The position numbers were made by a program, and so were the translations under genes. A stretch of 63,975 nucleotides of DNA from positions 1-63,975 of the forward strand of contig JAQQAL010000023.1 in NCBI GenBank assembly GCA_028532855.1. Direction: 5' to 3'. The DNA is from Candidatus Thalassospirochaeta sargassi. GTDB taxonomy: Bacteria > Spirochaetota > Spirochaetia > UBA9216. The notes beneath the pieces are model-generated. The model was given only the letters and a program-made list of their open reading frames with translations. It had not been told where the DNA came from and made no database searches. Shown here one piece after another: positions 1 through 63,975 of the stretch; position 1 is the stretch's first letter; the number at the start of each line of letters is the position of its first letter.

Positions 1-1283
1 CGGTAAAGCCTTTTCCATATCTCAGGCAGATCCGCCCCGGAGATTCCTTCCCCATCATCCTTAACCTCAACCCTAAGACGGCTGTCGTCCGCAGTAAGGC
101 TTATAATAACCTGCCCGCCTTCTTTACCGTATTTAAGGGCATTATCAATCAGATTTCCCACGGCCTGCCTGAATCTGTCGGAATCAGCATATATAAGTCC
201 CTGCCATAGCGGCTGCTTAAGTTGAAAACTGATTCCCCTATCCTCTGCAGTCATCTCGTAAACATCAAAAAGTTCGAGAAGTCTGTCTGCAGGACGGAAT
301 TCAGTCTTATTCAGCTTAAGCGTCCCTGTTTCAGCCTCTGAAATATCCATCAGCAGGGTCATCATACGCAAAACAGTTTCCGACTCAACAACCGCCTGCT
401 CAAGTGAATAGCGGTATTCTTCGGCAGCTTCGGCATCTGAGGCAAAATCCTGCCGGCTGAGGGATTTTTCAGAGATCATCCTGAATCTCGTTAATGGCGT
501 ACGCAGATCATGGGCAACCGTATCTAGAGCACCCTTCATTCCATGAACAAGCTCTTCTATCTTTTCCAGCATCTCATTAAATGAGACAATAAGTCCCTCA
601 AGCTCGCCGACCCCCTTCCGTTCAGTTATCCTGCTCTCGATCCGGCCCGTCTCTATCACTTCATTGACCGTCCGCTCAAGGTCCCTGATGGGCATAAGAA
701 ACCGTCTGGCTACCAGAAAACCCGAGGCTGAACTGATACCGACTAGTATCAGCAGGGCTACCAGAAAACTGCCTGAAAGAAGCTCCAGAACCCTTCGACG
801 GTTTTCATCGCTTGTTCCTACCTGGAGAAAGTTTCCGTCAGACAGAGGAATACAACCAGTCTCAAGAACATAGCGCATTGAACCGGATCTTAGCTGAACA
901 AAGCTTCCGGGTCTGGGCTGTATCCGTTCAAGCTGCTGAAAATTGAAACTGCTCCAATGTTCAGGAGTCTCAAGAAGAAGGGTGTTATTGAATTCGTCTG
1001 CTATACGGACAAAAAAAGGCTGCTCATCGGACAAAATCATATTTACATCAATATTATCAGTAAGCAACTCAAGCCCGCCGGACTGTTCAATAGCCCAGTA
1101 GCCGAGCATTCTCACCTGCAGACCGGCTCTTGAACTCTGAAGAAGAGAATTGTGAATGTAGATAAAGACGAAGGCGTATACAATGATTGATGCAATCCAG
1201 AAAATCCCCGCAAAAATAATGGTGAACTTCAGATCAGCCTTTATGCTTCGTCTGTTTTTCTCAGTTTTTCTCTCTGAGGACAT
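1..1283 (-). CDS. Sensor histidine kinase, C-terminus cut by window edge
   Basis: Inner-membrane sensor kinase, probably partner of the response regulator just upstream. The ATG at 1283-1281 lies inside the 3' end of the regulator gene (23-base overlap), so the two are translationally coupled. The frame is open to base 1, giving about 427 residues. An N-terminal transmembrane helix (about residues 17-38), an extracytoplasmic sensor stretch, a second membrane segment and a HAMP linker precede the phosphoacceptor box AHDLRTPLTRFR. The N box reads NLIDNALKYGKEG and a G1-like DDGEGI follows, so only the end of the ATPase domain is missing. The H-box is canonical for the HisKA/EnvZ-like class. The ligand is not inferable. 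Confidence 0.9.
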   Translation of the reverse strand, partial: MSSERKTEKNRRSIKADLKFTIIFAGIFWIASIIVYAFVFIYIHNSLLQSSRAGLQVRMLGYWAIEQSGGLELLTDNIDVNMILSDEQPFFVRIADEFNNTLLLETPEHWSSFNFQQLERIQPRPGSFVQLRSGSMRYVLETGCIPLSDGNFLQVGTSDENRRRVLELLSGSFLVALLILVGISSASGFLVARRFLMPIRDLERTVNEVIETGRIESRITERKGVGELEGLIVSFNEMLEKIEELVHGMKGALDTVAHDLRTPLTRFRMISEKSLSRQDFASDAEAAEEYRYSLEQAVVESETVLRMMTLLMDISEAETGTLKLNKTEFRPADRLLELFDVYEMTAEDRGISFQLKQPLWQGLIYADSDRFRQAVGNLIDNALKYGKEGGQVIISLTADDSRLRVEVKDDGEGISGADLPEIWKRLY

Positions 1284-1935
1284 ATCCTACCCCGCGAATA
1301 GTATGAATCAGCTTTCGGTCGCTCTCCTTATCTATCTTGCTTCGAAGCCTGGACACCAGCACATCTACAACATTAGTCTGAGGGTCAAAATCATATCCCC
1401 AGATATGCTCCATTATCATCGTTTTGGACATCACCATGCCCTGATTACGGACGAGGTACTCAAGAAGTGAAAACTCCTTGGGGTTCAGCGCAACAGATTC
1501 ACCATCCCTGCTAACCTCGCGGGTTACCGGATCAAGCCTGATCCCGAAGGCCTCAACAGCGCTGGACTCCTTTTTTACAGCTGAGCGCCTCAGCAGAGCC
1601 CGAAGTCTTGCAAGAAGCTCTGAAAACGAGAAGGGCTTGACCATGTAATCATCTCCCCCCCGCTGCAGGCCCGCAACCCTGTCATCGACCGATCGCTTAG
1701 CACTTAAAACAAGTATTGGGAGCTGATAGCCTGAACCGCGCAGCTGTTCTATTACACTAAGCCCGTCAATACCTGGCAGCATTATATCTATAACAGCCGC
1801 ATCAAAGCCCTCCGAAACAGCGGCAAGTCCGTCTTCACCTGTTTCAAAGCATTCAACGAAAAAACCAGCTTCTTTTAACCCCTTGGAAATAAAGCCGGAG
1901 ATAGCAGCATCATCTTCTATTATTAGAATCTTCAT
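1261..1935 (-). CDS. OmpR/PhoB-family response regulator
   Basis: DNA-binding response regulator of 224 residues, the usual OmpR-family length. The receiver domain (1-120) has the acidic pair D8-D9, phosphoacceptor D50 in VIDIMLPG, and the conserved lysine in MVKPFSFSELL. The winged-helix effector domain (about 125-224) contains NPKEFSLLEYLV and ends in VSRLRSKID...RGVGYVL, typical of PhoB/OmpR. The kinase gene starts inside its last codons. The divergent gene at 2025 encodes an exported protein and could be a target, but no operator repeat is obvious in the 89-base gap. The function as a phosphorelay output is secure, the stimulus unknown. Confidence 0.93.
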   Translation of the reverse strand: MKILIIEDDAAISGFISKGLKEAGFFVECFETGEDGLAAVSEGFDAAVIDIMLPGIDGLSVIEQLRGSGYQLPILVLSAKRSVDDRVAGLQRGGDDYMVKPFSFSELLARLRALLRRSAVKKESSAVEAFGIRLDPVTREVSRDGESVALNPKEFSLLEYLVRNQGMVMSKTMIMEHIWGYDFDPQTNVVDVLVSRLRSKIDKESDRKLIHTIRGVGYVLREKN

Positions 1936-1992
1936 CGCTTAAAAGATATCACAGGCGTTTATAAAACAAAAGCCAAAGATCTTAAAGTACTC

Positions 1993-2021
1993 TTGGACAG
2001 TTTCAGCAAAACGGATACACT
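1993..2021 (+). promoter_or_regulatory. Candidate promoter for the 2025 gene
   Basis: TTGGAC (1993-1998), 17-base spacer, TACACT (2016-2021). The -10 box ends three bases before the ATG at 2025 and six before the GTG at 2028, so the transcript probably starts at or near GTG 2028. That would make the mRNA leaderless. Confidence 0.4.
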
Positions 2022-2024
2022 TAG

Positions 2025-4862
2025 ATGGTGAGAATAAAAAGGTTTTCGATAATTTTACTGACTGTATCAATAGTTGTTCAATCAACAGCACCCGGGGTTT
2101 CAGCTATCGATAATGTACAGTTTCCGCCGACTGTCGAATGGAAGAAGATAGACACTTCGAAATTCACACTGATTTTCCCGGAGGAACTTTCAGATCAGGC
2201 AGCTGAAATTGCCGGCAAACTTGAAGCTTATTATCCTGCCGATGAATACAGTCTTGAGACCCACACTATGAGGTGGCCTGTAATTATAAACAACAGCCTG
2301 GTTTATCCCAACGCCTACGTTTCAAGCGCGCCAAGGCATTCCCAGCTGTACACAATCCCTGACCAGGAAGGGTTTCAAGGCACAGCAAACTGGCTCGAGG
2401 TAATATGGAGCCATGAACTGAGGCATATTGTTCAAAATGACAAAATGGTTCGCGGGTTTACAGCATTCGCGCACTGGCTTTTCGGAGAATACGGCTCAAG
2501 CGCAATGTCGCATTTTGCCCTGCCGCTATGGGTTTGGGAGGGTGATGCAGTCCTGACTGAAACCCTTCTCACCTCCGGGGGGCGCGGTAGATACCCTGGA
2601 TTTGAAAGACCGCTTCGGCGTGATCTGCTTAACGAACGAGAGTACGGTTACTACAAAGCCTCCCTCGGCTACTACGGCTCATACCGGGATACAGTTCCAA
2701 GCTGGTATGTTATGGGTTATCACCTCTGCGCCTACATCAGAGCTGAATACGGAATTGAAGCCTTTAATCGTATACTCGAAATAAGTGCTGATTATTCAAT
2801 GGCTCCTCTGATTCTGAACATTGCCGTAAAATCGGTTACCGGCAAAAAAATCAAAGACATATACAGTGATTGTCTCGCAGATTTGGAGATACAGTGGCGG
2901 GAACAGCTCGGGAACAGATTTATAACCCAAACCGAACTGATAATAGAGGCGGACAGAAAGAACCTTACAAATTACTATCCACTGGGATCCTTCGATAACG
3001 GAGATGCGGCTGCACTGCTTACCTCCGCGGCCGAAACTACAAGCCTCGTCAGGATCAGCCCCGACGGAAGAGCAAAGCGACTTCGAAAAATATCGCCCTT
3101 CGATAAAAATATCTCATTCAACGGTGAAACATTCTGTTGGACGGAGAGCAAAAGCGATATCAGGTGGGGCAACCGCTCCTGGACCGAAATAAGAATATTT
3201 ACACCGGCTACAGGCGAATACCGGAAAATTACCGATAAAACCAGGTACCTGTCGCCGTCGATAAGCCCAAACGGAAAACAAATTGCAGCTGTCGAGATAA
3301 GTCCTGAGCTTACAAGTTTTATAGTCATCCTCGACACAGAAGACGGGAGCCTGCTTGCAAGATATCCCGAACCGGCCGGAGCCTATCCATCGCAGACATG
3401 CTGGAGCGACGACGGAAACGCTGTTGTTTACCTGCGACAGTTAGACTGGGGCGAATCGATCAGGCTGTTGGACCCCGAGACGGGGATCAATAGAGCTCTG
3501 ACGATGCCTTCAACCGATGATATAGCTTCGCCGGTGGTTATTGACGGCTGGGTTTACTACGTGTCGGAGGCCTCAGGACTTGAATCTATTCACCGCATAG
3601 CTGCTTCAGGCGGAGAATCGGAGATGGTTGTTTCCAGAAGCTTTGGAGCGCTCTCTCCTGCTGCCGGAACCGGGGGAAAGCTGCTGTATGCTGATTACGG
3701 CGCTCACGGTTTTTCGCTCGCTGCAGTTTCTTCCTCAGCTATGGATGCTACCGCTGCCCATACACAGGAAGCGAAACCGGAAGCAGGACACGTTGATTAT
3801 TTTGAAGATCTGATTACACAGGAAAAATGGGCAGGGACGAACGGCCGGGGCAAATCCGTAACTGCTGTCGATTACGATATTGAAAACTACAGCAAGGCCC
3901 TTGGACTTGTCAACTTTCACAGTCGCAGCCTGACCACAACAAGCAGCGGAAGCGGCATAGCCTTGAGTCTTCAGGCAGATGACATCCTCGGGAACACCAG
4001 CGGGAACCTGTATCTGGGCTGGGATCCCTCCTATTCTGAAATTGCCGCCGGCTTGACCGGAGCCTGGGCAGGCTTCTACCCTGTCCTCCTCTACGGCGCA
4101 GAGCTGCAGTATCCTTTGAGCAACCCGAGTTCGGGCCATCAGTCTGCCCTGTACGGCGGAGTCTGGCTGCCCTTCGATTTTTCAGAAGGAATATGGAACC
4201 ATTCGCTCAGCTTTCAGGAGATCCTGCAGCTTCAATCTGAATACAGCTCCCCTCTGCATTTACTGGCTTCGGTGGCAAGCTTCAACTGGAGCCTTAAGCA
4301 AAAGAGCGCAAAGCGCGATCTGATTCCCCCCCTGGGCATTTCATTTGAGGCGTCATGGCTGTATACAATTTCACCGACTTACTACAACCAGTATTCAACC
4401 GAAACAGCCTTTTATCTCCCCGGATTGATGCGAAATCACGGCTTGCAGCTTGATTTTTACACAAGCGTAAATGCTGAATCAGCTGAAGCGTACTACAGGC
4501 ACGGAAATTGGCCGCGCGGATATGAATACACAGATTTGGACGGCAGAATGGCAGGCGGTGTCAGTATAGACTACCTGCTTCCTCTGGCATATCCTGATTT
4601 TGCAATCGGGGGGCTGATGTATATTTCAAGATTCTACATGTCATGCTATTTCGATGCGGCTGTCACCGCTGATTCATTCTCAGAAATCAGCGGCATGAGC
4701 TTCGATGCTCTAAAAAGCACAGCTGGATTCGAACTGTATACGACCTTTCATCTCTTCAACAATTATGTCCCCCTCAGTGCCGGGTTGAGATTTATCTACA
4801 ATCTCAACAGCGGGATAATGCGTCTTGAGGACACTACATTTCTGCTGGGTATAAATTTCTAA
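2025..4862 (+). CDS. Exported HExxH metalloprotease-like protein with beta-propeller and barrel-like C-terminus
   Basis: 945 residues. A hydrophobic signal segment (about 5-27, ending VSA) predicts export. Around residues 120-180 there is a gluzincin-type site: H130-E131-L-R-H134 in a helix and a candidate third ligand E172 in WEGDA. The middle (about 310-590) contains repeats of the TolB/PD40 propeller type (for example SPNGKQIAAVEIS and SDDGNAVVYLRQ). The C-terminal third is rich in alternating aromatic strands and ends in an aromatic residue (LLGINF), as outer-membrane barrels do. This looks like a surface or periplasmic peptidase-MA-like protein. Substrate and membrane insertion are inference. 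The start may be GTG 2028 rather than ATG 2025, given the promoter position. Confidence 0.75.
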   Translation: MVRIKRFSIILLTVSIVVQSTAPGVSAIDNVQFPPTVEWKKIDTSKFTLIFPEELSDQAAEIAGKLEAYYPADEYSLETHTMRWPVIINNSLVYPNAYVSSAPRHSQLYTIPDQEGFQGTANWLEVIWSHELRHIVQNDKMVRGFTAFAHWLFGEYGSSAMSHFALPLWVWEGDAVLTETLLTSGGRGRYPGFERPLRRDLLNEREYGYYKASLGYYGSYRDTVPSWYVMGYHLCAYIRAEYGIEAFNRILEISADYSMAPLILNIAVKSVTGKKIKDIYSDCLADLEIQWREQLGNRFITQTELIIEADRKNLTNYYPLGSFDNGDAAALLTSAAETTSLVRISPDGRAKRLRKISPFDKNISFNGETFCWTESKSDIRWGNRSWTEIRIFTPATGEYRKITDKTRYLSPSISPNGKQIAAVEISPELTSFIVILDTEDGSLLARYPEPAGAYPSQTCWSDDGNAVVYLRQLDWGESIRLLDPETGINRALTMPSTDDIASPVVIDGWVYYVSEASGLESIHRIAASGGESEMVVSRSFGALSPAAGTGGKLLYADYGAHGFSLAAVSSSAMDATAAHTQEAKPEAGHVDYFEDLITQEKWAGTNGRGKSVTAVDYDIENYSKALGLVNFHSRSLTTTSSGSGIALSLQADDILGNTSGNLYLGWDPSYSEIAAGLTGAWAGFYPVLLYGAELQYPLSNPSSGHQSALYGGVWLPFDFSEGIWNHSLSFQEILQLQSEYSSPLHLLASVASFNWSLKQKSAKRDLIPPLGISFEASWLYTISPTYYNQYSTETAFYLPGLMRNHGLQLDFYTSVNAESAEAYYRHGNWPRGYEYTDLDGRMAGGVSIDYLLPLAYPDFAIGGLMYISRFYMSCYFDAAVTADSFSEISGMSFDALKSTAGFELYTTFHLFNNYVPLSAGLRFIYNLNSGIMRLEDTTFLLGINF

Positions 4863-4909
4863 ACGCCCCCCGCCGGGAGTGAACCTATGAAACCCTTGAG
4901 TCGCGCATC

Positions 4910-7882
4910 TTACATGGGAAGTGTCAGGGTATTTTCAGTCAGCTCTTCACCATATTCGGCCGCAAGCTCCTTTAAAACATCCTCCGGACCCATTACGACG
5001 GAAACTGAGCCTTTTAGATTCTTTCGGAGCCTTGCCGCGGCAGCCTTAATATCATCAGTAGTCGTATCAAGCATTGCCTCACGCTTATTCTGCCTGGTTT
5101 CATCGGTTATCCTGTAAAGATCCCGTCTGAACCCTATCAGACTTTCCTCGGCAGGGCTCAACGGTTTAAGATCGCGCCCGACTACGGTAATTATCGCCTT
5201 TCGCAGATCATTTTCCGAATATCGGCCGGCAGCGGCTGCATCAAGGGCGGCTTCGAATGCCTTCAAGTTCGCTCCCGGATTAGGATCACGGTATGTTGAG
5301 ACAGTGATAAGCCCTTCAGTGCCGTTGACTGAAGCATAAACCCCGTAAGCTCCGTTTTTCATCCTGACCTCTTCCCAGAGATCATTTGTCTTCATCATAT
5401 GCGCCAGAAGGCTTTCGTGAGCATGGCCCGGATCTCCTAAAAATGACGCAGGCATTGTCCTTGCGGTGAAGAAAACCGATGTGGGTACCGAGAGTGCACC
5501 ATAATTATACTTCGGAGTCTTTTGCAGATCGCCTATATGAAGTTCGGGATCAATTGCCGCTGCGGCATCTTCCGACGGCAAACGATCTATGAAGGCTGCA
5601 AGTTTTCGCTCTACCGCATCCATACTGCTGCCTGCACAGGTAAGATTGAAGACAAGCCTGCTGCGGTTTAACAGCCGGCTTCGCATTGATTCAAGTGAGA
5701 TGCAGACTGAAGGAATAGATTCATCAGCCCTCGCCGTCAGATCATTTAAAAACATCAACTGTCTGCTTCCCCGCCATTCATCTTCACGCTCAAGAACCCT
5801 GTCAAACTCGGCGGCAGCCTTTACAGAGCAGAAGGAATGACCTGCGGGGACAATACTTGACTTGAAATCATTACGCATCTCGAACAGCAGATCCCTAACC
5901 CTGACAGGATCGCCTATCTCTGATTGGAGCAGCATGTCGGAAGCAAGTTCAAATGCCTGATCAAGGTCCTTTTCAAGGGTCTTCAGTCTGAAGAACAGGT
6001 AATCCTTACGCTCAACGCTTGCGTCGGCCGTACGGCTTGATTCAAGAAAGGTGTAAAGCCCGCCTGTTTTCAATGCGAGTTCGAGGGCAACCTGGTCATA
6101 ACTACGGCCGGGAAGCCCGGAAGAACAGATCATCCTGCTCAGAAACGGCAGCAGCATCCCCTCGTCATCTGAAATATCCCTTATGTCTATTGCAAAATCG
6201 ATGTAGATAATACCGTTGGTAAACAGTTCATGTTTATACAGGGGAACGCCTGCTACCTCGTCCTGCTCGGTTTTAATCAGTCTGATTTTATCAGGTACAT
6301 CTTCAAGATCAAGCGAAGGAATCTTCGATAGTTCTTCTTCAGAATCAGATGCTTCCTGAAAAACCCTGAAGCTGTCAACCTTCTGTTTCTCAGCCTCAAG
6401 CTCGGCAGGAGAAAGGTTTCCCCTGATATCAGCCACAGCATCAGCGACAGCCTTTTCCATCTTATCGTTATGGGTTGCGTCGGGCTCTATAACAAGCATC
6501 AGACGATGATTGTTCTCAATAAGCCATTTTCTTATCATATCTTCAAAGAATCCGGGCTCTGTCTCATACAGATTCCGAAGCTCTTCCATTGGTTCCTTGA
6601 AAGAAATAGTATCCTCAGGGCTGCCGCCGTGCAGCCAGCCCTTGAGTGAACGCCCCATCAGTCTCAGACCGAAGGGGGCTCCACCCTTTATTTCCCGGTT
6701 TCTGAACTCAACACGGTGCATTGCTCCGGCCAGGGACAGCTCAGGAATCCCCTCATCAGCAAGTTTTCGCAATTCATCCATAATCAGCTTATCAAAATCA
6801 CCGGAACGCTCTCTGCTGCTTCCACGGACTCCTACTGAAAAAACCATCTCACGCAGATCAGTATCAAGTCCGCTTACAGGGCTCAGATCTTCTCCTATCC
6901 CGGATTCAACAACAGCCTTGTAAAGAGGCGCCCCCATATTGCCCATAAGAGCCTCGGTAAGAACCTCGAAGGCAAGGATGTTTATTGAGTTTTCCGAGCT
7001 GCCGCACTTCCAGTTAAGGGTGAGTGTGGCTCCAGCCTCATCTTCATCACCGGAAAGCGGACTGGAAACCCGGGCGTCACGGGATTTATCCCATGAAGGC
7101 TGAATGCTGATATCTTCAGCAGGTTCCGCCTTTCCGCCAAATCGTGAGAGTGCATTCTCCTGCAGAAACTCAAGCTGCTCTGCAGTATCAATGTCTCCGT
7201 ATAGAAAGATACGACAGTTTGAGGGGTGATAAAACCGGGCATGCCAGGCTTTAAAATCTTCGTATGTAAGCGAGGGAATTGCTGAGGGTTCCCCTCCGGA
7301 GTCCCACTTATAGGGTGATTCAGGAAACATATAGCGATAAGAATATTCCGCCGCAATAGAATCATGGTTCGAGTAGGCTCCCTTCATCTCGTTAAACACA
7401 ACACCAGAGGGCTGTGCGCTTCCGTCCTCCTGCGGCTCGAACCTTATACCCTCCTGCATGAACATCTCTTCACGCAGGAGTGGAAAAAACACGGCGTCGG
7501 CATAGACGCTCATCAGGTTGAAATAATCCTTGGGCACAGTAGATGCGGCCGGAAAAACGGTCTTATCCGGGTAGGTCATAGCATTAAGGAAGGTATTCAT
7601 ACTGCCGTTCATCATCGACAGAAAGGGGTCTTTAATCGGATACTTCTGAGAACCAGCAAGTACACAGTGTTCAAGAATATGCGATACCCCCGTATTATCG
7701 GAGGCGGGCGTTTTGAAGGCGAATGAAAAAAGGTTTTCCTTATCATCATTATGAAGGTGGTAAACATCGGCTCCGGTCAGATCATGTATCAGTCTTATTC
7801 CAGTTCCCCTGTATTCAGAAATTTCATTCACTTCCATTACGGTAAATCCGTGCAGACTGTCGCCGGGTTTGAGTCTTGTCAT
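4910..7882 (-). CDS. M16C-family zinc metalloprotease (presequence protease/insulinase type)
   Basis: 990 residues, the normal length for PreP/Cym1-type M16C peptidases, which degrade unstructured peptides within a closed chamber. The inverted zinc motif HxxEH is present at H68-I-L-E71-H72 (SHILEHCVLAGS), with the distal glutamate region VVFNEMKGAYSN downstream. NAMTYPDKTVFP is typical of the subfamily. Two homologous halves are followed by the M16C-associated domain. No signal peptide is seen, so it is probably cytoplasmic. It is the last gene of a tex-nucleoside hydrolase-M16 run. Only 9 bases separate it from the preceding stop, and aaggat precedes the ATG. Confidence 0.92.
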   Translation of the reverse strand: MTRLKPGDSLHGFTVMEVNEISEYRGTGIRLIHDLTGADVYHLHNDDKENLFSFAFKTPASDNTGVSHILEHCVLAGSQKYPIKDPFLSMMNGSMNTFLNAMTYPDKTVFPAASTVPKDYFNLMSVYADAVFFPLLREEMFMQEGIRFEPQEDGSAQPSGVVFNEMKGAYSNHDSIAAEYSYRYMFPESPYKWDSGGEPSAIPSLTYEDFKAWHARFYHPSNCRIFLYGDIDTAEQLEFLQENALSRFGGKAEPAEDISIQPSWDKSRDARVSSPLSGDEDEAGATLTLNWKCGSSENSINILAFEVLTEALMGNMGAPLYKAVVESGIGEDLSPVSGLDTDLREMVFSVGVRGSSRERSGDFDKLIMDELRKLADEGIPELSLAGAMHRVEFRNREIKGGAPFGLRLMGRSLKGWLHGGSPEDTISFKEPMEELRNLYETEPGFFEDMIRKWLIENNHRLMLVIEPDATHNDKMEKAVADAVADIRGNLSPAELEAEKQKVDSFRVFQEASDSEEELSKIPSLDLEDVPDKIRLIKTEQDEVAGVPLYKHELFTNGIIYIDFAIDIRDISDDEGMLLPFLSRMICSSGLPGRSYDQVALELALKTGGLYTFLESSRTADASVERKDYLFFRLKTLEKDLDQAFELASDMLLQSEIGDPVRVRDLLFEMRNDFKSSIVPAGHSFCSVKAAAEFDRVLEREDEWRGSRQLMFLNDLTARADESIPSVCISLESMRSRLLNRSRLVFNLTCAGSSMDAVERKLAAFIDRLPSEDAAAAIDPELHIGDLQKTPKYNYGALSVPTSVFFTARTMPASFLGDPGHAHESLLAHMMKTNDLWEEVRMKNGAYGVYASVNGTEGLITVSTYRDPNPGANLKAFEAALDAAAAGRYSENDLRKAIITVVGRDLKPLSPAEESLIGFRRDLYRITDETRQNKREAMLDTTTDDIKAAAARLRKNLKGSVSVVMGPEDVLKELAAEYGEELTENTLTLPM

Positions 7883-7891
7883 TATATATCC

Positions 7892-8827
7892 TTATTTTGG
7901 TGAGTTTATTTTTATTCGTTTTGCGAGTTCGCTGAAGCGCTTCATATCGCATTTCAGGATCACATCGGCTGTCCCGTCTGCACCATCCGAATCAGATACC
8001 ACTACCGAAGCGCCCCGCTTTTCATTTTCCCGGTTGAGAATCATACACAGAGACATATTCTCGGTCTCAATGGCAATAGCCGGATCAATTACACAGGCGA
8101 CTGTCAGCGGATCAGGAAAACCTATTTTTCTCGATCCGGTAGAGTTCTCCATAAAATCAAGGTAGAAGCTCTGAATCTCAATAAACAGATCCCCCGCTGG
8201 TGTTCCATTCATATCAAGCCTGAGAAATTCCTCTTCAGGCATAAATCCGGCTACCGTAGCATCCCAGGTGAGGATTTTTACAGGAACGCCGGTTCCGAGA
8301 CTGAAGGCTGCTGCCTCAGGGTCATAGAAAAAGTTGAATTCAGCCCATGGCGTAACATTGCCGGGCCCAACTGCTCCTCCCATCATCACGATCTCTGAAA
8401 TAAGCTCAGAAAGCTCAGGGTAGAGATTAAAAGCGAATGCAAGGTTCGTTAGCGGTCCGAGGGTGATGAGCTTTATTCCGGGATAGGCTTTCGCGGCTGC
8501 GAAGATTCCTTCTGCCGCATTAATAGCTTCGGGGGTCTTCCCGCCTGTATCAAGGACAACATCGGCAAGTCCGTTAGAGCCGTGTATCTTATCCGCATTA
8601 TGACTGATTCTAAGCATTGATGTGGAACATCCCCTGTAAACGGGAATATCCGTTCGTTTATAGAAGTTAAGAAGCCCGCATACATTGTTGAGCACATTCT
8701 CAAGACTGGTATTTCCTGCAACACAGCTGATACCGGCAATCTCGACTTCGGGGCTTGAAAGAGCCATCATAATTGCTACTGCGTCGTCTATACCGCAATC
8801 GGTATCAATAAAAATCTTTTGAGCCAT
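7892..8827 (-). CDS. Inosine/uridine-preferring nucleoside hydrolase
   Basis: 311 residues, full length for the IU-NH (RihA/B/C) family, which cleaves the N-glycosidic bond of ribonucleosides for salvage. The N-terminal calcium-binding signature DTDCGIDDA (residues 8-16) is intact. The second substrate-binding block VMMGGAVGPGNVTPWAEFNFFYDPEAA is also recognisable. The ribosome-binding site aaaggag lies within the last codons of tex and only two bases separate the genes, so translation is coupled. Nucleobase specificity cannot be told from sequence alone. Confidence 0.92.
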   Translation of the reverse strand: MAQKIFIDTDCGIDDAVAIMMALSSPEVEIAGISCVAGNTSLENVLNNVCGLLNFYKRTDIPVYRGCSTSMLRISHNADKIHGSNGLADVVLDTGGKTPEAINAAEGIFAAAKAYPGIKLITLGPLTNLAFAFNLYPELSELISEIVMMGGAVGPGNVTPWAEFNFFYDPEAAAFSLGTGVPVKILTWDATVAGFMPEEEFLRLDMNGTPAGDLFIEIQSFYLDFMENSTGSRKIGFPDPLTVACVIDPAIAIETENMSLCMILNRENEKRGASVVVSDSDGADGTADVILKCDMKRFSELAKRIKINSPK

Positions 8828-8829
8828 TC

Positions 8830-10995
8830 TTACACTCCTTTCATCGAGAGAGAGATTCGCTTTCTCTGCTCATCAACTGTGAGAACCTTTACGCGAACCT
8901 TCTGATTTACCTTCAGCTCATCAGCCGGATCCCTCACAAAATGATCAGCTATCTGACTAATATGCACAAGACCATCCTGATGAACACCTATATCCACGAA
9001 GGCTCCGAAGGCAGTCACATTGGTAACTACCCCGTTCAAAATCATGTTCTCAGTAAGATCCGACATCTTGCTTACACCCTCATCAAAACTGAAGGATTGA
9101 AATTCAGGTCTCGGGTCACGACCGGGTTTTTTCAGTTCTTCTATTATATCTGTTATCGTCGGCAGTCCGGCACTTTCAGTCACGAAGTCTTCAGGCATCA
9201 AGCCGCCTGCAAGTTCGGCGTTGCCGGCCAGCTCAGAAACAGCAACACCCGCTCTCAGGGCCATCTTTTCCACAATTCCATAGCTCTCCGGGTGCACAGC
9301 TCCGGCATCAAGGGGGTTATCACCATCCGTAATGCGCAGAAATCCGGCCGCCTGCTGAAAAACCTTGTCTCCCACACCGGCTACATCATGGAGCTGGTTT
9401 ATGTCGGTAAAGGGCTTTTTCTCCCGCTGTTTCAACAGCTTGCCTGCAATCGATGAACTCAGCCCTGAAACATAGGACAGCAGTTCTCTGCTGGCTGTGT
9501 TAAGCTCAACACCGACTGAATTTACGCAGGAAACAACTACATCGTCCAGACTTTTCTTCAAAAGTTTTTGATCAACATCGTGCTGGTACTGACCAACCCC
9601 GATTGATTTAGGCTCTATTTTTACAAGCTCGGCTAGCGGGTCCATCAGCCTGCGGCCTATAGATACCGCTCCGCGCACGGTAACGTCCTTGTCGGGAAAC
9701 TCTTTTCGCGCGGTTTCGGAGGCGGAGTAGATGGACGCACCGCTCTCATTTACCTGCTCAATTATCATATCGGTTGGAAATACCTGCCTTACGAATGCCT
9801 CAGCCTCGCGTCCGCCGGTTCCGTTTCCGACGGCTATGGCTTCCACATCGTATTTCACGGCAAGCCGTTTCAACAGCTCTGCGGCTGCAGCCTCCTTATT
9901 ATGCGGAGGCAGCGGATAAATAACGCCGTCTTCAAGCAGGTCGCCCTCAGCACTCAGCACAACAATTTTACAGCCTGTACGCAGCCCGGGGTCTACAGCA
10001 AGCATACGGCGCCTTCCAAGCGGCGGCTCAAGCAGCAGATTACGGACATTCCCTGCAAAAACATCAATCGCAGTCAGGTCTGCTTCCTTTTTCGCCGCGT
10101 TCCTAAACTCTGTTTCAAGTGATGGACTTATTAAACGCTCCCAGGCATCGTCGACGGCAGCCTCAATAAACTCCCCGTTTGCCTGTGAACAGTTTTTTGA
10201 AGAACCGGCACCCTCCGGGCTGCAGGCTCCGTTAAAAACAATGCCGTCAATGAGATGCACCGCATCTTCTTTGTCAGGGCTGATATGCCACTTCAGAAAA
10301 CCTTCATCAGCACCCCGCATAACTGCGAGAAAGCGGTGTGAGGGTACACGGGACAGCGGTTCGCTGTAATCAAAATAATCTTTGTACTTTTCAGCCTCAG
10401 AGGCTTTTTTCTTTATCACGGTAGAAGAAAGCAGGGCTCGTCGCTCAAACAGGGTTCGCAGTTCACCCCTGATTTCAGCATTCTCACTTACCTTTTCAGC
10501 AATGATATCTGATGCACCGGCAAGAGCGGCTTCAACAGAATCAACACCTTTTTCAGAATCAATGTATACAGCCGCTTCTGCTTCTGGATCAGCACAGTTA
10601 AAACTCAATATTGCATCGGCGAGAGGCTGAAGCCCCTTCTCCTTTGCGGCTGAGGCACGTGTTTTTCGTTTGGGGCGGTACGGCAGATAGACATCTTCAA
10701 GAACATTCATACTCGAAGCAGAGCGAACTGCATTTTCAAGCTCGGGGGTCAGCAATTCGCGTTCGATCAATGAGGATAGAATCGATTCACGCCGTTTTTC
10801 AAGCGCCTCAATCTCATCCATTCGATCGCGGATTGCGATAATCTGAACCTCATCAAGGTTCCCTGTCATTTCTTTACGGTACCGGGAAATAAATGGAACG
10901 GTTGCTCCTTCTGCAAGCAGGTCGGCGACGGCCTGCACCTGTCGGTCGCGCAGACCCAATTCGGCCGCGGTTTCTTTAATATAAGCGTTATTCAT
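8830..10995 (-). CDS. tex: Tex-family S1 RNA-binding protein
   Basis: Transcription accessory protein Tex. Domains in order: Tex N-terminal HTH-like region (AAELGLRDRQVQAVADLL), YqgF/RuvX-like RNase fold (RMLAVDPGLRTGCKI), helix-hairpin-helix pair (VGVELNTAS...SGLSSSIAGKLL) and C-terminal S1 domain (GVVTNVTAFGAFVDIGVHQ). I place the start at ATG 10995 (MNNAYIKETA), giving 721 residues. The reading frame extends to 11124, but that would overlap the divergent epmA gene and its promoter, and the extra 43 residues do not resemble Tex. It is the first gene of the operon with the nucleoside hydrolase and M16 peptidase. Confidence 0.92.
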   Translation of the reverse strand: MNNAYIKETAAELGLRDRQVQAVADLLAEGATVPFISRYRKEMTGNLDEVQIIAIRDRMDEIEALEKRRESILSSLIERELLTPELENAVRSASSMNVLEDVYLPYRPKRKTRASAAKEKGLQPLADAILSFNCADPEAEAAVYIDSEKGVDSVEAALAGASDIIAEKVSENAEIRGELRTLFERRALLSSTVIKKKASEAEKYKDYFDYSEPLSRVPSHRFLAVMRGADEGFLKWHISPDKEDAVHLIDGIVFNGACSPEGAGSSKNCSQANGEFIEAAVDDAWERLISPSLETEFRNAAKKEADLTAIDVFAGNVRNLLLEPPLGRRRMLAVDPGLRTGCKIVVLSAEGDLLEDGVIYPLPPHNKEAAAAELLKRLAVKYDVEAIAVGNGTGGREAEAFVRQVFPTDMIIEQVNESGASIYSASETARKEFPDKDVTVRGAVSIGRRLMDPLAELVKIEPKSIGVGQYQHDVDQKLLKKSLDDVVVSCVNSVGVELNTASRELLSYVSGLSSSIAGKLLKQREKKPFTDINQLHDVAGVGDKVFQQAAGFLRITDGDNPLDAGAVHPESYGIVEKMALRAGVAVSELAGNAELAGGLMPEDFVTESAGLPTITDIIEELKKPGRDPRPEFQSFSFDEGVSKMSDLTENMILNGVVTNVTAFGAFVDIGVHQDGLVHISQIADHFVRDPADELKVNQKVRVKVLTVDEQRKRISLSMKGV

Positions 10996-11049
10996 CAGAC
11001 TGACATTAAACAGCAGATAGGGGAAATTTACAAGTGAGGTGAAGCCGTC

Positions 11050-11078
11050 TTGCCGCACTTCTGTTATGGAGTTAGAAT
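11050..11078 (+). promoter_or_regulatory. Candidate epmA promoter
   Basis: TTGCCG (11050-11055), 17-base spacer, TAGAAT (11073-11078). Six bases separate the -10 box from ATG 11085, putting the expected start point on the A of the start codon. No Shine-Dalgarno sequence lies upstream, consistent with a leaderless mRNA. Confidence 0.5.
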
Positions 11079-11084
11079 ACCCGA

Positions 11085-12110
11085 ATGAATCAAAACCCTG
11101 TCGACAAAATGAAACTCCGCGCACATGTGCAGAGAGACATAAGAAAGTTTTTTGCCAGCCGCAGCTTTACCGAGGCAGATGTACCCCTTCTTACCCCCGG
11201 GGTAATACCGGAAGCATCAATTGAACTCTTTAAAACCGAAATGGTCTCTCCCTACGGCAGCTCTCCCGAAGAGCTTTTCCTGCTTCCGTCGCCTGAATAC
11301 TACCTCAAGCAGCTTATTGCAGAGGGCAGCGGCGACATCTACAGCATATCGCGCAGCTTCCGCAATTCAGAACAGACAGGGCGTCAGCATAATCCCGAGT
11401 TTACAATGCTTGAATACTACGCGATGGATGCCGATTATATTGATTCAATCTCACTGACTGAGGATCTTATTGCCACAATGCTCGAAGGCCTCCCGGCCGA
11501 CAGAGAAAGGGCGGTCGCACTCCGGCCGCCCTTCAGACGGATGACGATGGATGAAACCTTTGAGCGTTTTGCGGACTTCGATTTATCCGCCCACTGTAGC
11601 GGTCGACTCAGCGGAGAGGAGGAGCGGAAGCAGCTTAAAGAACTGGCGGAGGGGTTCGGTCTGAGCACATCGGATGATGACAGCTGGGAAGAGCTGTTCA
11701 ACCTTGTATTCGTTCATAAAATTGAACCTCAACTGCCTACTGATAAACCGCTTGTAATCTATGACTACCCGGCAAATATACCCGCTCTCGCCAGGCCCGC
11801 AGCAACCCGGGGGCGTCTTGAGCGATGGGAACTGTATGCAGGCGGGATTGAGCTGGCAAACTGTTATTCTGAAGAAACAGATTACAAAACGGTAAAGAAC
11901 TTTTTCACGAATGAAGCAGCCGAAAAAATAGATGCGCTGGTAACCGTTAAGCCGGATTTGACCTGGTGTGAGATGTACAGAAAAAATTTTCCGCGCTGTT
12001 CAGGCACAGCCATGGGTTTAGATAGGCTTATAATGCTTTTATCGGGAGCAGCCTCTATTGAGGGGGTGATTTTATTCCCGCTATCTGATATAATTCGCGA
12101 ACTCAATTAG
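11085..12110 (+). CDS. epmA: EF-P beta-lysylation ligase (EpmA/GenX/PoxA)
   Basis: 341 residues, a class II lysyl-tRNA-synthetase-like catalytic core without an anticodon-binding domain, the hallmark of EpmA. It attaches (R)-beta-lysine to a conserved lysine of EF-P. Class II motif 2 is seen in SISRSFRNSEQTGRQHNPEFTML and motif 3 near SGTAMGLDRLIMLLSG. The next gene, 23 bases downstream, is efp, the known substrate, which strongly supports the assignment. EpmB, the lysine 2,3-aminomutase that makes the beta-lysine donor, is not in the window. Confidence 0.93.
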   Translation: MNQNPVDKMKLRAHVQRDIRKFFASRSFTEADVPLLTPGVIPEASIELFKTEMVSPYGSSPEELFLLPSPEYYLKQLIAEGSGDIYSISRSFRNSEQTGRQHNPEFTMLEYYAMDADYIDSISLTEDLIATMLEGLPADRERAVALRPPFRRMTMDETFERFADFDLSAHCSGRLSGEEERKQLKELAEGFGLSTSDDDSWEELFNLVFVHKIEPQLPTDKPLVIYDYPANIPALARPAATRGRLERWELYAGGIELANCYSEETDYKTVKNFFTNEAAEKIDALVTVKPDLTWCEMYRKNFPRCSGTAMGLDRLIMLLSGAASIEGVILFPLSDIIRELN

Positions 12111-12133
12111 TTACTTTATACCAAGGAAAAACA

Positions 12134-12697
12134 ATGATTAAAGCAGGACAGATAGACAAGGGAATGTTTCTTTACGTGAAGAACGCACCCTATTTAGTTG
12201 CAGAGAGGGAATTTGTAAACCCCGGAAAGGGTTCCGCATTCGTCAGACTGAAACTTAAAAACCTTCTCGACGGTTCCGTTCTTAAAGAGACAATGAAAAG
12301 TCAGGACAATGTTGAAGACATCAGTGTTGAAGACAAGGACTGCCAGTACCTATACTCAGACGGTGAAAGCTTTCATTTTATGGATCAGGAAACCTACGAT
12401 CAGTTCGAAATTCCCGTAAAGAGCATGGAGGATAAAGCCCTCTACATGAAGGACGGAGAAACATACAGCGTAATTGTCTGGGATGAAAAACCAATCGATA
12501 TCAAAATCCCCTATAAGGTAGTATACGAAGTAACCGAAGCTGCTGAAGCTCTCAAAGGCGACACAGTTACAGGTGCGACAAAGATTATCACTGTAGAAAC
12601 CGGTCTGAAAGTAAAGGTTCCCATTTTCATTAAACAGGGTGAGAAAATTCTTGTTAACACCGATACCGGGGAGTATGTAGAACGGGTAAACAAGTAA
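12134..12697 (+). CDS. efp: Translation elongation factor P
   Basis: 187 residues, standard EF-P length with three beta-barrel domains. EF-P binds between the ribosomal P and E sites and relieves stalling at polyproline. The modification loop reads EFVNPGKGSAFVR with lysine at residue 32, the position modified in EpmA-containing bacteria (Lys34 in E. coli). The C-terminal signature GATKIITVETGLKVKVP is intact. It is preceded by ccaaggaaaaaca and co-transcribed with epmA. Confidence 0.97.
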   Translation: MIKAGQIDKGMFLYVKNAPYLVAEREFVNPGKGSAFVRLKLKNLLDGSVLKETMKSQDNVEDISVEDKDCQYLYSDGESFHFMDQETYDQFEIPVKSMEDKALYMKDGETYSVIVWDEKPIDIKIPYKVVYEVTEAAEALKGDTVTGATKIITVETGLKVKVPIFIKQGEKILVNTDTGEYVERVNK

Positions 12698-12741
12698 AAT
12701 TCAACGACAAATACATCAACCGCCAGGTTGATTTCAATTTC

Positions 12742-13851
12742 ATGGGAGAGAGGCTCAGTTTCTACCTCTCTCTCGGTTTATTCAGCAGCTTCGGCGTAGA
12801 CTCAGGCACCAGGATGCTGATGAAAACACTTGCCCAGCAGAATGCAGTGCCCGAAAAAGGTTCCGTCCTGGACACCGGCTGCGGGACCGGTGTTATTGCT
12901 GTCAGTCTTAAAAAGAAATTCCCTAAACTCGATGTAACTGCTTCGGACAGGAACGCGCTTGCACTCAGATTCACATCAATGAATGCAGAGCTTAACGGGA
13001 TTGATAAAAACGGGTTTCAAACAGCGTCTGGATTATTGCCCGGAAGCCTGAAGCGGCCGGTAGACTGTGCACCGGAAAAATGGGATCTGATAATTTCTAA
13101 TATTCCGGCCAAGGCCGGGAAACCGGTTATTAAAGATTTTCTTCAAAACTGCGGTCATCATCTTGCGGACGGGGGAAAGGTTGCAGTTGTTATTGTCCAG
13201 CCGCTCGCCGACTTTGCCGAAAACTGTCTGAGTGAATCAGGTGCGGCCATAACACACAAAGAAGCCGATAAACAATACTCTGTATATCATTTCAAACCCG
13301 GGAAGGCCGCCGGAGTTTCAACCTTTGCATCAGTTTACGAGCGCACAGACGATAAAATAACCGGTTTTTACGGGCTGCCCGAGTTTGATTCGCTTTCATA
13401 TCGCAGCCAGGTTACCCTGGAAATACTCAATGGCTACCACTGCGGGGGAAAAACATTATTATGGAACCCCGGTATCGGGCATATCCCGGCCGCATGCAGT
13501 TATGCCGACGAATTGATAACAGCCGGCGAGGATCTGCTTCAGTTAAAAGCCTCGGATTTTAATGCCGCCGCCGGATATCCGCATCATCATCTTCCTGTTT
13601 TCAGAGATCTCAGCAGCGTAATCAAGGATGAACTTGATTATATCGTAGCTGTCCCCGATTTTATAACAGGTGCGGCGGTGGAGGAAGAAGTACTCTCAAC
13701 CTCACTTAATCTTCTCAAGAGCAGGGGTAAACTGCTTGCATCGGGTAAGAGCTCGGATATTGCCAGAATAGAAAAAAGCAGAAAAGGTTATATACTGAAA
13801 CATAGTGTTAAATACAGGGGTTTTAGGGCGCTGCTTCTAGAAAAACAGTAA
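12742..13851 (+). CDS. Class I SAM-dependent methyltransferase (RsmC/RlmG-like)
   Basis: 369 residues. SAM-binding motif I is VLDTGCGTGVIAVSL (about 43-57), an acidic motif II follows (VTASDRNALAL), and the motif IV position reads LIISNIPAK where N2-guanine rRNA methyltransferases have NPPF. A second half (about 200-369) resembles a degenerate duplicate domain. That two-part layout is known from RlmG/RsmC, hence the tentative rRNA methyltransferase call. The frame is open upstream into efp, so the N-terminus could begin a few codons earlier, but no better start codon with a ribosome-binding site is visible. Confidence 0.7.
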   Translation: MGERLSFYLSLGLFSSFGVDSGTRMLMKTLAQQNAVPEKGSVLDTGCGTGVIAVSLKKKFPKLDVTASDRNALALRFTSMNAELNGIDKNGFQTASGLLPGSLKRPVDCAPEKWDLIISNIPAKAGKPVIKDFLQNCGHHLADGGKVAVVIVQPLADFAENCLSESGAAITHKEADKQYSVYHFKPGKAAGVSTFASVYERTDDKITGFYGLPEFDSLSYRSQVTLEILNGYHCGGKTLLWNPGIGHIPAACSYADELITAGEDLLQLKASDFNAAAGYPHHHLPVFRDLSSVIKDELDYIVAVPDFITGAAVEEEVLSTSLNLLKSRGKLLASGKSSDIARIEKSRKGYILKHSVKYRGFRALLLEKQ

Positions 13852-13928
13852 CAATTGAGACCTTTATTTTTTTTAGAAAGTACTCTATAATAGGTGACTG
13901 TTACAGGCATAATCAAGGAGATACTTAG

Positions 13929-14345
13929 ATGAGAATTACAACTAAAGGTCGATACGGATTAAGAGCAGTACTTAAACTTGCAGCACAACATGACAGGAAG
14001 CCTTTATCCATAAGCACAATTGCATCCGAAGAACAGATATCTCCTGAATTTCTTGAACAGATTTTCTACAAGATGAAAAAATCCGGAATCATAAAATCAA
14101 CCCGTGGTCCCGGCGGAGGGTTCAGCCTTGTTAAAGATCTGAATGAAATAAGCCTTGCCGATATTCTTGAAGCAGTCGGCGAACCCGTGACCCTGTCACC
14201 CTGCAGCACTGAAGGCACAAAGAAAGACTGTCCCCGGGCTGATAAATGCGAAGCTTACGGGATCTGGCAGGATGTTTCAAATCATCTGAACGATTATTTC
14301 AACAGTCTGACATTGAAAGACATGGTTGAAAAAAAACTAATATAA
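13929..14345 (+). CDS. Rrf2/IscR-family iron-sulfur transcription regulator
   Basis: 138 residues with the Rrf2 winged helix-turn-helix at the N-terminus (MRITTKGRYGLRAVL...) and the wing motif RGPGGGFSLVKD. Three cysteines at 92, 101 and 107 match the cluster-ligand arrangement of IscR-like [2Fe-2S] sensors, so it probably senses Fe-S status or redox. A clear caaggag precedes the ATG. No isc/suf genes are in the window, so its targets are unknown. Confidence 0.9.
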   Translation: MRITTKGRYGLRAVLKLAAQHDRKPLSISTIASEEQISPEFLEQIFYKMKKSGIIKSTRGPGGGFSLVKDLNEISLADILEAVGEPVTLSPCSTEGTKKDCPRADKCEAYGIWQDVSNHLNDYFNSLTLKDMVEKKLI

Positions 14346-14399
14346 TAACAATAAAACCTCTAATCTGACATTATAACTCCGCTTTTTTATTTTTTTGTA

Positions 14400-14427
14400 T
14401 TGACCATAATCTATCGTGTATTACAAT
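14400..14427 (+). promoter_or_regulatory. Candidate promoter for the OmpA-like gene
   Basis: TTGACC (14400-14405), 16-base spacer, TACAAT (14422-14427). Only five bases separate the -10 box from ATG 14433. The frame could be extended to a TTG within the -35 box, but that codon would lie upstream of the transcript start. Confidence 0.5.
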
Positions 14428-14432
14428 TAAAT

Positions 14433-15362
14433 ATGGGTTTTTTGCTAGGTGTAGAAATAGATAACAGCCGTGTTGTATGGATTTGGGATTCCGAGCATTC
14501 CTCAACCAGGCCGATAAAACTTACAACCGTATCTGAAAACCAGAATAAAGCTGAAATTAAATTCTACCTTAAAAAAGACGGAAGCAGATATTATCTCATG
14601 TCTGAATCCATAACGGATCTTCCTGCAATGCATGCCGGTGAACCGTCTATCAATATAAAACCGCGTGTCAGTGATAAAACATTCCATTATGATATTCTTC
14701 TCAACGGGAAGCGTGTCAGGTCCGGCAGCCATGGTTTACGTAAATATCTCCGATCAAAAGCCCCTTTCATAACCGCTGCTGTTTCTGCGGCGGTGATAAT
14801 TTTAATACTGCTCGCTGTTTTCCTTTTTATTCCAATGCTGCGCTCTTCCGGAAAGACTCAGCCTGCCGCCAATACACCCTCTGCCGCCAATACACCCACT
14901 GCCCGAGAAACACCACCTGTAAATATAATCACATCCGGGTCTGCTGAATCTCCAGAAGTCGAAGAATCCCCACCCGAAACAGTCTTCATTGAAAGCGAAA
15001 TAACCGACCGCCATGCCGTATATTTCAAACCCGACAGTGCCGAACTTACAGCCGACGCAATTTCCGGGTTAAGGGATTTTATCGGAAAGCTGCCCGGAGA
15101 AGGTGATTTTGAAGAGGCTGAGTTCGAACTCGAAATTCGCGGTCATTGCGCAAAATACGGAACAGAAGAGGGCCGCGCCGAACTCAGTCGAGATCGGGCT
15201 CTTAACGTCTACAGTTTCCTGAAATCTGATTGGAATATTGAAGCGGACAGCTTTGTCAGCGGAGCCGGGGCGGCAGAGCCGGTGAGCCTCAGAAGAGATG
15301 AGCAGCATCTGAACCGCAGAGTAGATATTAATATTAAAGGCAATCTAAAACTCAAAGAATAA
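14433..15362 (+). CDS. OmpA-domain membrane protein
   Basis: About 309 residues from ATG 14433. A cytoplasmic N-terminal part of about 110 residues has no recognised domain. One transmembrane helix (FITAAVSAAVIILILLAVFL) and a proline/threonine-rich linker with a repeated PSAANTP element follow. The C-terminal OmpA/MotB-like peptidoglycan-binding domain contains VYFKPDSAELTADAISGL and LSRDRALNVYSFL and ends NRRVDINI. The protein is probably inner-membrane anchored and attached to peptidoglycan. An N-in soluble domain joined to OmpA is unusual compared with true outer-membrane OmpA. Confidence 0.8.
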   Translation: MGFLLGVEIDNSRVVWIWDSEHSSTRPIKLTTVSENQNKAEIKFYLKKDGSRYYLMSESITDLPAMHAGEPSINIKPRVSDKTFHYDILLNGKRVRSGSHGLRKYLRSKAPFITAAVSAAVIILILLAVFLFIPMLRSSGKTQPAANTPSAANTPTARETPPVNIITSGSAESPEVEESPPETVFIESEITDRHAVYFKPDSAELTADAISGLRDFIGKLPGEGDFEEAEFELEIRGHCAKYGTEEGRAELSRDRALNVYSFLKSDWNIEADSFVSGAGAAEPVSLRRDEQHLNRRVDINIKGNLKLKE

Positions 15363-15382
15363 AATTTGGAAGGAAGATCAAA

Positions 15383-16663
15383 ATGGAGAAGAACATAGGA
15401 TTTGTATCATTCAGAATCGCCGGCACCGATGGTGTAAGTCTTGAGGTAAAGAAATGGGCCGAAATATTTGAACGCAACAACTGTAGATGCTTCTATTTCG
15501 CAGAAGAGCTTGATACTCCGCCGGAACGTTCTTATTACTCAAAATATGCCCACTTCAAAAATCCTGTTATAGCAGAGATAAATCAGAGAATATACGGAAC
15601 ATCAAAACGTGATCCTGATTTGACAGCCAAGATTCACCATTACAGAAAAAGGATTAAGGAAGAACTGCATGAGTTTGTAAATAAATTCAGTATAGACGTG
15701 CTTATTCCGCAGAATGCGGTAACAATCCCGCTTAATATTTCTCTTGCACTTGCATTAACTGAGTTTATTGCAGAAACTGAGATAAAAACCATTGCTCATC
15801 ATCATGATTTCTTCTGGGAAAGAAAACGTTTCCTTCGCAACAGCGTCTGGGATTACTTCAACATGGCCTACCCTCCCCACCTCCCTTCAATCGAGCATGT
15901 AGTCATAAACAGTTCCGGACAGAACCAGCTGGCTCTCAGGACCGGTATTTCATCAACCCTGATACCAAACGTTATGAATTTTGAGAAACCCGCACCCGGA
16001 AAAGACGAATACAATGCTGATATCCTGGAAGCACTCGGAGTTTCTGAGGATGAGATTCTTATCCTGCAGCCTACACGTGTTGTTCAGCGTAAAGGGATTG
16101 AACATGCAATTGAGCTTGTCAGCCGGCTCGGTGAAAAAGCCGTGCTCGTTATTTCACACGCCTCGGGTGATGAAGGGCATGAATATGAAAACAGGGTACA
16201 TGAATACGCCAAACTTATGGGTATAAAAGCCATATTTGTTTCGGACATCATCGACGACAAAAGGGAAATACGAAACGGTAAAAAGATCTACACCCTTCAG
16301 GATATTTATCCCTATGCTGACTTTGTAACCTACCCCTCATTGATAGAAGGATTTGGAAATGCTTTCCTTGAAACAATCTATTTCAGAAAACCTATTCTTG
16401 TAAATAACTACTCTATCTACTCAACCGATATAAAACCCAAGGGTTTTGACGTGATAGAGATGGACGATTTCATTACGGATGAAACAGTTGCCCAGGTCAA
16501 AGAGGTGTTGAATAATCCTGAACGCCGGAAAAAGATGGTTGAAAAGAACTACAAGATAGCTCAGTGTTTTTATTCTTACGCTGTTCTCGAAGAAAGGCTA
16601 TGGGATATGATGACTACATTCTGGGGCGTAAAACAATCTTGTCAGGGGCTCAATTCAGATTAA
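15383..16663 (+). CDS. GT4-type glycosyltransferase
   Basis: 426 residues with the two Rossmann halves of GT-B enzymes. The C-terminal half has ILQPTRVVQRKGIEHAIEL and the donor-binding block YPSLIEGFGNAFLETIYFRKPILV, the E-x7-E motif of retaining GT4 transferases. It transfers a sugar from an activated donor; donor and acceptor are unknown. The gene follows the OmpA-domain gene by 20 bases with ggaaggaag before the ATG, so it is probably co-transcribed. Envelope glycan synthesis is a reasonable guess only. Confidence 0.85.
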   Translation: MEKNIGFVSFRIAGTDGVSLEVKKWAEIFERNNCRCFYFAEELDTPPERSYYSKYAHFKNPVIAEINQRIYGTSKRDPDLTAKIHHYRKRIKEELHEFVNKFSIDVLIPQNAVTIPLNISLALALTEFIAETEIKTIAHHHDFFWERKRFLRNSVWDYFNMAYPPHLPSIEHVVINSSGQNQLALRTGISSTLIPNVMNFEKPAPGKDEYNADILEALGVSEDEILILQPTRVVQRKGIEHAIELVSRLGEKAVLVISHASGDEGHEYENRVHEYAKLMGIKAIFVSDIIDDKREIRNGKKIYTLQDIYPYADFVTYPSLIEGFGNAFLETIYFRKPILVNNYSIYSTDIKPKGFDVIEMDDFITDETVAQVKEVLNNPERRKKMVEKNYKIAQCFYSYAVLEERLWDMMTTFWGVKQSCQGLNSD

Positions 16664-16766
16664 ATATTAATTTTAAGTACTATAGTTTTAAAAATATTCC
16701 CATGATCCTCAATTCAGTAAGATTACCGGATAAAAAATAATACCTTACTTTTTTTGTAATTTTTTC

Positions 16767-16795
16767 TTGACAAGTTAGGCGTACCATATTATATT
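16767..16795 (+). promoter_or_regulatory. Strong sigma70-type promoter of the small 16836 gene
   Basis: Consensus TTGACA (16767-16772), 17-base spacer, TATATT (16790-16795). It is placed about 34 bases upstream of a very good ribosome-binding site (aaggagg) and the small ORF. Confidence 0.7.
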
Positions 16796-16835
16796 AGATA
16801 TATAAAACAAAGGATTAAGTGCAAGGAGGCACAGA

Positions 16836-17000
16836 ATGACTGAAAAAGAAATGATGAAAGAAAAACTGGAACATAGTTCATTGCTGCCTTTTATTGGTAG
16901 TTCACCCTTCAGGGGCAACCCTGATAAGTATAGGAAATTCGAAAGTAAAAAAGAAGGCATTGCAGAATATCCTGCAGTAGGATTTACTCTTTATGGTTAA
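16836..17000 (+). CDS. Small 54-residue protein of unknown function
   Basis: Encodes MTEKEMMKEKLEHSSLL... ending VGFTLYG, 54 residues, charged N-terminal half and no membrane segment. I do not recognise the family. Support for a real gene comes from context: a consensus promoter 40 bases upstream, gcaaggaggc six bases before the ATG, and a strong intrinsic terminator just downstream, so it forms its own short, probably abundant transcript. It sits between a glycosyltransferase and the convergent PTS enzyme I gene. A non-coding RNA function of the same transcript cannot be excluded. Confidence 0.7.
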   Translation: MTEKEMMKEKLEHSSLLPFIGSSPFRGNPDKYRKFESKKEGIAEYPAVGFTLYG

Positions 17001-17035
17001 GTCAGTCTGTTAACACTGACCCCTCTCTCCTCCGA

Positions 17036-17071
17036 GACGAGCCATGCTCCTGTATGGCTCGTCTTTTTTTT
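17036..17071 (+). terminator. Intrinsic terminator of the small gene
   Basis: A perfect 10-bp stem (gacgagccat/atggctcgtc) with an 8-base loop is followed by eight T. A smaller hairpin (gtcagt/actgac, 17001-17020) lies just before it. Confidence 0.92.
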
Positions 17072-17076
17072 GACGC

Positions 17077-19341
17077 TCAGCAGCAAAAGAGAGAATCGGC
17101 AGCCTTTACGGTCTCTGCTGCAAGAGCTTTCTCTGCAAAGCTTCGGCAGTCGGAAACTGATAATTCAGAAGCGAAACGTTTCATACCGGGTATTTTCAAT
17201 GGATCAACACTGAATTTTCTTACCCCGATACCTATCAGAAACTTCATCATATTGCTATCTGATGCTGCTTCTCCGCAGACCGATAATTCGGTAGCATTAA
17301 TAACCGCGCTCTCTGCAACAGTCTGAAGGCTTCTAAGAACAGCTGGATGCCATGGTTTATACATCCCCCTCACACGTTCATTCGTCCGATCCACTGCAAG
17401 GGTATACATAACAAGATCATTTGTTCCTATACTCAAAAAGTCTGCGGCCGCAGAGAGGTTATCAATGATGCCGACTGCTGCCGGAACCTCTACCATTGCA
17501 CCGATGAGGGGAGAGCTGTTCAGCTCAGAACCTTCGGATTCCAGACTGATTATACATTCAGCGACGATCTCTTTGGCTTTGTTAAATTCATCCATGCTCG
17601 AAACCATCGGAAACATAATTTTCAGGTCCCGGCCGGCTCCGGCTCTGAGCATCGCTCTAATCTGTTCCTGAAAAACCTCAGGATGCCCAAGTGAGAACCG
17701 GATTCCCCGGAATCCAAGAAAGGGATTAGCCTCGGCTTTCAGACTTGCATACCCGGGCATTTTATCGCCGCCGATATCCAGCGTACGAAATATACATTCT
17801 CCGACTTTGTTCATCCTGAGTATTTTCTGGTAGATTCGGAACTGTTCTTCTTCCGAAGGAAATTCATTTCTGATAATAAACGGGAACTCGCTTCGGTATA
17901 AACCAATCCCGTCGGCTTTAACATCCATAGCTGCATCCACATCATGGATTATATTTATGTTAGCCTGAATCTTCAGCCCGGTACCGTCCGTTGTAGTGAT
18001 CTGACCTGGAATATCCTCTTTCACAGCTACTGCTTCTGCTGCTGTTGCTGTCTTATAGCTGACTTTTATCTCATCCGACGGATTTATATACAGATGGCTG
18101 CTTCGACTATCAAGAATCAGCTCTGCATCTTCCGAAATGGACATAACCCTTCTGTCGTCTGTCATAAACAACGGTAAACCGAGCGACCGAGCAAGAATGG
18201 AGATATGTGCTGTCACACCGCTCCCGTAAAGGACCAGACCCCGGGCTTTCTGCAGCCATATTTTAACCAATTCAGACGGAAAAATATCATCGGAAATGAT
18301 GATATTTGCGGAATAATCAGCTGATTCAAAGGATTTGCCATAGAGATTCGCCAGAAGCCTGTGCTCAAGATCCTTAATATCCTGCACCTTCTCCTGGATA
18401 CCCGGCATATCGCTGCCTTCAAAGATATCAACATACTGGGCGGTAATCTGCCGGACTGCATCATCAGGACAGTGTCCGGTCGTTATGAGGTTTCTCATTT
18501 CACCGGTATAGTTTTCATCTCTGAGCATAAGAAAGTGAGCTGTAAATATCATTCCGGCTACATCAGACAGGGAATCATCAACATTAAACTGAAGCTCCTC
18601 AAGCTGATTCATAGACAGCTCGAGGGCCGAGTCAAATGCCGCAATATTAACATCAATTTTGTCGGCACCCTCAGGACTGAACGGTTTTTTTCCGCCTGGC
18701 CTTTTATTATAAGCCTTACCCCGGCTGCTGAGGATGTAGGCCCTGCCGATTGCAGTAGTGGAACCTCTTCCGGTTCCCTGGATCATTAGATTACTGAAAT
18801 CATCCGCGCCTGTTTTTCCAGCTCTCAGACCAATCAGCATCTGACTGTTTTCAATCGAGGCAGCCAGCTGAGAGGCAATGGCTTTCAGGGCGGCAGTATC
18901 TCTTTTACTGAAATAATCGGGCTGTCTGTGCTGAAGTGTTATTACACCAATTCGATTCAGCCCCTTTTTAATCGGAACAGCGAGAAATGCCTCATACTTT
19001 TCTTCTTCAATATTTTCAAAATATTTATAAGCAGGATTCTTTGTAGCCCTGGCCTCACGGACGGGACGAAGTTCCTTTAAGGCAATACCGGTAATGCCTT
19101 CACCGGGTTTCAGCTTAACCCGGCCGATGGAACTTCTAGCAAGTCCGATGGTCGCTCTTAAAACGAGTTCCCGCTGAAGCTGATCATATAAATAAATCGA
19201 GCAGACATCGGCAGCCATATGTTCGGCAACCATCTCGGCTATATCCTGCAGCAGGGTTGATAGACTGCTTTTTTTATCAAATAGGGAGGTCAGTTCGGAT
19301 GCACTGACTATCAAATCAATGTTGTCACGTTTTACGGCCAT
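17077..19341 (-). CDS. ptsP: GAF-domain PTS enzyme I (PtsP-like phosphoenolpyruvate phosphotransferase)
   Basis: 754 residues. An N-terminal GAF sensor domain (about 1-165) is joined to a complete enzyme I: the HPr-binding/swivel domain with the phosphohistidine region GVTAHISILARSLGLPLF, then the PEP-binding barrel (YRSEFPFI, FRTLDIGGDK, PFLGFRGIRFSL) ending with catalytic cysteine SVCGEAASD. The reaction is PEP-dependent autophosphorylation and transfer to HPr/NPr. PtsP-type proteins usually serve the regulatory, nitrogen-type PTS rather than sugar uptake. No HPr or EIIA gene is in the window. No Shine-Dalgarno is visible before the ATG at 19341. Confidence 0.9.
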   Translation of the reverse strand: MAVKRDNIDLIVSASELTSLFDKKSSLSTLLQDIAEMVAEHMAADVCSIYLYDQLQRELVLRATIGLARSSIGRVKLKPGEGITGIALKELRPVREARATKNPAYKYFENIEEEKYEAFLAVPIKKGLNRIGVITLQHRQPDYFSKRDTAALKAIASQLAASIENSQMLIGLRAGKTGADDFSNLMIQGTGRGSTTAIGRAYILSSRGKAYNKRPGGKKPFSPEGADKIDVNIAAFDSALELSMNQLEELQFNVDDSLSDVAGMIFTAHFLMLRDENYTGEMRNLITTGHCPDDAVRQITAQYVDIFEGSDMPGIQEKVQDIKDLEHRLLANLYGKSFESADYSANIIISDDIFPSELVKIWLQKARGLVLYGSGVTAHISILARSLGLPLFMTDDRRVMSISEDAELILDSRSSHLYINPSDEIKVSYKTATAAEAVAVKEDIPGQITTTDGTGLKIQANINIIHDVDAAMDVKADGIGLYRSEFPFIIRNEFPSEEEQFRIYQKILRMNKVGECIFRTLDIGGDKMPGYASLKAEANPFLGFRGIRFSLGHPEVFQEQIRAMLRAGAGRDLKIMFPMVSSMDEFNKAKEIVAECIISLESEGSELNSSPLIGAMVEVPAAVGIIDNLSAAADFLSIGTNDLVMYTLAVDRTNERVRGMYKPWHPAVLRSLQTVAESAVINATELSVCGEAASDSNMMKFLIGIGVRKFSVDPLKIPGMKRFASELSVSDCRSFAEKALAAETVKAADSLFCC

Positions 19342-19452
19342 GTAAAATAAGGTAAGGCATTATAGAGATTTAGTCAAATCAGACCGCTTACATAATTTGA
19401 TTCTGCATGTTTACAACTATCGGTTTTCATCATAGAATCTGTCGGGAGGCTA

Positions 19453-21033
19453 TTGTTGAATCGGTTCACAATCTTTCACTACCACCTGCTGCCGGGAGGG
19501 GTGACAAACGTCATACTTCTGGGTGCCACAGCCCTTATCCGCCATTATCCGGACATAAAGCTTCTGCGACTTGTATGCGGCAATGAAGAGAACACTGATA
19601 TAATTCGCAGCAGAATTGAAAAAGAGGCTGATGTAACCGGCCTTACAGGCGAATCTTTCAAATTTGAAATATGTATTGACCCCGAAATAGGATATCGCTC
19701 TTTCAATGGAAAAATTACCTCCGAAGAGGTCAAGGCGCTTGGAAGCAAACTTCTGCGGCAGTACGGTGACAGCTTCTGGTGGGTTCACAACTACCAGCTT
19801 GGCAAAAACCCTGTTTTTACCGCAGCGGTCACTGATATCGCGAGAAATAATCCTAAACAGCTCATGCTGATGCATATCCATGACTTTCCTGAATGTGCCA
19901 GATACGACAACCTTGAAAAACTGTATTCAGCCGGAGTGAAAAATCCTTATCCAATATCCGATTCGGCAGCCTATGCTCTCATCAACGGGCGCGACGAAGC
20001 AATTTTGGCCGAAGCAGGAATACCGGCTGACAATCTTTTTCTGCTCAATAATCCGGTTGAAAAGGATTCAGGTCCGGCGATTATATCCGATAATGAATCA
20101 AATAAATTAAAATCTGACTTTTACAGCTTCTATAAAAGCCGCTTTCCTGCTGTAAACCCCGAAGGGAAAATGCTTTTCTATCCAGTCAGAACAATCCGAA
20201 GAAAAAATGTCTTCGAAGCGGGGTTGATTGCATCAGTTTCCGAACAGCCGGTTAATTTGATTCTGAGCCTGCCCGGCGTCTCCCTGCAGGAAAAGAAATA
20301 TTCAGATCTATGCGAACAAAGCTTCCTGAAAGGCTTAATCCCTGGAATTTGGGGGTCGGGAACAGAAAGTTCAGCTGCTGTTCCTTCCTATCCACAGATG
20401 CTGCAACTCTGCGACATGATAATATCGTCCTCAGTACAGGAGGGGTTCGGATACCTCTTTATCAATTCTGTTCAGCTGGGCGTTCCCTTATTCGCCCGAG
20501 ACCTTGATATTTTAAAAGGGATAACCGATGTTTTCCCGCCTGCTCACTCCTGCTTCTACGACAGCTTCATGGTACCCTGTACAACAGGCAGCGCTGAGCT
20601 CCTGAAAAACCGATATCACACAAAACTTAAAACCCTTGAAAACTATCTGTCCAGTACGGCCTCCGAAGTAATCAGCGCCATAATTGAAAAATTAGGAATT
20701 GGCAATACAATTGATTACTCATTTCTTCCTGTCGAAGAACAGATTACTATCCTGGAAAACGCAGCGGAATCAGAGATTTTCAGAAAGGAAATACACGCTC
20801 TTAATAAAAATCTAATGGAAAACTTCTATATTCAACTGGACAGAGGTAGATACAGCCCTGACATAGACCTGAATGAGTTCAGTCTGAAGACCCATTCCGC
20901 CTCTGTTGAAAAGATAATCAACAATCTTGAAAATAAAAACAGACCGGGTTTACAGATGGATAATGATATTCAGCAGAATCTGCTTGATCGATTTGCTGAA
21001 CCGCAATATATGAGGCTGCTATATGACTATTAG
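19453..21033 (+). CDS. Glycosyltransferase-like protein (GT-B fold)
   Basis: 526 residues from TTG 19453 (a second TTG follows at 19456), with gggagg four bases upstream. The N-terminal half has HYHLLPGGVTNVILLGAT, and a conserved pocket region reads MIISSSVQEGFGYLFINSVQLGVPLFARD, equivalent to the E-x7-E region of GT4 enzymes. The last 120 residues are helical and unrecognised. Its end overlaps the start of the DUF4105 gene by 11 bases, so the two are coupled. Donor and acceptor are unknown. Confidence 0.7.
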   Translation: MLNRFTIFHYHLLPGGVTNVILLGATALIRHYPDIKLLRLVCGNEENTDIIRSRIEKEADVTGLTGESFKFEICIDPEIGYRSFNGKITSEEVKALGSKLLRQYGDSFWWVHNYQLGKNPVFTAAVTDIARNNPKQLMLMHIHDFPECARYDNLEKLYSAGVKNPYPISDSAAYALINGRDEAILAEAGIPADNLFLLNNPVEKDSGPAIISDNESNKLKSDFYSFYKSRFPAVNPEGKMLFYPVRTIRRKNVFEAGLIASVSEQPVNLILSLPGVSLQEKKYSDLCEQSFLKGLIPGIWGSGTESSAAVPSYPQMLQLCDMIISSSVQEGFGYLFINSVQLGVPLFARDLDILKGITDVFPPAHSCFYDSFMVPCTTGSAELLKNRYHTKLKTLENYLSSTASEVISAIIEKLGIGNTIDYSFLPVEEQITILENAAESEIFRKEIHALNKNLMENFYIQLDRGRYSPDIDLNEFSLKTHSASVEKIINNLENKNRPGLQMDNDIQQNLLDRFAEPQYMRLLYDY

Positions 21034-22279
21034 AAAAATACTGCTTATACTTATGCTTCTAAGTATTTCAATTACCCCCCTGTTTTCATACGACACACCA
21101 GACGAAAGGCAGCAGCTGGCTGAAAACCTTCTGGTAAAGCTTGTCGTAATAGGAGCAGCAGATCCTCTTTATTCATGGTGGGGACATATAGCCTTCATTA
21201 TTGAAAACTTGGAAACCGGCGGTTCCCGCTATTATGACTACGGAAATTTCTCCTTTGATCAGGATTCATTTCTACTGAATTTTGTAATGGGAAGAATGTA
21301 TTATCTGAAAATGGCATCCAACCCCGAACGACAGCTGAAGTACAATGCAAGCCTAAACCGCGACGTTACAGTCTATACCCTGAATGTGGTTCCGGAGGAA
21401 AGACTCGAACTGCTTGAATTGCTCGAAAACGATATCCGTCCGGAAAACCGGGTCTACCTCTACAATCTGTTTCTGGACAATTGCTCAACCCGTATCAGAG
21501 ATCGGATGGATGTCATAACAGATGGTGCCTTCAGCATGAAGTACAAGGTTTCTTCCGATAAAACGCTTAGAATTCATCTACGGAGATTCCTGTACAGCAA
21601 TAAGTTTATGGACGGCCTGCTCAATTTCGCATTAGGACCGATGGCCGACCGCCCCGCAACTGAATGGGACGGCATGTATCTGCCGGATGAGATGGGACGT
21701 GCAGTAGAGCTCATGATGGTTCACGACGAGGATGGAAACCTCATACCGCTTGTAAAGGATAAGGACGTATACAACCGTGCAATCGGCCGACCTGCTGTTG
21801 CAGATTATCCGCCCCCGAACTGGCACCACGGACTGATTATCGGAGTCATCCTTGCTGTAGCAGCCTGGTTTCTAACCCGTGAAAGCAGCGCAAAGATGCT
21901 GCACCGAAGCGGTTTTGCGGTGTACAGCATGCTCCTCTCATTTTTCCTGGCAGTTCCGGGCCTGCTGCTGTTCTTTATGGCCTGTTTTACTGAGCATAAC
22001 TACACCTTCTGGAACATAAATCTCCTGTTTGTAAATCCGTTTCTATTTTTTACATTTGCACTGTCACTACAACTTCTTATTAAGCGTGGGCTCTCGGTAA
22101 AAGCTGTCAGACGATGCTGGGCTGTAACCGCCACCGGAGCCGTCATTTCTCTGATTATAAAGATTATTCCTTTTTTTAATCAGAATAACTGGGAAACATT
22201 CCTGATTGTCCTTCCTCCCGCCTTAATCTTAAGTAATATTCCTGCTTTCCTCACAAAACATAAACCAACCCTAATGTAA
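21023..22279 (+). CDS. DUF4105 (Lnb N-terminal periplasmic domain) membrane protein
   Basis: 418 residues: signal-like N-terminal helix (residues 5-21), a DUF4105 domain, then a C-terminal membrane domain of about four helices from residue 270. The DUF4105 cysteine-protease-like residues are present: H55 in SWWGHIAF and the cysteine in FLDNCSTRIRD. The domain would lie in the periplasm. In other bacteria DUF4105 proteins occur beside lipoprotein or envelope-remodelling genes; here the overlap with a glycosyltransferase suggests work on an envelope glycoconjugate. That link is inference. Confidence 0.8.
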   Translation: MTIRKILLILMLLSISITPLFSYDTPDERQQLAENLLVKLVVIGAADPLYSWWGHIAFIIENLETGGSRYYDYGNFSFDQDSFLLNFVMGRMYYLKMASNPERQLKYNASLNRDVTVYTLNVVPEERLELLELLENDIRPENRVYLYNLFLDNCSTRIRDRMDVITDGAFSMKYKVSSDKTLRIHLRRFLYSNKFMDGLLNFALGPMADRPATEWDGMYLPDEMGRAVELMMVHDEDGNLIPLVKDKDVYNRAIGRPAVADYPPPNWHHGLIIGVILAVAAWFLTRESSAKMLHRSGFAVYSMLLSFFLAVPGLLLFFMACFTEHNYTFWNINLLFVNPFLFFTFALSLQLLIKRGLSVKAVRRCWAVTATGAVISLIIKIIPFFNQNNWETFLIVLPPALILSNIPAFLTKHKPTLM

Positions 22280-22332
22280 AGACATAACCACAAGAATCTT
22301 ATCGGTCATCGGCCGAGAACAATCTCCGCGCC

Positions 22333-22361
22333 TTGTACCTTTCCATATTAATCTTTATAAT
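22333..22361 (+). promoter_or_regulatory. nifJ promoter
   Basis: TTGTAC (22333-22338), 17-base spacer, TATAAT (22356-22361). The expected start point near 22368 gives a leader of about 35 bases carrying gaaggga before the ATG. Confidence 0.6.
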
Positions 22362-22402
22362 GATGCACAACAAAACACTAATAATTTATGGAAGGGATAC
22401 AA

Positions 22403-25400
22403 ATGGCTAATAAGAAAATGGTTACCATAGACGGTAATACTGCTGCGGCTCATGTAGCATATGCTTTCAGTGAAGTAGCGGCGATTTACCCAATCACCCC
22501 CTCTTCTCCGATGGGAGAATATTCTGATTCCTGGGCTTCTACAGGAAGAAAAAACATTTACGGAAAAATCGTAGACGTCATGGAAATGCAGTCCGAAGCC
22601 GGCGCCGCAGGTGCTGTTCACGGCGCTCTAAGCGGTGGTGCTCTCACCACAACTTTTACGGCTTCACAGGGACTTCTTCTGATGATTCCGAACATGCATA
22701 AGATTGCCGGTGAAATGCTTCCTACAGTATTTCATGTTTCAGCACGTTCACTTGCTGCACAGTCGCTATCAATTTTCGGTGATCACTCAGACGTAATGTC
22801 TACAAGAAACACAGGTTTCGCAATGACTGCTGCATCCAGTATTCAGGAAACAATGGACATGGCTCTTGTTGCTCACCTTGCAACTCTCAAATCAGAAATT
22901 CCGTTCCTGAACTTTTTCGACGGTTTTAGAACTTCTCATGAAATCATGAAGGTTGAAGAAATCTCATATGATGACATCGCATCACTTATTGAACCTGAAT
23001 ACATTGAGAAATTCAGAAACAGGGCAATGAGACCCGAAGCACCGGTTGTTAAGGTTGCAGCTCAGAACCCTGATGTTTACTTCCAGGGACGTGAGACATC
23101 GAACACCTACTACGATAAGGTTCCTGAAATTGTTCAGGAATACATGGACAAGGTTGCAAAGGTTACAGGACGTCAGTACCACCTCTTTGACTATGTTGGT
23201 GCACCCGATGCTGAAAAACTCATTATTGCTATGGGTTCAGGCTGTGATACAATCGATCTATCAGTAAACAAGATGGTTTCAGACGGTGAAAAAGTCGGTC
23301 TTATCAAAGTCAGACTCTACAGACCGTTTTCCGCGGAAGCATTCATCGATGCAATTCCTGCGAGTGTTAAGAAGATAGCTGTTCTTGACAGAACAAAAGA
23401 ACCCGGTTCACTCGGTGAACCCCTTTTCCTCGATGTAGCAACAGTTCTTTCAGACAAAGACATCAAGGTTATCGGCGGACGCTACGGTCTCTCATCAAAA
23501 GAGTTCACACCTTCACAGGTTAAAGCAGTTTTCGACCACCTGGACGGCGCAGCCTTCAACGGTTTCACAGTCGGCATCAAGGACGATGTAAGCAATAAAT
23601 CAATCGATGTTAAGGAGTTCCTCAATGTTACTCCTGATGATGTTGTTGCATGTATGTTCTGGGGACTTGGTTCTGACGGAACAGTCGGAGCAAACAAAAA
23701 CTCAATCAAAATTATCGGTGACAACACTGACATGAACGCTCAGGGTTACTTTGAGTACGACTCAAAGAAATCCGGTGGTGTTACAATCTCTCACCTCAGA
23801 TTCGGAAAGAGTTCCGTCAACATGCCATGGCTTGTAAACAGCGCTGACTTTGTCGCCTGTCATAATCCTGCGTACATCGGTAGATACGATATGTTAGGGC
23901 CCTTAAAGGAAGGCGGTATTTTCCTTCTGAACTCTGAAATCCCGACTGACGAGGTTTTTGAACACCTCACAGCTGCTGAGCAGCAGATTATCATCGACAG
24001 AAAGATCAAGTTCTACAACATGGATGCTCTCAAGATAGCCGAAAAGGTCGGTCTTGGTTCAAGAATCAACACTGTCATGCAGGCAGCATTCTTCAAGCTC
24101 TCTGGCGTACTTCCTGAAACCGAAGCTATCGACCTGATGAAGGGCGCAATCAAAAAAACATTCATCAAGAAAGGTGAAGATATTGTAAAGATGAACTGGG
24201 AAGCAGTAGACAGTTCAGCAGCAGCAATCGAAGAGGTAAAGGTTCCCGCTTCCGTGGGCAAAGCTTATGTACCGCCGAAACTGGTAGCTGACGATGCAGA
24301 TGATTTCACAAAGAACATCGTTGAAAAAATCATGCACCTCAAGGGTAACGATATAGCCGTTTCCCAGATGTCCTATGACGGTACTCTTCCTACTGGAACT
24401 TCAAAGCTGGAAAAACGTGGTGTTGCACCGAGAGTTCCCAACTGGATTAACGACAACTGTATTCAGTGTAACCAGTGTGTTCAATCCTGTCCGCATGCTG
24501 CTATCAGAGCAAAAATGATAGAGAGCGACAAGATGTCAGGCGCACCCGACACATTTGACGCAATTGATTACAAAGCTGCAAAGGGAAAAGACCTTAAATA
24601 TAAGATTCAGGTTTTTGTTGAAGACTGTCAGGGCTGCGGAGTATGTATCGAAACATGTCCTGCGAAAAACAAGGCACTCGAATGGAGTACTCTTGAAAAG
24701 GAAAGAGCCGCCGGTGAAAATGCCAACGAAGCTTTCTTTGAAACCCTTCCGTACGGTGCAATCGACGGCTCATCAGAAGCAAATGTTAAGGGCATGCAGT
24801 TTCGCCAGCCCCTGTTTGAGTTCTCCGGAGCTTGTGCCGGTTGTGGTGAAACACCCTACGTTAAACTTGTGACTCAGATTTGCGGTGACCGAATGGTTGT
24901 TGCAAATGCTACAGGTTGTTCTTCAATCTACGGCGGTACCTTCCCGACAATTCCTTACTGCAAGAATGAACTCGGACGTGGACCTGCATGGGGTAACTCA
25001 CTCTTTGAAGACAATGCAGAGTACGGTTTCGGTATGAGACTCGCTGTTAACTCCAACAGGGATCTCCTTGAAATCAAGGTAGCAAAAGCACTTGAACTAG
25101 GACTCTCTGGCGAGCTGGCTGACGCTCTTAAAGCACAGATGGAAATGTGGACAGCAACCGATGCTGCTGCTATTGAAGGGCAGACTAAGATTGCAAGCCT
25201 CATCGACGCTGAAGTTGCAAAGGCAAGCGGTGAAATGAAAGAGGTTCTTGCAAAGGTTGCAGAACTCAAAGACTACTTTGTTGATAAATCTGTATGGATC
25301 TTCGGCGGTGACGGATGGGCATACGACATCGGTTACAGCGGAGTTGATCACGTTGTTGCAATGGGCAAAAACGTTAATGTTCTTGTTGTTGACACTGAGG

Positions 25401-25924
25401 TTTACTCAAACACCGGTGGTCAGGCATCAAAAGCAACTCCTATTGCGGCAGTTGCCAAGTTTGCCAACGCGGGCATGCAGCTCACAAAGAAAAACATGGG
25501 CTTCATGTGTATGAGTTACGGTTATGTTTACGTTGCATCAATTGCACTCGGTGCGAACAGGGCACAGGCTCAGAAGGCACTCATGGAAGCGGAAGCATAC
25601 GACGGACCTTCAATCGTATTCGCATACGCACCATGTATCAACCATGGAATCGATATGTCTAAATCACAGCTTGAAGAAAAGCGCGCTGTTGAGTCAGGCT
25701 ACTGGCCGCTGTACCGCTACAACCCGGCTGCAGAAGAAGGCAAGAGGTTCACATGGGAAACAAAAGACCCGACTGCTTCTTACCAGGACTTCATCAGAAG
25801 CGAAAGACGCTACACAGCACTTCAGACTACCAACCCTGAACACGCAGAAGAGCTCTTTGCAGCAGCAGAAGAAGACGCAAAGAAGAGAATGGACTTCTAC
25901 AAGAAGCTTGGTGATATAATGTAA
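22403..25924 (+). CDS. nifJ: Pyruvate:ferredoxin (flavodoxin) oxidoreductase
   Basis: About 1173 residues, full length for single-chain PFOR, which converts pyruvate and CoA to acetyl-CoA, CO2 and reduced ferredoxin. The N-terminal pyrimidine domain has AYAFSEVAAIYPITPSSPM. Two 4Fe-4S motifs are intact (CIQCNQCVQSCPHA and CQGCGVCIETCPAK). The C-terminal TPP-binding domain has the extra cluster ligands CAGCGETPY and the block ATGCSSIYGG. I prefer ATG 22403 (MANKKMVTIDG) over the ATG 15 bases upstream because gaaggga lies at the right distance. Codon use looks biased toward strongly expressed genes. Central to fermentative pyruvate metabolism. Confidence 0.97.
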   Translation: MANKKMVTIDGNTAAAHVAYAFSEVAAIYPITPSSPMGEYSDSWASTGRKNIYGKIVDVMEMQSEAGAAGAVHGALSGGALTTTFTASQGLLLMIPNMHKIAGEMLPTVFHVSARSLAAQSLSIFGDHSDVMSTRNTGFAMTAASSIQETMDMALVAHLATLKSEIPFLNFFDGFRTSHEIMKVEEISYDDIASLIEPEYIEKFRNRAMRPEAPVVKVAAQNPDVYFQGRETSNTYYDKVPEIVQEYMDKVAKVTGRQYHLFDYVGAPDAEKLIIAMGSGCDTIDLSVNKMVSDGEKVGLIKVRLYRPFSAEAFIDAIPASVKKIAVLDRTKEPGSLGEPLFLDVATVLSDKDIKVIGGRYGLSSKEFTPSQVKAVFDHLDGAAFNGFTVGIKDDVSNKSIDVKEFLNVTPDDVVACMFWGLGSDGTVGANKNSIKIIGDNTDMNAQGYFEYDSKKSGGVTISHLRFGKSSVNMPWLVNSADFVACHNPAYIGRYDMLGPLKEGGIFLLNSEIPTDEVFEHLTAAEQQIIIDRKIKFYNMDALKIAEKVGLGSRINTVMQAAFFKLSGVLPETEAIDLMKGAIKKTFIKKGEDIVKMNWEAVDSSAAAIEEVKVPASVGKAYVPPKLVADDADDFTKNIVEKIMHLKGNDIAVSQMSYDGTLPTGTSKLEKRGVAPRVPNWINDNCIQCNQCVQSCPHAAIRAKMIESDKMSGAPDTFDAIDYKAAKGKDLKYKIQVFVEDCQGCGVCIETCPAKNKALEWSTLEKERAAGENANEAFFETLPYGAIDGSSEANVKGMQFRQPLFEFSGACAGCGETPYVKLVTQICGDRMVVANATGCSSIYGGTFPTIPYCKNELGRGPAWGNSLFEDNAEYGFGMRLAVNSNRDLLEIKVAKALELGLSGELADALKAQMEMWTATDAAAIEGQTKIASLIDAEVAKASGEMKEVLAKVAELKDYFVDKSVWIFGGDGWAYDIGYSGVDHVVAMGKNVNVLVVDTEVYSNTGGQASKATPIAAVAKFANAGMQLTKKNMGFMCMSYGYVYVASIALGANRAQAQKALMEAEAYDGPSIVFAYAPCINHGIDMSKSQLEEKRAVESGYWPLYRYNPAAEEGKRFTWETKDPTASYQDFIRSERRYTALQTTNPEHAEELFAAAEEDAKKRMDFYKKLGDIM

Positions 25925-26060
25925 GACATTTGATGCTCAGCATCAAAGTCTTCAGGAGATTTCAGCGGTTCCCGCTGAAACTCCAAAGCTTCAATTACAT
26001 TTAATGTAGCAGAAGTAATCCTGATTCAGGCTGCACATCTTCGGGTGTGCAGCTTTTTTT
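25925..26060 (+). terminator. Three-hairpin 3' region of nifJ ending in an intrinsic terminator
   Basis: Hairpin 1 (25929-25947) has an 8-bp stem and 3-base loop. Hairpin 2 (25960-25980) has a perfect 9-bp stem and 3-base loop. Hairpin 3 (26030-26053) has a 10-bp stem with one G-T pair and a TTCG tetraloop, followed by seven T, and is the terminator. The first two probably stabilise the mRNA. Confidence 0.88.
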
Positions 26061-26247
26061 ATGTTCTGAATATACTGGTTATCCTTCAGATTTTTCATTG
26101 AAACATACGTTTTCGGATTTTCAAGAACAAGACGAGTAATATAGATTAATTACCAAAACCTGCGTTACGTTCGGTACTGGAGTAGTTCCAATTGGGATTT
26201 AGTATCAAAACCTGAGATCCTGAAAAAATCCCACCTTTGGAATAGTT
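26061..26247. other. Non-coding stretch without recognisable function
   Basis: AT-rich sequence between the nifJ terminator and the short DUF2442-like fragment. Similar words (accaaaacctg, atcaaaacctg) occur about 50 bases apart, which may be remnants of a decayed gene. No RNA gene, promoter or long frame is supported. Confidence 0.4.
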
Positions 26248-26391
26248 ATGTTAGAAGTAATTGACGCCAAATATTTAGAAAAGTACAAGCTAATGGAGGA
26301 GACATTGTCGTCGGAAAAACCGTTTATGCCCTGGTCTCAGCAAGAACAGATTGTCAACAAAAATCCCCGACTACTGAATACTCCACTCTAA
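26248..26391 (+). pseudogene. Truncated DUF2442-like fragment
   Basis: A 47-residue frame begins MLEVIDAKYLEKYKL, which resembles the N-terminal strand-turn of DUF2442 proteins, but then departs from the family and stops. DUF2442 genes often travel with DUF4160 or toxin-antitoxin-like genes in accessory DNA. It overlaps the 3' end of the convergent lipoprotein gene by 21 bases. I regard it as a remnant, with low certainty. Confidence 0.3.
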
Positions 26392-27054
26392 ACCGTTGAT
26401 TCTGAAGATATTCTCATGAAAATCCTTTACTGTTTGGTTGTGAAAAGGCGGATAAAGATATTTATCCCTAAATGCTTTTCCGCTTCTAAAAAAGGAAGTA
26501 TGCTTAACAACAGTAATCTGTTCACCTTCTTCATCATTTTCTGAGCTCAGAGTAATCCGTTGACACCCATTAGAAACATTGTTCTCAAGATAAACAAACT
26601 CTATCAATTTTTTCTTAGAATCAATTTCACTTATTTTAAATGCAACAGGTATCTGATAAAACCCCAAAAGCTTAAGATCAAGAATATAGATCTGGCCTTC
26701 AGCAAAATGCGGCACTGGTTGATTTTCTGGTGTATACAAAGTTGATTCTCCAGAATTATAAACTATGCCGAAATCTATTATCCGGCTGTCAAACGCAATA
26801 ACGGGATCAGTACTTATGTAATCAGACCAGACCTCATCTGCATCTTCATGCACAATATACGACATTTGATGGCTGCTATAATCTTTGAGATCTCTTATAT
26901 CACTAACCTGATAATTTTCAAAATCATCCCCATTAACTCTTAAAAATTCTTTTACTGAAAAAGGGATCCTGTCTTCTTCCGTTTTGACAGTAGCACAGGA
27001 ACTCAAGACAATTGCAAAAAGGAGAATCAGTAGAAAGACTATTTTTCTGTTCAT
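26371..27054 (-). CDS. Predicted lipoprotein of unknown function
   Basis: 227 residues. A lipoprotein signal is clear: KIVFLLILLFAIVLSSC, with the lipobox cysteine at about residue 19. The mature part is soluble, of mixed strand/helix, and I recognise no domain. Spirochaetes encode many such lipoproteins. It is transcribed in the same direction as the two genes upstream, but a 64-base gap separates it from them, so operon membership is uncertain. Confidence 0.75.
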   Translation of the reverse strand: MNRKIVFLLILLFAIVLSSCATVKTEEDRIPFSVKEFLRVNGDDFENYQVSDIRDLKDYSSHQMSYIVHEDADEVWSDYISTDPVIAFDSRIIDFGIVYNSGESTLYTPENQPVPHFAEGQIYILDLKLLGFYQIPVAFKISEIDSKKKLIEFVYLENNVSNGCQRITLSSENDEEGEQITVVKHTSFFRSGKAFRDKYLYPPFHNQTVKDFHENIFRINGLEWSIQ

Positions 27055-27118
27055 AATTCAGCTCACTATAGGTTTTTTAATATGGTATTAACTCCTGCAT
27101 AGTTCTGCAAGACATATT

Positions 27119-27430
27119 TTATTTCAGCACCCTGCGGATTATCTTCGCATAATGCGCCGGCTCGGCGGCTATGCGTTCATTATCAATTGCTCTGACACCG
27201 GAAATAACGACTCCGTCTTCAACGTACTTGAAAAACAAACGAATACCGTTTCCAAGAACCTCAGTTTTATTTAAGCGTCCTGCGACTGCTATTCCTCTCA
27301 ATAAATCATCATGACCTGCGGAATTATTTAATGAACAGCGGGCGATATCACCGTAAATAACAAGGAACCCTCCCCTACCGCCGAGGGTATCGCTAAGCGT
27401 TATTTTTCCGTCAGCAAACCAGTATTTCAT
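27119..27430 (-). CDS. Small hypothetical protein next to a cyclic-di-GMP phosphodiesterase
   Basis: 103 residues, no signal peptide or membrane helix, with a strand-rich middle (GIRLFFKYVEDGVVISGVRAI). I do not recognise a domain. The gene starts 10 bases after the stop of the GGDEF-EAL gene, so the two are almost surely co-transcribed and may be functionally linked. A PilZ-like fold was considered, but the RxxxR and DxSxxG motifs are not present. Confidence 0.6.
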   Translation of the reverse strand: MKYWFADGKITLSDTLGGRGGFLVIYGDIARCSLNNSAGHDDLLRGIAVAGRLNKTEVLGNGIRLFFKYVEDGVVISGVRAIDNERIAAEPAHYAKIIRRVLK

Positions 27431-27440
27431 AACAGAATTT

Positions 27441-29111
27441 CTACAGAGGCAGGTTCATATCGGATTTTAGCAAAGCTTCAAATTCAACAGCTGGCAGCGG
27501 CCTGGAGAAATAGAACCCCTGCATTCTCTCGCAGTCAAGCGATTTCACTATATCAGCCTGTTCACTGCAGCTGATACCCTCGGTTATTATTTTCTTACCC
27601 CTGGTCTTTACCAATGAGACCATAGCTTCAAGGAATTCCCTGTCAGAATTATTTTTGTGAATATTATCAATGAAAATTTTATCAATCTTAAGTACATCAG
27701 CGGGTATATTCTTCAAGTACTCAAGTGAGGACTGTCCGGTACCGAAATCATCTATATAAATCTCAATCCCCATATTCTTAAGCATTTCTATCCTCTTAAT
27801 GAATTTTTCAGGATGCCGGATACCCTCGGACTCGGTAATTTCCAGCTTGAGGTGTGCAGGATTCAGATTATCAGCCTGCTGCAGTGCATTTTTTGTAATC
27901 TCGACAAGCTCTTCATTGCTGAACTCACGCGCGCAGAGATTGAGTGAAACATAAATATCATATTGCGTTACCCATTCAGCAAGTTGTCGGGAGGCTGAGA
28001 ATATTACCCATTTTCCTATTTCTTCTATTAAACCGGTATCTTCTGCAACCGGAATAAATTCAATCGGGGAAACAAGACCTTTTGACTTGTGATTCCATCG
28101 TATCAGGGCCTCGGCACCAAGAATGTTTCCTCTGCATCCGACAATAGGCTGATAATAAAGTTCCAATTCCTGATTATGAAAAGCAGCAGTAAGCTCGGCT
28201 TCAATATTAAGTCGCTTGATCGATTCAGTATGCAGCCTGGAATCATAATACATAAAGGATCTTCCTGCCCTTACAGCTTCTTCAGAGGCTGACACAGCCT
28301 TTTTCAACAGCTCGTTTTTGCCGTTGCAATCATCCGGAAAAACCGCAATCCCTATAGCCGCTTTCAGCTTTATTGAATATTGCTGATGCTGATAAGGGTA
28401 GGTAATGCTGTTATAAAGCTTTTCGGCAACACGTGCTGCATCTATCCTCGAAGCAATTACCGTAAGAAAAACCACCAGTTCACTGTTTACATATGAGAAG
28501 GTGAAATCACTGTCCCGAAGACCCTCCTTAATTCTCAATCCCGTATTCTCAAGCAGAATATTACCTATCTCATAACCGAATTTTTTACTAATTTCCTTGT
28601 AATTAAGAATATCAATGAAAAGAAGGGCTCTAAGATTATCAGTTTCTGTTCTTTTTGCTTTCTCAAGCTCCATATCCAGGATGATATCGAGTGATTTTCG
28701 ATTAAACAGACCAGTCAGGGGATCCCGAAATTCATAATTGATTAATCTGGATTCTATCTTTCCGAGTTTTGTTATATCATGGGTAAATACAAGAGCATGG
28801 GTTACGCCGTCTCCATTCTCACGATACGGATAGTAAGAAACATGCATATATCTGTTTTCCAGGCCGAATTTGAAAGTATCGATATAATGGACTTCCTGGC
28901 CGGAAAGACATTTATCAAGATAGCTTTTAATCTTGTTCCGAAAAGTTTCTTCACCCCAGACATGCGAAACAGAATGATTCATAATCTCATCATGGGGCTT
29001 ATGTATCATTCTTTCGTAGGATGAATTGACCACCTCATAGATATAATTCCTGTTTATAAGGGTTATAAAATCTTTTGAGGTGTCGACAATATATTTGTAT
29101 TTATCCGCCAT
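27441..29111 (-). CDS. PAS-GGDEF(degenerate)-EAL cyclic-di-GMP phosphodiesterase
   Basis: 556 residues: PAS domain (about 1-115), GGDEF-fold domain (about 125-290) and EAL domain (about 300-550). The diguanylate cyclase signature is lost: the GGDEF position reads VNSELV, so this domain is probably regulatory. The EAL domain looks active: GAEALIRWN, LEITESEG, YIDDFGTGQSSLEYL and the lysine in VLKIDKIFI are all present. Predicted reaction: c-di-GMP to pGpG, modulated by whatever the PAS domain senses. No membrane segment, so cytoplasmic. Confidence 0.9.
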   Translation of the reverse strand: MADKYKYIVDTSKDFITLINRNYIYEVVNSSYERMIHKPHDEIMNHSVSHVWGEETFRNKIKSYLDKCLSGQEVHYIDTFKFGLENRYMHVSYYPYRENGDGVTHALVFTHDITKLGKIESRLINYEFRDPLTGLFNRKSLDIILDMELEKAKRTETDNLRALLFIDILNYKEISKKFGYEIGNILLENTGLRIKEGLRDSDFTFSYVNSELVVFLTVIASRIDAARVAEKLYNSITYPYQHQQYSIKLKAAIGIAVFPDDCNGKNELLKKAVSASEEAVRAGRSFMYYDSRLHTESIKRLNIEAELTAAFHNQELELYYQPIVGCRGNILGAEALIRWNHKSKGLVSPIEFIPVAEDTGLIEEIGKWVIFSASRQLAEWVTQYDIYVSLNLCAREFSNEELVEITKNALQQADNLNPAHLKLEITESEGIRHPEKFIKRIEMLKNMGIEIYIDDFGTGQSSLEYLKNIPADVLKIDKIFIDNIHKNNSDREFLEAMVSLVKTRGKKIITEGISCSEQADIVKSLDCERMQGFYFSRPLPAVEFEALLKSDMNLPL

Positions 29112-29158
29112 CCTTACACTAATTATTGTTCCATGCTAAACAAAATGCAAGAAGATTT

Positions 29159-29713
29159 TTAAAACTTCACAAACTCGGCAGGGCCGGTCTCATAGAGGTT
29201 TCGCCCCGTACTGTCAATCGCTACCACAGCGGGAAAGTCTTCAACCTCAAGCCTTCTGATTGCTTCCGGTCCGAGATCTTCATAGCAGACAATTTCTGCT
29301 GATTTTACTTTCTCAGCTATCAGAGCGCCCGCGCCGCCGATTGCGGCAAAATACACAGCTCCGTTTTTTTTCATCGCCGCGATTACTTCTTCTGATCGGC
29401 TGCCCTTGCCTATCATACCGGTAATGCCGGCTTTTTCAATAAGCTTCGGCGAAAAGGCATCCATCCTGTAACTTGTGGTTGGTCCGGCTGCGCCTATCAC
29501 GCGCCCCGGAGCGGCCGGGCTGGGGCCTGCAAAATAGATTATTGAATCGCTTAAATCAAGCGGAAGCTCTTTATTTGTATCTATCAGCTCGCACAGCCGC
29601 TTGTGAGCAACGTCGCGCGCAGTGTATATATAACCTGTAATAAGTACTTCGTCACCGGCTGAAAGCTTCGCCAACTGGTCCTTATCGAATGGGATTGTTA
29701 TCTTAGTAGGCAT
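29159..29713 (-). CDS. Class I fumarate hydratase, beta subunit
   Basis: About 184 residues from ATG 29713 (MPTKITIPFD). The longer frame to 29755 would overlap the alpha gene, whereas aaggag lies six bases before ATG 29713. Conserved features are GDEVLITGYIYTARDVAHKRL and the substrate-site block GPTTSYRMDAF. With the alpha subunit it forms the 4Fe-4S fumarase (fumarate to malate) or the closely related L-tartrate dehydratase. The stop of alpha is 10 bases upstream. Confidence 0.92.
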   Translation of the reverse strand: MPTKITIPFDKDQLAKLSAGDEVLITGYIYTARDVAHKRLCELIDTNKELPLDLSDSIIYFAGPSPAAPGRVIGAAGPTTSYRMDAFSPKLIEKAGITGMIGKGSRSEEVIAAMKKNGAVYFAAIGGAGALIAEKVKSAEIVCYEDLGPEAIRRLEVEDFPAVVAIDSTGRNLYETGPAEFVKF

Positions 29714-29723
29714 TCCCGGCTCC

Positions 29724-30569
29724 TTAGATTGATACCGACGCATGGCGCGCAGCATGACAGTTCAGATTTACCGCTACCGGCAGGCTGGCAATATGGCAGC
29801 CGGTTTTTTCAATGTGAACAGCAAAAGCCGTTGTACGGCCCCCGAGCCCCTGCGGCCCCACCCCTGATTCATTTACAGCTTTAAGGATTTTATGTTCCAT
29901 CTCAGCATAACGCGGATCCGGATGCGGTTCGCCGGTACGCCGGAACAATGCCTTTTTAGCAAGAAATGCCGCATATTCAAAATCGCCGCCTATGCCGACC
30001 CCGACGATTGTAGGCGGACAGGGGTTTGCTCCTGATTCTGTGACGGTTTTCACCACAAAGTCAATTACCCCCTGCTCTCCCTCAAGCGGCTTCAGCATTG
30101 CGGTTTTGCTCATGTTCTCAGAGCCGCCGCCCTTTGGTGCAAGAGTCAGCTTCAGGATGTCACCCTCAGTCTCAAGAAGATGAACAATGACGGGAGTATT
30201 GTCGCCTGTATTTTTTCGATCGAATATAGGATCTTCAACCATCGATTTACGAAGGTATCCATTCTTGTATCCTGCCGCGGTGCCCTGCTTTACAGCATCA
30301 GTCAGGCTTCCGCCTTCAATAAAACAATCGGTTCCTACTTCAGCAAGAAATACTGCAGCTCCTGTATCCTGACAGATGGGTATCCGTTTATTTCTGGCTA
30401 TATCCGCATTCTCAAGATATTGCTTAAGAATACTCTTTCCAAGAGGAGACTCTTCAACAGCTAAAGATTCCTTTATTACATTTTCAACGTCTTCCGGCAG
30501 CTCATAAGCGGCCTTTAAACACAGGGCTTCAACCGCCTCAACAACAGTCTTATAATTAATCTTGCGCAT
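29724..30569 (-). CDS. Class I fumarate hydratase, alpha subunit
   Basis: About 281 residues from ATG 30569 (MRKINYKTVVEAV). The 4Fe-4S ligands and active-site blocks are visible: PICQDTGAAVFLAEVG, KGGGSENMSK and PCPPTIVGVGIGG, plus a late cysteine in LNCHAARHASV. The enzyme is oxygen-sensitive in this family, fitting an anaerobe. A TATACT box (30580-30575, minus strand) ends five bases before this ATG, so the mRNA may be leaderless. The alternative start at 30584 would lie upstream of the transcript. Fumarase versus tartrate dehydratase cannot be settled by motif; the absence of tartrate genes favours fumarase. Confidence 0.9.
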   Translation of the reverse strand: MRKINYKTVVEAVEALCLKAAYELPEDVENVIKESLAVEESPLGKSILKQYLENADIARNKRIPICQDTGAAVFLAEVGTDCFIEGGSLTDAVKQGTAAGYKNGYLRKSMVEDPIFDRKNTGDNTPVIVHLLETEGDILKLTLAPKGGGSENMSKTAMLKPLEGEQGVIDFVVKTVTESGANPCPPTIVGVGIGGDFEYAAFLAKKALFRRTGEPHPDPRYAEMEHKILKAVNESGVGPQGLGGRTTAFAVHIEKTGCHIASLPVAVNLNCHAARHASVSI

Positions 30570-30633
30570 AACAGAGTATACCAAAACAAACCGTAACGAT
30601 AAAGCCTCTATATATATTGATTTATATGTGTTA

Positions 30634-30662
30634 TTAAGTAAAATAACCGTGTTACTTATATT
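30634..30662 (+). promoter_or_regulatory. Promoter with overlapping inverted repeat
   Basis: TTAAGT (30634-30639), 17-base spacer, TATATT (30657-30662). A perfect inverted repeat TAAGTAA/TTACTTA (30635-30641 and 30652-30658) covers both promoter boxes and could be an operator. Confidence 0.4.
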
Positions 30663-30685
30663 ATTTAAACATAAAGGAGAACACT

Positions 30686-31252
30686 TTGCTAAAAAAACTG
30701 CTGATTATAATGCTGATGGCAATCTGCGCAACTTCACTTTGGGCCGCAGACTGGAGTTCAAACTACAAACAGGGTAATGTGGTGATGAGTGTAGGCGCCG
30801 GATTTGAGAGTTCCAACATTTATGAAATAGCTGTATACCCGGCGGCTGAAATGATCTTATTAAAACCGGAAATAGGTGAACTATCATTCATCGATTTAGG
30901 CGCAAAACTCATGGTCAGAGGCGGGATAGGATTTCCGGCCCTGGATTTAGGAGCAGGGCTCGCCGGCACACTCCACTTTGGGCTCAAGGATCTTGCCGAT
31001 GGTGAAATAGGTGAATATCTGGATCCAATCGATTTTTTTGCCGAAGTTGGCGTAGGATTTGATTTTCTATCCAATGCCGGCATAGGTTTGATTGTGAACT
31101 CCGGCGTAAATTACTGGTTAGAAAAAGACTTTGCACTTGGCCTCAAATATACAGGCTGGAATTCTTTTGACGGGGTAAGCATTTCCGCTAACTGGAAATT
31201 CAAAAATCAAAAAAGAGCAGAAAAAGCCGTCGAGAAACAGCTCGATTCCTGA
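30686..31252 (+). CDS. Small exported strand-rich protein, possible outer-membrane barrel
   Basis: 188 residues starting at TTG 30686 with aaaggaga upstream. A signal peptide (LLIIMLMAICATSLWA, cut before ADWSS) predicts export. The mature part is glycine-rich with alternating hydrophobic residues (GNVVMSVGAGF, VGVGFDFLSNAGIGLIVNSG), like small eight-strand barrels. The C-terminus is charged rather than aromatic, which argues against a classical barrel ending. I do not recognise a named family. Divergent from the fumarase genes. Confidence 0.65.
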   Translation: MLKKLLIIMLMAICATSLWAADWSSNYKQGNVVMSVGAGFESSNIYEIAVYPAAEMILLKPEIGELSFIDLGAKLMVRGGIGFPALDLGAGLAGTLHFGLKDLADGEIGEYLDPIDFFAEVGVGFDFLSNAGIGLIVNSGVNYWLEKDFALGLKYTGWNSFDGVSISANWKFKNQKRAEKAVEKQLDS

Positions 31253-31275
31253 TTCCCTCCTGCCACGAATTTAAA

Positions 31276-31294
31276 GGCCTCCTTTCTGGAGGCC
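31276..31294 (+). terminator. Hairpin after the exported protein gene
   Basis: Perfect 7-bp G/C-rich stem ggcctcc/ggaggcc with a 5-base loop, 24 bases after the stop. There is no long T run, so it is a weak terminator or an mRNA-stabilising element. Confidence 0.5.
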
Positions 31295-31433
31295 ACTTTA
31301 CTCCAGACACTTTATTAAATTCACCAAGTAATTCTTAAAGGATTATTATGCCCTGTTTATAATTCTTTATGCTTGTTGTTATTAGAGCACTGTCGTTTAA
31401 TAATAATCTTAGTAATTCCATGAGGTTTATTAG

Positions 31434-31754
31434 ATGTCGGTTTATAATTCCATGGCTGTCAATCTGAAGAAATACAGAGAAAATGCCGGACTTACACAGG
31501 AGCAGTTAGCGGAAAAAGCCGGATGCTCAAAAAACCATCTGAGTGTTCTTGAGCGGGGAAAGAAGTTTCCGGGAGGACATCTGATTGACCGATTAAGTGA
31601 TGCGCTGGAGATAAAACCATTCGTACTCTTCCTGGATGAAAAAGATGAGGCAGAGTTCATTCGTCGAAAAAGATTTGTAGATTACGTTATGGATTCGATG
31701 GATAAAAACGAGCTGAATAGTTTCAAAACACCGGAGAATGAGGATTCAGACTAA
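31434..31754 (+). CDS. XRE-family helix-turn-helix regulator
   Basis: 106 residues. The N-terminal HTH_3 domain (about 8-65) is well conserved: LKKYRENAGLTQEQLAEKAGCSKNHLSVLERGKKFPGG. A short C-terminal tail has no ligand domain. It probably binds DNA as a dimer. Its stop overlaps the stop of the convergent MATE gene by 4 bases. No phage or toxin gene is adjacent. Confidence 0.85.
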   Translation: MSVYNSMAVNLKKYRENAGLTQEQLAEKAGCSKNHLSVLERGKKFPGGHLIDRLSDALEIKPFVLFLDEKDEAEFIRRKRFVDYVMDSMDKNELNSFKTPENEDSD

Positions 31755-33094
31755 ATTCGCTTCTCTTTCCATTCACCTTTTTTTGTATACCCGATGAAAG
31801 ACAGCCCCCTGATAACAAAGTCCATACACATGGCAAACCAGACTCCTGAAAGGCCGAATCCGAGATGAACACCGAACAGCCATGAAAGCGGCAGTCTGAT
31901 TATAAACCTGGAAATTATCATCATCCTGAGGGTAAATGACGTATCTCCAGCTCCGTTTAATCCGCCCCGAAGAACCATGGCCGGTGCAAGAAAAACAGCC
32001 AGTGCAGCATAAATTTTTAAAGGACGATCCGATTCCAGCAGGATTTCCGGCGAATCAGTAAAAAGCCTGATTAACGGCTCAGACAGTCCAAAATAGAGGG
32101 TTGAGATTAAAACCATTAGAATTCCGCAGAATAAGGTTCCCACCCAGAGCATTCGTTCGGCCCCATCCGGATCCTCTGAGCCAAGGTGTTGACCGGATAA
32201 TGTTGCGGCTGCCATAGCAAAACCGAAACCCGGCATAAACGACAACGAAGCGAGCCGCATTATTATATGAAAAGATGCTATAGAATTACTCCCAAGGGGG
32301 TTTACAGCTATAGACATTACTAAAAGCTGACTGAAAGACATTGCAAAGCGCTCAATCATTGAAGGCATTCCTATTCTTGCAATCCTTATGAAATGTGAAA
32401 TGCTTAAATATCCCCGTTTCAGTCTGAAAAGCCCCTGTTCTGAGAAAAGCGACAGTACTGCAAGAAGGAGAGCGCCTGAAAAGAAACTTAGACCCGATGC
32501 AAACGCGGCTCCTCCTACCCCGAGTTCGGGAAATCCGAGGTTGCCGAAGATTAGTGTCCAGTCAAGAAAAACATTCAAAATATTAATACCCACGCCCACA
32601 ATCATGGGCGTTCCAGTATCCCCGCGAGCCCTGAATGAAGCACTCAAAGCCCCAAAGGCAAAAATTGCAGGGGTGAATGATATAAAAACCGAGTAATATT
32701 CCCAGGCTCTTGGCTTCAGCTCGTCTGGAATCTGAAGCAGATTAAAAATATTTCCACCCGCGGCAAGAAATAGCGGAACAAAAGCCGCACCAATCAGGGT
32801 AAGTACACTGATTCCGGTAGTTGAAAAGATAGCCGCATTTTTCCTGTCACCGGCACCTATCATCCGTGAAACCGCTGCAACAAGCCCGGTACCGAAACCA
32901 TCGCCTACCGCTGTAATATTGAAAATAATAATACCGGTAACAGCCGCGGCACCTATTGCAAGAGGTCCGAGACGGCCGATAAACATGGTATCTACCACCT
33001 GCACCATCGTGGCGGAAAGCTGGGTAATCATAGCAGGAAAGGCAAGTGTCAACATTGCACGTGTGTCTTTTTTAGTGATTCCGGAAATTTTCAT
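31751..33094 (-). CDS. MATE-family efflux transporter
   Basis: 447 residues with 12 predicted membrane helices in two homologous halves, the standard MATE layout (cation-coupled multidrug export). Conserved blocks include LAFPAMITQLSATMVQVVDTMFIGRLG near the N-terminus and the parallel RIGMPSMIERFAMSF in the second half. The C-terminal WKEKRI is cytoplasmic. Substrates are unknown. A possible promoter, TTTACA-17-TACATT, precedes the gene. Confidence 0.92.
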   Translation of the reverse strand: MKISGITKKDTRAMLTLAFPAMITQLSATMVQVVDTMFIGRLGPLAIGAAAVTGIIIFNITAVGDGFGTGLVAAVSRMIGAGDRKNAAIFSTTGISVLTLIGAAFVPLFLAAGGNIFNLLQIPDELKPRAWEYYSVFISFTPAIFAFGALSASFRARGDTGTPMIVGVGINILNVFLDWTLIFGNLGFPELGVGGAAFASGLSFFSGALLLAVLSLFSEQGLFRLKRGYLSISHFIRIARIGMPSMIERFAMSFSQLLVMSIAVNPLGSNSIASFHIIMRLASLSFMPGFGFAMAAATLSGQHLGSEDPDGAERMLWVGTLFCGILMVLISTLYFGLSEPLIRLFTDSPEILLESDRPLKIYAALAVFLAPAMVLRGGLNGAGDTSFTLRMMIISRFIIRLPLSWLFGVHLGFGLSGVWFAMCMDFVIRGLSFIGYTKKGEWKEKRI

Positions 33095-33148
33095 GTATGC
33101 CCAAATGTATGGTATTTTTACATCAATGTAAAGATGAGACTTTCGGCA

Positions 33149-33176
33149 TTGCCAAATCCGTTGTTTTAAATAATAA
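33149..33176 (+). promoter_or_regulatory. Candidate hrpB promoter
   Basis: TTGCCA (33149-33154), 16-base spacer, TAATAA (33171-33176). Six bases separate it from ATG 33183 and there is no Shine-Dalgarno sequence, fitting a leaderless transcript. Confidence 0.4.
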
Positions 33177-33182
33177 TCAGTT

Positions 33183-35603
33183 ATGCCCGATGTAATGTCA
33201 GCCCTGCCCGATTATCCTGTAAAGTCTTCTTTTGCCGGCATTAAAAAAGTCCTGAGTAATTCCGGCCTTGCAGCGATTGAAGCCCCCACGGGCTCAGGTA
33301 AGACCACCCTTCTTCCGCTTATGCTCTTAAAAGCGGGTCTGTCACAGAAGAAGATTCTTCTCACTCAACCGCGTCGCCTGGCAGCCAAGACAGTCGCTCA
33401 GAGGATGGCCCAGCTTGATTGCACAGAAGTCGGCGAAACGGTCGGATACCGGGTGAAAGGAGAGTCTAAGCTCGGTAGCAATACAAAGATTATCGCTGCA
33501 ACAGAGGGTACGGCTTTGGCTATGATGCAGCATGATCCATTCATGTCTGATTACGACTGGGTTATTATAGATGAGTTTCATGAACGGCATATTGAAACTG
33601 ATCTGCTGCTAACCTTCGTTCGAGATCTTCGAAAAAGTCTCGGACCGAAAGAGGCACCGGGAATTATTCTTATGACTGCAACATGGCAGGGGCAGCCTGT
33701 GGAAGCATTACCCGAATTCAGCTTTCACCGTATTGAGGGGCGTTTATTCCCTGTTAAGAATATCTGCTGCCCCCCCGGTATCACAGAAAATTTGCCTGGC
33801 CGTCTTAACTGGGGGGTAAAAGAGGCTGCTGAGCAAACCGACGGCCGTATACTAGTTTTTCTCCCGGGCAGGCGGGAAATAGAAGCCGCCCGGAAGCAAT
33901 TCTCCACGGGAAGAGCCCGGTTTCATATATCTATATTACATGGAGGAATGGAGCTCTCAGAACAGCAGAATGTGCTGAACTATCAAGGCAGTCAACGCCA
34001 GCTGATACTTGCAACCGCTGTTGCCGAAACCAGCTTGACAGTTGAGGGGGTAACCGCTGTTGTTGATTCGGGTCTTGAACGACTGCCGGTTTTCCAGCCC
34101 AGGCTCGGTATAACCCGGCTTGACACCAGGCGTGTCAGCAGAGCCACAGCTGATCAACGTGCAGGTCGTGCAGGAAGACTCGGTCCTGGGCTGTGTTTAA
34201 AACTCTGGACTGAAGCAGAAAATCATCGACTGACCGACCGCTGGGATCCGGAGATCCTCAGCGGAGACCTGGCAGCGGCAAGATTACAGACAGCGCTTTG
34301 GGGGAGCAGTGAGCCTGCATGGATTACACCCCCGCCGCCTGGACTATGGCTGCAGGCTGAAGAACTTCTAAAGAGGCTTAATGCACTTGATGGAGAGGGG
34401 CGTATTACCGCGGAGGGCAAGGCGATTGCAGCCCTCCCCCTGCCGCCTAGACTCGCTCATATGGTATATACTGCCGGCAGGAGGACTCAGGCGGCCCTTG
34501 CAGCAGCCATACTGACGGAGGGACACCGGTTCAAATTGAGCGGCAGTTTCAGCCGCAGAATGGAGGCGGCCCGTAGTGGTGCTGAGTTTGCAGGGATTAG
34601 AAAACAAGCGTCCGAGATTGAGAGACGCATTATGGGAGCCTCCAACCGAGACAGGGCTGTATTATCCCTCGGCGAGCTATTGTCCCTGGCCTACCCCGAT
34701 CGAATAGGTCGAAAAACAGCATCGGGATTATTTGAACTTGTTACCGGTGCACCGCTGCGCTGTGAAAACTGTAATTTTGAATGGGCGGTATTTCCGGAAA
34801 TTTCTGGAACAGGGAATCGGATTTTTGCTGAAACCGGGGAAGAGCTGGACCTTGGAAAAATAAGAAACATCCATCCGTCACTTTTTTCAACCCTCCGCAG
34901 AGTCAGCTATAACCCCGACAGCTTCAAATTCTCCGTACAGCGATCCGAACTCATAGGCAAACTTGAATTGAAAAAACTGCCTTCTGAAAAAGCCGATAAA
35001 TCTGAACGGCTTAAGACTGTGAAGGATATGGTTGAGAAAAAGGGCATAGACTCTTTACCCTTGAACAAAGCAGGCAGATTACTGCTTACCAGACTAAGGA
35101 CTGCGGAAAATGCCGGTATCATCGGATTACCCTCGGGAAAGCCGGAAGTGCTCGAGTCGGAAATAGAAGACTGGCTGGGTCCCTGGCTTGATAACGATTT
35201 GACAGCTTCTGCTGTTGCAGAGGCTTTATATGCCCGGCTTGACTGGCAGCAGCAGAAAAGACTCGAGAAGCTTTTCCCACAGGGTATAAAACTGTCAGAG
35301 GGACTAGAGAAAAAAATAGATTATGAGAATGCTGATGTTCCCCTGATTCGCGGAAGGATGCAGGAGTTTTACGGACAGACTGCCCCTTTTTCAATTGCTG
35401 AAGGACTTATTCCCGTTGCAGTCGAATTGCTTTCCCCGGCCATGAGACCGCTTCAAACTACATCGAACCTGGGGGAATTCTGGACGGGCTCCTACTTACA
35501 GATTAGGGCAGAAATGCGCGGCCGCTATCCTAAGCACTACTGGCCTGAAAACCCTGGCTCAGCCGAACCGTCGCTTGCAACGGGGAAGAAGCGCCCGGAA
35601 TAA
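33183..35603 (+). CDS. hrpB: ATP-dependent RNA helicase HrpB
   Basis: 806 residues, the usual HrpB length. DEAH-box helicase motifs in order: Walker A PTGSGKTTLLPL (about 35-47), DEFHERHIETD (motif II), MTATW (III), LATAVAETSLTVEGV (V) and QRAGRAGRLGPGLC (VI). The helicase-associated domain and C-terminal HrpB domain follow, ending in HYWPENPGSAEPSLATGKK. In other bacteria HrpB acts in mRNA processing, but its exact role is poorly defined. Its 3' third is duplicated as a decayed copy at 41222-41637. Confidence 0.94.
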   Translation: MPDVMSALPDYPVKSSFAGIKKVLSNSGLAAIEAPTGSGKTTLLPLMLLKAGLSQKKILLTQPRRLAAKTVAQRMAQLDCTEVGETVGYRVKGESKLGSNTKIIAATEGTALAMMQHDPFMSDYDWVIIDEFHERHIETDLLLTFVRDLRKSLGPKEAPGIILMTATWQGQPVEALPEFSFHRIEGRLFPVKNICCPPGITENLPGRLNWGVKEAAEQTDGRILVFLPGRREIEAARKQFSTGRARFHISILHGGMELSEQQNVLNYQGSQRQLILATAVAETSLTVEGVTAVVDSGLERLPVFQPRLGITRLDTRRVSRATADQRAGRAGRLGPGLCLKLWTEAENHRLTDRWDPEILSGDLAAARLQTALWGSSEPAWITPPPPGLWLQAEELLKRLNALDGEGRITAEGKAIAALPLPPRLAHMVYTAGRRTQAALAAAILTEGHRFKLSGSFSRRMEAARSGAEFAGIRKQASEIERRIMGASNRDRAVLSLGELLSLAYPDRIGRKTASGLFELVTGAPLRCENCNFEWAVFPEISGTGNRIFAETGEELDLGKIRNIHPSLFSTLRRVSYNPDSFKFSVQRSELIGKLELKKLPSEKADKSERLKTVKDMVEKKGIDSLPLNKAGRLLLTRLRTAENAGIIGLPSGKPEVLESEIEDWLGPWLDNDLTASAVAEALYARLDWQQQKRLEKLFPQGIKLSEGLEKKIDYENADVPLIRGRMQEFYGQTAPFSIAEGLIPVAVELLSPAMRPLQTTSNLGEFWTGSYLQIRAEMRGRYPKHYWPENPGSAEPSLATGKKRPE

Positions 35604-36117
35604 ATATTATAGCAATAAGTGTTAACAACTATGGTAGTAGGGCCTTGAAATATCTGCCTATAGATATTTCAGCAATATCACAGAGGATATATATAACAAT
35701 TCCAAACGGTAGGGTTTATGTACCTAATAGACAACAAACTGCGGCTATTACTCCGAAAGCTGCAGGCTCTATACCCAGTTGAACAAGAATTGGCAGAATA
35801 ACCGGGACAGTCATAATTACCATAGCAGCAGCTGCAAATGCAGGAGGACAGAGCAGAATTGGCGTCATTCTTACAACTGCAGGAACCCATGGACTTCCGA
35901 CTTGAGCTTCAGACATCTCAATAGCCGGAGCTAAAAGAGACCAGTAACTGGCTGCTATCATAACACCTGCGGCGAATCCAAGCATGGAATCCAGAATCTT
36001 CTTATTTATTGTTTTAAAGAAAGAGACAAGTGATGCACCAATAGCTGTAACACCCCAAGTGAATAATGTTGCAAGTAATGCTTGCAAGATATGATTTTGC
36101 CCGAGAAACCATTCCAT
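35604..36117 (-). pseudogene. ZIP transporter-DctM chimeric pseudogene
   Basis: The 133-residue frame 36117-35716 begins as a ZIP/GufA-type metal transporter (MEWFLGQNHILQALLAT...SYWSLLAPAIEMSE, about 80 residues). After PWVPAVV it switches in frame to the C-terminal region of a TRAP large permease (VPVILPILVQLGIEP...CCLLGT). Past the stop the DctM frame continues (LCDIAEISIGRYFKALLP) with a second in-frame stop and runs straight into the end of hrpB. Neither half is complete, so no transporter function is likely. Formation by deletion between neighbouring genes is inferred. Confidence 0.72.
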
Positions 36118-36200
36118 AATGAATTCCTATTTTATTAACAATCATCTTCTAAATAAAGAAGTAATAAAAGAGAATTATTCAATCAGGAATATTTGGCGTT

Positions 36201-36219
36201 GGATGTTTAAAGAACATCC
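36201..36219. repeat. Short perfect hairpin
   Basis: GGATGTT/AACATCC with a 5-base loop, located between the ZIP-DctM pseudogene and the phoU remnant. It may be a leftover terminator. Confidence 0.3.
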
Positions 36220-36243
36220 GTCCGAGAGGATGGTCTCATATCA

Positions 36244-36430
36244 TTAGTTTAATTCGATATGTTTATTAGTTTTCGAATAGACTACAAATACACAGATATT
36301 AGTTGCACGGTCGCCTATACGTTCAAGATGCCTGTTAAAAAGATTCAGGAGTACCAGGTTCTCCGCTTTGTGGGGCTTATCTTTAATATTATCAAATGAA
36401 ATAACACAGTTGCGGTCTTTCTTTTTTCAT
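36244..36430 (-). pseudogene. phoU C-terminal remnant
   Basis: Reading the minus strand to the stop at 36244 gives NLFNRHLERIGDRATNICV followed by FVVYSKTNKHIELN, the C-terminal helix pair of PhoU (phosphate-signalling regulator), where RYLERIADHATNI-like text is characteristic. Only about 60 residues remain, without a start, and the upstream sequence does not continue the family. It is a dead fragment in the island's left flank. Confidence 0.7.
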
Positions 36431-36543
36431 GCGGTCTATGGACTTCTCTTATCTTACAGCAGCATATCAAGAGGTAATGCTACTGATTTATTACCAGAGT
36501 ATAACAAAATTTTCATTTGAGAAAACACCCGGAGCGATATCTA

Positions 36544-36572
36544 TTGACACTTAAAAAAGTCTCACTTAGAAT
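36544..36572 (+). promoter_or_regulatory. Promoter of the molybdate/tungstate-type operon
   Basis: Consensus TTGACA (36544-36549), 17-base spacer, TAGAAT (36567-36572). The expected start near 36579 is five bases before the first paired base of the riboswitch candidate, so the RNA fold lies at the very 5' end of the transcript. Confidence 0.7.
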
Positions 36573-36583
36573 CATTTTAATAA

Positions 36584-36678
36584 CTCCGAACTTTATCTTC
36601 CTAAAGCTTGTAATTGCCAGGGAATAAAGTCAATGGGAGCGATTGGAAACGATCGCGCCTTCCGTGTTTGAAAAGGAG
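36584..36678 (+). ncRNA. Candidate Moco/Tuco riboswitch
   Basis: The leader has the layout of the Moco RNA motif as I recall it from the E. coli moaA leader. Outer pairing is CTCC (36584-36587) with GGAG (36675-36678). A hairpin GCGATTG/CGATCGC (36639-36645 and 36650-36656) is closed by a GAAA tetraloop. Immediately 3' lies GCCTTCCGTGTTTGAAAAGG, matching the moaA segment CTCCCGTATCTGGAAAGG. The 5' side has GCTTGTAATTGCCAGGG, resembling GCTCGTAAAGATTGCCACC in E. coli. Downstream genes encode molybdate/tungstate-type binding and transport proteins, as expected. Moco versus Tuco cannot be decided by eye. Confidence 0.68.
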
Positions 36679-36771
36679 AGAATAAAAACTTATATGGTTA
36701 TACACCCATTCGATTTTATAACATCTATTAATTTATTATTGATTATTTCCTCCTGCCGGAACTGCCAGTTC

Positions 36772-36799
36772 AAACAGTGATTTTAGAAGACTGTTTTTT
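36772..36799 (+). terminator. Candidate attenuator between riboswitch and first gene
   Basis: AAACAGT (36772-36778) pairs with ACTGTTT (36790-36796) around an 11-base loop, and the T run continues to 36799. It lies 94 bases after the riboswitch fold and 37 before the first start codon, a reasonable place for conditional termination. The stem is A/T-rich, so strength is uncertain. Confidence 0.4.
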
Positions 36800-36835
36800 G
36801 CTTACTCATATTTTAATAGTTAATTTGGAGGAACT

Positions 36836-38146
36836 ATGTCAAAATATCAGGAATATCTTGCAGAGCTTAAAAGTGCAACCTTGTTTCAGAATATAGAAGA
36901 TGAAGCACTGCTCAACCTATTGGATGTGATGAACCCTGAAATAGTATGCCGTAAGGCAGGAACAAGCGGGATCCCTTTTATTGATTTTGAAAAAGGCTTG
37001 TTTAATGTGGTGGTAAAAGGAAAACCCCTGGAAAAACTGGAAACCCGTCCTGACATCTACAATATGCCAAAACCGAATGAACCCGGCATGATGATGGGAG
37101 AGATTCCATGCTTATCTGAGATGCATAAGAGCCGTGCTCCGCTGGTAAAGCTCAAAGGGCCTCCCCCTCGCGGGCCAAAACACGATGATTTTGATCTTTA
37201 TCTGATGCTCATGAGCGGTGAAATGTTGACAAAATTCTACGGAGAGCAGTATGCCGATGCCCAGGGTAAAATGCTTCGGAATTTCCTAGGTATTCTGGCT
37301 CAGAAGGTGACCGATGTGCGCAGGGAGAAATCGGAGGCAATCACAAACTTCGAAAAAGAACTTGCACCCTATCGTCTGAATGTATTATGTGCGGGAGTAT
37401 CCATGAGACTGGTATTTGCCGCAGCTGAACAATGGAATGCTGAGAACCCCGAGTATCCTGCAGTAGTAACCCCCGGCGGCTCAGTTGATCTGATTCGGGA
37501 CTGCATAGGCGGTGCCCCATGCGACCTTCTAATCTCGGCGGATGACGAGATTGTCCGTTCTATGATGATGCCTGAATATGCAGCCGGATACCGTATTTGG
37601 GCAGGCAATAAAATGGTTGTGACAGGCGAAGGCATTTCCTCTGACAATTGGGAAGAACGTCTTCTTGCTGACGACGCAACCTTTAAACACCACGATCCTT
37701 ACGGAGATCCCGGCGGCTATAGGGCTGTTATGTCAATGCTGCTTGCAGATGCCTATAAACCAGGCCTTTCCGATAAACTAATGAATCATCCCGGACATAT
37801 CGGCATGGAAAAAGAGACAGGGCCTTTCGGGAATATGAAACAGGCAAAATATAATTTTATTTACCGTACTGTTCCAATCGCGACCGGCGCAGATTATGCA
37901 GAACTTCCTCCAATAATGGATCTCTCAGATCCCGAGCTTGCTGATGAATATGCGAAAATAAGCTTTGCAATTGACGAGCACACAGAGGTTCCGGCAACAC
38001 CTATAGCTCACGCACTTACAGTACCGAAAGCTTCGCTTCATAAAGAAGCTGCAAAGGAATTTGCAAGATTATTCTTATCGATGGTAAAAGAATCAGATGG
38101 TTTTCTGCCAAGACAAAGTATTGTCGGTGAAGATCCCCTTAAATAG
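36836..38146 (+). CDS. Cyclic-nucleotide-binding-like domain fused to WtpA/ModA-like oxyanion-binding domain
   Basis: 436 residues with no signal peptide, preceded by ggaggaact. Residues 1-165 resemble a CAP_ED domain (ATLFQNIEDEALLNLL, then MMMGEIPCLSEMHKSRAP with GE at 88-89 and R100, then a C-terminal helix). No helix-turn-helix follows. Residues 181-436 match tungstate/molybdate-binding WtpA: LNVLCAGVSMRLVF, a TPGGSVDLIRD phosphate-like loop, ISADDEIVRSMMMPEYA, NKMVV and DPYGDPGGYRA. WtpA is normally a secreted lipoprotein, so a cytoplasmic version is odd. It may sense or buffer molybdate/tungstate inside the cell. First gene of the riboswitch-led operon. Confidence 0.72.
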   Translation: MSKYQEYLAELKSATLFQNIEDEALLNLLDVMNPEIVCRKAGTSGIPFIDFEKGLFNVVVKGKPLEKLETRPDIYNMPKPNEPGMMMGEIPCLSEMHKSRAPLVKLKGPPPRGPKHDDFDLYLMLMSGEMLTKFYGEQYADAQGKMLRNFLGILAQKVTDVRREKSEAITNFEKELAPYRLNVLCAGVSMRLVFAAAEQWNAENPEYPAVVTPGGSVDLIRDCIGGAPCDLLISADDEIVRSMMMPEYAAGYRIWAGNKMVVTGEGISSDNWEERLLADDATFKHHDPYGDPGGYRAVMSMLLADAYKPGLSDKLMNHPGHIGMEKETGPFGNMKQAKYNFIYRTVPIATGADYAELPPIMDLSDPELADEYAKISFAIDEHTEVPATPIAHALTVPKASLHKEAAKEFARLFLSMVKESDGFLPRQSIVGEDPLK

Positions 38147-38197
38147 TAATCAATTGTGAATTTGTCAAATGTGACAAATAAAATACAAGGAGTAAAA

Positions 38198-39346
38198 ATG
38201 AAAAAACTACAGAAATTAACTACTATCCTGCTATTAACAATCTGCGCAATTTTTCCAATTGCGGCAGCCGGACAGACTGAATCCCAGACCCCGGCGGTAA
38301 CCGAAGAAATAACAGCTGACTCATCAGAACGAACTGTAACTGTTACCGACATGAGCGGAGATACAGTCACAATAGACGGTGAAATTAAGAAGATTATTAA
38401 TCTTTGGCCTTCAGCTACTTCCTCATTCTTCGTAATAGGTGCTGGAGATTTACTCACAGGTCTTGCCGTTAATACACCGGCCGTAATCAATTCATGGACA
38501 CAGTTGTTATATCCCGGCAGTACAGATATTCCAGCGTTCGGGGGAATATCCCCATCCATTGAAGAAATTGTCAATATGGATCCTGATCTGGTTATTGTAC
38601 ACCCTATGACAATTAAATCCGGGTATGCACAGCAGATTCGGGATATTGGAATTCCTGCGATTAACATATATTTCAGAGATTATGAAAGTATGACTAAGGC
38701 TTACACAATTCTTGGAGAAGTACTTGGCGGGGAATATCAGGAGAAGCTTATAGACTGGAATGCAGCTCTCGACTCCAGATTATCCAAGATAAGAGAACTT
38801 ACCGAACATATCAGTAATGAAGATCGTCCTGTTGTTTATTATACCACCGGTTCTGCTGAAAAATTGACAGAAACAATGGAAGCAAACAGTATTTTCAGCG
38901 ACTGGGTTGAATCTGCCGGGGGTTATTATGCTGGAAGGTTGATGGGAGAAAACGTACGGGAAACTACAGCTGAAGAAGTTTTTAAAATTAATCCTGATAT
39001 TATTATCTGCGGAGGCGTGAATCAGCATGTAGCAAAGCATGCCCTGGAAACAAAGACCGGATGGAAAGAACTGGATGCTGTGAAAAATAACCGAATTTAT
39101 ACAAACCCCTACGGTTGTTTCGCTTGGGATCGCTTCGGTCTTGAGAGTCTTCTTCAAATCCATTATGCGCTCTACATGATTCAGCCGGAAATTGCAGCTG
39201 CTGCCGGAATAACAAAAGATTCATTAATTGATGATGTAACTGATTTTTACAACACATATACCAATTTCAGTTTAAGCAGAACACAGGCGGAGAATATGCT
39301 CAATGGACTGCAGCCTGACGGTACAGTTGAAATACCTGTTCAATAA
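38198..39346 (+). CDS. Periplasmic binding protein, BtuF/FhuD/MolA type
   Basis: About 382 residues from ATG 38198 (caaggag at seven bases; the frame extends to 38156, but that start has no ribosome-binding site). Signal peptide LTTILLLTICAIFPIAAA, cut before GQTE. The class III binding-protein fold is evident: TVTVTDMSGDTVTIDGEIKKII, then EEIVNMDPDLVIV and the long connecting helix. This class carries siderophores, B12, haem or, in Haemophilus MolA and archaeal relatives, molybdate/tungstate. The riboswitch and WtpA-like neighbour favour the oxyanion. Confidence 0.85.
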   Translation: MKKLQKLTTILLLTICAIFPIAAAGQTESQTPAVTEEITADSSERTVTVTDMSGDTVTIDGEIKKIINLWPSATSSFFVIGAGDLLTGLAVNTPAVINSWTQLLYPGSTDIPAFGGISPSIEEIVNMDPDLVIVHPMTIKSGYAQQIRDIGIPAINIYFRDYESMTKAYTILGEVLGGEYQEKLIDWNAALDSRLSKIRELTEHISNEDRPVVYYTTGSAEKLTETMEANSIFSDWVESAGGYYAGRLMGENVRETTAEEVFKINPDIIICGGVNQHVAKHALETKTGWKELDAVKNNRIYTNPYGCFAWDRFGLESLLQIHYALYMIQPEIAAAAGITKDSLIDDVTDFYNTYTNFSLSRTQAENMLNGLQPDGTVEIPVQ

Positions 39347-39355
39347 CGAATTGAA

Positions 39356-40426
39356 ATGACAGATACTGTTAAAAAAACTTCTGCTCTTTCCACACTAAAC
39401 GGGAAGAGCAGAAGTAATAAATGGGAATTTGCATTAGTAATCGCCATATCTTTAATCTCGCTCTTTGTGCTTTTTACAACTTCTCTAGCCGTAGGAAGAT
39501 ACAGCATTCCTTTTGATTACACATTAAAGATTTTGTTCTCTAAAATATTTTTCATCGAAAAGGTATGGGGAGACATTCAGGAAGCTGTCGTTTTTAATCT
39601 TCGTCTTCCGCGGAGCACAGCGGCTGTACTGATAGGGGCAGCACTCTCCCTATCAGGTGCAACCTACCAGAGCATTTTCAAAAATCCGCTGGTATCGCCT
39701 GATCTTCTCGGCGTCTCTGGAGGAGCCTGTGTCGGGGCTGCTATAGCTATACTGATGAGTGCAGGAAGCACCATAATACAGCTCGGAGCCTTTGCAGGAG
39801 GGTTGATTGCTGTTGGAATAACAGTCTCTATCCCTACACTGATTCGAAACACCTCTACTATTATTCTGGTCCTATCGGGAATAGTCATTAGCAGTCTGAT
39901 GTCATCTATTATAAGCATCATCAAGTTTGTGGCTGATACAGACACCCAGCTGGCAGAAATTACTTATTGGCTGATGGGGTCTTTCGCCTCTATAAGCTTT
40001 ATACAAATGCTGCCGGTACTTCCTACAATTATCATTCCTGTTGTAATTATACTGCTCATGCGGTACCGGCTTAATGTTCTTTCTCTTGGTGATATGGAAG
40101 CTAAATCTTTAGGTATTAATCTTGGTTACACAAGAGGAATATTCATTCTATGTTCAACCCTTATAACCGCCGGATGTGTCAGCCTATCGGGAACAATAGG
40201 ATGGGTCGGGCTTGTTATACCACATACAGCCCGTATGATTATCGGTGCTGATAACAAAAGAATGCTGCCTGTAACTATGATTTTCGGGGGCATCTTCATG
40301 CTGGCTATTGATATTCTCAGTAGAACAATAACATCTGCCGAGCTGAGATTAGGTATCCTTACAGGAATAATAGGAGCACCTTTTTTCTTATTTATTCTTT
40401 TTAAACAAAAGGAGCAGCTGAAATGA
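39356..40426 (+). CDS. FecCD/BtuC/MolB-family ABC permease
   Basis: 356 residues with about ten membrane helices. Family blocks are RLPRSTAAVLIGAALSLSGATYQSIFKNPLVSPDLLGVSGGA and, near the C-terminus, GTIGWVGLVIPHTARMIIGADNKRMLP. It forms the homodimeric channel of a type II importer. Nine bases separate it from the binding-protein gene, and its stop overlaps the ATPase start (ATGA), so the three genes are one transport unit. Confidence 0.94.
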   Translation: MTDTVKKTSALSTLNGKSRSNKWEFALVIAISLISLFVLFTTSLAVGRYSIPFDYTLKILFSKIFFIEKVWGDIQEAVVFNLRLPRSTAAVLIGAALSLSGATYQSIFKNPLVSPDLLGVSGGACVGAAIAILMSAGSTIIQLGAFAGGLIAVGITVSIPTLIRNTSTIILVLSGIVISSLMSSIISIIKFVADTDTQLAEITYWLMGSFASISFIQMLPVLPTIIIPVVIILLMRYRLNVLSLGDMEAKSLGINLGYTRGIFILCSTLITAGCVSLSGTIGWVGLVIPHTARMIIGADNKRMLPVTMIFGGIFMLAIDILSRTITSAELRLGILTGIIGAPFFLFILFKQKEQLK

Positions 40427-41193
40427 TTCTGGAAGCAAAAAATCTGAGTTTCAGTTATCAAAAAAGCAGAACAATTTTTAATAACGTCAGTTTCAGAATC
40501 GATGCTGGAGAAATCCTTACTATCCTGGGTACAAATGGAGCAGGAAAATCAACTCTTCTTAATTGTATTGCCAATATGTATAAACCTGATTCAGGGGAAA
40601 TCCTGCTCAATGGTAAGCGAATGTCGGATATGGACATCAGTGATGTAGCGAAGCTGATAGGTTATGTACCGCAGCTCAATTCACCTGCTTACGGTTACAG
40701 CGTACTTGAATATGTTGTAATGGGAAGAACGCCGTATATAGGAGCTTTTTCAACTCCGGGGGCTGAAGATTACCAGATAGCAAACGAATCTATTGAGAAA
40801 ATGGATATCATGCATCTCAGAGATAAGCCTTATACTCAGATTTCAGGCGGAGAGCAGCAGCAGGTTCAAATAGCCCGAAGTCTGGCTCAACAGACAAAAA
40901 TCATACTTTTAGATGAACCTACTGCCCATCTTGATTACGGCAACCAGTTCCGTGTCGTAGAAATGATCCGTAATTTAGCAAAGGAAGGTTATTCTATGAT
41001 TATGACTACCCATAATCCTGAACATGCCTTTATTTTAACTGGAAAAGTAGCCATTCTTAACCGAGACGGCATGCTTTGTGTTGGTTGTGCAGAAGATACC
41101 CTTGATGCCGGAACACTTTCTGAGCTATACGCGCTATCTATTAAAACAAAGTACGATGCCGATGCAAAACGCAAGATTTGCATAGTTTGTTAA
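40423..41193 (+). CDS. ABC importer ATPase, BtuD/FhuC/MolC type
   Basis: 256 residues. Walker A GTNGAGKST (about 36-44), Q-loop YVPQLNSP, signature ISGGEQQQVQIARSLAQ, Walker B IILLDEPTAHLD and switch histidine MTTHNPEHA are all intact. ATP hydrolysis by its dimer drives the FecCD-type permease. It is the last gene of the riboswitch-led operon; no clear terminator follows before the decayed hrpB copy. Confidence 0.95.
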   Translation: MILEAKNLSFSYQKSRTIFNNVSFRIDAGEILTILGTNGAGKSTLLNCIANMYKPDSGEILLNGKRMSDMDISDVAKLIGYVPQLNSPAYGYSVLEYVVMGRTPYIGAFSTPGAEDYQIANESIEKMDIMHLRDKPYTQISGGEQQQVQIARSLAQQTKIILLDEPTAHLDYGNQFRVVEMIRNLAKEGYSMIMTTHNPEHAFILTGKVAILNRDGMLCVGCAEDTLDAGTLSELYALSIKTKYDADAKRKICIVC

Positions 41194-41221
41194 CGTTCAC
41201 CCCTTAGAAGAGGCTTATTTA

Positions 41222-41637
41222 TATTTATCTGAAATTTCTGGAACAGGGAATTGGATTGCCCTCAGGAAAGCCGGAAGTGATCGAGGCAGAAAAGACTCGA
41301 GCAGCTTTTCCCGCAGAGTATAAAACTGGCAGAGGGACTAGAGAAAAAGATAGATTATGAGAATGCTGATGTCCCCCTGATTCGCGGAAGGATGCAGGAG
41401 TTTTACGGACAGACTGCCCCTTTTTCAATTGCTGAAGGACGTATTCCCGTTGCAGTCGAATTACTTTCCCCGGCCATGAGGCCGATTCAAATTACATCGA
41501 ACCTGGGGGAATTCTGGACGGGGTCCTACTTACAGATTAGGGCAGAAATGCGCGGCCGCTACTCCAAGCACTACTGGCCTGAAAACCCGGGCTCTGCCGA
41601 ACCCTCGCTTGCAACTGGGAAGAAGCGCCCGGAATAA
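41222..41637 (+). pseudogene. Decayed partial duplicate of hrpB 3' end
   Basis: About the last 260 bases (41380-41637) match the end of hrpB (35344-35603) with roughly a dozen mismatches by eye and the same stop. Upstream, short blocks matching hrpB 34797-34815, 35124-35150 and 35250-35340 are joined directly, so two internal segments are deleted. Each junction lies at a few bases of homology (for example cggatt). No helicase motif remains. It marks the right border of the island, mirroring hrpB at the left. Confidence 0.92.
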
Positions 41638-41663
41638 ATATTAATCAGGGTAGAATAACAAAC

Positions 41664-41685
41664 CAGTGATTTATAATAATCACTG
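41664..41685. repeat. Inverted repeat between hrpB and dctM remnants
   Basis: Perfect 8-bp stem cagtgatt/aatcactg with loop tataat, in the gap between two convergent gene ends. It is probably an old bidirectional terminator of the ancestral hrpB-dctM pair. Confidence 0.4.
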
Positions 41686-41721
41686 ATAAATACTTTAAAT
41701 ATTAGAATGATTAGTTCACTG

Positions 41722-41874
41722 TCATCCAAGGAATTTATTGGGCAACCATGTAATGATCTGAGGAAACAGAACCAGAATAAATATTACAGCAATAAGTGTT
41801 AACAAATATGGAAGTAGCGCCTTGAAATATCTGCCTATAGATATTTCAGCAATATCACAGAGGACATACAAACT
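41722..41874 (-). pseudogene. dctM C-terminal remnant (TRAP transporter large permease)
   Basis: Minus-strand reading gives SLYVLCDIAEISIGRYFKA...LFPQIITWLPNKFLG and a stop, the last about 50 residues of a DctM permease with its final helix and authentic C-terminus. Upstream the sequence changes to an unrelated short frame, so the gene is truncated. The same segment, with two stop codons and the end missing, lies beside hrpB at 35604-35690. Confidence 0.75.
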
Positions 41875-42031
41875 GCCTTTTAACTTGACTAAATCGTTTA
41901 TCGTTCTTAACTTCCGCAACTGCTTTATCAGTCTTAAATTCGGAGTTATTTTTTCTAAACCATCTTATAACCTTCGGGATTCTCAATAACCAATATAACC
42001 AATATGACGGCTTTACTGTAAATTGTCTCAT
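41855..42031 (-). pseudogene. Short basic ORF truncated by the dctM junction
   Basis: 58 residues beginning MRQFTVKPSYWLYWLLRIPK and ending QFVCPL, preceded by gagggtaag. An aromatic/basic N-terminus is followed by a lysine-rich helix. The frame stops as soon as it crosses into the dctM fragment, so this is probably the 5' part of a broken gene. Family not recognised. Confidence 0.35.
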
Positions 42032-42046
42032 CTTACCCTCATCTCT

Positions 42047-42931
42047 TTATCCAATCTTTCTAATTTCAGACGGACTTACGTGCATATGCTTTTTAAAAAA
42101 AGCTGAAAAATAATACTGGTTGGTGAACCCAAGCTGAAAAGCTATTTCTTTTATTGATTTTTCAGATTCAAGAATCAGCTTTACAGCTTCTTCTACAATC
42201 AATTTATCAATGTAATGTTTCGGAGTACAATCCTGATAACGTTTAAAAAGCCTTACCAGATATGAGGAATTTATCCCACATTCCGAAGCAATATCCTGCA
42301 TGGAGATTGTAACGGAGGGCATACTGTCTATAATGGCCTTGCATTTACTGAATGTATGAAACGAGTTTGGATATGGCTGAACCTGAAAATCTGATTCAAG
42401 AAGAAGGAGAATCAATACTTCAATCAGCCTGTTTATTATTCTACGGGAGTATAGAGAGTCATTCAGGCCTTCATGAATAATTTCAGCAAACAGATTCTGG
42501 ATTTTTACCGGATCTTTTATATGGAAAGCTCTGTTTAATAATTGTTCGACAGGATAGTTTGTGTTGTCAAAAACATGAAAAGCTATTGTAATTTTCTCAA
42601 GTCCATCCTGGTGCTCAAAAGAACATCCGTAACAATGAGGAACTCCTGGAGAGAAGCCGAATATCATGCCGGGCCTAATATCATATCGCTCATTATTCAC
42701 CTCAAAATATCCGTCTCCTGAAATAATATATTCAAGAACTGAATAGGGATAATCCTTCCTTTGGATACAATAATCGGGTTTGCATTTATTATAGTTTCCA
42801 TGAACAACCTGCACAGGTATTTGCGGATCTTCACTGGGCGGGTAATAAAAATTTTTATAGTCGAACAATGATATGTTGGAAAACTCATCAGCAGTATTCT
42901 CCAAGCTCTCTTTCAGGTTTTTTTTATCCAT
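42047..42931 (-). CDS. AraC-family transcriptional regulator
   Basis: 294 residues: N-terminal cupin sensor domain (about 30-175; HGNYNKCKPDYCIQRKDYPY and FGFSPGVPHCYG are cupin strands) and C-terminal double HTH (MQDIASECGINSSYLVRLFKR, then IKEIAFQLGFTNQYYFSAFFKKH). The cupin usually binds a sugar. It is transcribed in the same direction as the sugar ABC operon upstream but separated from it by two strong hairpins. It probably controls sugar genes, possibly that operon. Confidence 0.9.
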   Translation of the reverse strand: MDKKNLKESLENTADEFSNISLFDYKNFYYPPSEDPQIPVQVVHGNYNKCKPDYCIQRKDYPYSVLEYIISGDGYFEVNNERYDIRPGMIFGFSPGVPHCYGCSFEHQDGLEKITIAFHVFDNTNYPVEQLLNRAFHIKDPVKIQNLFAEIIHEGLNDSLYSRRIINRLIEVLILLLLESDFQVQPYPNSFHTFSKCKAIIDSMPSVTISMQDIASECGINSSYLVRLFKRYQDCTPKHYIDKLIVEEAVKLILESEKSIKEIAFQLGFTNQYYFSAFFKKHMHVSPSEIRKIG

Positions 42932-42986
42932 AACTCCGTCAGTATAGCAGGCAAAAACAGACTCCGGAATAACAAAAAGTAGGTTT

Positions 42987-43027
42987 AAGATATGAATAAA
43001 TCCTGTCTCAGAATTTATTCATATCTT
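42987..43027. terminator. Perfect 15-bp hairpin downstream of the sugar ABC operon
   Basis: Arms aagatatgaataaat and atttattcatatctt around an 11-base loop. There is no long T run, but the position after the ATPase stop suggests transcript termination or 3' end protection. Confidence 0.55.
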
Positions 43028-43033
43028 TCGGAG

Positions 43034-43065
43034 TTTATTTATTTCCCGCAGGAGAAATAAATAAA
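43034..43065. terminator. Second perfect hairpin downstream of the sugar ABC operon
   Basis: Arms tttatttatttc and gaaataaataaa around an 8-base G/C-rich loop, six bases from the previous hairpin. The two together form a tandem 3' end element. Confidence 0.55.
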
Positions 43066-43089
43066 GATCCATTGCGTCAAATACAGAGA

Positions 43090-44619
43090 CTAGGCTTCAC
43101 AGCCCTCAGGCCGTTCATTATCTACACCTACACCAGCTATTCCAGCGAGAATTTTCTCTTTTTCTATTTCACCCTGACCACATTCAAGAACATTCTTACC
43201 ATCGAACATTACCAGAACACGATCAGCGCACATCAGAACTTCATCAATTTCATAGGAGACGATCATTACCGTCAGACCTTTCTCCGAAAGCTCTTCAATA
43301 ACCCTGTAAATCTCGGCTTTGGCATGAACATCAACTCCTCTTGTCGGTTCAAGCAGCATAAGAAAATCAACATCATTATCAAGCCATCGGGCAAAAACGG
43401 CTTTCTGCTTGTTTCCGCCCGAGAGGAATTTAATCTGGGTATTGTATGACTCTGTTTTAAGGGTGGTCTCTTTTATACCCTGTTCCGAAAGCTTAATTTC
43501 ACGCGCAAGATCAATGTAGCCGAATCTTGACAATTTCTTAATTGTCGGTAGGGAGATATTGTCTTTAACCGACTGGGGATGAAGTATTCCATCCTTATCC
43601 CGGTTTGCAGACACGAAACCGATTCTCTTATTCAGTTTGAATCTAGGCCCTTTTTTTAACGGCAGGGCCTCGCCTTTGTAGGTAATTTCACCGGAGGCTT
43701 CAGGTTCAAGTCCGTAGATGGCTTTTGCTGTTTCTTCAATTCCTGAACCGCGTAGTCCGGTCAATACAAGAATTTCACCTTTTCTAATTGAGAAGTTCAC
43801 ATCCCGAACCTGCTCTCCAAGGTTAAGGTCTTTTACTTTGAGGATCTCATCCCCAATATGGTGCTTTTCAGGCTTGATAAAATCTTTAAGATCCTCACCT
43901 ATCATCGATTTTACTACAGCAGCCTCGGTAGTATCCTTGATAGCAAAGGTCTCAATTCTCTGGCCATCTCTCATAACTGTTACTTCATCAGCTACACCAA
44001 AAATTTCAGGCATATGGTGTGAGATATAAATTATTCCGATATTTTCATTTCGAAGCCTTTCGATAAACTCAAACAACTTTTCCTTATCCTTTTCGGAAAG
44101 AGCGGATGTAGGTTCATCCATGACTATCAGCCATGCATCAGTCATAAGAGATCGTATTATCTCAATAAACTGCTTCTGACCTGAATTGAGCTCGTTTACA
44201 AGCATGTTCGGACTCAGACAGAGGTCGAATTTTTCGAGCAGCTCATTAACCTGTCTGTCCATTTCCTTATAATCGAGGAATGGGCTGTTGCCCTTATGAA
44301 TTTCTCGCCCAAGAAAAATATTTCTGCTTATGCTGAGCTCATTTATCAGTGAGTATTCCTGATGAATAATACTTATACCATGCTCTCTCGCTTCGATGGG
44401 GTTAGTAATATTTACAGACTCGCCATTGAGTGTGATGTTTCCTTCATCCTTGATATGAACGCCACCGAGAACATTGATCAATGTTGATTTACCCGCACCG
44501 TTCAGACCTACAAGGGCATGGACCTCACCGCTGCGGCATTCAAAATCAACATTCTTTAAAGCCTGCGTACTGAAAAAGCTCTTGGAGATTCCCTCCATTT
44601 TTATAGTATTAACACTCAT
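43090..44619 (-). CDS. Ribose/galactose-type sugar ABC transporter ATPase (RbsA/MglA-like)
   Basis: About 509 residues from ATG 44619 (MSVNTIKMEG, with taggag upstream; the frame extends to 44682 without a ribosome-binding site). Two ABC domains, as in RbsA/MglA. The first has Walker A GLNGAGKST, signature LNSGQKQFIEIIRSL and LIVMDEPTSALSE. The second is degenerate in Walker A (TGLRGSGIEETA) and keeps LSGGNKQKAVFARWL, with LLLEPTRGVD at the Walker B position. This asymmetry is normal for the family. It powers import through the two permeases upstream. Confidence 0.93.
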   Translation of the reverse strand: MSVNTIKMEGISKSFFSTQALKNVDFECRSGEVHALVGLNGAGKSTLINVLGGVHIKDEGNITLNGESVNITNPIEAREHGISIIHQEYSLINELSISRNIFLGREIHKGNSPFLDYKEMDRQVNELLEKFDLCLSPNMLVNELNSGQKQFIEIIRSLMTDAWLIVMDEPTSALSEKDKEKLFEFIERLRNENIGIIYISHHMPEIFGVADEVTVMRDGQRIETFAIKDTTEAAVVKSMIGEDLKDFIKPEKHHIGDEILKVKDLNLGEQVRDVNFSIRKGEILVLTGLRGSGIEETAKAIYGLEPEASGEITYKGEALPLKKGPRFKLNKRIGFVSANRDKDGILHPQSVKDNISLPTIKKLSRFGYIDLAREIKLSEQGIKETTLKTESYNTQIKFLSGGNKQKAVFARWLDNDVDFLMLLEPTRGVDVHAKAEIYRVIEELSEKGLTVMIVSYEIDEVLMCADRVLVMFDGKNVLECGQGEIEKEKILAGIAGVGVDNERPEGCEA

Positions 44620-44697
44620 AGTTCTTTTACTCCTATAGTTCTCCTGCCATGGAGGGCAGGCATTCAAGATAAAATTGGACATGGATGTACAATTTTA

Positions 44698-45675
44698 TCA
44701 TTCTGCTGAGCGGTTCTTCTGTACCTGATCAAGAACAACAACTATCAACAGAATCAATCCCTTGGCCACTGACTGAAAATAAGGGTTGGCACCGGTCAGA
44801 ATTAGACCATTGATGATAATTCCGTAAAAAATAACTCCTATTATTGTACCGACCAGACTTCCTTCTCCACCGGCCATACTCGTTCCCCCCATAACAACTG
44901 CTGTGATGGCATCAAACTCAAGGTTAAGTCCTGCCCATGGCTGTCCTGAAGAAACACGGCCTATTGTGATAATCGAGCTGATTCCAGCCATAACCCCGGT
45001 AAGCACGTAAACCTTTATTAAAACCATATTGACGTTTCGACCGAGCAGATGCGCAGCTTTAAGATTTGAACCTACCGCAAAAACATCCCGGCCGAAAGTG
45101 TGACGGTTCAGCAGACTTTTTATAAAGAGGAACACCAGTATGTCAAAAACAATAACTATCGGAAATGGTCCTACACTTGTCTTTCCAAGCCAAAGGAAAG
45201 CTTCATTGGTAACTGAGATAGCATCAGCCTTATAAAGAACAAGCGATAATCCTCGAGCAAGAGCCATCGTAGCCAATGTTATCATAAACGGGCTCAAATC
45301 CAGTTTGCCGACAAAATATCCGTTTATGAAACCAATTGCGGCGCCCGCGGCTATTGTAACAATTGCTGCAATAACCGGGTTGCCGGTTGCCTGAAGGGTC
45401 AGAACCCCGACCGCCCCGGCAAAAGCCACATTTGAACCGACAGACAAATCAACTCCACCGGTGATGATTACAAAGGTCATTCCCATACTGAGTAAGAACA
45501 GGACGGAAATACTTCTTAACAGTATTCCGATGTTTACCAGAGATAAAAATTTCGGATTAATAAAAGTGAAAAATGTTGAAACAACAATTATCAACCCAAT
45601 TAAAAAAAGATACCTAACATTTTTGCTTGCACTAATCCGGAACTTTCCTTTGAAGCCCGCTTTACTCAATTCCAT
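44698..45675 (-). CDS. Sugar ABC permease (RbsC-like), second of two
   Basis: About 325 residues, 8-10 membrane helices. RbsC blocks: GMTFVIITGGVDLSVGSNVAFAG, FINGYFVGKLDLSPFMITLATM and FDAITAVVMGGTSMAGGEGSLVGT. The start is ambiguous: ATG 45675 and ATG 45681 share a taagga site, while the longer frame to 45723 would include the upstream hairpin. Partner of the permease at 46897-47859; two different permeases with one ATPase suggest a heterodimeric channel, as in LsrCD. Confidence 0.92.
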   Translation of the reverse strand: MELSKAGFKGKFRISASKNVRYLFLIGLIIVVSTFFTFINPKFLSLVNIGILLRSISVLFLLSMGMTFVIITGGVDLSVGSNVAFAGAVGVLTLQATGNPVIAAIVTIAAGAAIGFINGYFVGKLDLSPFMITLATMALARGLSLVLYKADAISVTNEAFLWLGKTSVGPFPIVIVFDILVFLFIKSLLNRHTFGRDVFAVGSNLKAAHLLGRNVNMVLIKVYVLTGVMAGISSIITIGRVSSGQPWAGLNLEFDAITAVVMGGTSMAGGEGSLVGTIIGVIFYGIIINGLILTGANPYFQSVAKGLILLIVVVLDQVQKNRSAE

Positions 45676-45704
45676 TACCATGTCCTTAATAATACTTATA
45701 GGTG

Positions 45705-45732
45705 GAGACAGACGTGAAATCACGTCTGTCTC
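45705..45732 (-). promoter_or_regulatory. Intercistronic 12-bp hairpin after the binding-protein gene
   Basis: Perfect inverted repeat gagacagacgtg/cacgtctgtctc with a 4-base loop, directly after the binding-protein stop. Such hairpins commonly protect the upstream binding-protein mRNA from 3' exonucleases, giving more binding protein than permease. Confidence 0.6.
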
Positions 45733-45745
45733 TTAAAAATCAATT

Positions 45746-46804
45746 CTATTTTACTGAATCGGGACCGAACTCAAGGTAACCCTTTTCTGCTACTTCAAGA
45801 GCCTTATCTACCATGTAGACTTCTATGTCTGAAGGAAAACCGTTGGCTTTGACCATTGCGTAAACTTCTTCTGTCATTACAGGCGGTGTGTAGAAGTCGA
45901 TAACCTTGTCTACTTTCATGCCGTGAGTAACCTTGTAAGCAGTCTGTACGAATGCCCAGCCTTCACGTGTTCCTGAAAGAAGGATATCACATCCAACCTT
46001 ACCGGCTTTCATTTCTTCAAGAATAGGAATATCGCCGTCATAGCCCCAGAAGGTTACGTCTTCAATTCCTCTATTCTCAGCAATTGCGATTGAAGGATAG
46101 AGATATGCGTCAGTGACGCCTGAGATAGCATCAAGTTCCGGAAACTGTGTATACCAGTTTTCTGCAATTGACTGTGCTTTAACTGTGTCCCAGTCAGCCG
46201 GCTGTTCAGCTATAACTTTTACACCAGGATACTCAGCGAGACCCTTAAGAATACCTTCACGTCTTGCTTCGCCTGAGGGGTTACCAGCCTGACCGAGCAT
46301 GATAGCTACATTCGCTTCACCGTTATAATAAGCACCGAGTGCAAGACCCTGGTTGTAACCGTTAGTTACGTCGCCAAGAGTAAAACTGTAATCAGCTGAT
46401 TCCATGGGGCTGTGAACAGCAATCCAGATAATGCCCTGATCCTGCGCCTTCTTTACGAGCGGCTCAAAAGCCTTGGTATTGATAGCATTTACAAACATTA
46501 CATCGGGGTCCTGATTTATAGTTGCTTCAGCCTGCTGAATCATCTTTTCCAAAGAACCTTCTGCGCTGAGCCAGTGTCCTGTTATTCCACCAAACTCTTT
46601 ATTGTATGCCTTGATTGCGTCTTCGAAACCACCGAGCCATGCTACATGGTAGGGGGCCACGTGACCATCATTAATAAAAACGATATCAAGGGTGTCACCG
46701 TCTGCTGCCATAGCAGCTTCCTGCTGACCATTGGCAAAAGCCATTCCTGTTACGATTGCGATGCACATAATAAGTGCAATCAGAATCCTGTTTGTTTTAA
46801 TCAT
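45746..46804 (-). CDS. Periplasmic sugar-binding protein (ribose/galactose-type)
   Basis: About 352 residues from ATG 46804 (MIKTNRILIA), with ggaggaacaa upstream. Signal peptide LIALIMCIAIVTGMAFA, mature start NGQQEA, a pattern typical of spirochaete binding proteins. A type I binding-protein fold follows: TLDIVFINDGHVAPYHVAWLGGF, MLGQAGNPSGEARREGILKGL and FWGYDGDIPILEEMKAGK. The sugar is unknown. It is flanked by its two permease genes. Confidence 0.9.
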   Translation of the reverse strand: MIKTNRILIALIMCIAIVTGMAFANGQQEAAMAADGDTLDIVFINDGHVAPYHVAWLGGFEDAIKAYNKEFGGITGHWLSAEGSLEKMIQQAEATINQDPDVMFVNAINTKAFEPLVKKAQDQGIIWIAVHSPMESADYSFTLGDVTNGYNQGLALGAYYNGEANVAIMLGQAGNPSGEARREGILKGLAEYPGVKVIAEQPADWDTVKAQSIAENWYTQFPELDAISGVTDAYLYPSIAIAENRGIEDVTFWGYDGDIPILEEMKAGKVGCDILLSGTREGWAFVQTAYKVTHGMKVDKVIDFYTPPVMTEEVYAMVKANGFPSDIEVYMVDKALEVAEKGYLEFGPDSVK

Positions 46805-46896
46805 TTGTTCCTCCACAAATTATTATTGCCGCTATGCGGCGCAACCATTTACATGGTTTAATTCACTATATTAATTTCTTTAGTAGGCGGCCCACT

Positions 46897-47859
46897 TTAG
46901 TGCGCTTCTATACCACTCTGTTTCCTGATTGCCCAGTTAAGAACAAGAGCAGCAATAATTACTATTCCTTTAAAAACCTGATGCCAGACATCCTGGACAT
47001 TCAAAAGGTTCAGACTGTTATTGATAATCCCGATGAAAAGCAGTCCCCAGAAAACACCTCCGACGGTTCCCTTGCCACCCTGTAGAAGCGTTCCTCCAAT
47101 TATGATGGCAGTAATCGCATCCATCATAATACTTGCGCCGTCTAGACCCGGCTGAACAAATCCCATTCTTGATGAAAGGATAATACCTGCCAGGCCACTG
47201 CAGAACGCGGATATCATGAAAATGATCATCTTCATCTTTGTTACATTAATGCCTACGAGTTTAGCGTTCTCTTCGTTATCGCCGATAGCTATGACATAAC
47301 CACCAAATTTTGTTTTGTTGTATAAAAACCAGGCAATAACAAATAGGACAAGAAGAATCAAAGTTGAGTAATACATTCCGAACAGCTTTGCTGATCCGAT
47401 AAACTTGAAGAACCCACCGCGAAGAAATATCATCTGCCTGGGGGGAATAATCAGGCCGGAAAGTCCGGTAACGATAAACATCGTTGCAAGCGTAACTATA
47501 AAAGCCGGAACCTTCACCTTTCCGATGAAATATCCATTTATTGCGCCAAGCATCAGCGATACAACAAAAACTGCGATAATACCAATTACAACTCCTCCGA
47601 GCATGCCGAAGAAAACACCAAGAAGGATTGCAAAGAATACTGAGGACATTCCCATTGAAAGGTCTATGTTTCCCGACACTAATACGAAGAACTGTCCAAG
47701 GACAATTAGACCTATTGGAACAATCTGTCTGGAGATAGCTACGACGTTCTCACCACTGAGAAACCTTGGATTTATTAAGTAAAAAATTATTGTTGTTACT
47801 ACTACGATGACGATGATGTTGTTATCACGCAACCACCTTGAAACCTTTCCCATTTCCAA
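46897..47859 (-). CDS. Sugar ABC permease (RbsC-like), first gene of operon
   Basis: 320 residues, multiple membrane helices with the RbsC blocks FVLVSGNIDLSMGMSSVFFA, AINGYFIGKVKVPAFIVTLATM and MMDAITAIIIGGTLLQGGKGTVGG. The start at 47859 has agaggtt upstream; a second ATG lies two codons in. The 92-base gap to the binding-protein gene contains two small hairpins (aaccat/atggtt and gccgc/gcggc). The operon order permease-binding protein-permease-ATPase is less common than the rbs order. Confidence 0.92.
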   Translation of the reverse strand: MEMGKVSRWLRDNNIIVIVVVTTIIFYLINPRFLSGENVVAISRQIVPIGLIVLGQFFVLVSGNIDLSMGMSSVFFAILLGVFFGMLGGVVIGIIAVFVVSLMLGAINGYFIGKVKVPAFIVTLATMFIVTGLSGLIIPPRQMIFLRGGFFKFIGSAKLFGMYYSTLILLVLFVIAWFLYNKTKFGGYVIAIGDNEENAKLVGINVTKMKMIIFMISAFCSGLAGIILSSRMGFVQPGLDGASIMMDAITAIIIGGTLLQGGKGTVGGVFWGLLFIGIINNSLNLLNVQDVWHQVFKGIVIIAALVLNWAIRKQSGIEAH

Positions 47860-47888
47860 CCTCTAAAATCTGTATAAGATGTGATGTT

Positions 47889-47917
47889 ATTATGGGAGCG
47901 GAATTCACTGCCGTAAA
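47889..47917 (-). promoter_or_regulatory. Candidate promoter of the sugar ABC operon
   Basis: On the minus strand, TTTACG (47917-47912), 17-base spacer, CATAAT (47894-47889). It is 30 bases before the first permease and just downstream of the kinase gene. The weak -35 fits dependence on an activator such as the YesN-type regulator. Confidence 0.4.
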
Positions 47918-48032
47918 TGGAGTATTTTTTCATGTAAGTTAATGATTTTACAAAATATAAATCTAAAAATGATTGTATTAATGTCATCATTTGACACGAG
48001 TTATACTTTCTTTACCGAAAAGTTGATTTTTT

Positions 48033-49817
48033 TTACCTTGATTCGTACGGCAGACTGAAATATACGGCTGTTCCTTCATTTTCGATACTTTCTACTGTCA
48101 ATCGTGCCAGTTTATCATACTTGATCATAATTCTGTTCTGTACATTGAGCAGACCTACACCGATACTCTCAATGCCCATATGCTCAGCGGGATCTTCAAG
48201 ATACATTCTCAGCTCAGCCAGTCTTTTTTCATTCATGCCGGCACCATCGTCCCGTACTGAAAAAAGAATACGATCGTTGCTCTTTTTAACAATAACTGTG
48301 ATGGTTCCTTTGCCGCGTTTTGTTTTTATACCATGGTATAGAGCATTTTCAACCAGTGGCTGAAGTGCGAGTTTTAGAACCCGGTAATCAAGAAGATCTT
48401 CCTCAACCATTATCTCAAACTCAAGGATTTCATGATACCTAATCTGCTGTATATTCAGATAAGAGGTAATACAATTAATCTCATCCCTGATCGTGACATA
48501 GTCGGCTCCCTTACTCAAAGACAGCCTGAAAAATTTTGACATCTCCGAAACAAGCTCAACTATCTCATTATTTCCCCCTGAAACAGCACTCCAAAGGATT
48601 GTATCCAGGGTATTATAAAGGAAATGCGGATTTATCTGTTCTTGAAGAACCCGCAGTTCTGCATCAAGGTATTTTCGGTGTTCCTCATCAATCTTTAAAA
48701 CATACTCTTTAAGGTCTCTAAGCATTTTATCGAAGCTGGCATAAAGATCAGGAATCATATTGCCCCTGACACCGGGAATAACCGCATCGAGATCCCCGTC
48801 AGCAGCCTGATGCATTGCCCCCTGAATCTCGACGAGGGGACGCATCAATCCGACAGATATAATAATATAAACGAGGACAATGAGAACGGCGGATATCAAC
48901 AGGCTGAATATAGTATAAGCCCGAACCGTATATACACCTGAAAAAAGTTCCTTAACAGAAACCAGACCGAGAACATTCAGATCCATGAATTTAGTATCAC
49001 TGTTCACGAAGAGATAAGGCTCATTATCTATCGAAATAATTCGGTTACTCACATTCGGGGTAATCTCTGCTTCAATATCCTCCCAGTATACAGAAATTTT
49101 CGAAGGGAGATTGTCAGGAGGCAGATCGGAATATAATAGAGAAATACGTCCGACATCGATAAAGCTGTAATCCATATAGAGTTCTTTTATTTTTGCCGGG
49201 TCAAGATCAAGTACAACAACACCATAGGGTTCAAATGTTATATTATTGTATAAAACGGTCCCCATTGATACAACAATCTCATCCGAGGGAAGCTTATCAT
49301 AATTCGGGATATGCTCGGGGATAACAGTTATCTCTCTTCCGTTTTCAAGAATCCGAGAAAGATATCGGCTGCTGTTTATAAAGCTCTTGTGATTATAGTA
49401 TATTCCCCTGCGTTCACTTAGGCATCGGCCATTAAGACCGATTACATAGATATTACGTATCAGAGAATTATTATCATAACTCGTTCGATAATAATCATAG
49501 ACATTCAGGAGCTCTTTGGCAAAATTATACCGGTCTTCAGCCGCCTCAAAAAAAAGCATTGGCCATTGAGTTTCGCCTATCCTGAGAAATCGTTCCGCAC
49601 CACCAAACAGAGCTTCTATGTCACTTCGGACAAACTCTACATTACTGATGGCTGAATTGATTGTAAGACGCTGAATATCACGCTGATAGATTGTATATGA
49701 AATAACCCCGCTGAATGCCAGCGGGATTATACCGATTATGATGAAAAGAACCGTGAATTTAGTAGTAATCTTTATCCGTTCATTACCGAGAAACGGAAGC
49801 CCCTTCAGCATGAACAC
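48033..49817 (-). CDS. YesM/LytS-type sensor histidine kinase
   Basis: 594 residues. Transmembrane helix near residues 20-45, large periplasmic dCache-like sensor region (about 46-300), second helix (AYTIFSLLISAVLIVLVYII), HAMP (AADGDLDAVIPG), then the His_kinase domain with EQINPHFLYNTLDTILW, and HATPase_c with LQPLVENALYHGIKTKRGKG and DDGAGM. NPHFLYNT is the signature of the YesM/LytS class. It probably pairs with the YesN-type regulator at 52056-53654, and the orphan sugar-binding lipoprotein nearby may present ligand to it. Upstream of the ABC operon on the same strand. Confidence 0.92.
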   Translation of the reverse strand: MFMLKGLPFLGNERIKITTKFTVLFIIIGIIPLAFSGVISYTIYQRDIQRLTINSAISNVEFVRSDIEALFGGAERFLRIGETQWPMLFFEAAEDRYNFAKELLNVYDYYRTSYDNNSLIRNIYVIGLNGRCLSERRGIYYNHKSFINSSRYLSRILENGREITVIPEHIPNYDKLPSDEIVVSMGTVLYNNITFEPYGVVVLDLDPAKIKELYMDYSFIDVGRISLLYSDLPPDNLPSKISVYWEDIEAEITPNVSNRIISIDNEPYLFVNSDTKFMDLNVLGLVSVKELFSGVYTVRAYTIFSLLISAVLIVLVYIIISVGLMRPLVEIQGAMHQAADGDLDAVIPGVRGNMIPDLYASFDKMLRDLKEYVLKIDEEHRKYLDAELRVLQEQINPHFLYNTLDTILWSAVSGGNNEIVELVSEMSKFFRLSLSKGADYVTIRDEINCITSYLNIQQIRYHEILEFEIMVEEDLLDYRVLKLALQPLVENALYHGIKTKRGKGTITVIVKKSNDRILFSVRDDGAGMNEKRLAELRMYLEDPAEHMGIESIGVGLLNVQNRIMIKYDKLARLTVESIENEGTAVYFSLPYESR

Positions 49818-49847
49818 AGCATATACCTAATATACGCATCGGTACAA

Positions 49848-50810
49848 CTATTTCTTGTACGCGCTGCCCCCGTATTCATCTATAGCTCCATAAAAGGCTT
49901 CAAGCAGTTCAGGCTTGTGACTCGGTATGGTATGGCTTGGACCGGCAATATATCCACCGCCAGGTGCCATTTCAGTTATTCTCAGCTTAACCTCTTCGAT
50001 AATACCCTCTACGGATGCATCAGGAGCATTAAGAACAAACTGACTGTCAATTCCACCGTGAAAACTTATCCTGTCGCCGTATTCATTCTTCATCTTTTTA
50101 AGGTTGTTGCAGGGCTGACACATATTCCACATATCCGCTCCCAACTCAACTACATCGCCGAAAACATCTTCAATCTTACCGCAGGAGTGCTGGTTAATAA
50201 TAATGCCCCTTTCTTTCATGCAGTCATAAACGCGTTTAAGATTAGGTTTAATTATCTCGCGCCATTTATCCGGCGGAATAAGTAGATTATGCTGGGAGCC
50301 CCAGTCGTCGCCGAACCAGACCATGTCAAGATCAATCATATCATCAAATTTCTGAATAAACTTTATCTTGTAGTCGGCAATGGCACTTACCAGTTCAAAC
50401 ATAAGTTCCGGCTCAAGCATATAGTTGATTAATGCATTCTCCATTCCGAGGAGAAGGTAGGAGCGCTCGAATAGGCCCATTTCAACAAAACCTTCAAAAA
50501 GGAATTCATCGCGATTAAGATTCCCAACCTGATTTTGAACATATTCCCAGTCGAACATCTCTACATCGGGGAATTTAACTACATTTTTCCAGTCCTTTAG
50601 GTCATGTAAAATATGATCACCCTCACGAGAATAGGTTCCGCCTACAGCACCCTCTGTCAGATCCCAAATACAGCCGAAAGCATCCTTCCCAGCTGATAGC
50701 GGGCGTTCCAGAATGGGAGGATATAGTCTTATTGTATTTTCCATTCCGTTAGGAACCCATTCCGGACCTGTCCTATGTATAGCTGCAAGCAGATTCTCTT
50801 TTCTGGTCAT
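49848..50810 (-). CDS. Uroporphyrinogen decarboxylase-family protein (MtaA/CmuA-like), copy 1
   Basis: 320 residues with the URO-D (TIM-barrel) fold: MTRKENLLAAIHRTGPEWVPNGME at the start and GGGYIAGPSHTIPSHKPE near the end. HSCG in IINQHSCGKIEDVF plus a later cysteine (CQPCNNL) resembles the H-x-C-x(n)-C zinc site of cobamide methyltransferases such as MtaA. The haem-pathway HemE arginine signature is absent, so this is not HemE. A methyltransferase acting on a sugar-derived substrate is plausible. Sits between the kinase and lipoprotein sensor genes. Confidence 0.82.
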   Translation of the reverse strand: MTRKENLLAAIHRTGPEWVPNGMENTIRLYPPILERPLSAGKDAFGCIWDLTEGAVGGTYSREGDHILHDLKDWKNVVKFPDVEMFDWEYVQNQVGNLNRDEFLFEGFVEMGLFERSYLLLGMENALINYMLEPELMFELVSAIADYKIKFIQKFDDMIDLDMVWFGDDWGSQHNLLIPPDKWREIIKPNLKRVYDCMKERGIIINQHSCGKIEDVFGDVVELGADMWNMCQPCNNLKKMKNEYGDRISFHGGIDSQFVLNAPDASVEGIIEEVKLRITEMAPGGGYIAGPSHTIPSHKPELLEAFYGAIDEYGGSAYKK

Positions 50811-51013
50811 TATTCACTCCTCTAAATTACCCGCAATGGTCGACGGTTGACAGAAATCAAGTTTGATTTTCAAACTTCAAAATAATATAAATACAAGGAA
50901 GTATTTTTATTATCCCTCTTTATTTCAACATGAATAACTATAAGGCCGTTTCTTCTGGAACAAAATAGAAACTTTTTTCAGATGGGTTAATATTTTTTGT
51001 AAAAACAAATGAT

Positions 51014-51041
51014 TTGACAATTTTACAGGCCGGAGTATAAT
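51014..51041 (+). promoter_or_regulatory. Promoter of the sugar-binding lipoprotein gene
   Basis: Consensus TTGACA (51014-51019), 16-base spacer, TATAAT (51036-51041), then seven bases to ATG 51049. The start point should be at or next to the start codon, so the mRNA is probably leaderless. The rest of the 238-base gap back to 50811 is AT-rich with no other clear element. Confidence 0.65.
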
Positions 51042-51048
51042 AATTTCG

Positions 51049-52050
51049 ATGATCGGCAAAACCCCGTTATCCAAGAGTACTGCAGTTATTTTTCTAATTC
51101 TTACGCTTTTTTCAGCATGTTCCGCCTCTGACTCCCGCCAGGTAAAATCGTCTGCAGAAGCTGAATCGAAATCATTAATAAAAAACACACAGTTCGAAAA
51201 TAATAAGAGAACATTTGCAATAGTATTCCCTCTTCTTCATCCGTTTTTTGCTGAAACAAATCGCGGAGCCAAAGAAATGGCTGATAATATAGGAGTAAAT
51301 CTCATTCTTGTAGGGCCTCATCATTACAGCGTTGAAGAACAGATCCAGATGATGGAACAGCTCATCGAAAAGAGCGTCGACGGTATAGGGATAGGCCCAT
51401 TCGACCCCGTCGCTCTTAATCCTGTAATAGATAAGGCTGTTGACTCAGGAATCAATGTAATATGCTTTGATACCGACGCCCCGGAGAGTAGAAGACTCTC
51501 GTTCATAAGTACCGATAACTTCAAACAGGGTATGCATCTCGGTGAAATCACTGCCAAATTTCTGAATGGAAAGGGTAAGATCATTATCAGTCAGGGAGTA
51601 CCGACACAACTGAATCTCAACCAGAGACTGGAAGGTGTCAGGACGCACCTTGACGGTTACCCGGGAATTGAAATTCTCGCCGTCAAAAGCGGCTACGGCA
51701 ATCATGATCAGACTATAGCAAGTATTGAAGACATGATTGATGAGCACCCTGACTTCGACGCCCTGATTGGGCTTGACGCACAGGCCGGACCTTCCGCTGT
51801 TGTTGTATGGAAAGCCAGAGGCCTCAGTCAGCATCTGATAGTATCCGAGGATATGCCTGAAACAATAAAAGGTATTCGCGATAATGTCGTTACCGCTACA
51901 ATTACCCAGGAACAGTATCGATGGGGCAAACTGATAGTTGAGCGGCTGGATGAGGCGTCTAAAGGCATCAACCTGAAAACAACTGAGACAACGGACACCA
52001 GACTGATTGTTAATGAAAATGTGAATTCTTATTACCCGGATAATTACTGA
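51049..52050 (+). CDS. Orphan sugar-binding lipoprotein (candidate sensor subunit)
   Basis: 333 residues. Lipoprotein signal VIFLILTLFSAC (cysteine about residue 20) anchors it to a membrane. The mature part is a type I (RbsB-like) sugar-binding protein: FAIVFPLLHPFFAETNRGAKEMADNIG, PVIDKAVDSGINVICFDTDAP, QGVPTQLNLNQRLEGVRTHL and IGLDAQAGPSAVV. No permease or ATPase is linked to it directly; its neighbours are the YesN regulator (convergent, 5-base gap) and YesM kinase. This is the arrangement of XylFII, which binds xylose and activates LytS in Clostridium beijerinckii. Role as ligand presenter is inferred. Confidence 0.88.
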   Translation: MIGKTPLSKSTAVIFLILTLFSACSASDSRQVKSSAEAESKSLIKNTQFENNKRTFAIVFPLLHPFFAETNRGAKEMADNIGVNLILVGPHHYSVEEQIQMMEQLIEKSVDGIGIGPFDPVALNPVIDKAVDSGINVICFDTDAPESRRLSFISTDNFKQGMHLGEITAKFLNGKGKIIISQGVPTQLNLNQRLEGVRTHLDGYPGIEILAVKSGYGNHDQTIASIEDMIDEHPDFDALIGLDAQAGPSAVVVWKARGLSQHLIVSEDMPETIKGIRDNVVTATITQEQYRWGKLIVERLDEASKGINLKTTETTDTRLIVNENVNSYYPDNY

Positions 52051-52055
52051 CGGAG

Positions 52056-53654
52056 TCAGCCTATACCGTCCCTGAACTGGGTGGGTGTAATTCCGTTAAC
52101 CTTTTTAAAGATATAACTGAAGTAATGTGAATCATTATATCCAACCTCAAGAGCGATTTCAGATGTCTGTTTATTCGTTGTTTTCAACAGCTCAGAGGCT
52201 TTAGAGAGTCTGACTTTGGTGAGGTATTCCGTGAATTTATAACCTGATTCCTGTTTGAAAATTGTACTGAACCTGCATTCGCTAAAATTGGCGACTGATG
52301 CAGCATCTGCAAGAGAGAGCGACGGGTTACTGTAATTCTGGTTAATATATTCTTTCGCCTGGCCTACCTGCATCTGATATTTGCTGAAGTTGCGACTGGA
52401 ACGAAACTCAATTGCCGTCTTTAAAACAACATGCAGCCTGCTTTTCAGTGATTCGAAATCATATAGCTCAGTGACATCCCTGCCCATTTCATTTATCTCG
52501 GGAAGTATTTCTTCAGCATTTCCGGAAAGATCTTCTATAAATCTTCCCGCAGCAAGCAAAGTATTCAGATATGTATATCTTATAAATACACCCTTTGAAA
52601 GATCAGTTTTTTTCAGCGGGATAAGATAATTATCAAGAAAGGCGTCTATACCCTCAACCCTGGCAAATTTCAGAAACTCTCCAAGTCTGGCCGCATTAAT
52701 CCCTTTCAATCCGCTGTCTACAGTACTGAGATGTGAAATATCATCCTCTGTTACAACATCACGACCCTGAAAAATAAAATTATACTCAAGGGCCTTCACC
52801 GCTCCCTCATACGAAGCTTTGAGATCACTTAGCCGGTCGTATGTTTGTCCTATACCTGCCGTCACTGTCCCTGAAATCAACGCTTTACTCTGAGAGGTAA
52901 TTTCCTCGGCAAGATTCTGACAGATCGTTTCAATTTCTCCCTTATCATCATCAAGAACAATTAATATAGTTTCATTAACATTATTCAGGCAGGAGAGAAC
53001 ATTTCTGCTGTCGGATAGAAGCCGTTTAATCAATGCGTCAATTTTAAGGGTTTCAAGATACTCCTTACCCGAATCCTTCCCGTCTCCTTCAAACCGGACA
53101 ACAATGACCGCATAGAATCTGGCTCTCAGATCCATCTCAAAAGCATATGCTTTTTCAATTATCTCCGCCGGGGTCTTTCCAAACATCACTGTTTCAAGAA
53201 GAAAACGGTCTTTCAGAACGGAAAGACTGTCCTTAACCGTCTGTTCATGCTTTTCCAGATCAGCTATTTTCTTCTTTTCATCATCAAGCAGTGTTCTTAC
53301 CTTATCGAGGGTTTCAGAGAGCTCAGATGGCTTTACAGGTTTTAAAATATATTCAGTTACGCCCAGGCTGATTGCTTCTTTAGCGTATTCAAAATCGTTA
53401 AAACCGCTGATAATAATAATCTTCACCCATGGCATCTGCTTCTTTAGCAGCCTGCTCAACTGAAGACCGTCCATAAACGGCATTTTAATATCGGTCACAA
53501 CTACATCAGGTTTTATCTCCTCAATAAGTGACAGCGCTATTTCTCCATCAGGAGCCTCTCCTGAAAATTGAAACCCATGTAATTCCCAATCGAAATTTTC
53601 CCTTATGCGTGTACGAATAAGCTCTTCATCTTCAATCAGAAATAATTTATACAT
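52056..53654 (-). CDS. YesN-type AraC response regulator
   Basis: About 532 residues from ATG 53654 (MYKLFLIEDEELIR), with aggagccggt upstream; the frame runs to 53741, but the extra codons are not receiver-like. Receiver domain 1-120 with D54-region VVTDIKMPFMDG and IIISGF...ILKPVKPSEL. A long helical linker with a degenerate domain fills the middle. The C-terminal AraC double HTH (SLADAASVANFSECRFSTIFKQ, then SEIALEVGYNDSHYFSYIFKK) completes it. Expected to activate sugar genes on phosphorylation by the YesM-type kinase. Confidence 0.93.
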   Translation of the reverse strand: MYKLFLIEDEELIRTRIRENFDWELHGFQFSGEAPDGEIALSLIEEIKPDVVVTDIKMPFMDGLQLSRLLKKQMPWVKIIIISGFNDFEYAKEAISLGVTEYILKPVKPSELSETLDKVRTLLDDEKKKIADLEKHEQTVKDSLSVLKDRFLLETVMFGKTPAEIIEKAYAFEMDLRARFYAVIVVRFEGDGKDSGKEYLETLKIDALIKRLLSDSRNVLSCLNNVNETILIVLDDDKGEIETICQNLAEEITSQSKALISGTVTAGIGQTYDRLSDLKASYEGAVKALEYNFIFQGRDVVTEDDISHLSTVDSGLKGINAARLGEFLKFARVEGIDAFLDNYLIPLKKTDLSKGVFIRYTYLNTLLAAGRFIEDLSGNAEEILPEINEMGRDVTELYDFESLKSRLHVVLKTAIEFRSSRNFSKYQMQVGQAKEYINQNYSNPSLSLADAASVANFSECRFSTIFKQESGYKFTEYLTKVRLSKASELLKTTNKQTSEIALEVGYNDSHYFSYIFKKVNGITPTQFRDGIG

Positions 53655-53768
53655 ACCGGCTCCTGATGTAAAAAATTTGTATCTATGCGCAAAGATATTA
53701 TATTCTGTTTTACCTGATACTGTGGTAATTATTATACACAAGCTTTATACAATCGCAAGAGGGATTAA

Positions 53769-54920
53769 ATGACATCGAAAGAACGGGTTTTAGCGACAAT
53801 ATCACATCAGGAACCTGACAGGGTTCCTATAGACTTCGGCGCAACCATGGAAACAACAATCCATGCAGAAGGCTATAAAAAGCTGATAAAAGCACTGGAT
53901 ATTCAGACTGCTGGTTCACCTGTTGAAATGTTGAAAACTGCCGGCTTCGTACGTCCCGATGAAGATGTTCAGCAGCACATAGGTGCAGATGTAAGGGGAC
54001 TGTTTCCCAATCGTAGATATTCCGGTGAAGGGAGGCTGTCTGAGGACGGCGAATACAAACTGCTTACTGATGAGTTCGGTATCCTCTGGCGAAAACCTGT
54101 TGATGGAGGACTGTATTATGACATCCACAACAGTCCGATGTCGAATATGCAGCTTGATGATATAAAAAACTATAATTTTCCAGATCCCCGAAATGACAAA
54201 ATTTTTGAAAATGTTGATACACTGCTTGCAAATGTTAATATTAATGAATATCCAGTTGTATATGATAATTGCTTCGGCAACGGTATATTTCAGTCGTGCA
54301 ACCAGCTGATGGGCTACGACACCTATCTGATGGCAATGGCACTTTCAGAGCCCAGAGCAGACTATCTAATGGATAAAATCCTCGAAATGAAACTTGAATT
54401 CTGGGATGAAGTTCTTACACGCTTCGGTGATAAAGTCGATATAGTAAAAGAACTCGATGATATGGGAACACAGATTAACCTGCTTATATCACCAGATATG
54501 TACAAACAGCATATCAAACCCCGCCTGAAAAAACTTGTAGACTTCATAAAGAGCAAAAAGCCTGAGGTTAAGATGATGATGCATTCATGCGGCAGTGTCA
54601 GCAAAATTATCCCGGACCTAATCGACTGCGGGATAGAGATACTCAACCCCGTTCAATACACAGCAGCAGAAATGGACCCCGTCATGCTGAAACGCGAATT
54701 CGGAGCCGACCTCACCTTCTGGGGTGGCGGTGTTGATACCCAGACCATTCTTCCCCGCGGAACAGCGGATGAGGTCAGTGAAGAGGTTAAGCGTATGCTG
54801 GAGCTCTTTATGCCCGGCGGCGGTTTCGTATTTGCACCTATTCATGCCATTCAGGCCGATGTACCCGCTGAAAACATTTTAGCGATGTGGGAAACTGTAA
54901 GGGAGTACGGGATTTACTGA
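53769..54920 (+). CDS. Uroporphyrinogen decarboxylase-family protein, copy 2
   Basis: 383 residues, URO-D fold: MTSKERVLATISHQEPDRVPIDFG at the start and GGGFVFAPIHAIQADVPAENI at the end. The putative metal motif is HSCG in KMMMHSCGSVSKII, as in MtaA-like methyltransferases. gaggg precedes the ATG. Divergent from the YesN regulator, so likely one of its targets. Longer than copy 1 and only distantly similar. The substrate is unknown; the setting among sugar-acid genes suggests a role in that pathway. Confidence 0.82.
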   Translation: MTSKERVLATISHQEPDRVPIDFGATMETTIHAEGYKKLIKALDIQTAGSPVEMLKTAGFVRPDEDVQQHIGADVRGLFPNRRYSGEGRLSEDGEYKLLTDEFGILWRKPVDGGLYYDIHNSPMSNMQLDDIKNYNFPDPRNDKIFENVDTLLANVNINEYPVVYDNCFGNGIFQSCNQLMGYDTYLMAMALSEPRADYLMDKILEMKLEFWDEVLTRFGDKVDIVKELDDMGTQINLLISPDMYKQHIKPRLKKLVDFIKSKKPEVKMMMHSCGSVSKIIPDLIDCGIEILNPVQYTAAEMDPVMLKREFGADLTFWGGGVDTQTILPRGTADEVSEEVKRMLELFMPGGGFVFAPIHAIQADVPAENILAMWETVREYGIY

Positions 54921-55090
54921 TTTTACATGTAACTATAACCTTTCTTCATATACCCAGGGAAAAGTTAAGTCCGTACCTGCCCCAACCCATCAGATTTCTA
55001 ATCGGAGTGCCGGGCATATTTCAGCCTTTCAAATGCGAGGGAGACGGCATGATAGCAGCCGTCGGCATGGCCAGGATAAATAATAATTCT
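54921..55090. other. Intergenic stretch with no supported gene
   Basis: A convergent gap between the URO-D copy 2 and dgoD. A plus-strand frame runs through it from inside the URO-D gene, but it resembles no protein and has no start signal. No T-tract hairpin is evident. Confidence 0.5.
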
Positions 55091-56239
55091 CTACCACTCA
55101 GCAACTGAGCCGTCACTGTTCCGCCAAACCGGGTTATGCCAGTCATGTCCTTTTGCCGCCATCTCTATAACCTTCTCTTCATTGATCTCAATTCCCAGGC
55201 CGGGGCCGTTCAGCCTTTCAACATGACCTTCCCGGTACTCGAAGACAGAAGGATCCTTCAGATAGTCGAGCAGATCGGAACCTTCATTATAATGGATGCC
55301 CAGACTCTGCTCCTGAATAGAGGCATTGATTGTGTTGAAATCAACCTGCAGGCAGGCAGCAAGGGCTATCGGACCTAATGGACAGTGGGGTGCAAGGGCA
55401 ATATCATAGGCTTCAGCCATTGCTGCAATGCGCCGCACCTCGGAAATGCCGCAGGCATGCGACAGGTCCGGCTGGATGATGTCCACACCACCGGCCTCGA
55501 AGATGGGTTTGAAATCCCATCGACTGTAAAGCCGTTCTCCGGTAGCTATAGGTGTTGAGGTAAAATCGCGCAGATGCGAGAAAACCTCCGCATTTTCACA
55601 GAGCACTGGCTCTTCTATGAACATCAGGCGGTATTGTTCCAGCTCGCGCATTAAGGGTTTTACCATAGGCTTGTGCACGCGTCCGTGAAAATCAACCGCT
55701 ATCTCAATTTTGTCCCCGAGGCGTGAACGAATTGCGGCAACGCGTTCACTGCACTCATCAATACCCTTGTGGCTGTCAAGATACAGCATGTTTTCTGTAC
55801 CGTTCATCTTGACCGCAGTGTATCCCTGTGTGATTTTTGCCTCAGCCTCATCGGCAACGTTCGAAGGGCGGTCGCCGCCTATCCAGCAGTACACCTTCAT
55901 ACGATCACGGACCGCCCCCCCGAGCAGCTCCCAGACAGGACGATTAACAGCTTTGCCCTTAATATCCCAGAGGGCCTGATCAATCCCTGCAATTGCAGAA
56001 CTGAGAACGGGACCGCCTCGGTAGAATGCTCCTCTATACAACATCTGCCAGATGTCTTCAATGTTGGCTGGATCAAGCCCCTGGATAGCAGCCATCATTT
56101 CTTTGACCGCGGCTGCAACCGTATCAGCACGGCCCTCAATCACCGGCTCTCCCCAACCCTCCAGACCTTCATCTGTTTCAATCTTTAAAAACAGCCACCT
56201 GGGCTCTACCTTGTATAATTTGTAACCAGTAATTTTCAT
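55091..56239 (-). CDS. dgoD: D-galactonate dehydratase
   Basis: 382 residues, the same length as E. coli DgoD, and similar throughout as I recall that sequence: [88 protein letters not shown] and the ending SVAEW. Enolase-superfamily metal ligands (D, E, E in DFH, IEEP, GER) and the catalytic histidine in APHCPLGP are intact. Converts D-galactonate to 2-keto-3-deoxygalactonate. Its ATG overlaps the stop of the MBL-fold gene (ATGA), so the two are coupled. Confidence 0.9.
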
Positions 56240-57087
56240 AATGAATAAACCTTATTTAATTCTGTGAGTTCAACCTTGTCGCTCAATCCGAAATTCTGAA
56301 TCTGGTGAAAGAGCTCGTGTGAATCGACCGTATTGAATGCAAACATCCCGAAATGAGTCCCCAGCATCGGGACATCAAGCATAACCGATAGAATCATACC
56401 TTCTTCCAGGTTCATATTACCCACAATCCCGTTTTTTTCCATTTCAGGATCACGGCCGTTTACAGGCAGAATCAACAGATCGAAGGGCTGTTTGGAGATG
56501 AGCCAATCGATCAATCCCGGATAAACCGTAGTATCTCCGGCGAAGAATATAGATTTCTGCCCGAAGGAAAGCTTGTATGATAAAGCCCAGACCTTGTCAG
56601 TATTAAATACAGGTTCCGGATGGGCAGCCGGACAGGCATTAATTGAAAATCCATCTTCGATATTTATGTCCCTGCCGTAGCTGAGATTTCTGACCATCTC
56701 AGCCTTTGCACCGAGTTTCAACAGCAGAGCCCTGCAGCCGGGAGGCACAAGATAGATTACCGAGGGATTAATCGCTGTAAGTTTCCTGATAAGATCTGGA
56801 TCAAGATGATCTTCATGGCCATGCGAAATCAGCACATAATCAATCCCGTGGAGAATATTCTCATCTACAGGAGGCGGAATCATCCTGGTGTGCTCATAGG
56901 GCAGATCACCATGGTTGGCCTCAAGATAATTGGACAGATACGCATCTATTAAAATCCGGATATTCCCGTTTGTCATGATAAAACCTGATTGTCCCAGCCA
57001 CAGGAATTCAACTCCGCCGTTGAAAGCCTCATTAAGAGATCTGATTTTATTTTTTATATCACGTTTTACCGGTAATTTCCCGATCAT
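56236..57087 (-). CDS. Metallo-beta-lactamase-fold hydrolase (UlaG-like lactonase candidate)
   Basis: About 283 residues from ATG 57087 ([10 protein letters not shown]), with ggaggtattg upstream. MBL metal motif HGHEDHLDP, further ligands in [11 protein letters not shown] and the C-terminal GTHFGMFAF histidine. The N-terminus [23 protein letters not shown] matches the UlaG group, which includes L-ascorbate-6-phosphate lactonase. Being translationally coupled to dgoD, it may open a sugar lactone to supply the dehydratase. That assignment is inference. Confidence 0.82.
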
Positions 57088-57170
57088 CAATACCTCCACA
57101 ATTAACCTTTTATTAATAATGCCATCTATCCGAAATAAAAGCAATTCAGATTATTGAATCTTAATGTAAG

Positions 57171-57208
57171 AAAAACAGCCTGCAGGCTTGGGTTAATCCT
57201 ACAGGCTG
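57171..57208 (-). terminator. Intrinsic terminator of the eda-kdgK operon
   Basis: On the minus strand an 11-bp stem (one G-T pair; plus-strand arms 57176-57186 and 57198-57208), 11-base loop, followed by TTTTTCTT. It lies 54 bases after the kdgK stop and separates the operon from the MBL-fold gene. Confidence 0.8.
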
Positions 57209-57262
57209 AAAAAGGAGGTTGAATGAAAAAATCATGAGGATCTTTTCAATTCATAAAAAAGA

Positions 57263-58360
57263 TTATCTTTTAACCCGGCCAGAGGAATTACCCTTCATGA
57301 GTGACATAACCTCATCCCGGCTTGAGTAGTTAAAATCGTTCTGAATCGAATGGCACAAACAAGAAGCTGCTACTGCATAGCTCAGTGCATCCTGTAAGTT
57401 GCCGGAGAGTTCATCATCGGTAAGTGCATAGCAGAGACCTGCTGAGAATGCATCACCGCCGCCAACTCTGTCGACAATGTTTTTAATTTCAAATGGCTGA
57501 TACCCATCATCACTCATCGGTGCAAAAAATGCTTTATCAGTTGAAGAGTCATAGAGCATTGCACCCCAGTTATTGTGAGTAGCAGACAGACTCTCACGCA
57601 GGGTGATAGCAACTCTGGTTACATTCGGAAACTGTGCAATTATTTTCTTTGCAACATCGGGATACCGGGCTATTTCGAGTTTACCGGAATGGACATCAGT
57701 GTCGCCTGCTTTAATCTGAAGAACATCCCAGGCATCCTCTTCATTACCGATAACAACATCAACATAAGGCAGGATTTTTCGCATAGTCTTCTCGGCCAGA
57801 TCCCGGGGTGCAGTTCCATCTTCCCACTTCCAGAGTTTCTTTCTGAAATTTAGATCGCAGGAGACTGACAAGCCTGCATTCTTAGCTTCTTTGACTGCGG
57901 ATAGGGAGGCTTCTGCGGCTGTTTTCGAAATAGCAGGTGTTATACCGCTTATATGAAACCAGTCTGCGCCGGAAAAAGCCCCTTTCCAGTTATAAGCATC
58001 TGCCGGAGTTTCTGATATCACTGAATGCTCGCGATCATAGATAACCGAACTTGGCCTCTGATTTGCCCCGGTCTCAACAAAATACAAACCAAGTCTTCCA
58101 GGAGCAGAATGAATAAATGATGTATCAACCCCGAACTTTCTGACCGTATCAAGACAGGCCTGTCCCATAGCATTATCAGGCAGAGCAGACACAAAACGAG
58201 AATGTCTCCCCATAACCTGATTTGATACAGCCACATTTGCCTCAGCACCGGAGAAAGATATTTGAAGATGACCCGGCATCCCCTGTCTGAATCTCATAAA
58301 CCCCTCAGGTGCAAGGCGCCCCATAATTTCACCAAAAGTTACTACGATATTGTCTCCCAT
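57263..58360 (-). CDS. kdgK: 2-keto-3-deoxygluconate kinase (PfkB family)
   Basis: 365 residues. PfkB-family fold with N-terminal VTFGEIMGRLAPEGFMRFRQ, SGAEANVAVSNQVMG, and the C-terminal signature DRVGGGDAFSAGLCYAL with the catalytic aspartate. KdgK phosphorylates 2-keto-3-deoxygluconate (or the galacto epimer). The gene begins on the last base of the KDPG aldolase gene (TAATG overlap), which fixes the pathway assignment. Slightly longer than most KdgK; the closely related members in Bacteroides/spirochaetes have similar lengths. Confidence 0.9.
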   Translation of the reverse strand: MGDNIVVTFGEIMGRLAPEGFMRFRQGMPGHLQISFSGAEANVAVSNQVMGRHSRFVSALPDNAMGQACLDTVRKFGVDTSFIHSAPGRLGLYFVETGANQRPSSVIYDREHSVISETPADAYNWKGAFSGADWFHISGITPAISKTAAEASLSAVKEAKNAGLSVSCDLNFRKKLWKWEDGTAPRDLAEKTMRKILPYVDVVIGNEEDAWDVLQIKAGDTDVHSGKLEIARYPDVAKKIIAQFPNVTRVAITLRESLSATHNNWGAMLYDSSTDKAFFAPMSDDGYQPFEIKNIVDRVGGGDAFSAGLCYALTDDELSGNLQDALSYAVAASCLCHSIQNDFNYSSRDEVMSLMKGNSSGRVKR

Positions 58361-59019
58361 TATCCCCTGACCTCTCTCAAAATCTTTACTGCCGCATCGG
58401 CATTGCGCGCAATTGCATCCCAGTCGCCGGAATTTATTAGTTTCGCCGGAGCTATCCAGCTTCCGCCGAGGGCAATTACTTCAGGAGCTTCAAGATAGGA
58501 GCGCATGTTATCTATATTCAGTCCGCCCAGCGGAATGTAACGAAGCCCAAGGAACCCGTAAGGAGAGTTAATGCCTTTAAGGTATTTAACCCCGCCCATC
58601 CCCTCAGCATGAAAATACTTGAGGATTCTACATCCAGCTTCTACTCCGCATTCAATCTCAGAGGGAACACAGATTCCAGGGGCAAAAGGGACTCCCGCAT
58701 CGGCTGCAGCATTCATAACGTTCCGGTTAAGCCCGGGAGCAACTGCAAACTCAACACCGGCTGCCTTAACCTCAGTTATCTGCCCTGGTGATAAAACTGT
58801 TCCGGCTCCGGCTGTCATACCGGGAACTTCCTCAATAATATGCTTCATCGAATCAATTGCAGCATCAGTACGAAGAGTCAACTCCATAGCACTTATGCCG
58901 CTATTCAGCAGGGTCTTTGCAAGTGGAACGGCTTTTCCCGCATCATTAATCACCAGAACAGCGATTATACCCGCTTTCTCTATCTTTTTTTCCAGTCCTT
59001 CCGGAATCATTCTTTCCAT
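58360..59019 (-). CDS. eda: KDPG/KDPGal aldolase
   Basis: 219 residues, class I aldolase of the Eda family. The Schiff-base lysine lies in ILKYFHAEGMGG, where E. coli has KFFPAE; the catalytic-site glutamate is in AMELTLRTDAA. GAGTVLSPGQ, APGLNRNV and IPLGGLNIDN are family blocks. Splits 2-keto-3-deoxy-6-phospho-gluconate/galactonate to pyruvate and glyceraldehyde-3-phosphate. caggag precedes the ATG. The pyruvate would feed nifJ-type fermentation. Confidence 0.94.
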   Translation of the reverse strand: MERMIPEGLEKKIEKAGIIAVLVINDAGKAVPLAKTLLNSGISAMELTLRTDAAIDSMKHIIEEVPGMTAGAGTVLSPGQITEVKAAGVEFAVAPGLNRNVMNAAADAGVPFAPGICVPSEIECGVEAGCRILKYFHAEGMGGVKYLKGINSPYGFLGLRYIPLGGLNIDNMRSYLEAPEVIALGGSWIAPAKLINSGDWDAIARNADAAVKILREVRG

Positions 59020-59062
59020 AACCTAACTCCTGTACAGCTGTATTGTGGTTTCTTATTAGACC

Positions 59063-59091
59063 ATATTACCACTATTTGCAACACATGTCAA
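59063..59091 (-). promoter_or_regulatory. eda-kdgK promoter
   Basis: Minus-strand TTGACA (59091-59086), 17-base spacer, TAATAT (59068-59063). The expected start is near 59056, leaving a 36-base leader with caggag. It shares the 144-base divergent region with iclR, whose product probably binds here. GTGGT/ACCAC arms (from 59045) flank the -10 box. Confidence 0.65.
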
Positions 59092-59128
59092 TTTATTGAG
59101 ACTTTAATCCCATTATTTAGCACATCTA

Positions 59129-59157
59129 TTGTGAAGCAGTCCCTCATATGGTATAAT
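59129..59157 (+). promoter_or_regulatory. iclR-type gene promoter
   Basis: TTGTGA (59129-59134), 17-base spacer, TATAAT (59152-59157), then six bases to ATG 59164. The start point should coincide with the ATG, so the mRNA is probably leaderless. It also supports this start over the much longer frame. Confidence 0.62.
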
Positions 59158-59163
59158 GTGCCT

Positions 59164-59913
59164 ATGGATACAGCTCAAACAGTTGCTAAAGCCCTGGGAT
59201 TACTGGAACTTCTTGGCAAACAAAGCCTGACAGCGGCTCAAATAATCGATAAAACAAAGATTCACCGCAGCACCGCCTACAGACTGCTTGGGACTTTGAT
59301 ACAGCTTGGATATCTCCGCAAAAATGATACCAACGGACTGTATTCGCTTTCACCTAAGATTCTGACGCTTGCATCATCAGTAAGAGAAACAAAGGATATA
59401 AAAGAGATTGCCCAGCCCCACATAGATGAGCTCCATTCACGAGTGCATGAAACAATCCACCTTGCTGTCCTGGATAATGATGAGCTAGTCTATCTTGACA
59501 AGAGGGAATCGACCCGAAATCTGCGCGTAGTTATGAGTTCAAAAACAGGCAGTCATGCTCCGCTGTACTGTACAGGCATAGGCAAGGTGCTTCTGTCCGG
59601 CATGAGCGACGCACAGCTTCGTGAATATCTTAGAACAGTAAGATTTGTTAAATATACCGAGCATACCCTGCCCGGGGCACCTGAACTTCTCAATGAGATT
59701 GATGATATAAAAAAGCGTGGTTTTGCCGAAGACCGTGAGGAACACGAAGACGGAGTCTACTGCGTTGCAGCCCCGGTTATCGACAGCGACGGTAGTGTAA
59801 TTGCAGCCTTCAGTGTTTCGCTGCCATCGGTACGTGCGACCGACAGTCTGAAGAAGTCGATAATCGAAGATGTGCAGCTGATTTCAAAAAGGATATCCGG
59901 AGAGATAGGGTAA
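59164..59913 (+). CDS. IclR-family transcriptional regulator
   Basis: 249 residues from ATG 59164 (MDTAQTVAKALGLLELL). The frame extends upstream to 58840, but that part is antisense to eda. N-terminal winged HTH (LTAAQIIDKTKIHRSTAYRLLGTLIQLGYL) and C-terminal effector domain (SRVHETIHLAVLDNDELVYLDK, YCTGIGKVLLSGM, EHEDGVYCVAAPVIDSDGSVIAAFSVSLP). Divergent from eda-kdgK, so it probably represses those genes until a keto-deoxy acid or related intermediate binds, as KdgR-type IclR proteins do. Confidence 0.93.
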   Translation: MDTAQTVAKALGLLELLGKQSLTAAQIIDKTKIHRSTAYRLLGTLIQLGYLRKNDTNGLYSLSPKILTLASSVRETKDIKEIAQPHIDELHSRVHETIHLAVLDNDELVYLDKRESTRNLRVVMSSKTGSHAPLYCTGIGKVLLSGMSDAQLREYLRTVRFVKYTEHTLPGAPELLNEIDDIKKRGFAEDREEHEDGVYCVAAPVIDSDGSVIAAFSVSLPSVRATDSLKKSIIEDVQLISKRISGEIG

Positions 59914-59950
59914 CTGATGAAATCAGCATTTGACATCCCAGACGCTCGAC

Positions 59951-59982
59951 AGACAGGCTATACCTGACGGTATAGCCAGTCT
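59951..59982. terminator. Bidirectional hairpin between iclR-type gene and dgoD paralogue
   Basis: A 9-bp perfect stem ggctatacc/ggtatagcc with tgac loop, extended by AGAC/GTCT across one mismatch. It lies between two convergent gene ends, touching the last codon of the minus-strand gene. No T run. Confidence 0.5.
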
Positions 59983-61117
59983 ACCAGTCTATAATGGTCC
60001 CGTCGTCCTCAGCATACAGACGCGGCGAGTCCCAGCTGCCGTCGTAGGCACGCTCTGCAACCACCTCCTCATTGACATCAATACCCAGGCCGGGTTCACT
60101 TTTGATGTGAATATAGCCGTCTTCAACCTTGAAGGGTTCGGCAAGATAGCCTGCACCCAGATCCCATTCCTCTTTCATGCCGAAGTGCTCGGCAATAAGG
60201 AAGTTCGGGGTGCAGGCGCCGAGCTGAATATTTGCGGCAAGCGAGATTGGGCCCAGAGGGTTATGAGGCGCTATTTTGCAGTAATAGGTCTCAGCCATTG
60301 CTGCTATTCGCCGCACCTCGGTAATACCTCCGGCATGGCAGAGGTCGGGCTGAACGACATCTACCGTGCCGGATTCAAACAGAGGACGGAAGGCTCCCCG
60401 GCCGGCGAGGCGTTCGCCGGTTGCGATTGAGGTACCGACGGATGCTTTTATCCGCGCCATAGCATCTGTATTTTCAGGCAGACATGCTTCTTCAACAAAC
60501 AGCGGGTAATAGGGCTCAATACCGCGGATTACCTGCACTGCCAAATCCGGCGTCAGCCTGCCGTGAAAGTCGATTGCTATATCCATTTCATCACCGACGG
60601 CCTCACGAATCTGCTTAAAGCGTACAATCTGCGATTCGATGTATTTTTTAACGCTGCGGTTCTCGGTAAACGGCTCGACGAGTATTTTTATGGCCGTAAA
60701 TCCGCGCTCACGGCGTTCGAGTGCCCGTGTGATGATCTTTTCGGTTGTGGCGCCCCAACAGTGACCGTATATACGGATTTTATCACGGTAGACACCGCCG
60801 AGCATCTCGTAGACGGGCAGCCCATAGTGCTTGCCCTTGATATCCAGCAGCGCCTGTTCTATCCCGCTTAATGCGCTCATCATTATGACGCCGCCGCGGT
60901 AAAATGTGTTGCGGTACATCGACTGCCACAAGTATTCGGTCCGAAGCGGATCCTGACCGACAAGGAAGTCTTTATGCTCCATTACAGCAGTTTCAACAGT
61001 ACGGGCTCGACCTTCAAGAATAGGCTCGCCCCAGCCAGCAATACCTTCGTCTGTGCTTATTTTTAGAAAACTCCAACGGGGCTTTACGTGAAATATTTCA
61101 AGATTTGTAATTCTCAT
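59981..61117 (-). CDS. Mandelate racemase/galactonate dehydratase-family enzyme (DgoD paralogue)
   Basis: 378 residues, enolase superfamily. It shares the DgoD framework ([73 protein letters not shown]) with metal ligands in AIDFHGR, FVEEACL and ATGERL. It diverges from DgoD in the specificity loop (GHCWGATTEKIITRALERRERG) and has APHNPLGP for APHCPLGP. Probably dehydrates a different aldonate or epimer. Coupled to the SDR gene by a 4-base ATGA overlap. Confidence 0.85.
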   Translation of the reverse strand: MRITNLEIFHVKPRWSFLKISTDEGIAGWGEPILEGRARTVETAVMEHKDFLVGQDPLRTEYLWQSMYRNTFYRGGVIMMSALSGIEQALLDIKGKHYGLPVYEMLGGVYRDKIRIYGHCWGATTEKIITRALERRERGFTAIKILVEPFTENRSVKKYIESQIVRFKQIREAVGDEMDIAIDFHGRLTPDLAVQVIRGIEPYYPLFVEEACLPENTDAMARIKASVGTSIATGERLAGRGAFRPLFESGTVDVVQPDLCHAGGITEVRRIAAMAETYYCKIAPHNPLGPISLAANIQLGACTPNFLIAEHFGMKEEWDLGAGYLAEPFKVEDGYIHIKSEPGLGIDVNEEVVAERAYDGSWDSPRLYAEDDGTIIDW

Positions 61118-61911
61118 TCGGCTAAATCCTTTGTCGCTTCAACCGACGACCAGTCGGTATTCAAATCATTTTCAGTTATAATAGGCAGCAATGCCCCGCC
61201 GTCAATATCCAGGCAGCTTCCTGTCATGTATGCAAAATCATCTGAAACAAGGGTTGCAATAACCCGGGCAATTTCTTCAGGCGTTGCAAACCGTTTAAGC
61301 GGTATTTTATCCTTCGCCTCATGCACGGGGTTGTCCTCAGGCCATCCGACATCGGTATACCCCGGAGAAATTGCTGCCGCTCTTATTCCGTAAGGAGCCA
61401 GCTCCATTGCAATATGCTTGGTGAACTTTGCTACTGCTGCTTTTGTAGGACCGTAGATGCTGGAAGTCGGCCAGCATCCGTCCTTTTGATTGGACGACAT
61501 ATTAAGAATCACACCCCGTACTTCCTTTTCAATCATCAGCTGAGCAGCACGCTGGGCACAAAAGTAGGTACCTTTCCAGTCTATTGCTGTGACCTCATCC
61601 CACAGTGCTTCATCAACCTTTATAAAAGGCTTGAACTTGCTTATACCAGCATTATTAATTAGCAGATCTATTTGCCCAAAGCGTTCTACAAACTCAGAGA
61701 ACATCCGTTTTATATCGGAAACTTTTCCAACATCAGCCTTGATTACAAGGGGTTGGGCGCCTTCAGCTTCAACCAGTTTGCTTACTTCCTGCGCAGCTTT
61801 CTCACTTCTACTGTAATTAATTCCAATATCATAACCACGACGTGCCAGCTCAATTGCCGCAGCTCTACCTATCCCACGGCCGGAACCGGTTATTAAAGCT
61901 TTCTTTCTCAT
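61114..61911 (-). CDS. Short-chain dehydrogenase/reductase
   Basis: 265 residues, classical SDR. Cofactor motif TGSGRGIGRAAA (residues 8-19), NNAGIS, catalytic S and Y-x3-K (NMSSNQK, SIYGPTKAAVAKF), then ISPGYTDV and the C-terminal MTGSCLDIDGGALLP. Probably an NAD(P)-dependent sugar or sugar-acid dehydrogenase acting before the coupled dehydratase. It may form the lactone hydrolysed by the SMP-30 protein next door. Substrate unknown. Confidence 0.9.
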   Translation of the reverse strand: MRKKALITGSGRGIGRAAAIELARRGYDIGINYSRSEKAAQEVSKLVEAEGAQPLVIKADVGKVSDIKRMFSEFVERFGQIDLLINNAGISKFKPFIKVDEALWDEVTAIDWKGTYFCAQRAAQLMIEKEVRGVILNMSSNQKDGCWPTSSIYGPTKAAVAKFTKHIAMELAPYGIRAAAISPGYTDVGWPEDNPVHEAKDKIPLKRFATPEEIARVIATLVSDDFAYMTGSCLDIDGGALLPIITENDLNTDWSSVEATKDLAE

Positions 61912-61925
61912 CAGCGCTACCTCTG

Positions 61926-62774
61926 TCAGAATTTAAATTTATATGGAGGCTTTCCAACTGTTCCAGTGGCAGCTTTGAAAAGCGCTCCATCATGAACCCG
62001 CGGTTCATCTACGCTATGTGTTGCCGAAGTGATATATAATGTTGAATAATCTATCCCGGCAAAACAGCATGAAGTAGGGTTTTCAGCATCGACCCGGATT
62101 TCTGCAAACTTTTCCCCGGATGGCCGAAAGCCATTTACCCTGCTGCTGCCCCAGAATACACTCCATACATTACCGACTGAATCAACAGATAGTCCATCTG
62201 GAACTCCATCCATAAGGGCAGAATCAACGAAGAGCCGTTCGGATGTAATCCGGCCACAGTCTTTATTAAAACTCCACTGCATTATTATTCCCTTACCTGT
62301 ATCAGTTACATACATTGTTTTCTCGTCCGGACTCCATCCGAGTCCGTTAGGAATCAGCATATGGTCAATTACACATTCAATTCTGTCGGTAATCCTAAGC
62401 AGCATGCCCGTTTTCTGATCTCCACCATGAGACATGACACCCACCCAGAAAGCCCCGTCCGGTCCTGTTTTACCGTCGTTAAAACGTAACTCATCAGTAT
62501 TGAACGGCGGTTCGAAAAGAATCTTTTCCGGTTTGAACTGCTCATTATAAACAGCAACACCGTTTGAACCTGCAGCAATAATTTCATTAAGCACGGTAGG
62601 TCCGGCGCAGCATATAAACTCATCAAGCCCGGTTTCCCGTGTTCTGTTCTCAGCTATATCATGAGAGTAGACACTGCTGCCGAATATATCAAACCAGAAA
62701 AGCCTTTTATTCGAGAAAGAAAACGGCCCCTCACCGAGGATATTTCCCGGGGAGCTAACTGGTTCAGCATTCAT
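61926..62774 (-). CDS. SMP-30/gluconolactonase-family lactone hydrolase
   Basis: 282 residues, six-blade propeller of the SMP-30 family. Metal ligands are recognisable: E in NILGEGPFSF, N in LIPNGLGWSPDEKTMYVTDTG and D in VPDGLSVDSVGNVW. FNDGKTGPDGAFWVG is the conserved substrate-side block. Hydrolyses aldonolactones to aldonates, fitting between the dehydrogenase and dehydratase. Separated by 14 bases from the SDR gene and by 5 from the upstream URO-D gene. Confidence 0.9.
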   Translation of the reverse strand: MNAEPVSSPGNILGEGPFSFSNKRLFWFDIFGSSVYSHDIAENRTRETGLDEFICCAGPTVLNEIIAAGSNGVAVYNEQFKPEKILFEPPFNTDELRFNDGKTGPDGAFWVGVMSHGGDQKTGMLLRITDRIECVIDHMLIPNGLGWSPDEKTMYVTDTGKGIIMQWSFNKDCGRITSERLFVDSALMDGVPDGLSVDSVGNVWSVFWGSSRVNGFRPSGEKFAEIRVDAENPTSCCFAGIDYSTLYITSATHSVDEPRVHDGALFKAATGTVGKPPYKFKF

Positions 62775-62779
62775 TTTTA

Positions 62780-63955
62780 TTAATACTCCGCGTTAGCAAG
62801 ACCGATTCGGGCAAAGGCCTCAACGTTTTCAATAGGTGTTCCGTATTCAAGAAAATCTGCAGACTGCAGAATGTAACGATCGAATTTTTTCCCTTTATTC
62901 AGGGTTTCGAGAGTCAAGCGTTCAACGTCTTCCACCGTTCCTTTTTGTATTACATTAACCTGATCCACGCCGCCGGTAACAGTAAATTCGTCACTTACCA
63001 TTCCTGCAAGAGCATCAAGATCACCATCACCAAGCGGATACGGGCTGAAGGGTTCAATGTTTTTAATTCCCATCTTTTTATAAGGTTCAACAAGTGCCAT
63101 CGCCTCACCACAGTTATGATAAATGACAGGTTTTCCCTGACTTTGAATAAAATCAATATACCCTGTCTCATATTCACGGATGTATTCATCAAAGAACTTT
63201 TCTCCAAGGAACCCGCCAGCGACATTGCCGCCGACACATAGAGCATCTACTCCACTGTCAATAACAGCCTGGGTAAAATCAAACACCCTGGTTTTCGCGA
63301 AAGCCATCATCTCTTTGTAGAAGTCAGGGTCGGTTAGAAAGACCGAGTAAACCATTGTATGCTCTATGAAACCTGAAATATTATTGAATAGTCCACCGTT
63401 TGTCCATGCAGAGAGAATGCCTGATTCACCAACTTCAGCCTTCACTTTCTGAACATTCTTCTTCATTTCCTCTCTCACTTCTTCAGAAAGGGGCGGCTCA
63501 TATTTCATGGCAATTCTTAAGTCATCCATGTTGTTGATAGGTTTTTCAGTACACGCATACATAAATGTACCGGGACGCAGCTCATTGATAGAGAAGGTCT
63601 GGTTCAGTATTCCTTCAGGTGTAGTTATCTCGTGTTTGTAAAGCTTTGTATCACCGTTCTGCGCCTCTGTTGTTTTAACCTTCCAGTTTTCAGTCTCAAC
63701 ATCAACATTCATATGACCGAGATGAGCAAATACCGGTTTATGGGGATTAAAAAAGAGCATACGGGCATGCACATCCACTCCAAGGATTTTTTGATAATCA
63801 ATCACATTTTTCTGAATAGCAATAAAATCCCATTGGTCTGTCTCCGGGTTTATCTGAGTTATAAAATGTCCCTGCCCCTGGATAAAAAGAGTCACAGGAA
63901 CCTTATCAGCTCTTTTCCCGTTTAATACAGTTAGTAATCGTTCGCGTCCGGTCAT
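62780..63955 (-). CDS. Uroporphyrinogen decarboxylase-family protein, copy 3
   Basis: 391 residues, URO-D fold: MTGRERLLTVLNGKRADKVPVTLF at the start, GGVDQVNVIQKGTVEDVERL near the end. The MtaA-type motif is present as HNCG in VIYHNCGEAMALV; an ACTEKP cysteine lies upstream. First gene of the URO-D, SMP-30, SDR, dehydratase run with tiny gaps, so it belongs to the sugar-acid pathway and not to haem synthesis. acggggtaaat precedes the ATG. Possibly a demethylating methyltransferase for a methylated sugar acid; this is inference. Confidence 0.82.
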   Translation of the reverse strand: MTGRERLLTVLNGKRADKVPVTLFIQGQGHFITQINPETDQWDFIAIQKNVIDYQKILGVDVHARMLFFNPHKPVFAHLGHMNVDVETENWKVKTTEAQNGDTKLYKHEITTPEGILNQTFSINELRPGTFMYACTEKPINNMDDLRIAMKYEPPLSEEVREEMKKNVQKVKAEVGESGILSAWTNGGLFNNISGFIEHTMVYSVFLTDPDFYKEMMAFAKTRVFDFTQAVIDSGVDALCVGGNVAGGFLGEKFFDEYIREYETGYIDFIQSQGKPVIYHNCGEAMALVEPYKKMGIKNIEPFSPYPLGDGDLDALAGMVSDEFTVTGGVDQVNVIQKGTVEDVERLTLETLNKGKKFDRYILQSADFLEYGTPIENVEAFARIGLANAEY

Positions 63956-63975
63956 ATTTACCCCGTTTATTATCA

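Follow-up and report, generated by a model that had tools for sequence, protein, structure and literature searches.

The route that molybdate and tungstate take from an importer to the cofactor-building enzymes is, to our knowledge, poorly understood, and transit through the cell is assumed to involve free oxyanions or TOBE-type binders. We also know of neither a cytoplasmic WtpA-like partner nor a Moco riboswitch for the MolABC importer. MolABC itself (HI1470-1472), from Haemophilus influenzae, is an importer of type II that takes up molybdate and tungstate (PMC4031551). In the binding protein WtpA, the direct metal ligands are Asp160 and Glu218, and Asp160 is what makes P. furiosus WtpA selective for tungstate (PMC10221389). 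At the RNA level, members of the Moco/Tuco riboswitch family RF01055 that lack P3 have been tied to tungsten-cofactor use by Regulski et al. (PMC2408646). Receptor-like domains are also found inside the cell: TaoR and TaoR-like regulators of tungsten metabolism join a PBP-like domain to a DNA-binding helix-turn-helix (PMC11980592), and TaoR is the nearest precedent for the protein described here.

We analyzed a window of 63,975 nucleotides from Candidatus Thalassospirochaeta sargassi (assembly GCA_028532855.1, contig JAQQAL010000023.1, positions 1 to 63,975 of the forward strand). An ATG-started open reading frame at 36836-38146 (+), with 436 codons for 436 residues, encodes a two-part protein that stands under a riboswitch and ahead of an importer. 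The WtpA domain, the riboswitch, and the importer are each of an already known kind; the RNA is an ordinary, clear P3-less member of RF01055, and the novelty lies in the gene that it controls. The features of the locus are as follows:

36544..36572, +, sigma-70-like promoter TTGACA-17-TAGAAT (11/12 in a consensus scan), ending exactly at the aptamer start
36572..36694, +, Moco/Tuco riboswitch aptamer RF01055, P3-less (70.8 bits, gathering score 36, full model 1-135; P3 deleted in the alignment)
36747..36753, +, TTCCTCC, 7 nt perfectly complementary to the ribosome-binding site and paired with GGAGGAA at 36827-36833 in the minimum-energy fold
36827..36833, +, Shine-Dalgarno GGAGGAA of the fusion gene, from the sequence, with TTGGAGGAAC immediately 5' of the ATG
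36836..37375, +, unclassified N-terminal domain, residues 1-180, at most cNBD-like, with a long helix predicted at its end (about 137-179); from conservation, with no Pfam match and AF2 pLDDT low outside the helices
37376..38143, +, oxyanion-binding domain of the WtpA type, residues 181-436, in which D291 corresponds to WtpA Asp160 and HPGHIGM at 318-324 is family-specific; from profiles, alignments, and structure comparison
38156..39346, +, exported Peripla_BP_2 receptor of the importer (Pfam 1.6e-13; hydrophobic N-terminus), likely start ATG 38198
39356..40426, +, FecCD-type permease (Pfam 1.2e-84), nearest solved relative HI1471 (MolB; 3.4e-62, next 5.5e-49)
40423..41193, +, ABC ATPase, FecE-like (Pfam 4e-36), without TOBE or other C-terminal regulatory domain

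The reading frame is real beyond chance: seven genomes share an indel-free protein of exactly 436 codons, and an eighth, more divergent protein has the same architecture. Against the six relatives of 66-73% identity, no indel was found. Where sequence pairs allowed an estimate, dN/dS was about 0.06-0.15 and equal in the N-terminal and C-terminal halves; thus, the N-terminal domain is constrained as strongly as the binding domain.

The first-pass annotation had assigned the C-terminal part to the WtpA type on the strength of the motifs GGSVDLIRD, MMMPEYA, and DPYGDPGGYRA, all of which are found in the protein, and the assignment is borne out by several methods. Residues 181-415 match Pfam SBP_bac_11 over its cut-off (1.8e-10), and within them residues 181-329 match the NCBIfam WtpA model TIGR03730 (1.2e-31), with a score of 109.9 bits that lies under the equivalog cut-off of 242.75; for comparison, a true WtpA (L020) scores 306.4 bits. 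The closest solved relatives of the domain are five archaeal WtpA/ModA proteins. An AF2 model of residues 179-436 superimposes on WtpA structure 3k6u with a VIA-align Z of 22.5 and an rmsd of 2.9 over 252 residues, from alignment rows that span residues 178-431, and Foldseek gives an E value of 1.9e-19. The likeness to WtpA and archaeal-type ModA (TIGR03730; 3k6u, 2onk, 3cfx, 3cg1) covers the fold of residues 178-436, the GS loop of the pocket, the N258 region, and D291, the Asp160 equivalent. D291 lies within DPGGYR and is invariant across all cytoplasmic members aligned; together with the pocket residues G215-S216 and N258, it belongs to a set that is nearly or fully invariant in the family. 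Because the tungstate-selectivity residue of P. furiosus WtpA is kept in this way, the domain likely binds an oxyanion.

The second ligand region differs. The helix that carries Glu218 in WtpA is remodelled and rebuilt as HPGHIGM[ED], a motif that is at least nearly invariant in the family and, like the family-invariant C229, is missing from exported WtpAs. Residue 325 is E or D in all nine aligned proteins, its correspondence to Glu218 being uncertain. The idea that Glu218 falls in a deleted segment was dropped: the region is merely 3 residues shorter than in the bacterial exported WtpAs examined, which themselves lack a Glu in that column.

Unlike WtpA and ModA, the fusion protein has no signal peptide, carries an additional N-terminal domain, and has no WtpB or WtpC beside it, its neighbors being the Peripla_BP_2, FecCD, and FecE-like ATPase genes. 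In residues 1-50 the maximum 12-residue Kyte-Doolittle value is 0.88, compared with 2.3-3.7 in seven of eight exported WtpAs and 2.85 in the neighboring exported binding protein; in the eighth exported WtpA (W_L009) the hydrophobic stretch is placed later and the start is apparently over-long. The same scan found a hydrophobic N-terminus or signal peptide in no member of the cytoplasmic family. This agrees with the first-pass reading that the protein has neither signal peptide nor membrane helix, and disposes of that reading's own caveat that homologs might be exported. The sequence data thus support a cytoplasmic location of the WtpA-type domain. No helix-turn-helix was found in a Pfam scan, as had been predicted; in the place of the CRP/FNR-type C-terminal DNA-binding domain, residues 181-436 form the binding-protein domain. 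The same scan gave no match to TOBE. The protein therefore differs from TaoR in having no DNA-binding part, and also in its PBP domain, which is WtpA-type (SBP_bac_11) and not PBP_like. Mop/Tub, ModG, and other TOBE binders have the same expected role, intracellular handling of molybdate and tungstate, but an unrelated fold.

The N-terminal domain is 65-73% identical in six relatives and 47% identical in L048. It had been described as a CAP_ED domain in residues 1-165, and this description did not hold up. No Pfam family matched this domain in the window protein or in seven relatives, and PF00027 in particular was absent from all of them, although the same genome gives 13 other PF00027 matches. 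The best solved-structure matches are the regulatory cNBDs of PKG and PKA, at weak E values of 0.16-0.4. In a profile alignment with cNBDs, EPGMMMGEIPCLS lines up with their GE motif, and helix C is matched by the long helix. Compared by hhalign with 59 true cNBD sequences, the N-terminal profile aligns in register at P 0.054, a score that 7 of 100 column-permuted profiles reach as well, and in an hmmsearch with the cNBD profile the single-sequence scores of most members lie within the shuffled range, so that the comparison stays within chance. AF2 alignments were too shallow for this fold: the full protein (8 rows) gave a mean pLDDT of 62.6, and the domain alone (6 rows) gave 43, low except in the helices. 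A cyclic-nucleotide-type fold for residues 1-180 is thus plausible but unproven. The GE at 88-89 and R100 named as its key residues are present, and E89 is invariant; however, L005 has Q in place of R100, and L048 has A in place of G88 and, reading MAEIPSLS in that region, no counterpart of R100. With the fold undemonstrated and these residues variable, the proposed sensing of cAMP or c-di-GMP is unsupported. Conservation in the domain peaks in the helix MLRNFLGILAxKVxDxR (146-162), and this points to a surface for dimerization or partner contact.

The aptamer, which the first-pass annotation had not picked up, ends 142 bases before the ATG of the fusion gene. The promoter-like site fits a transcript that would begin with the aptamer, its placement not being proof of function. 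Pairing of TTCCTCC with the ribosome-binding site could act as a translational switch; the fold z of the whole region is only -0.46, the leader folding no better than shuffles. A search for a terminator between the riboswitch and the fusion gene found none. A riboswitch or a weaker match lies upstream of all seven other loci that have upstream sequence, a count that leaves out L004, with too little upstream sequence, and L048, where the operon start is off the contig. RF01055 matches are above the gathering score in L001, L003, L005, L006, and the L007 operon, and sub-gathering matches occur in the expected place in L002 (33.5 bits, 3e-6) and L055 (30 bits, 4e-5). P3 positions are deleted in the window and in L006; a P3-like stem is seen in L001, L003, L005, and L007, most of the relatives above the gathering score. 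The family therefore spans both Mo- and W-type regulation and cannot as a whole be called tungsten-specific.

Among all solved permeases, HI1471 is the best match of the window permease, and the importer is predicted to be of the MolABC type and to transport molybdate or tungstate. The locus shares with MolABC the FecCD permease nearest HI1471, a Peripla_BP_2 receptor, and the operon logic, while the window receptor is only distantly like MolA (2e-4). Within the reach of the contigs, each fusion locus pairs its fusion gene with a MolB-type importer. L048 and L086 have a changed gene order, SBP-FecCD-ATPase-fusion, with the fusion gene last, and in L055 a MOT1-type molybdate transporter is next in line (2.1e-52). 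The cytoplasmic WtpA-like domain also occurs in a standalone form. At L007 4530-8777 an apparent single operon consists of a Moco riboswitch, ModA, ModB, ModC, DUF364 (putative heavy-metal chelation), and a standalone cytoplasmic WtpA-like protein; at L006 the standalone form is directly below a P3-less riboswitch with no importer directly adjoining. The first-pass link to molybdate or tungstate is strengthened by the Moco riboswitch, the MolB-like permease, the MOT1 gene, and the standalone copy with ModABC, and we regard a Mo/W function of the protein as highly probable.

The two-part architecture is also found in metagenome-assembled genomes labelled Lutispora, Clostridiaceae, Dehalococcoidales, and Atribacterota, four of the genomes coming on short contigs from one sampling project (Sandtown), so that phylum labels there are possibly binning errors. 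Further two-part relatives come from another Atribacterota genome (L023/L055) and, in the divergent L048, from the order of an Oscillospiraceae genome; L005, L055, L048, and the window genome are independent sources. Searches of related genomes added little. The host's own copy was the only one in 97 genomes of its relatives, the query's own copy the only one in 301 genomes of the Dehalococcoidales phylum, and nothing new appeared in 391 genomes of the Lutispora class, while three of 50 Atribacterota genomes had relatives and the 394 genomes of the Oscillospiraceae order yielded a single new one with the fusion (G940). Viral contigs held no relatives, and the plasmids searched held only distant exported haloarchaeal binding proteins. 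Since the host's genus and family relatives are without the gene, it was probably acquired horizontally. In a phylogenetic tree, the fusions, the standalone forms, and L049 group together outside the clade of exported WtpAs with support of 100/99; the fusion form is not resolved as a single clade, and the inner order is unsure, with some long rows. L049 1019-2752 (+), and likewise L087, encodes another combination, a protein of 577 aa that joins a SAM methyltransferase and a cytoplasmic WtpA-like domain, with a flavoprotein gene (PF02441) directly 5' and an alpha/beta hydrolase 3'; no riboswitch was found at this methyltransferase fusion.

With six RF01055 copies and four genes of the aldehyde oxidoreductase type (AFOR_C) in its genome, the host is likely a tungsten user. 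One of the riboswitch copies precedes an AFOR_C gene, and another, a third riboswitch, precedes a TupA-like ABC set (1e-66, under the cut-off). This set (L052 4579-7232, minus strand) consists of a TupA-like binding protein, a permease, and a TOBE-bearing ATPase; since it too stands under a Moco riboswitch, the host seems to have two tungstate routes. Further Moco riboswitch matches were noted. A copy of 72.8 bits (L050; G000:C22:247980-248096) precedes an ORF at L050 2272-3705 that reads, by eye and not by profile, like adenylosuccinate lyase, an odd target for this riboswitch. At L053 2347-7232 (-), a copy of 63.9 bits is followed by an ABC binding protein of the sugar type, a protein that weakly matches PF00174 (molybdopterin oxidoreductase domain), and an ABC permease. 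At L054 6967-7875 (-), a weak match of 38.5 bits overlaps the start of an ORF with weak likeness to TiaS and methanogenesis marker 11, in a bacterium.

The explanation that we favor, and to which we give an even chance, is a cofactor-repressed cytoplasmic capture protein or chaperone for molybdate and tungstate. When the Mo/W cofactor is scarce, the MolABC-like importer and the fusion protein would be made together; when it is plentiful, the P3-less Moco-family riboswitch would shut the operon off, a direction carried over from the E. coli case. The C-terminal domain would close on the imported oxyanion, with D291 as a direct metal ligand, and hold it for cofactor synthesis, perhaps delivering it to MoeA-like enzymes. 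The N-terminal domain and its long helix would most likely bring about dimerization, with possible control of release or docking. The fold, the missing export signal, the operon, the riboswitch, and the conservation behind this proposal are read from the sequences. A general capture protein fits because the riboswitch, and not one transporter, is the constant partner. Points against it are that a sensor would have an identical operon, that Glu218 is without a certain counterpart, and that the P3-like stems in most relatives with an above-gathering riboswitch bar a claim of tungsten specificity for the family. In a tentative extension, which we hold at somewhat less than an even chance, the proteins form a receptor-derived cytoplasmic family unrelated to TOBE and MoSto proteins, acting as an oxyanion chaperone behind the importer, with the N-terminal domain as its link to the importer or else to a second signal.

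The sensor in question would gate the importer: the WtpA-type domain would read cytoplasmic oxyanion, and the N-terminal domain would act on the ATPase in the manner of the TOBE-type regulatory domains of trans-inhibited ModBC. Such gating of the downstream transporter, raised in the first-pass annotation, is not favored, and we consider it unlikely. On the one hand, the form with the N-terminal domain is strictly linked to the MolABC-like importer, even where the gene order is altered, which keeps the idea alive; standalone forms are found away from this importer, and its ATPase carries no built-in regulatory domain. On the other hand, forms without the N-terminal domain adjoin ModABC or no importer, and cofactor control is already present at the RNA level. 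Because the domain occurs with MolABC-like importers, with ModABC, and once without an adjoining importer, a carrier fits better than a single-transporter gate. An intracellular store or buffer like Mop/Tub or MoSto would likewise place the binding domain inside the cell, and Tub of E. limosum shows that such stores exist (PMC11980592); however, a store should be made at metal plenty, when the riboswitch is expected to turn the gene off, so capture and handing-on fit better, and with a single ion per 436 residues, which is poor storage, this reading is improbable. We regard as quite improbable that the pocket takes another ligand, such as a cofactor intermediate or a metal complex, in a protein that would work as an enzyme or carry a cofactor; HPGHIGM and C229, conserved here and missing from exported WtpAs, and the fusion of one relative domain to a methyltransferase speak for it, but against it stands the conservation of D291, the metal ligand, and of G215-S216 and N258 in the pocket. 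CAP_ED-type sensing of a cyclic nucleotide or other small ligand, coupled to oxyanion release, is very improbable: the helix-strand pattern and GE motif are in register with cNBDs, and PKG/PKA domains are the top PDB matches (though at E 0.2-0.4), but Pfam finds no match, permuted profiles reach the score, and the key R and G vary. Least credible, and in our view extremely improbable, is a plain periplasmic receptor exported by an unusual route, for which the WtpA homology might be cited; no member has a hydrophobic segment, and WtpA does not serve importers of this type, which here comes with an exported receptor of its own.

In the open literature searched, we found no report of WtpA combined with a cyclic-nucleotide-binding domain and none of a cytoplasmic family of WtpA-like proteins that has its own unclassified N-terminal domain. 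A cytoplasmic WtpA-like protein under cofactor-riboswitch control and co-produced with its importer would present itself directly as a candidate carrier or sensor inside the cell, and a periplasmic receptor fold would have been re-used in the cytoplasm without a DNA-binding domain. The W-linked (P3-less) and Mo-linked (P3-bearing) versions of one protein offer a comparison for metal choice. The family may represent a so far undescribed way for some anaerobic bacteria to catch scarce molybdenum or tungsten after uptake.
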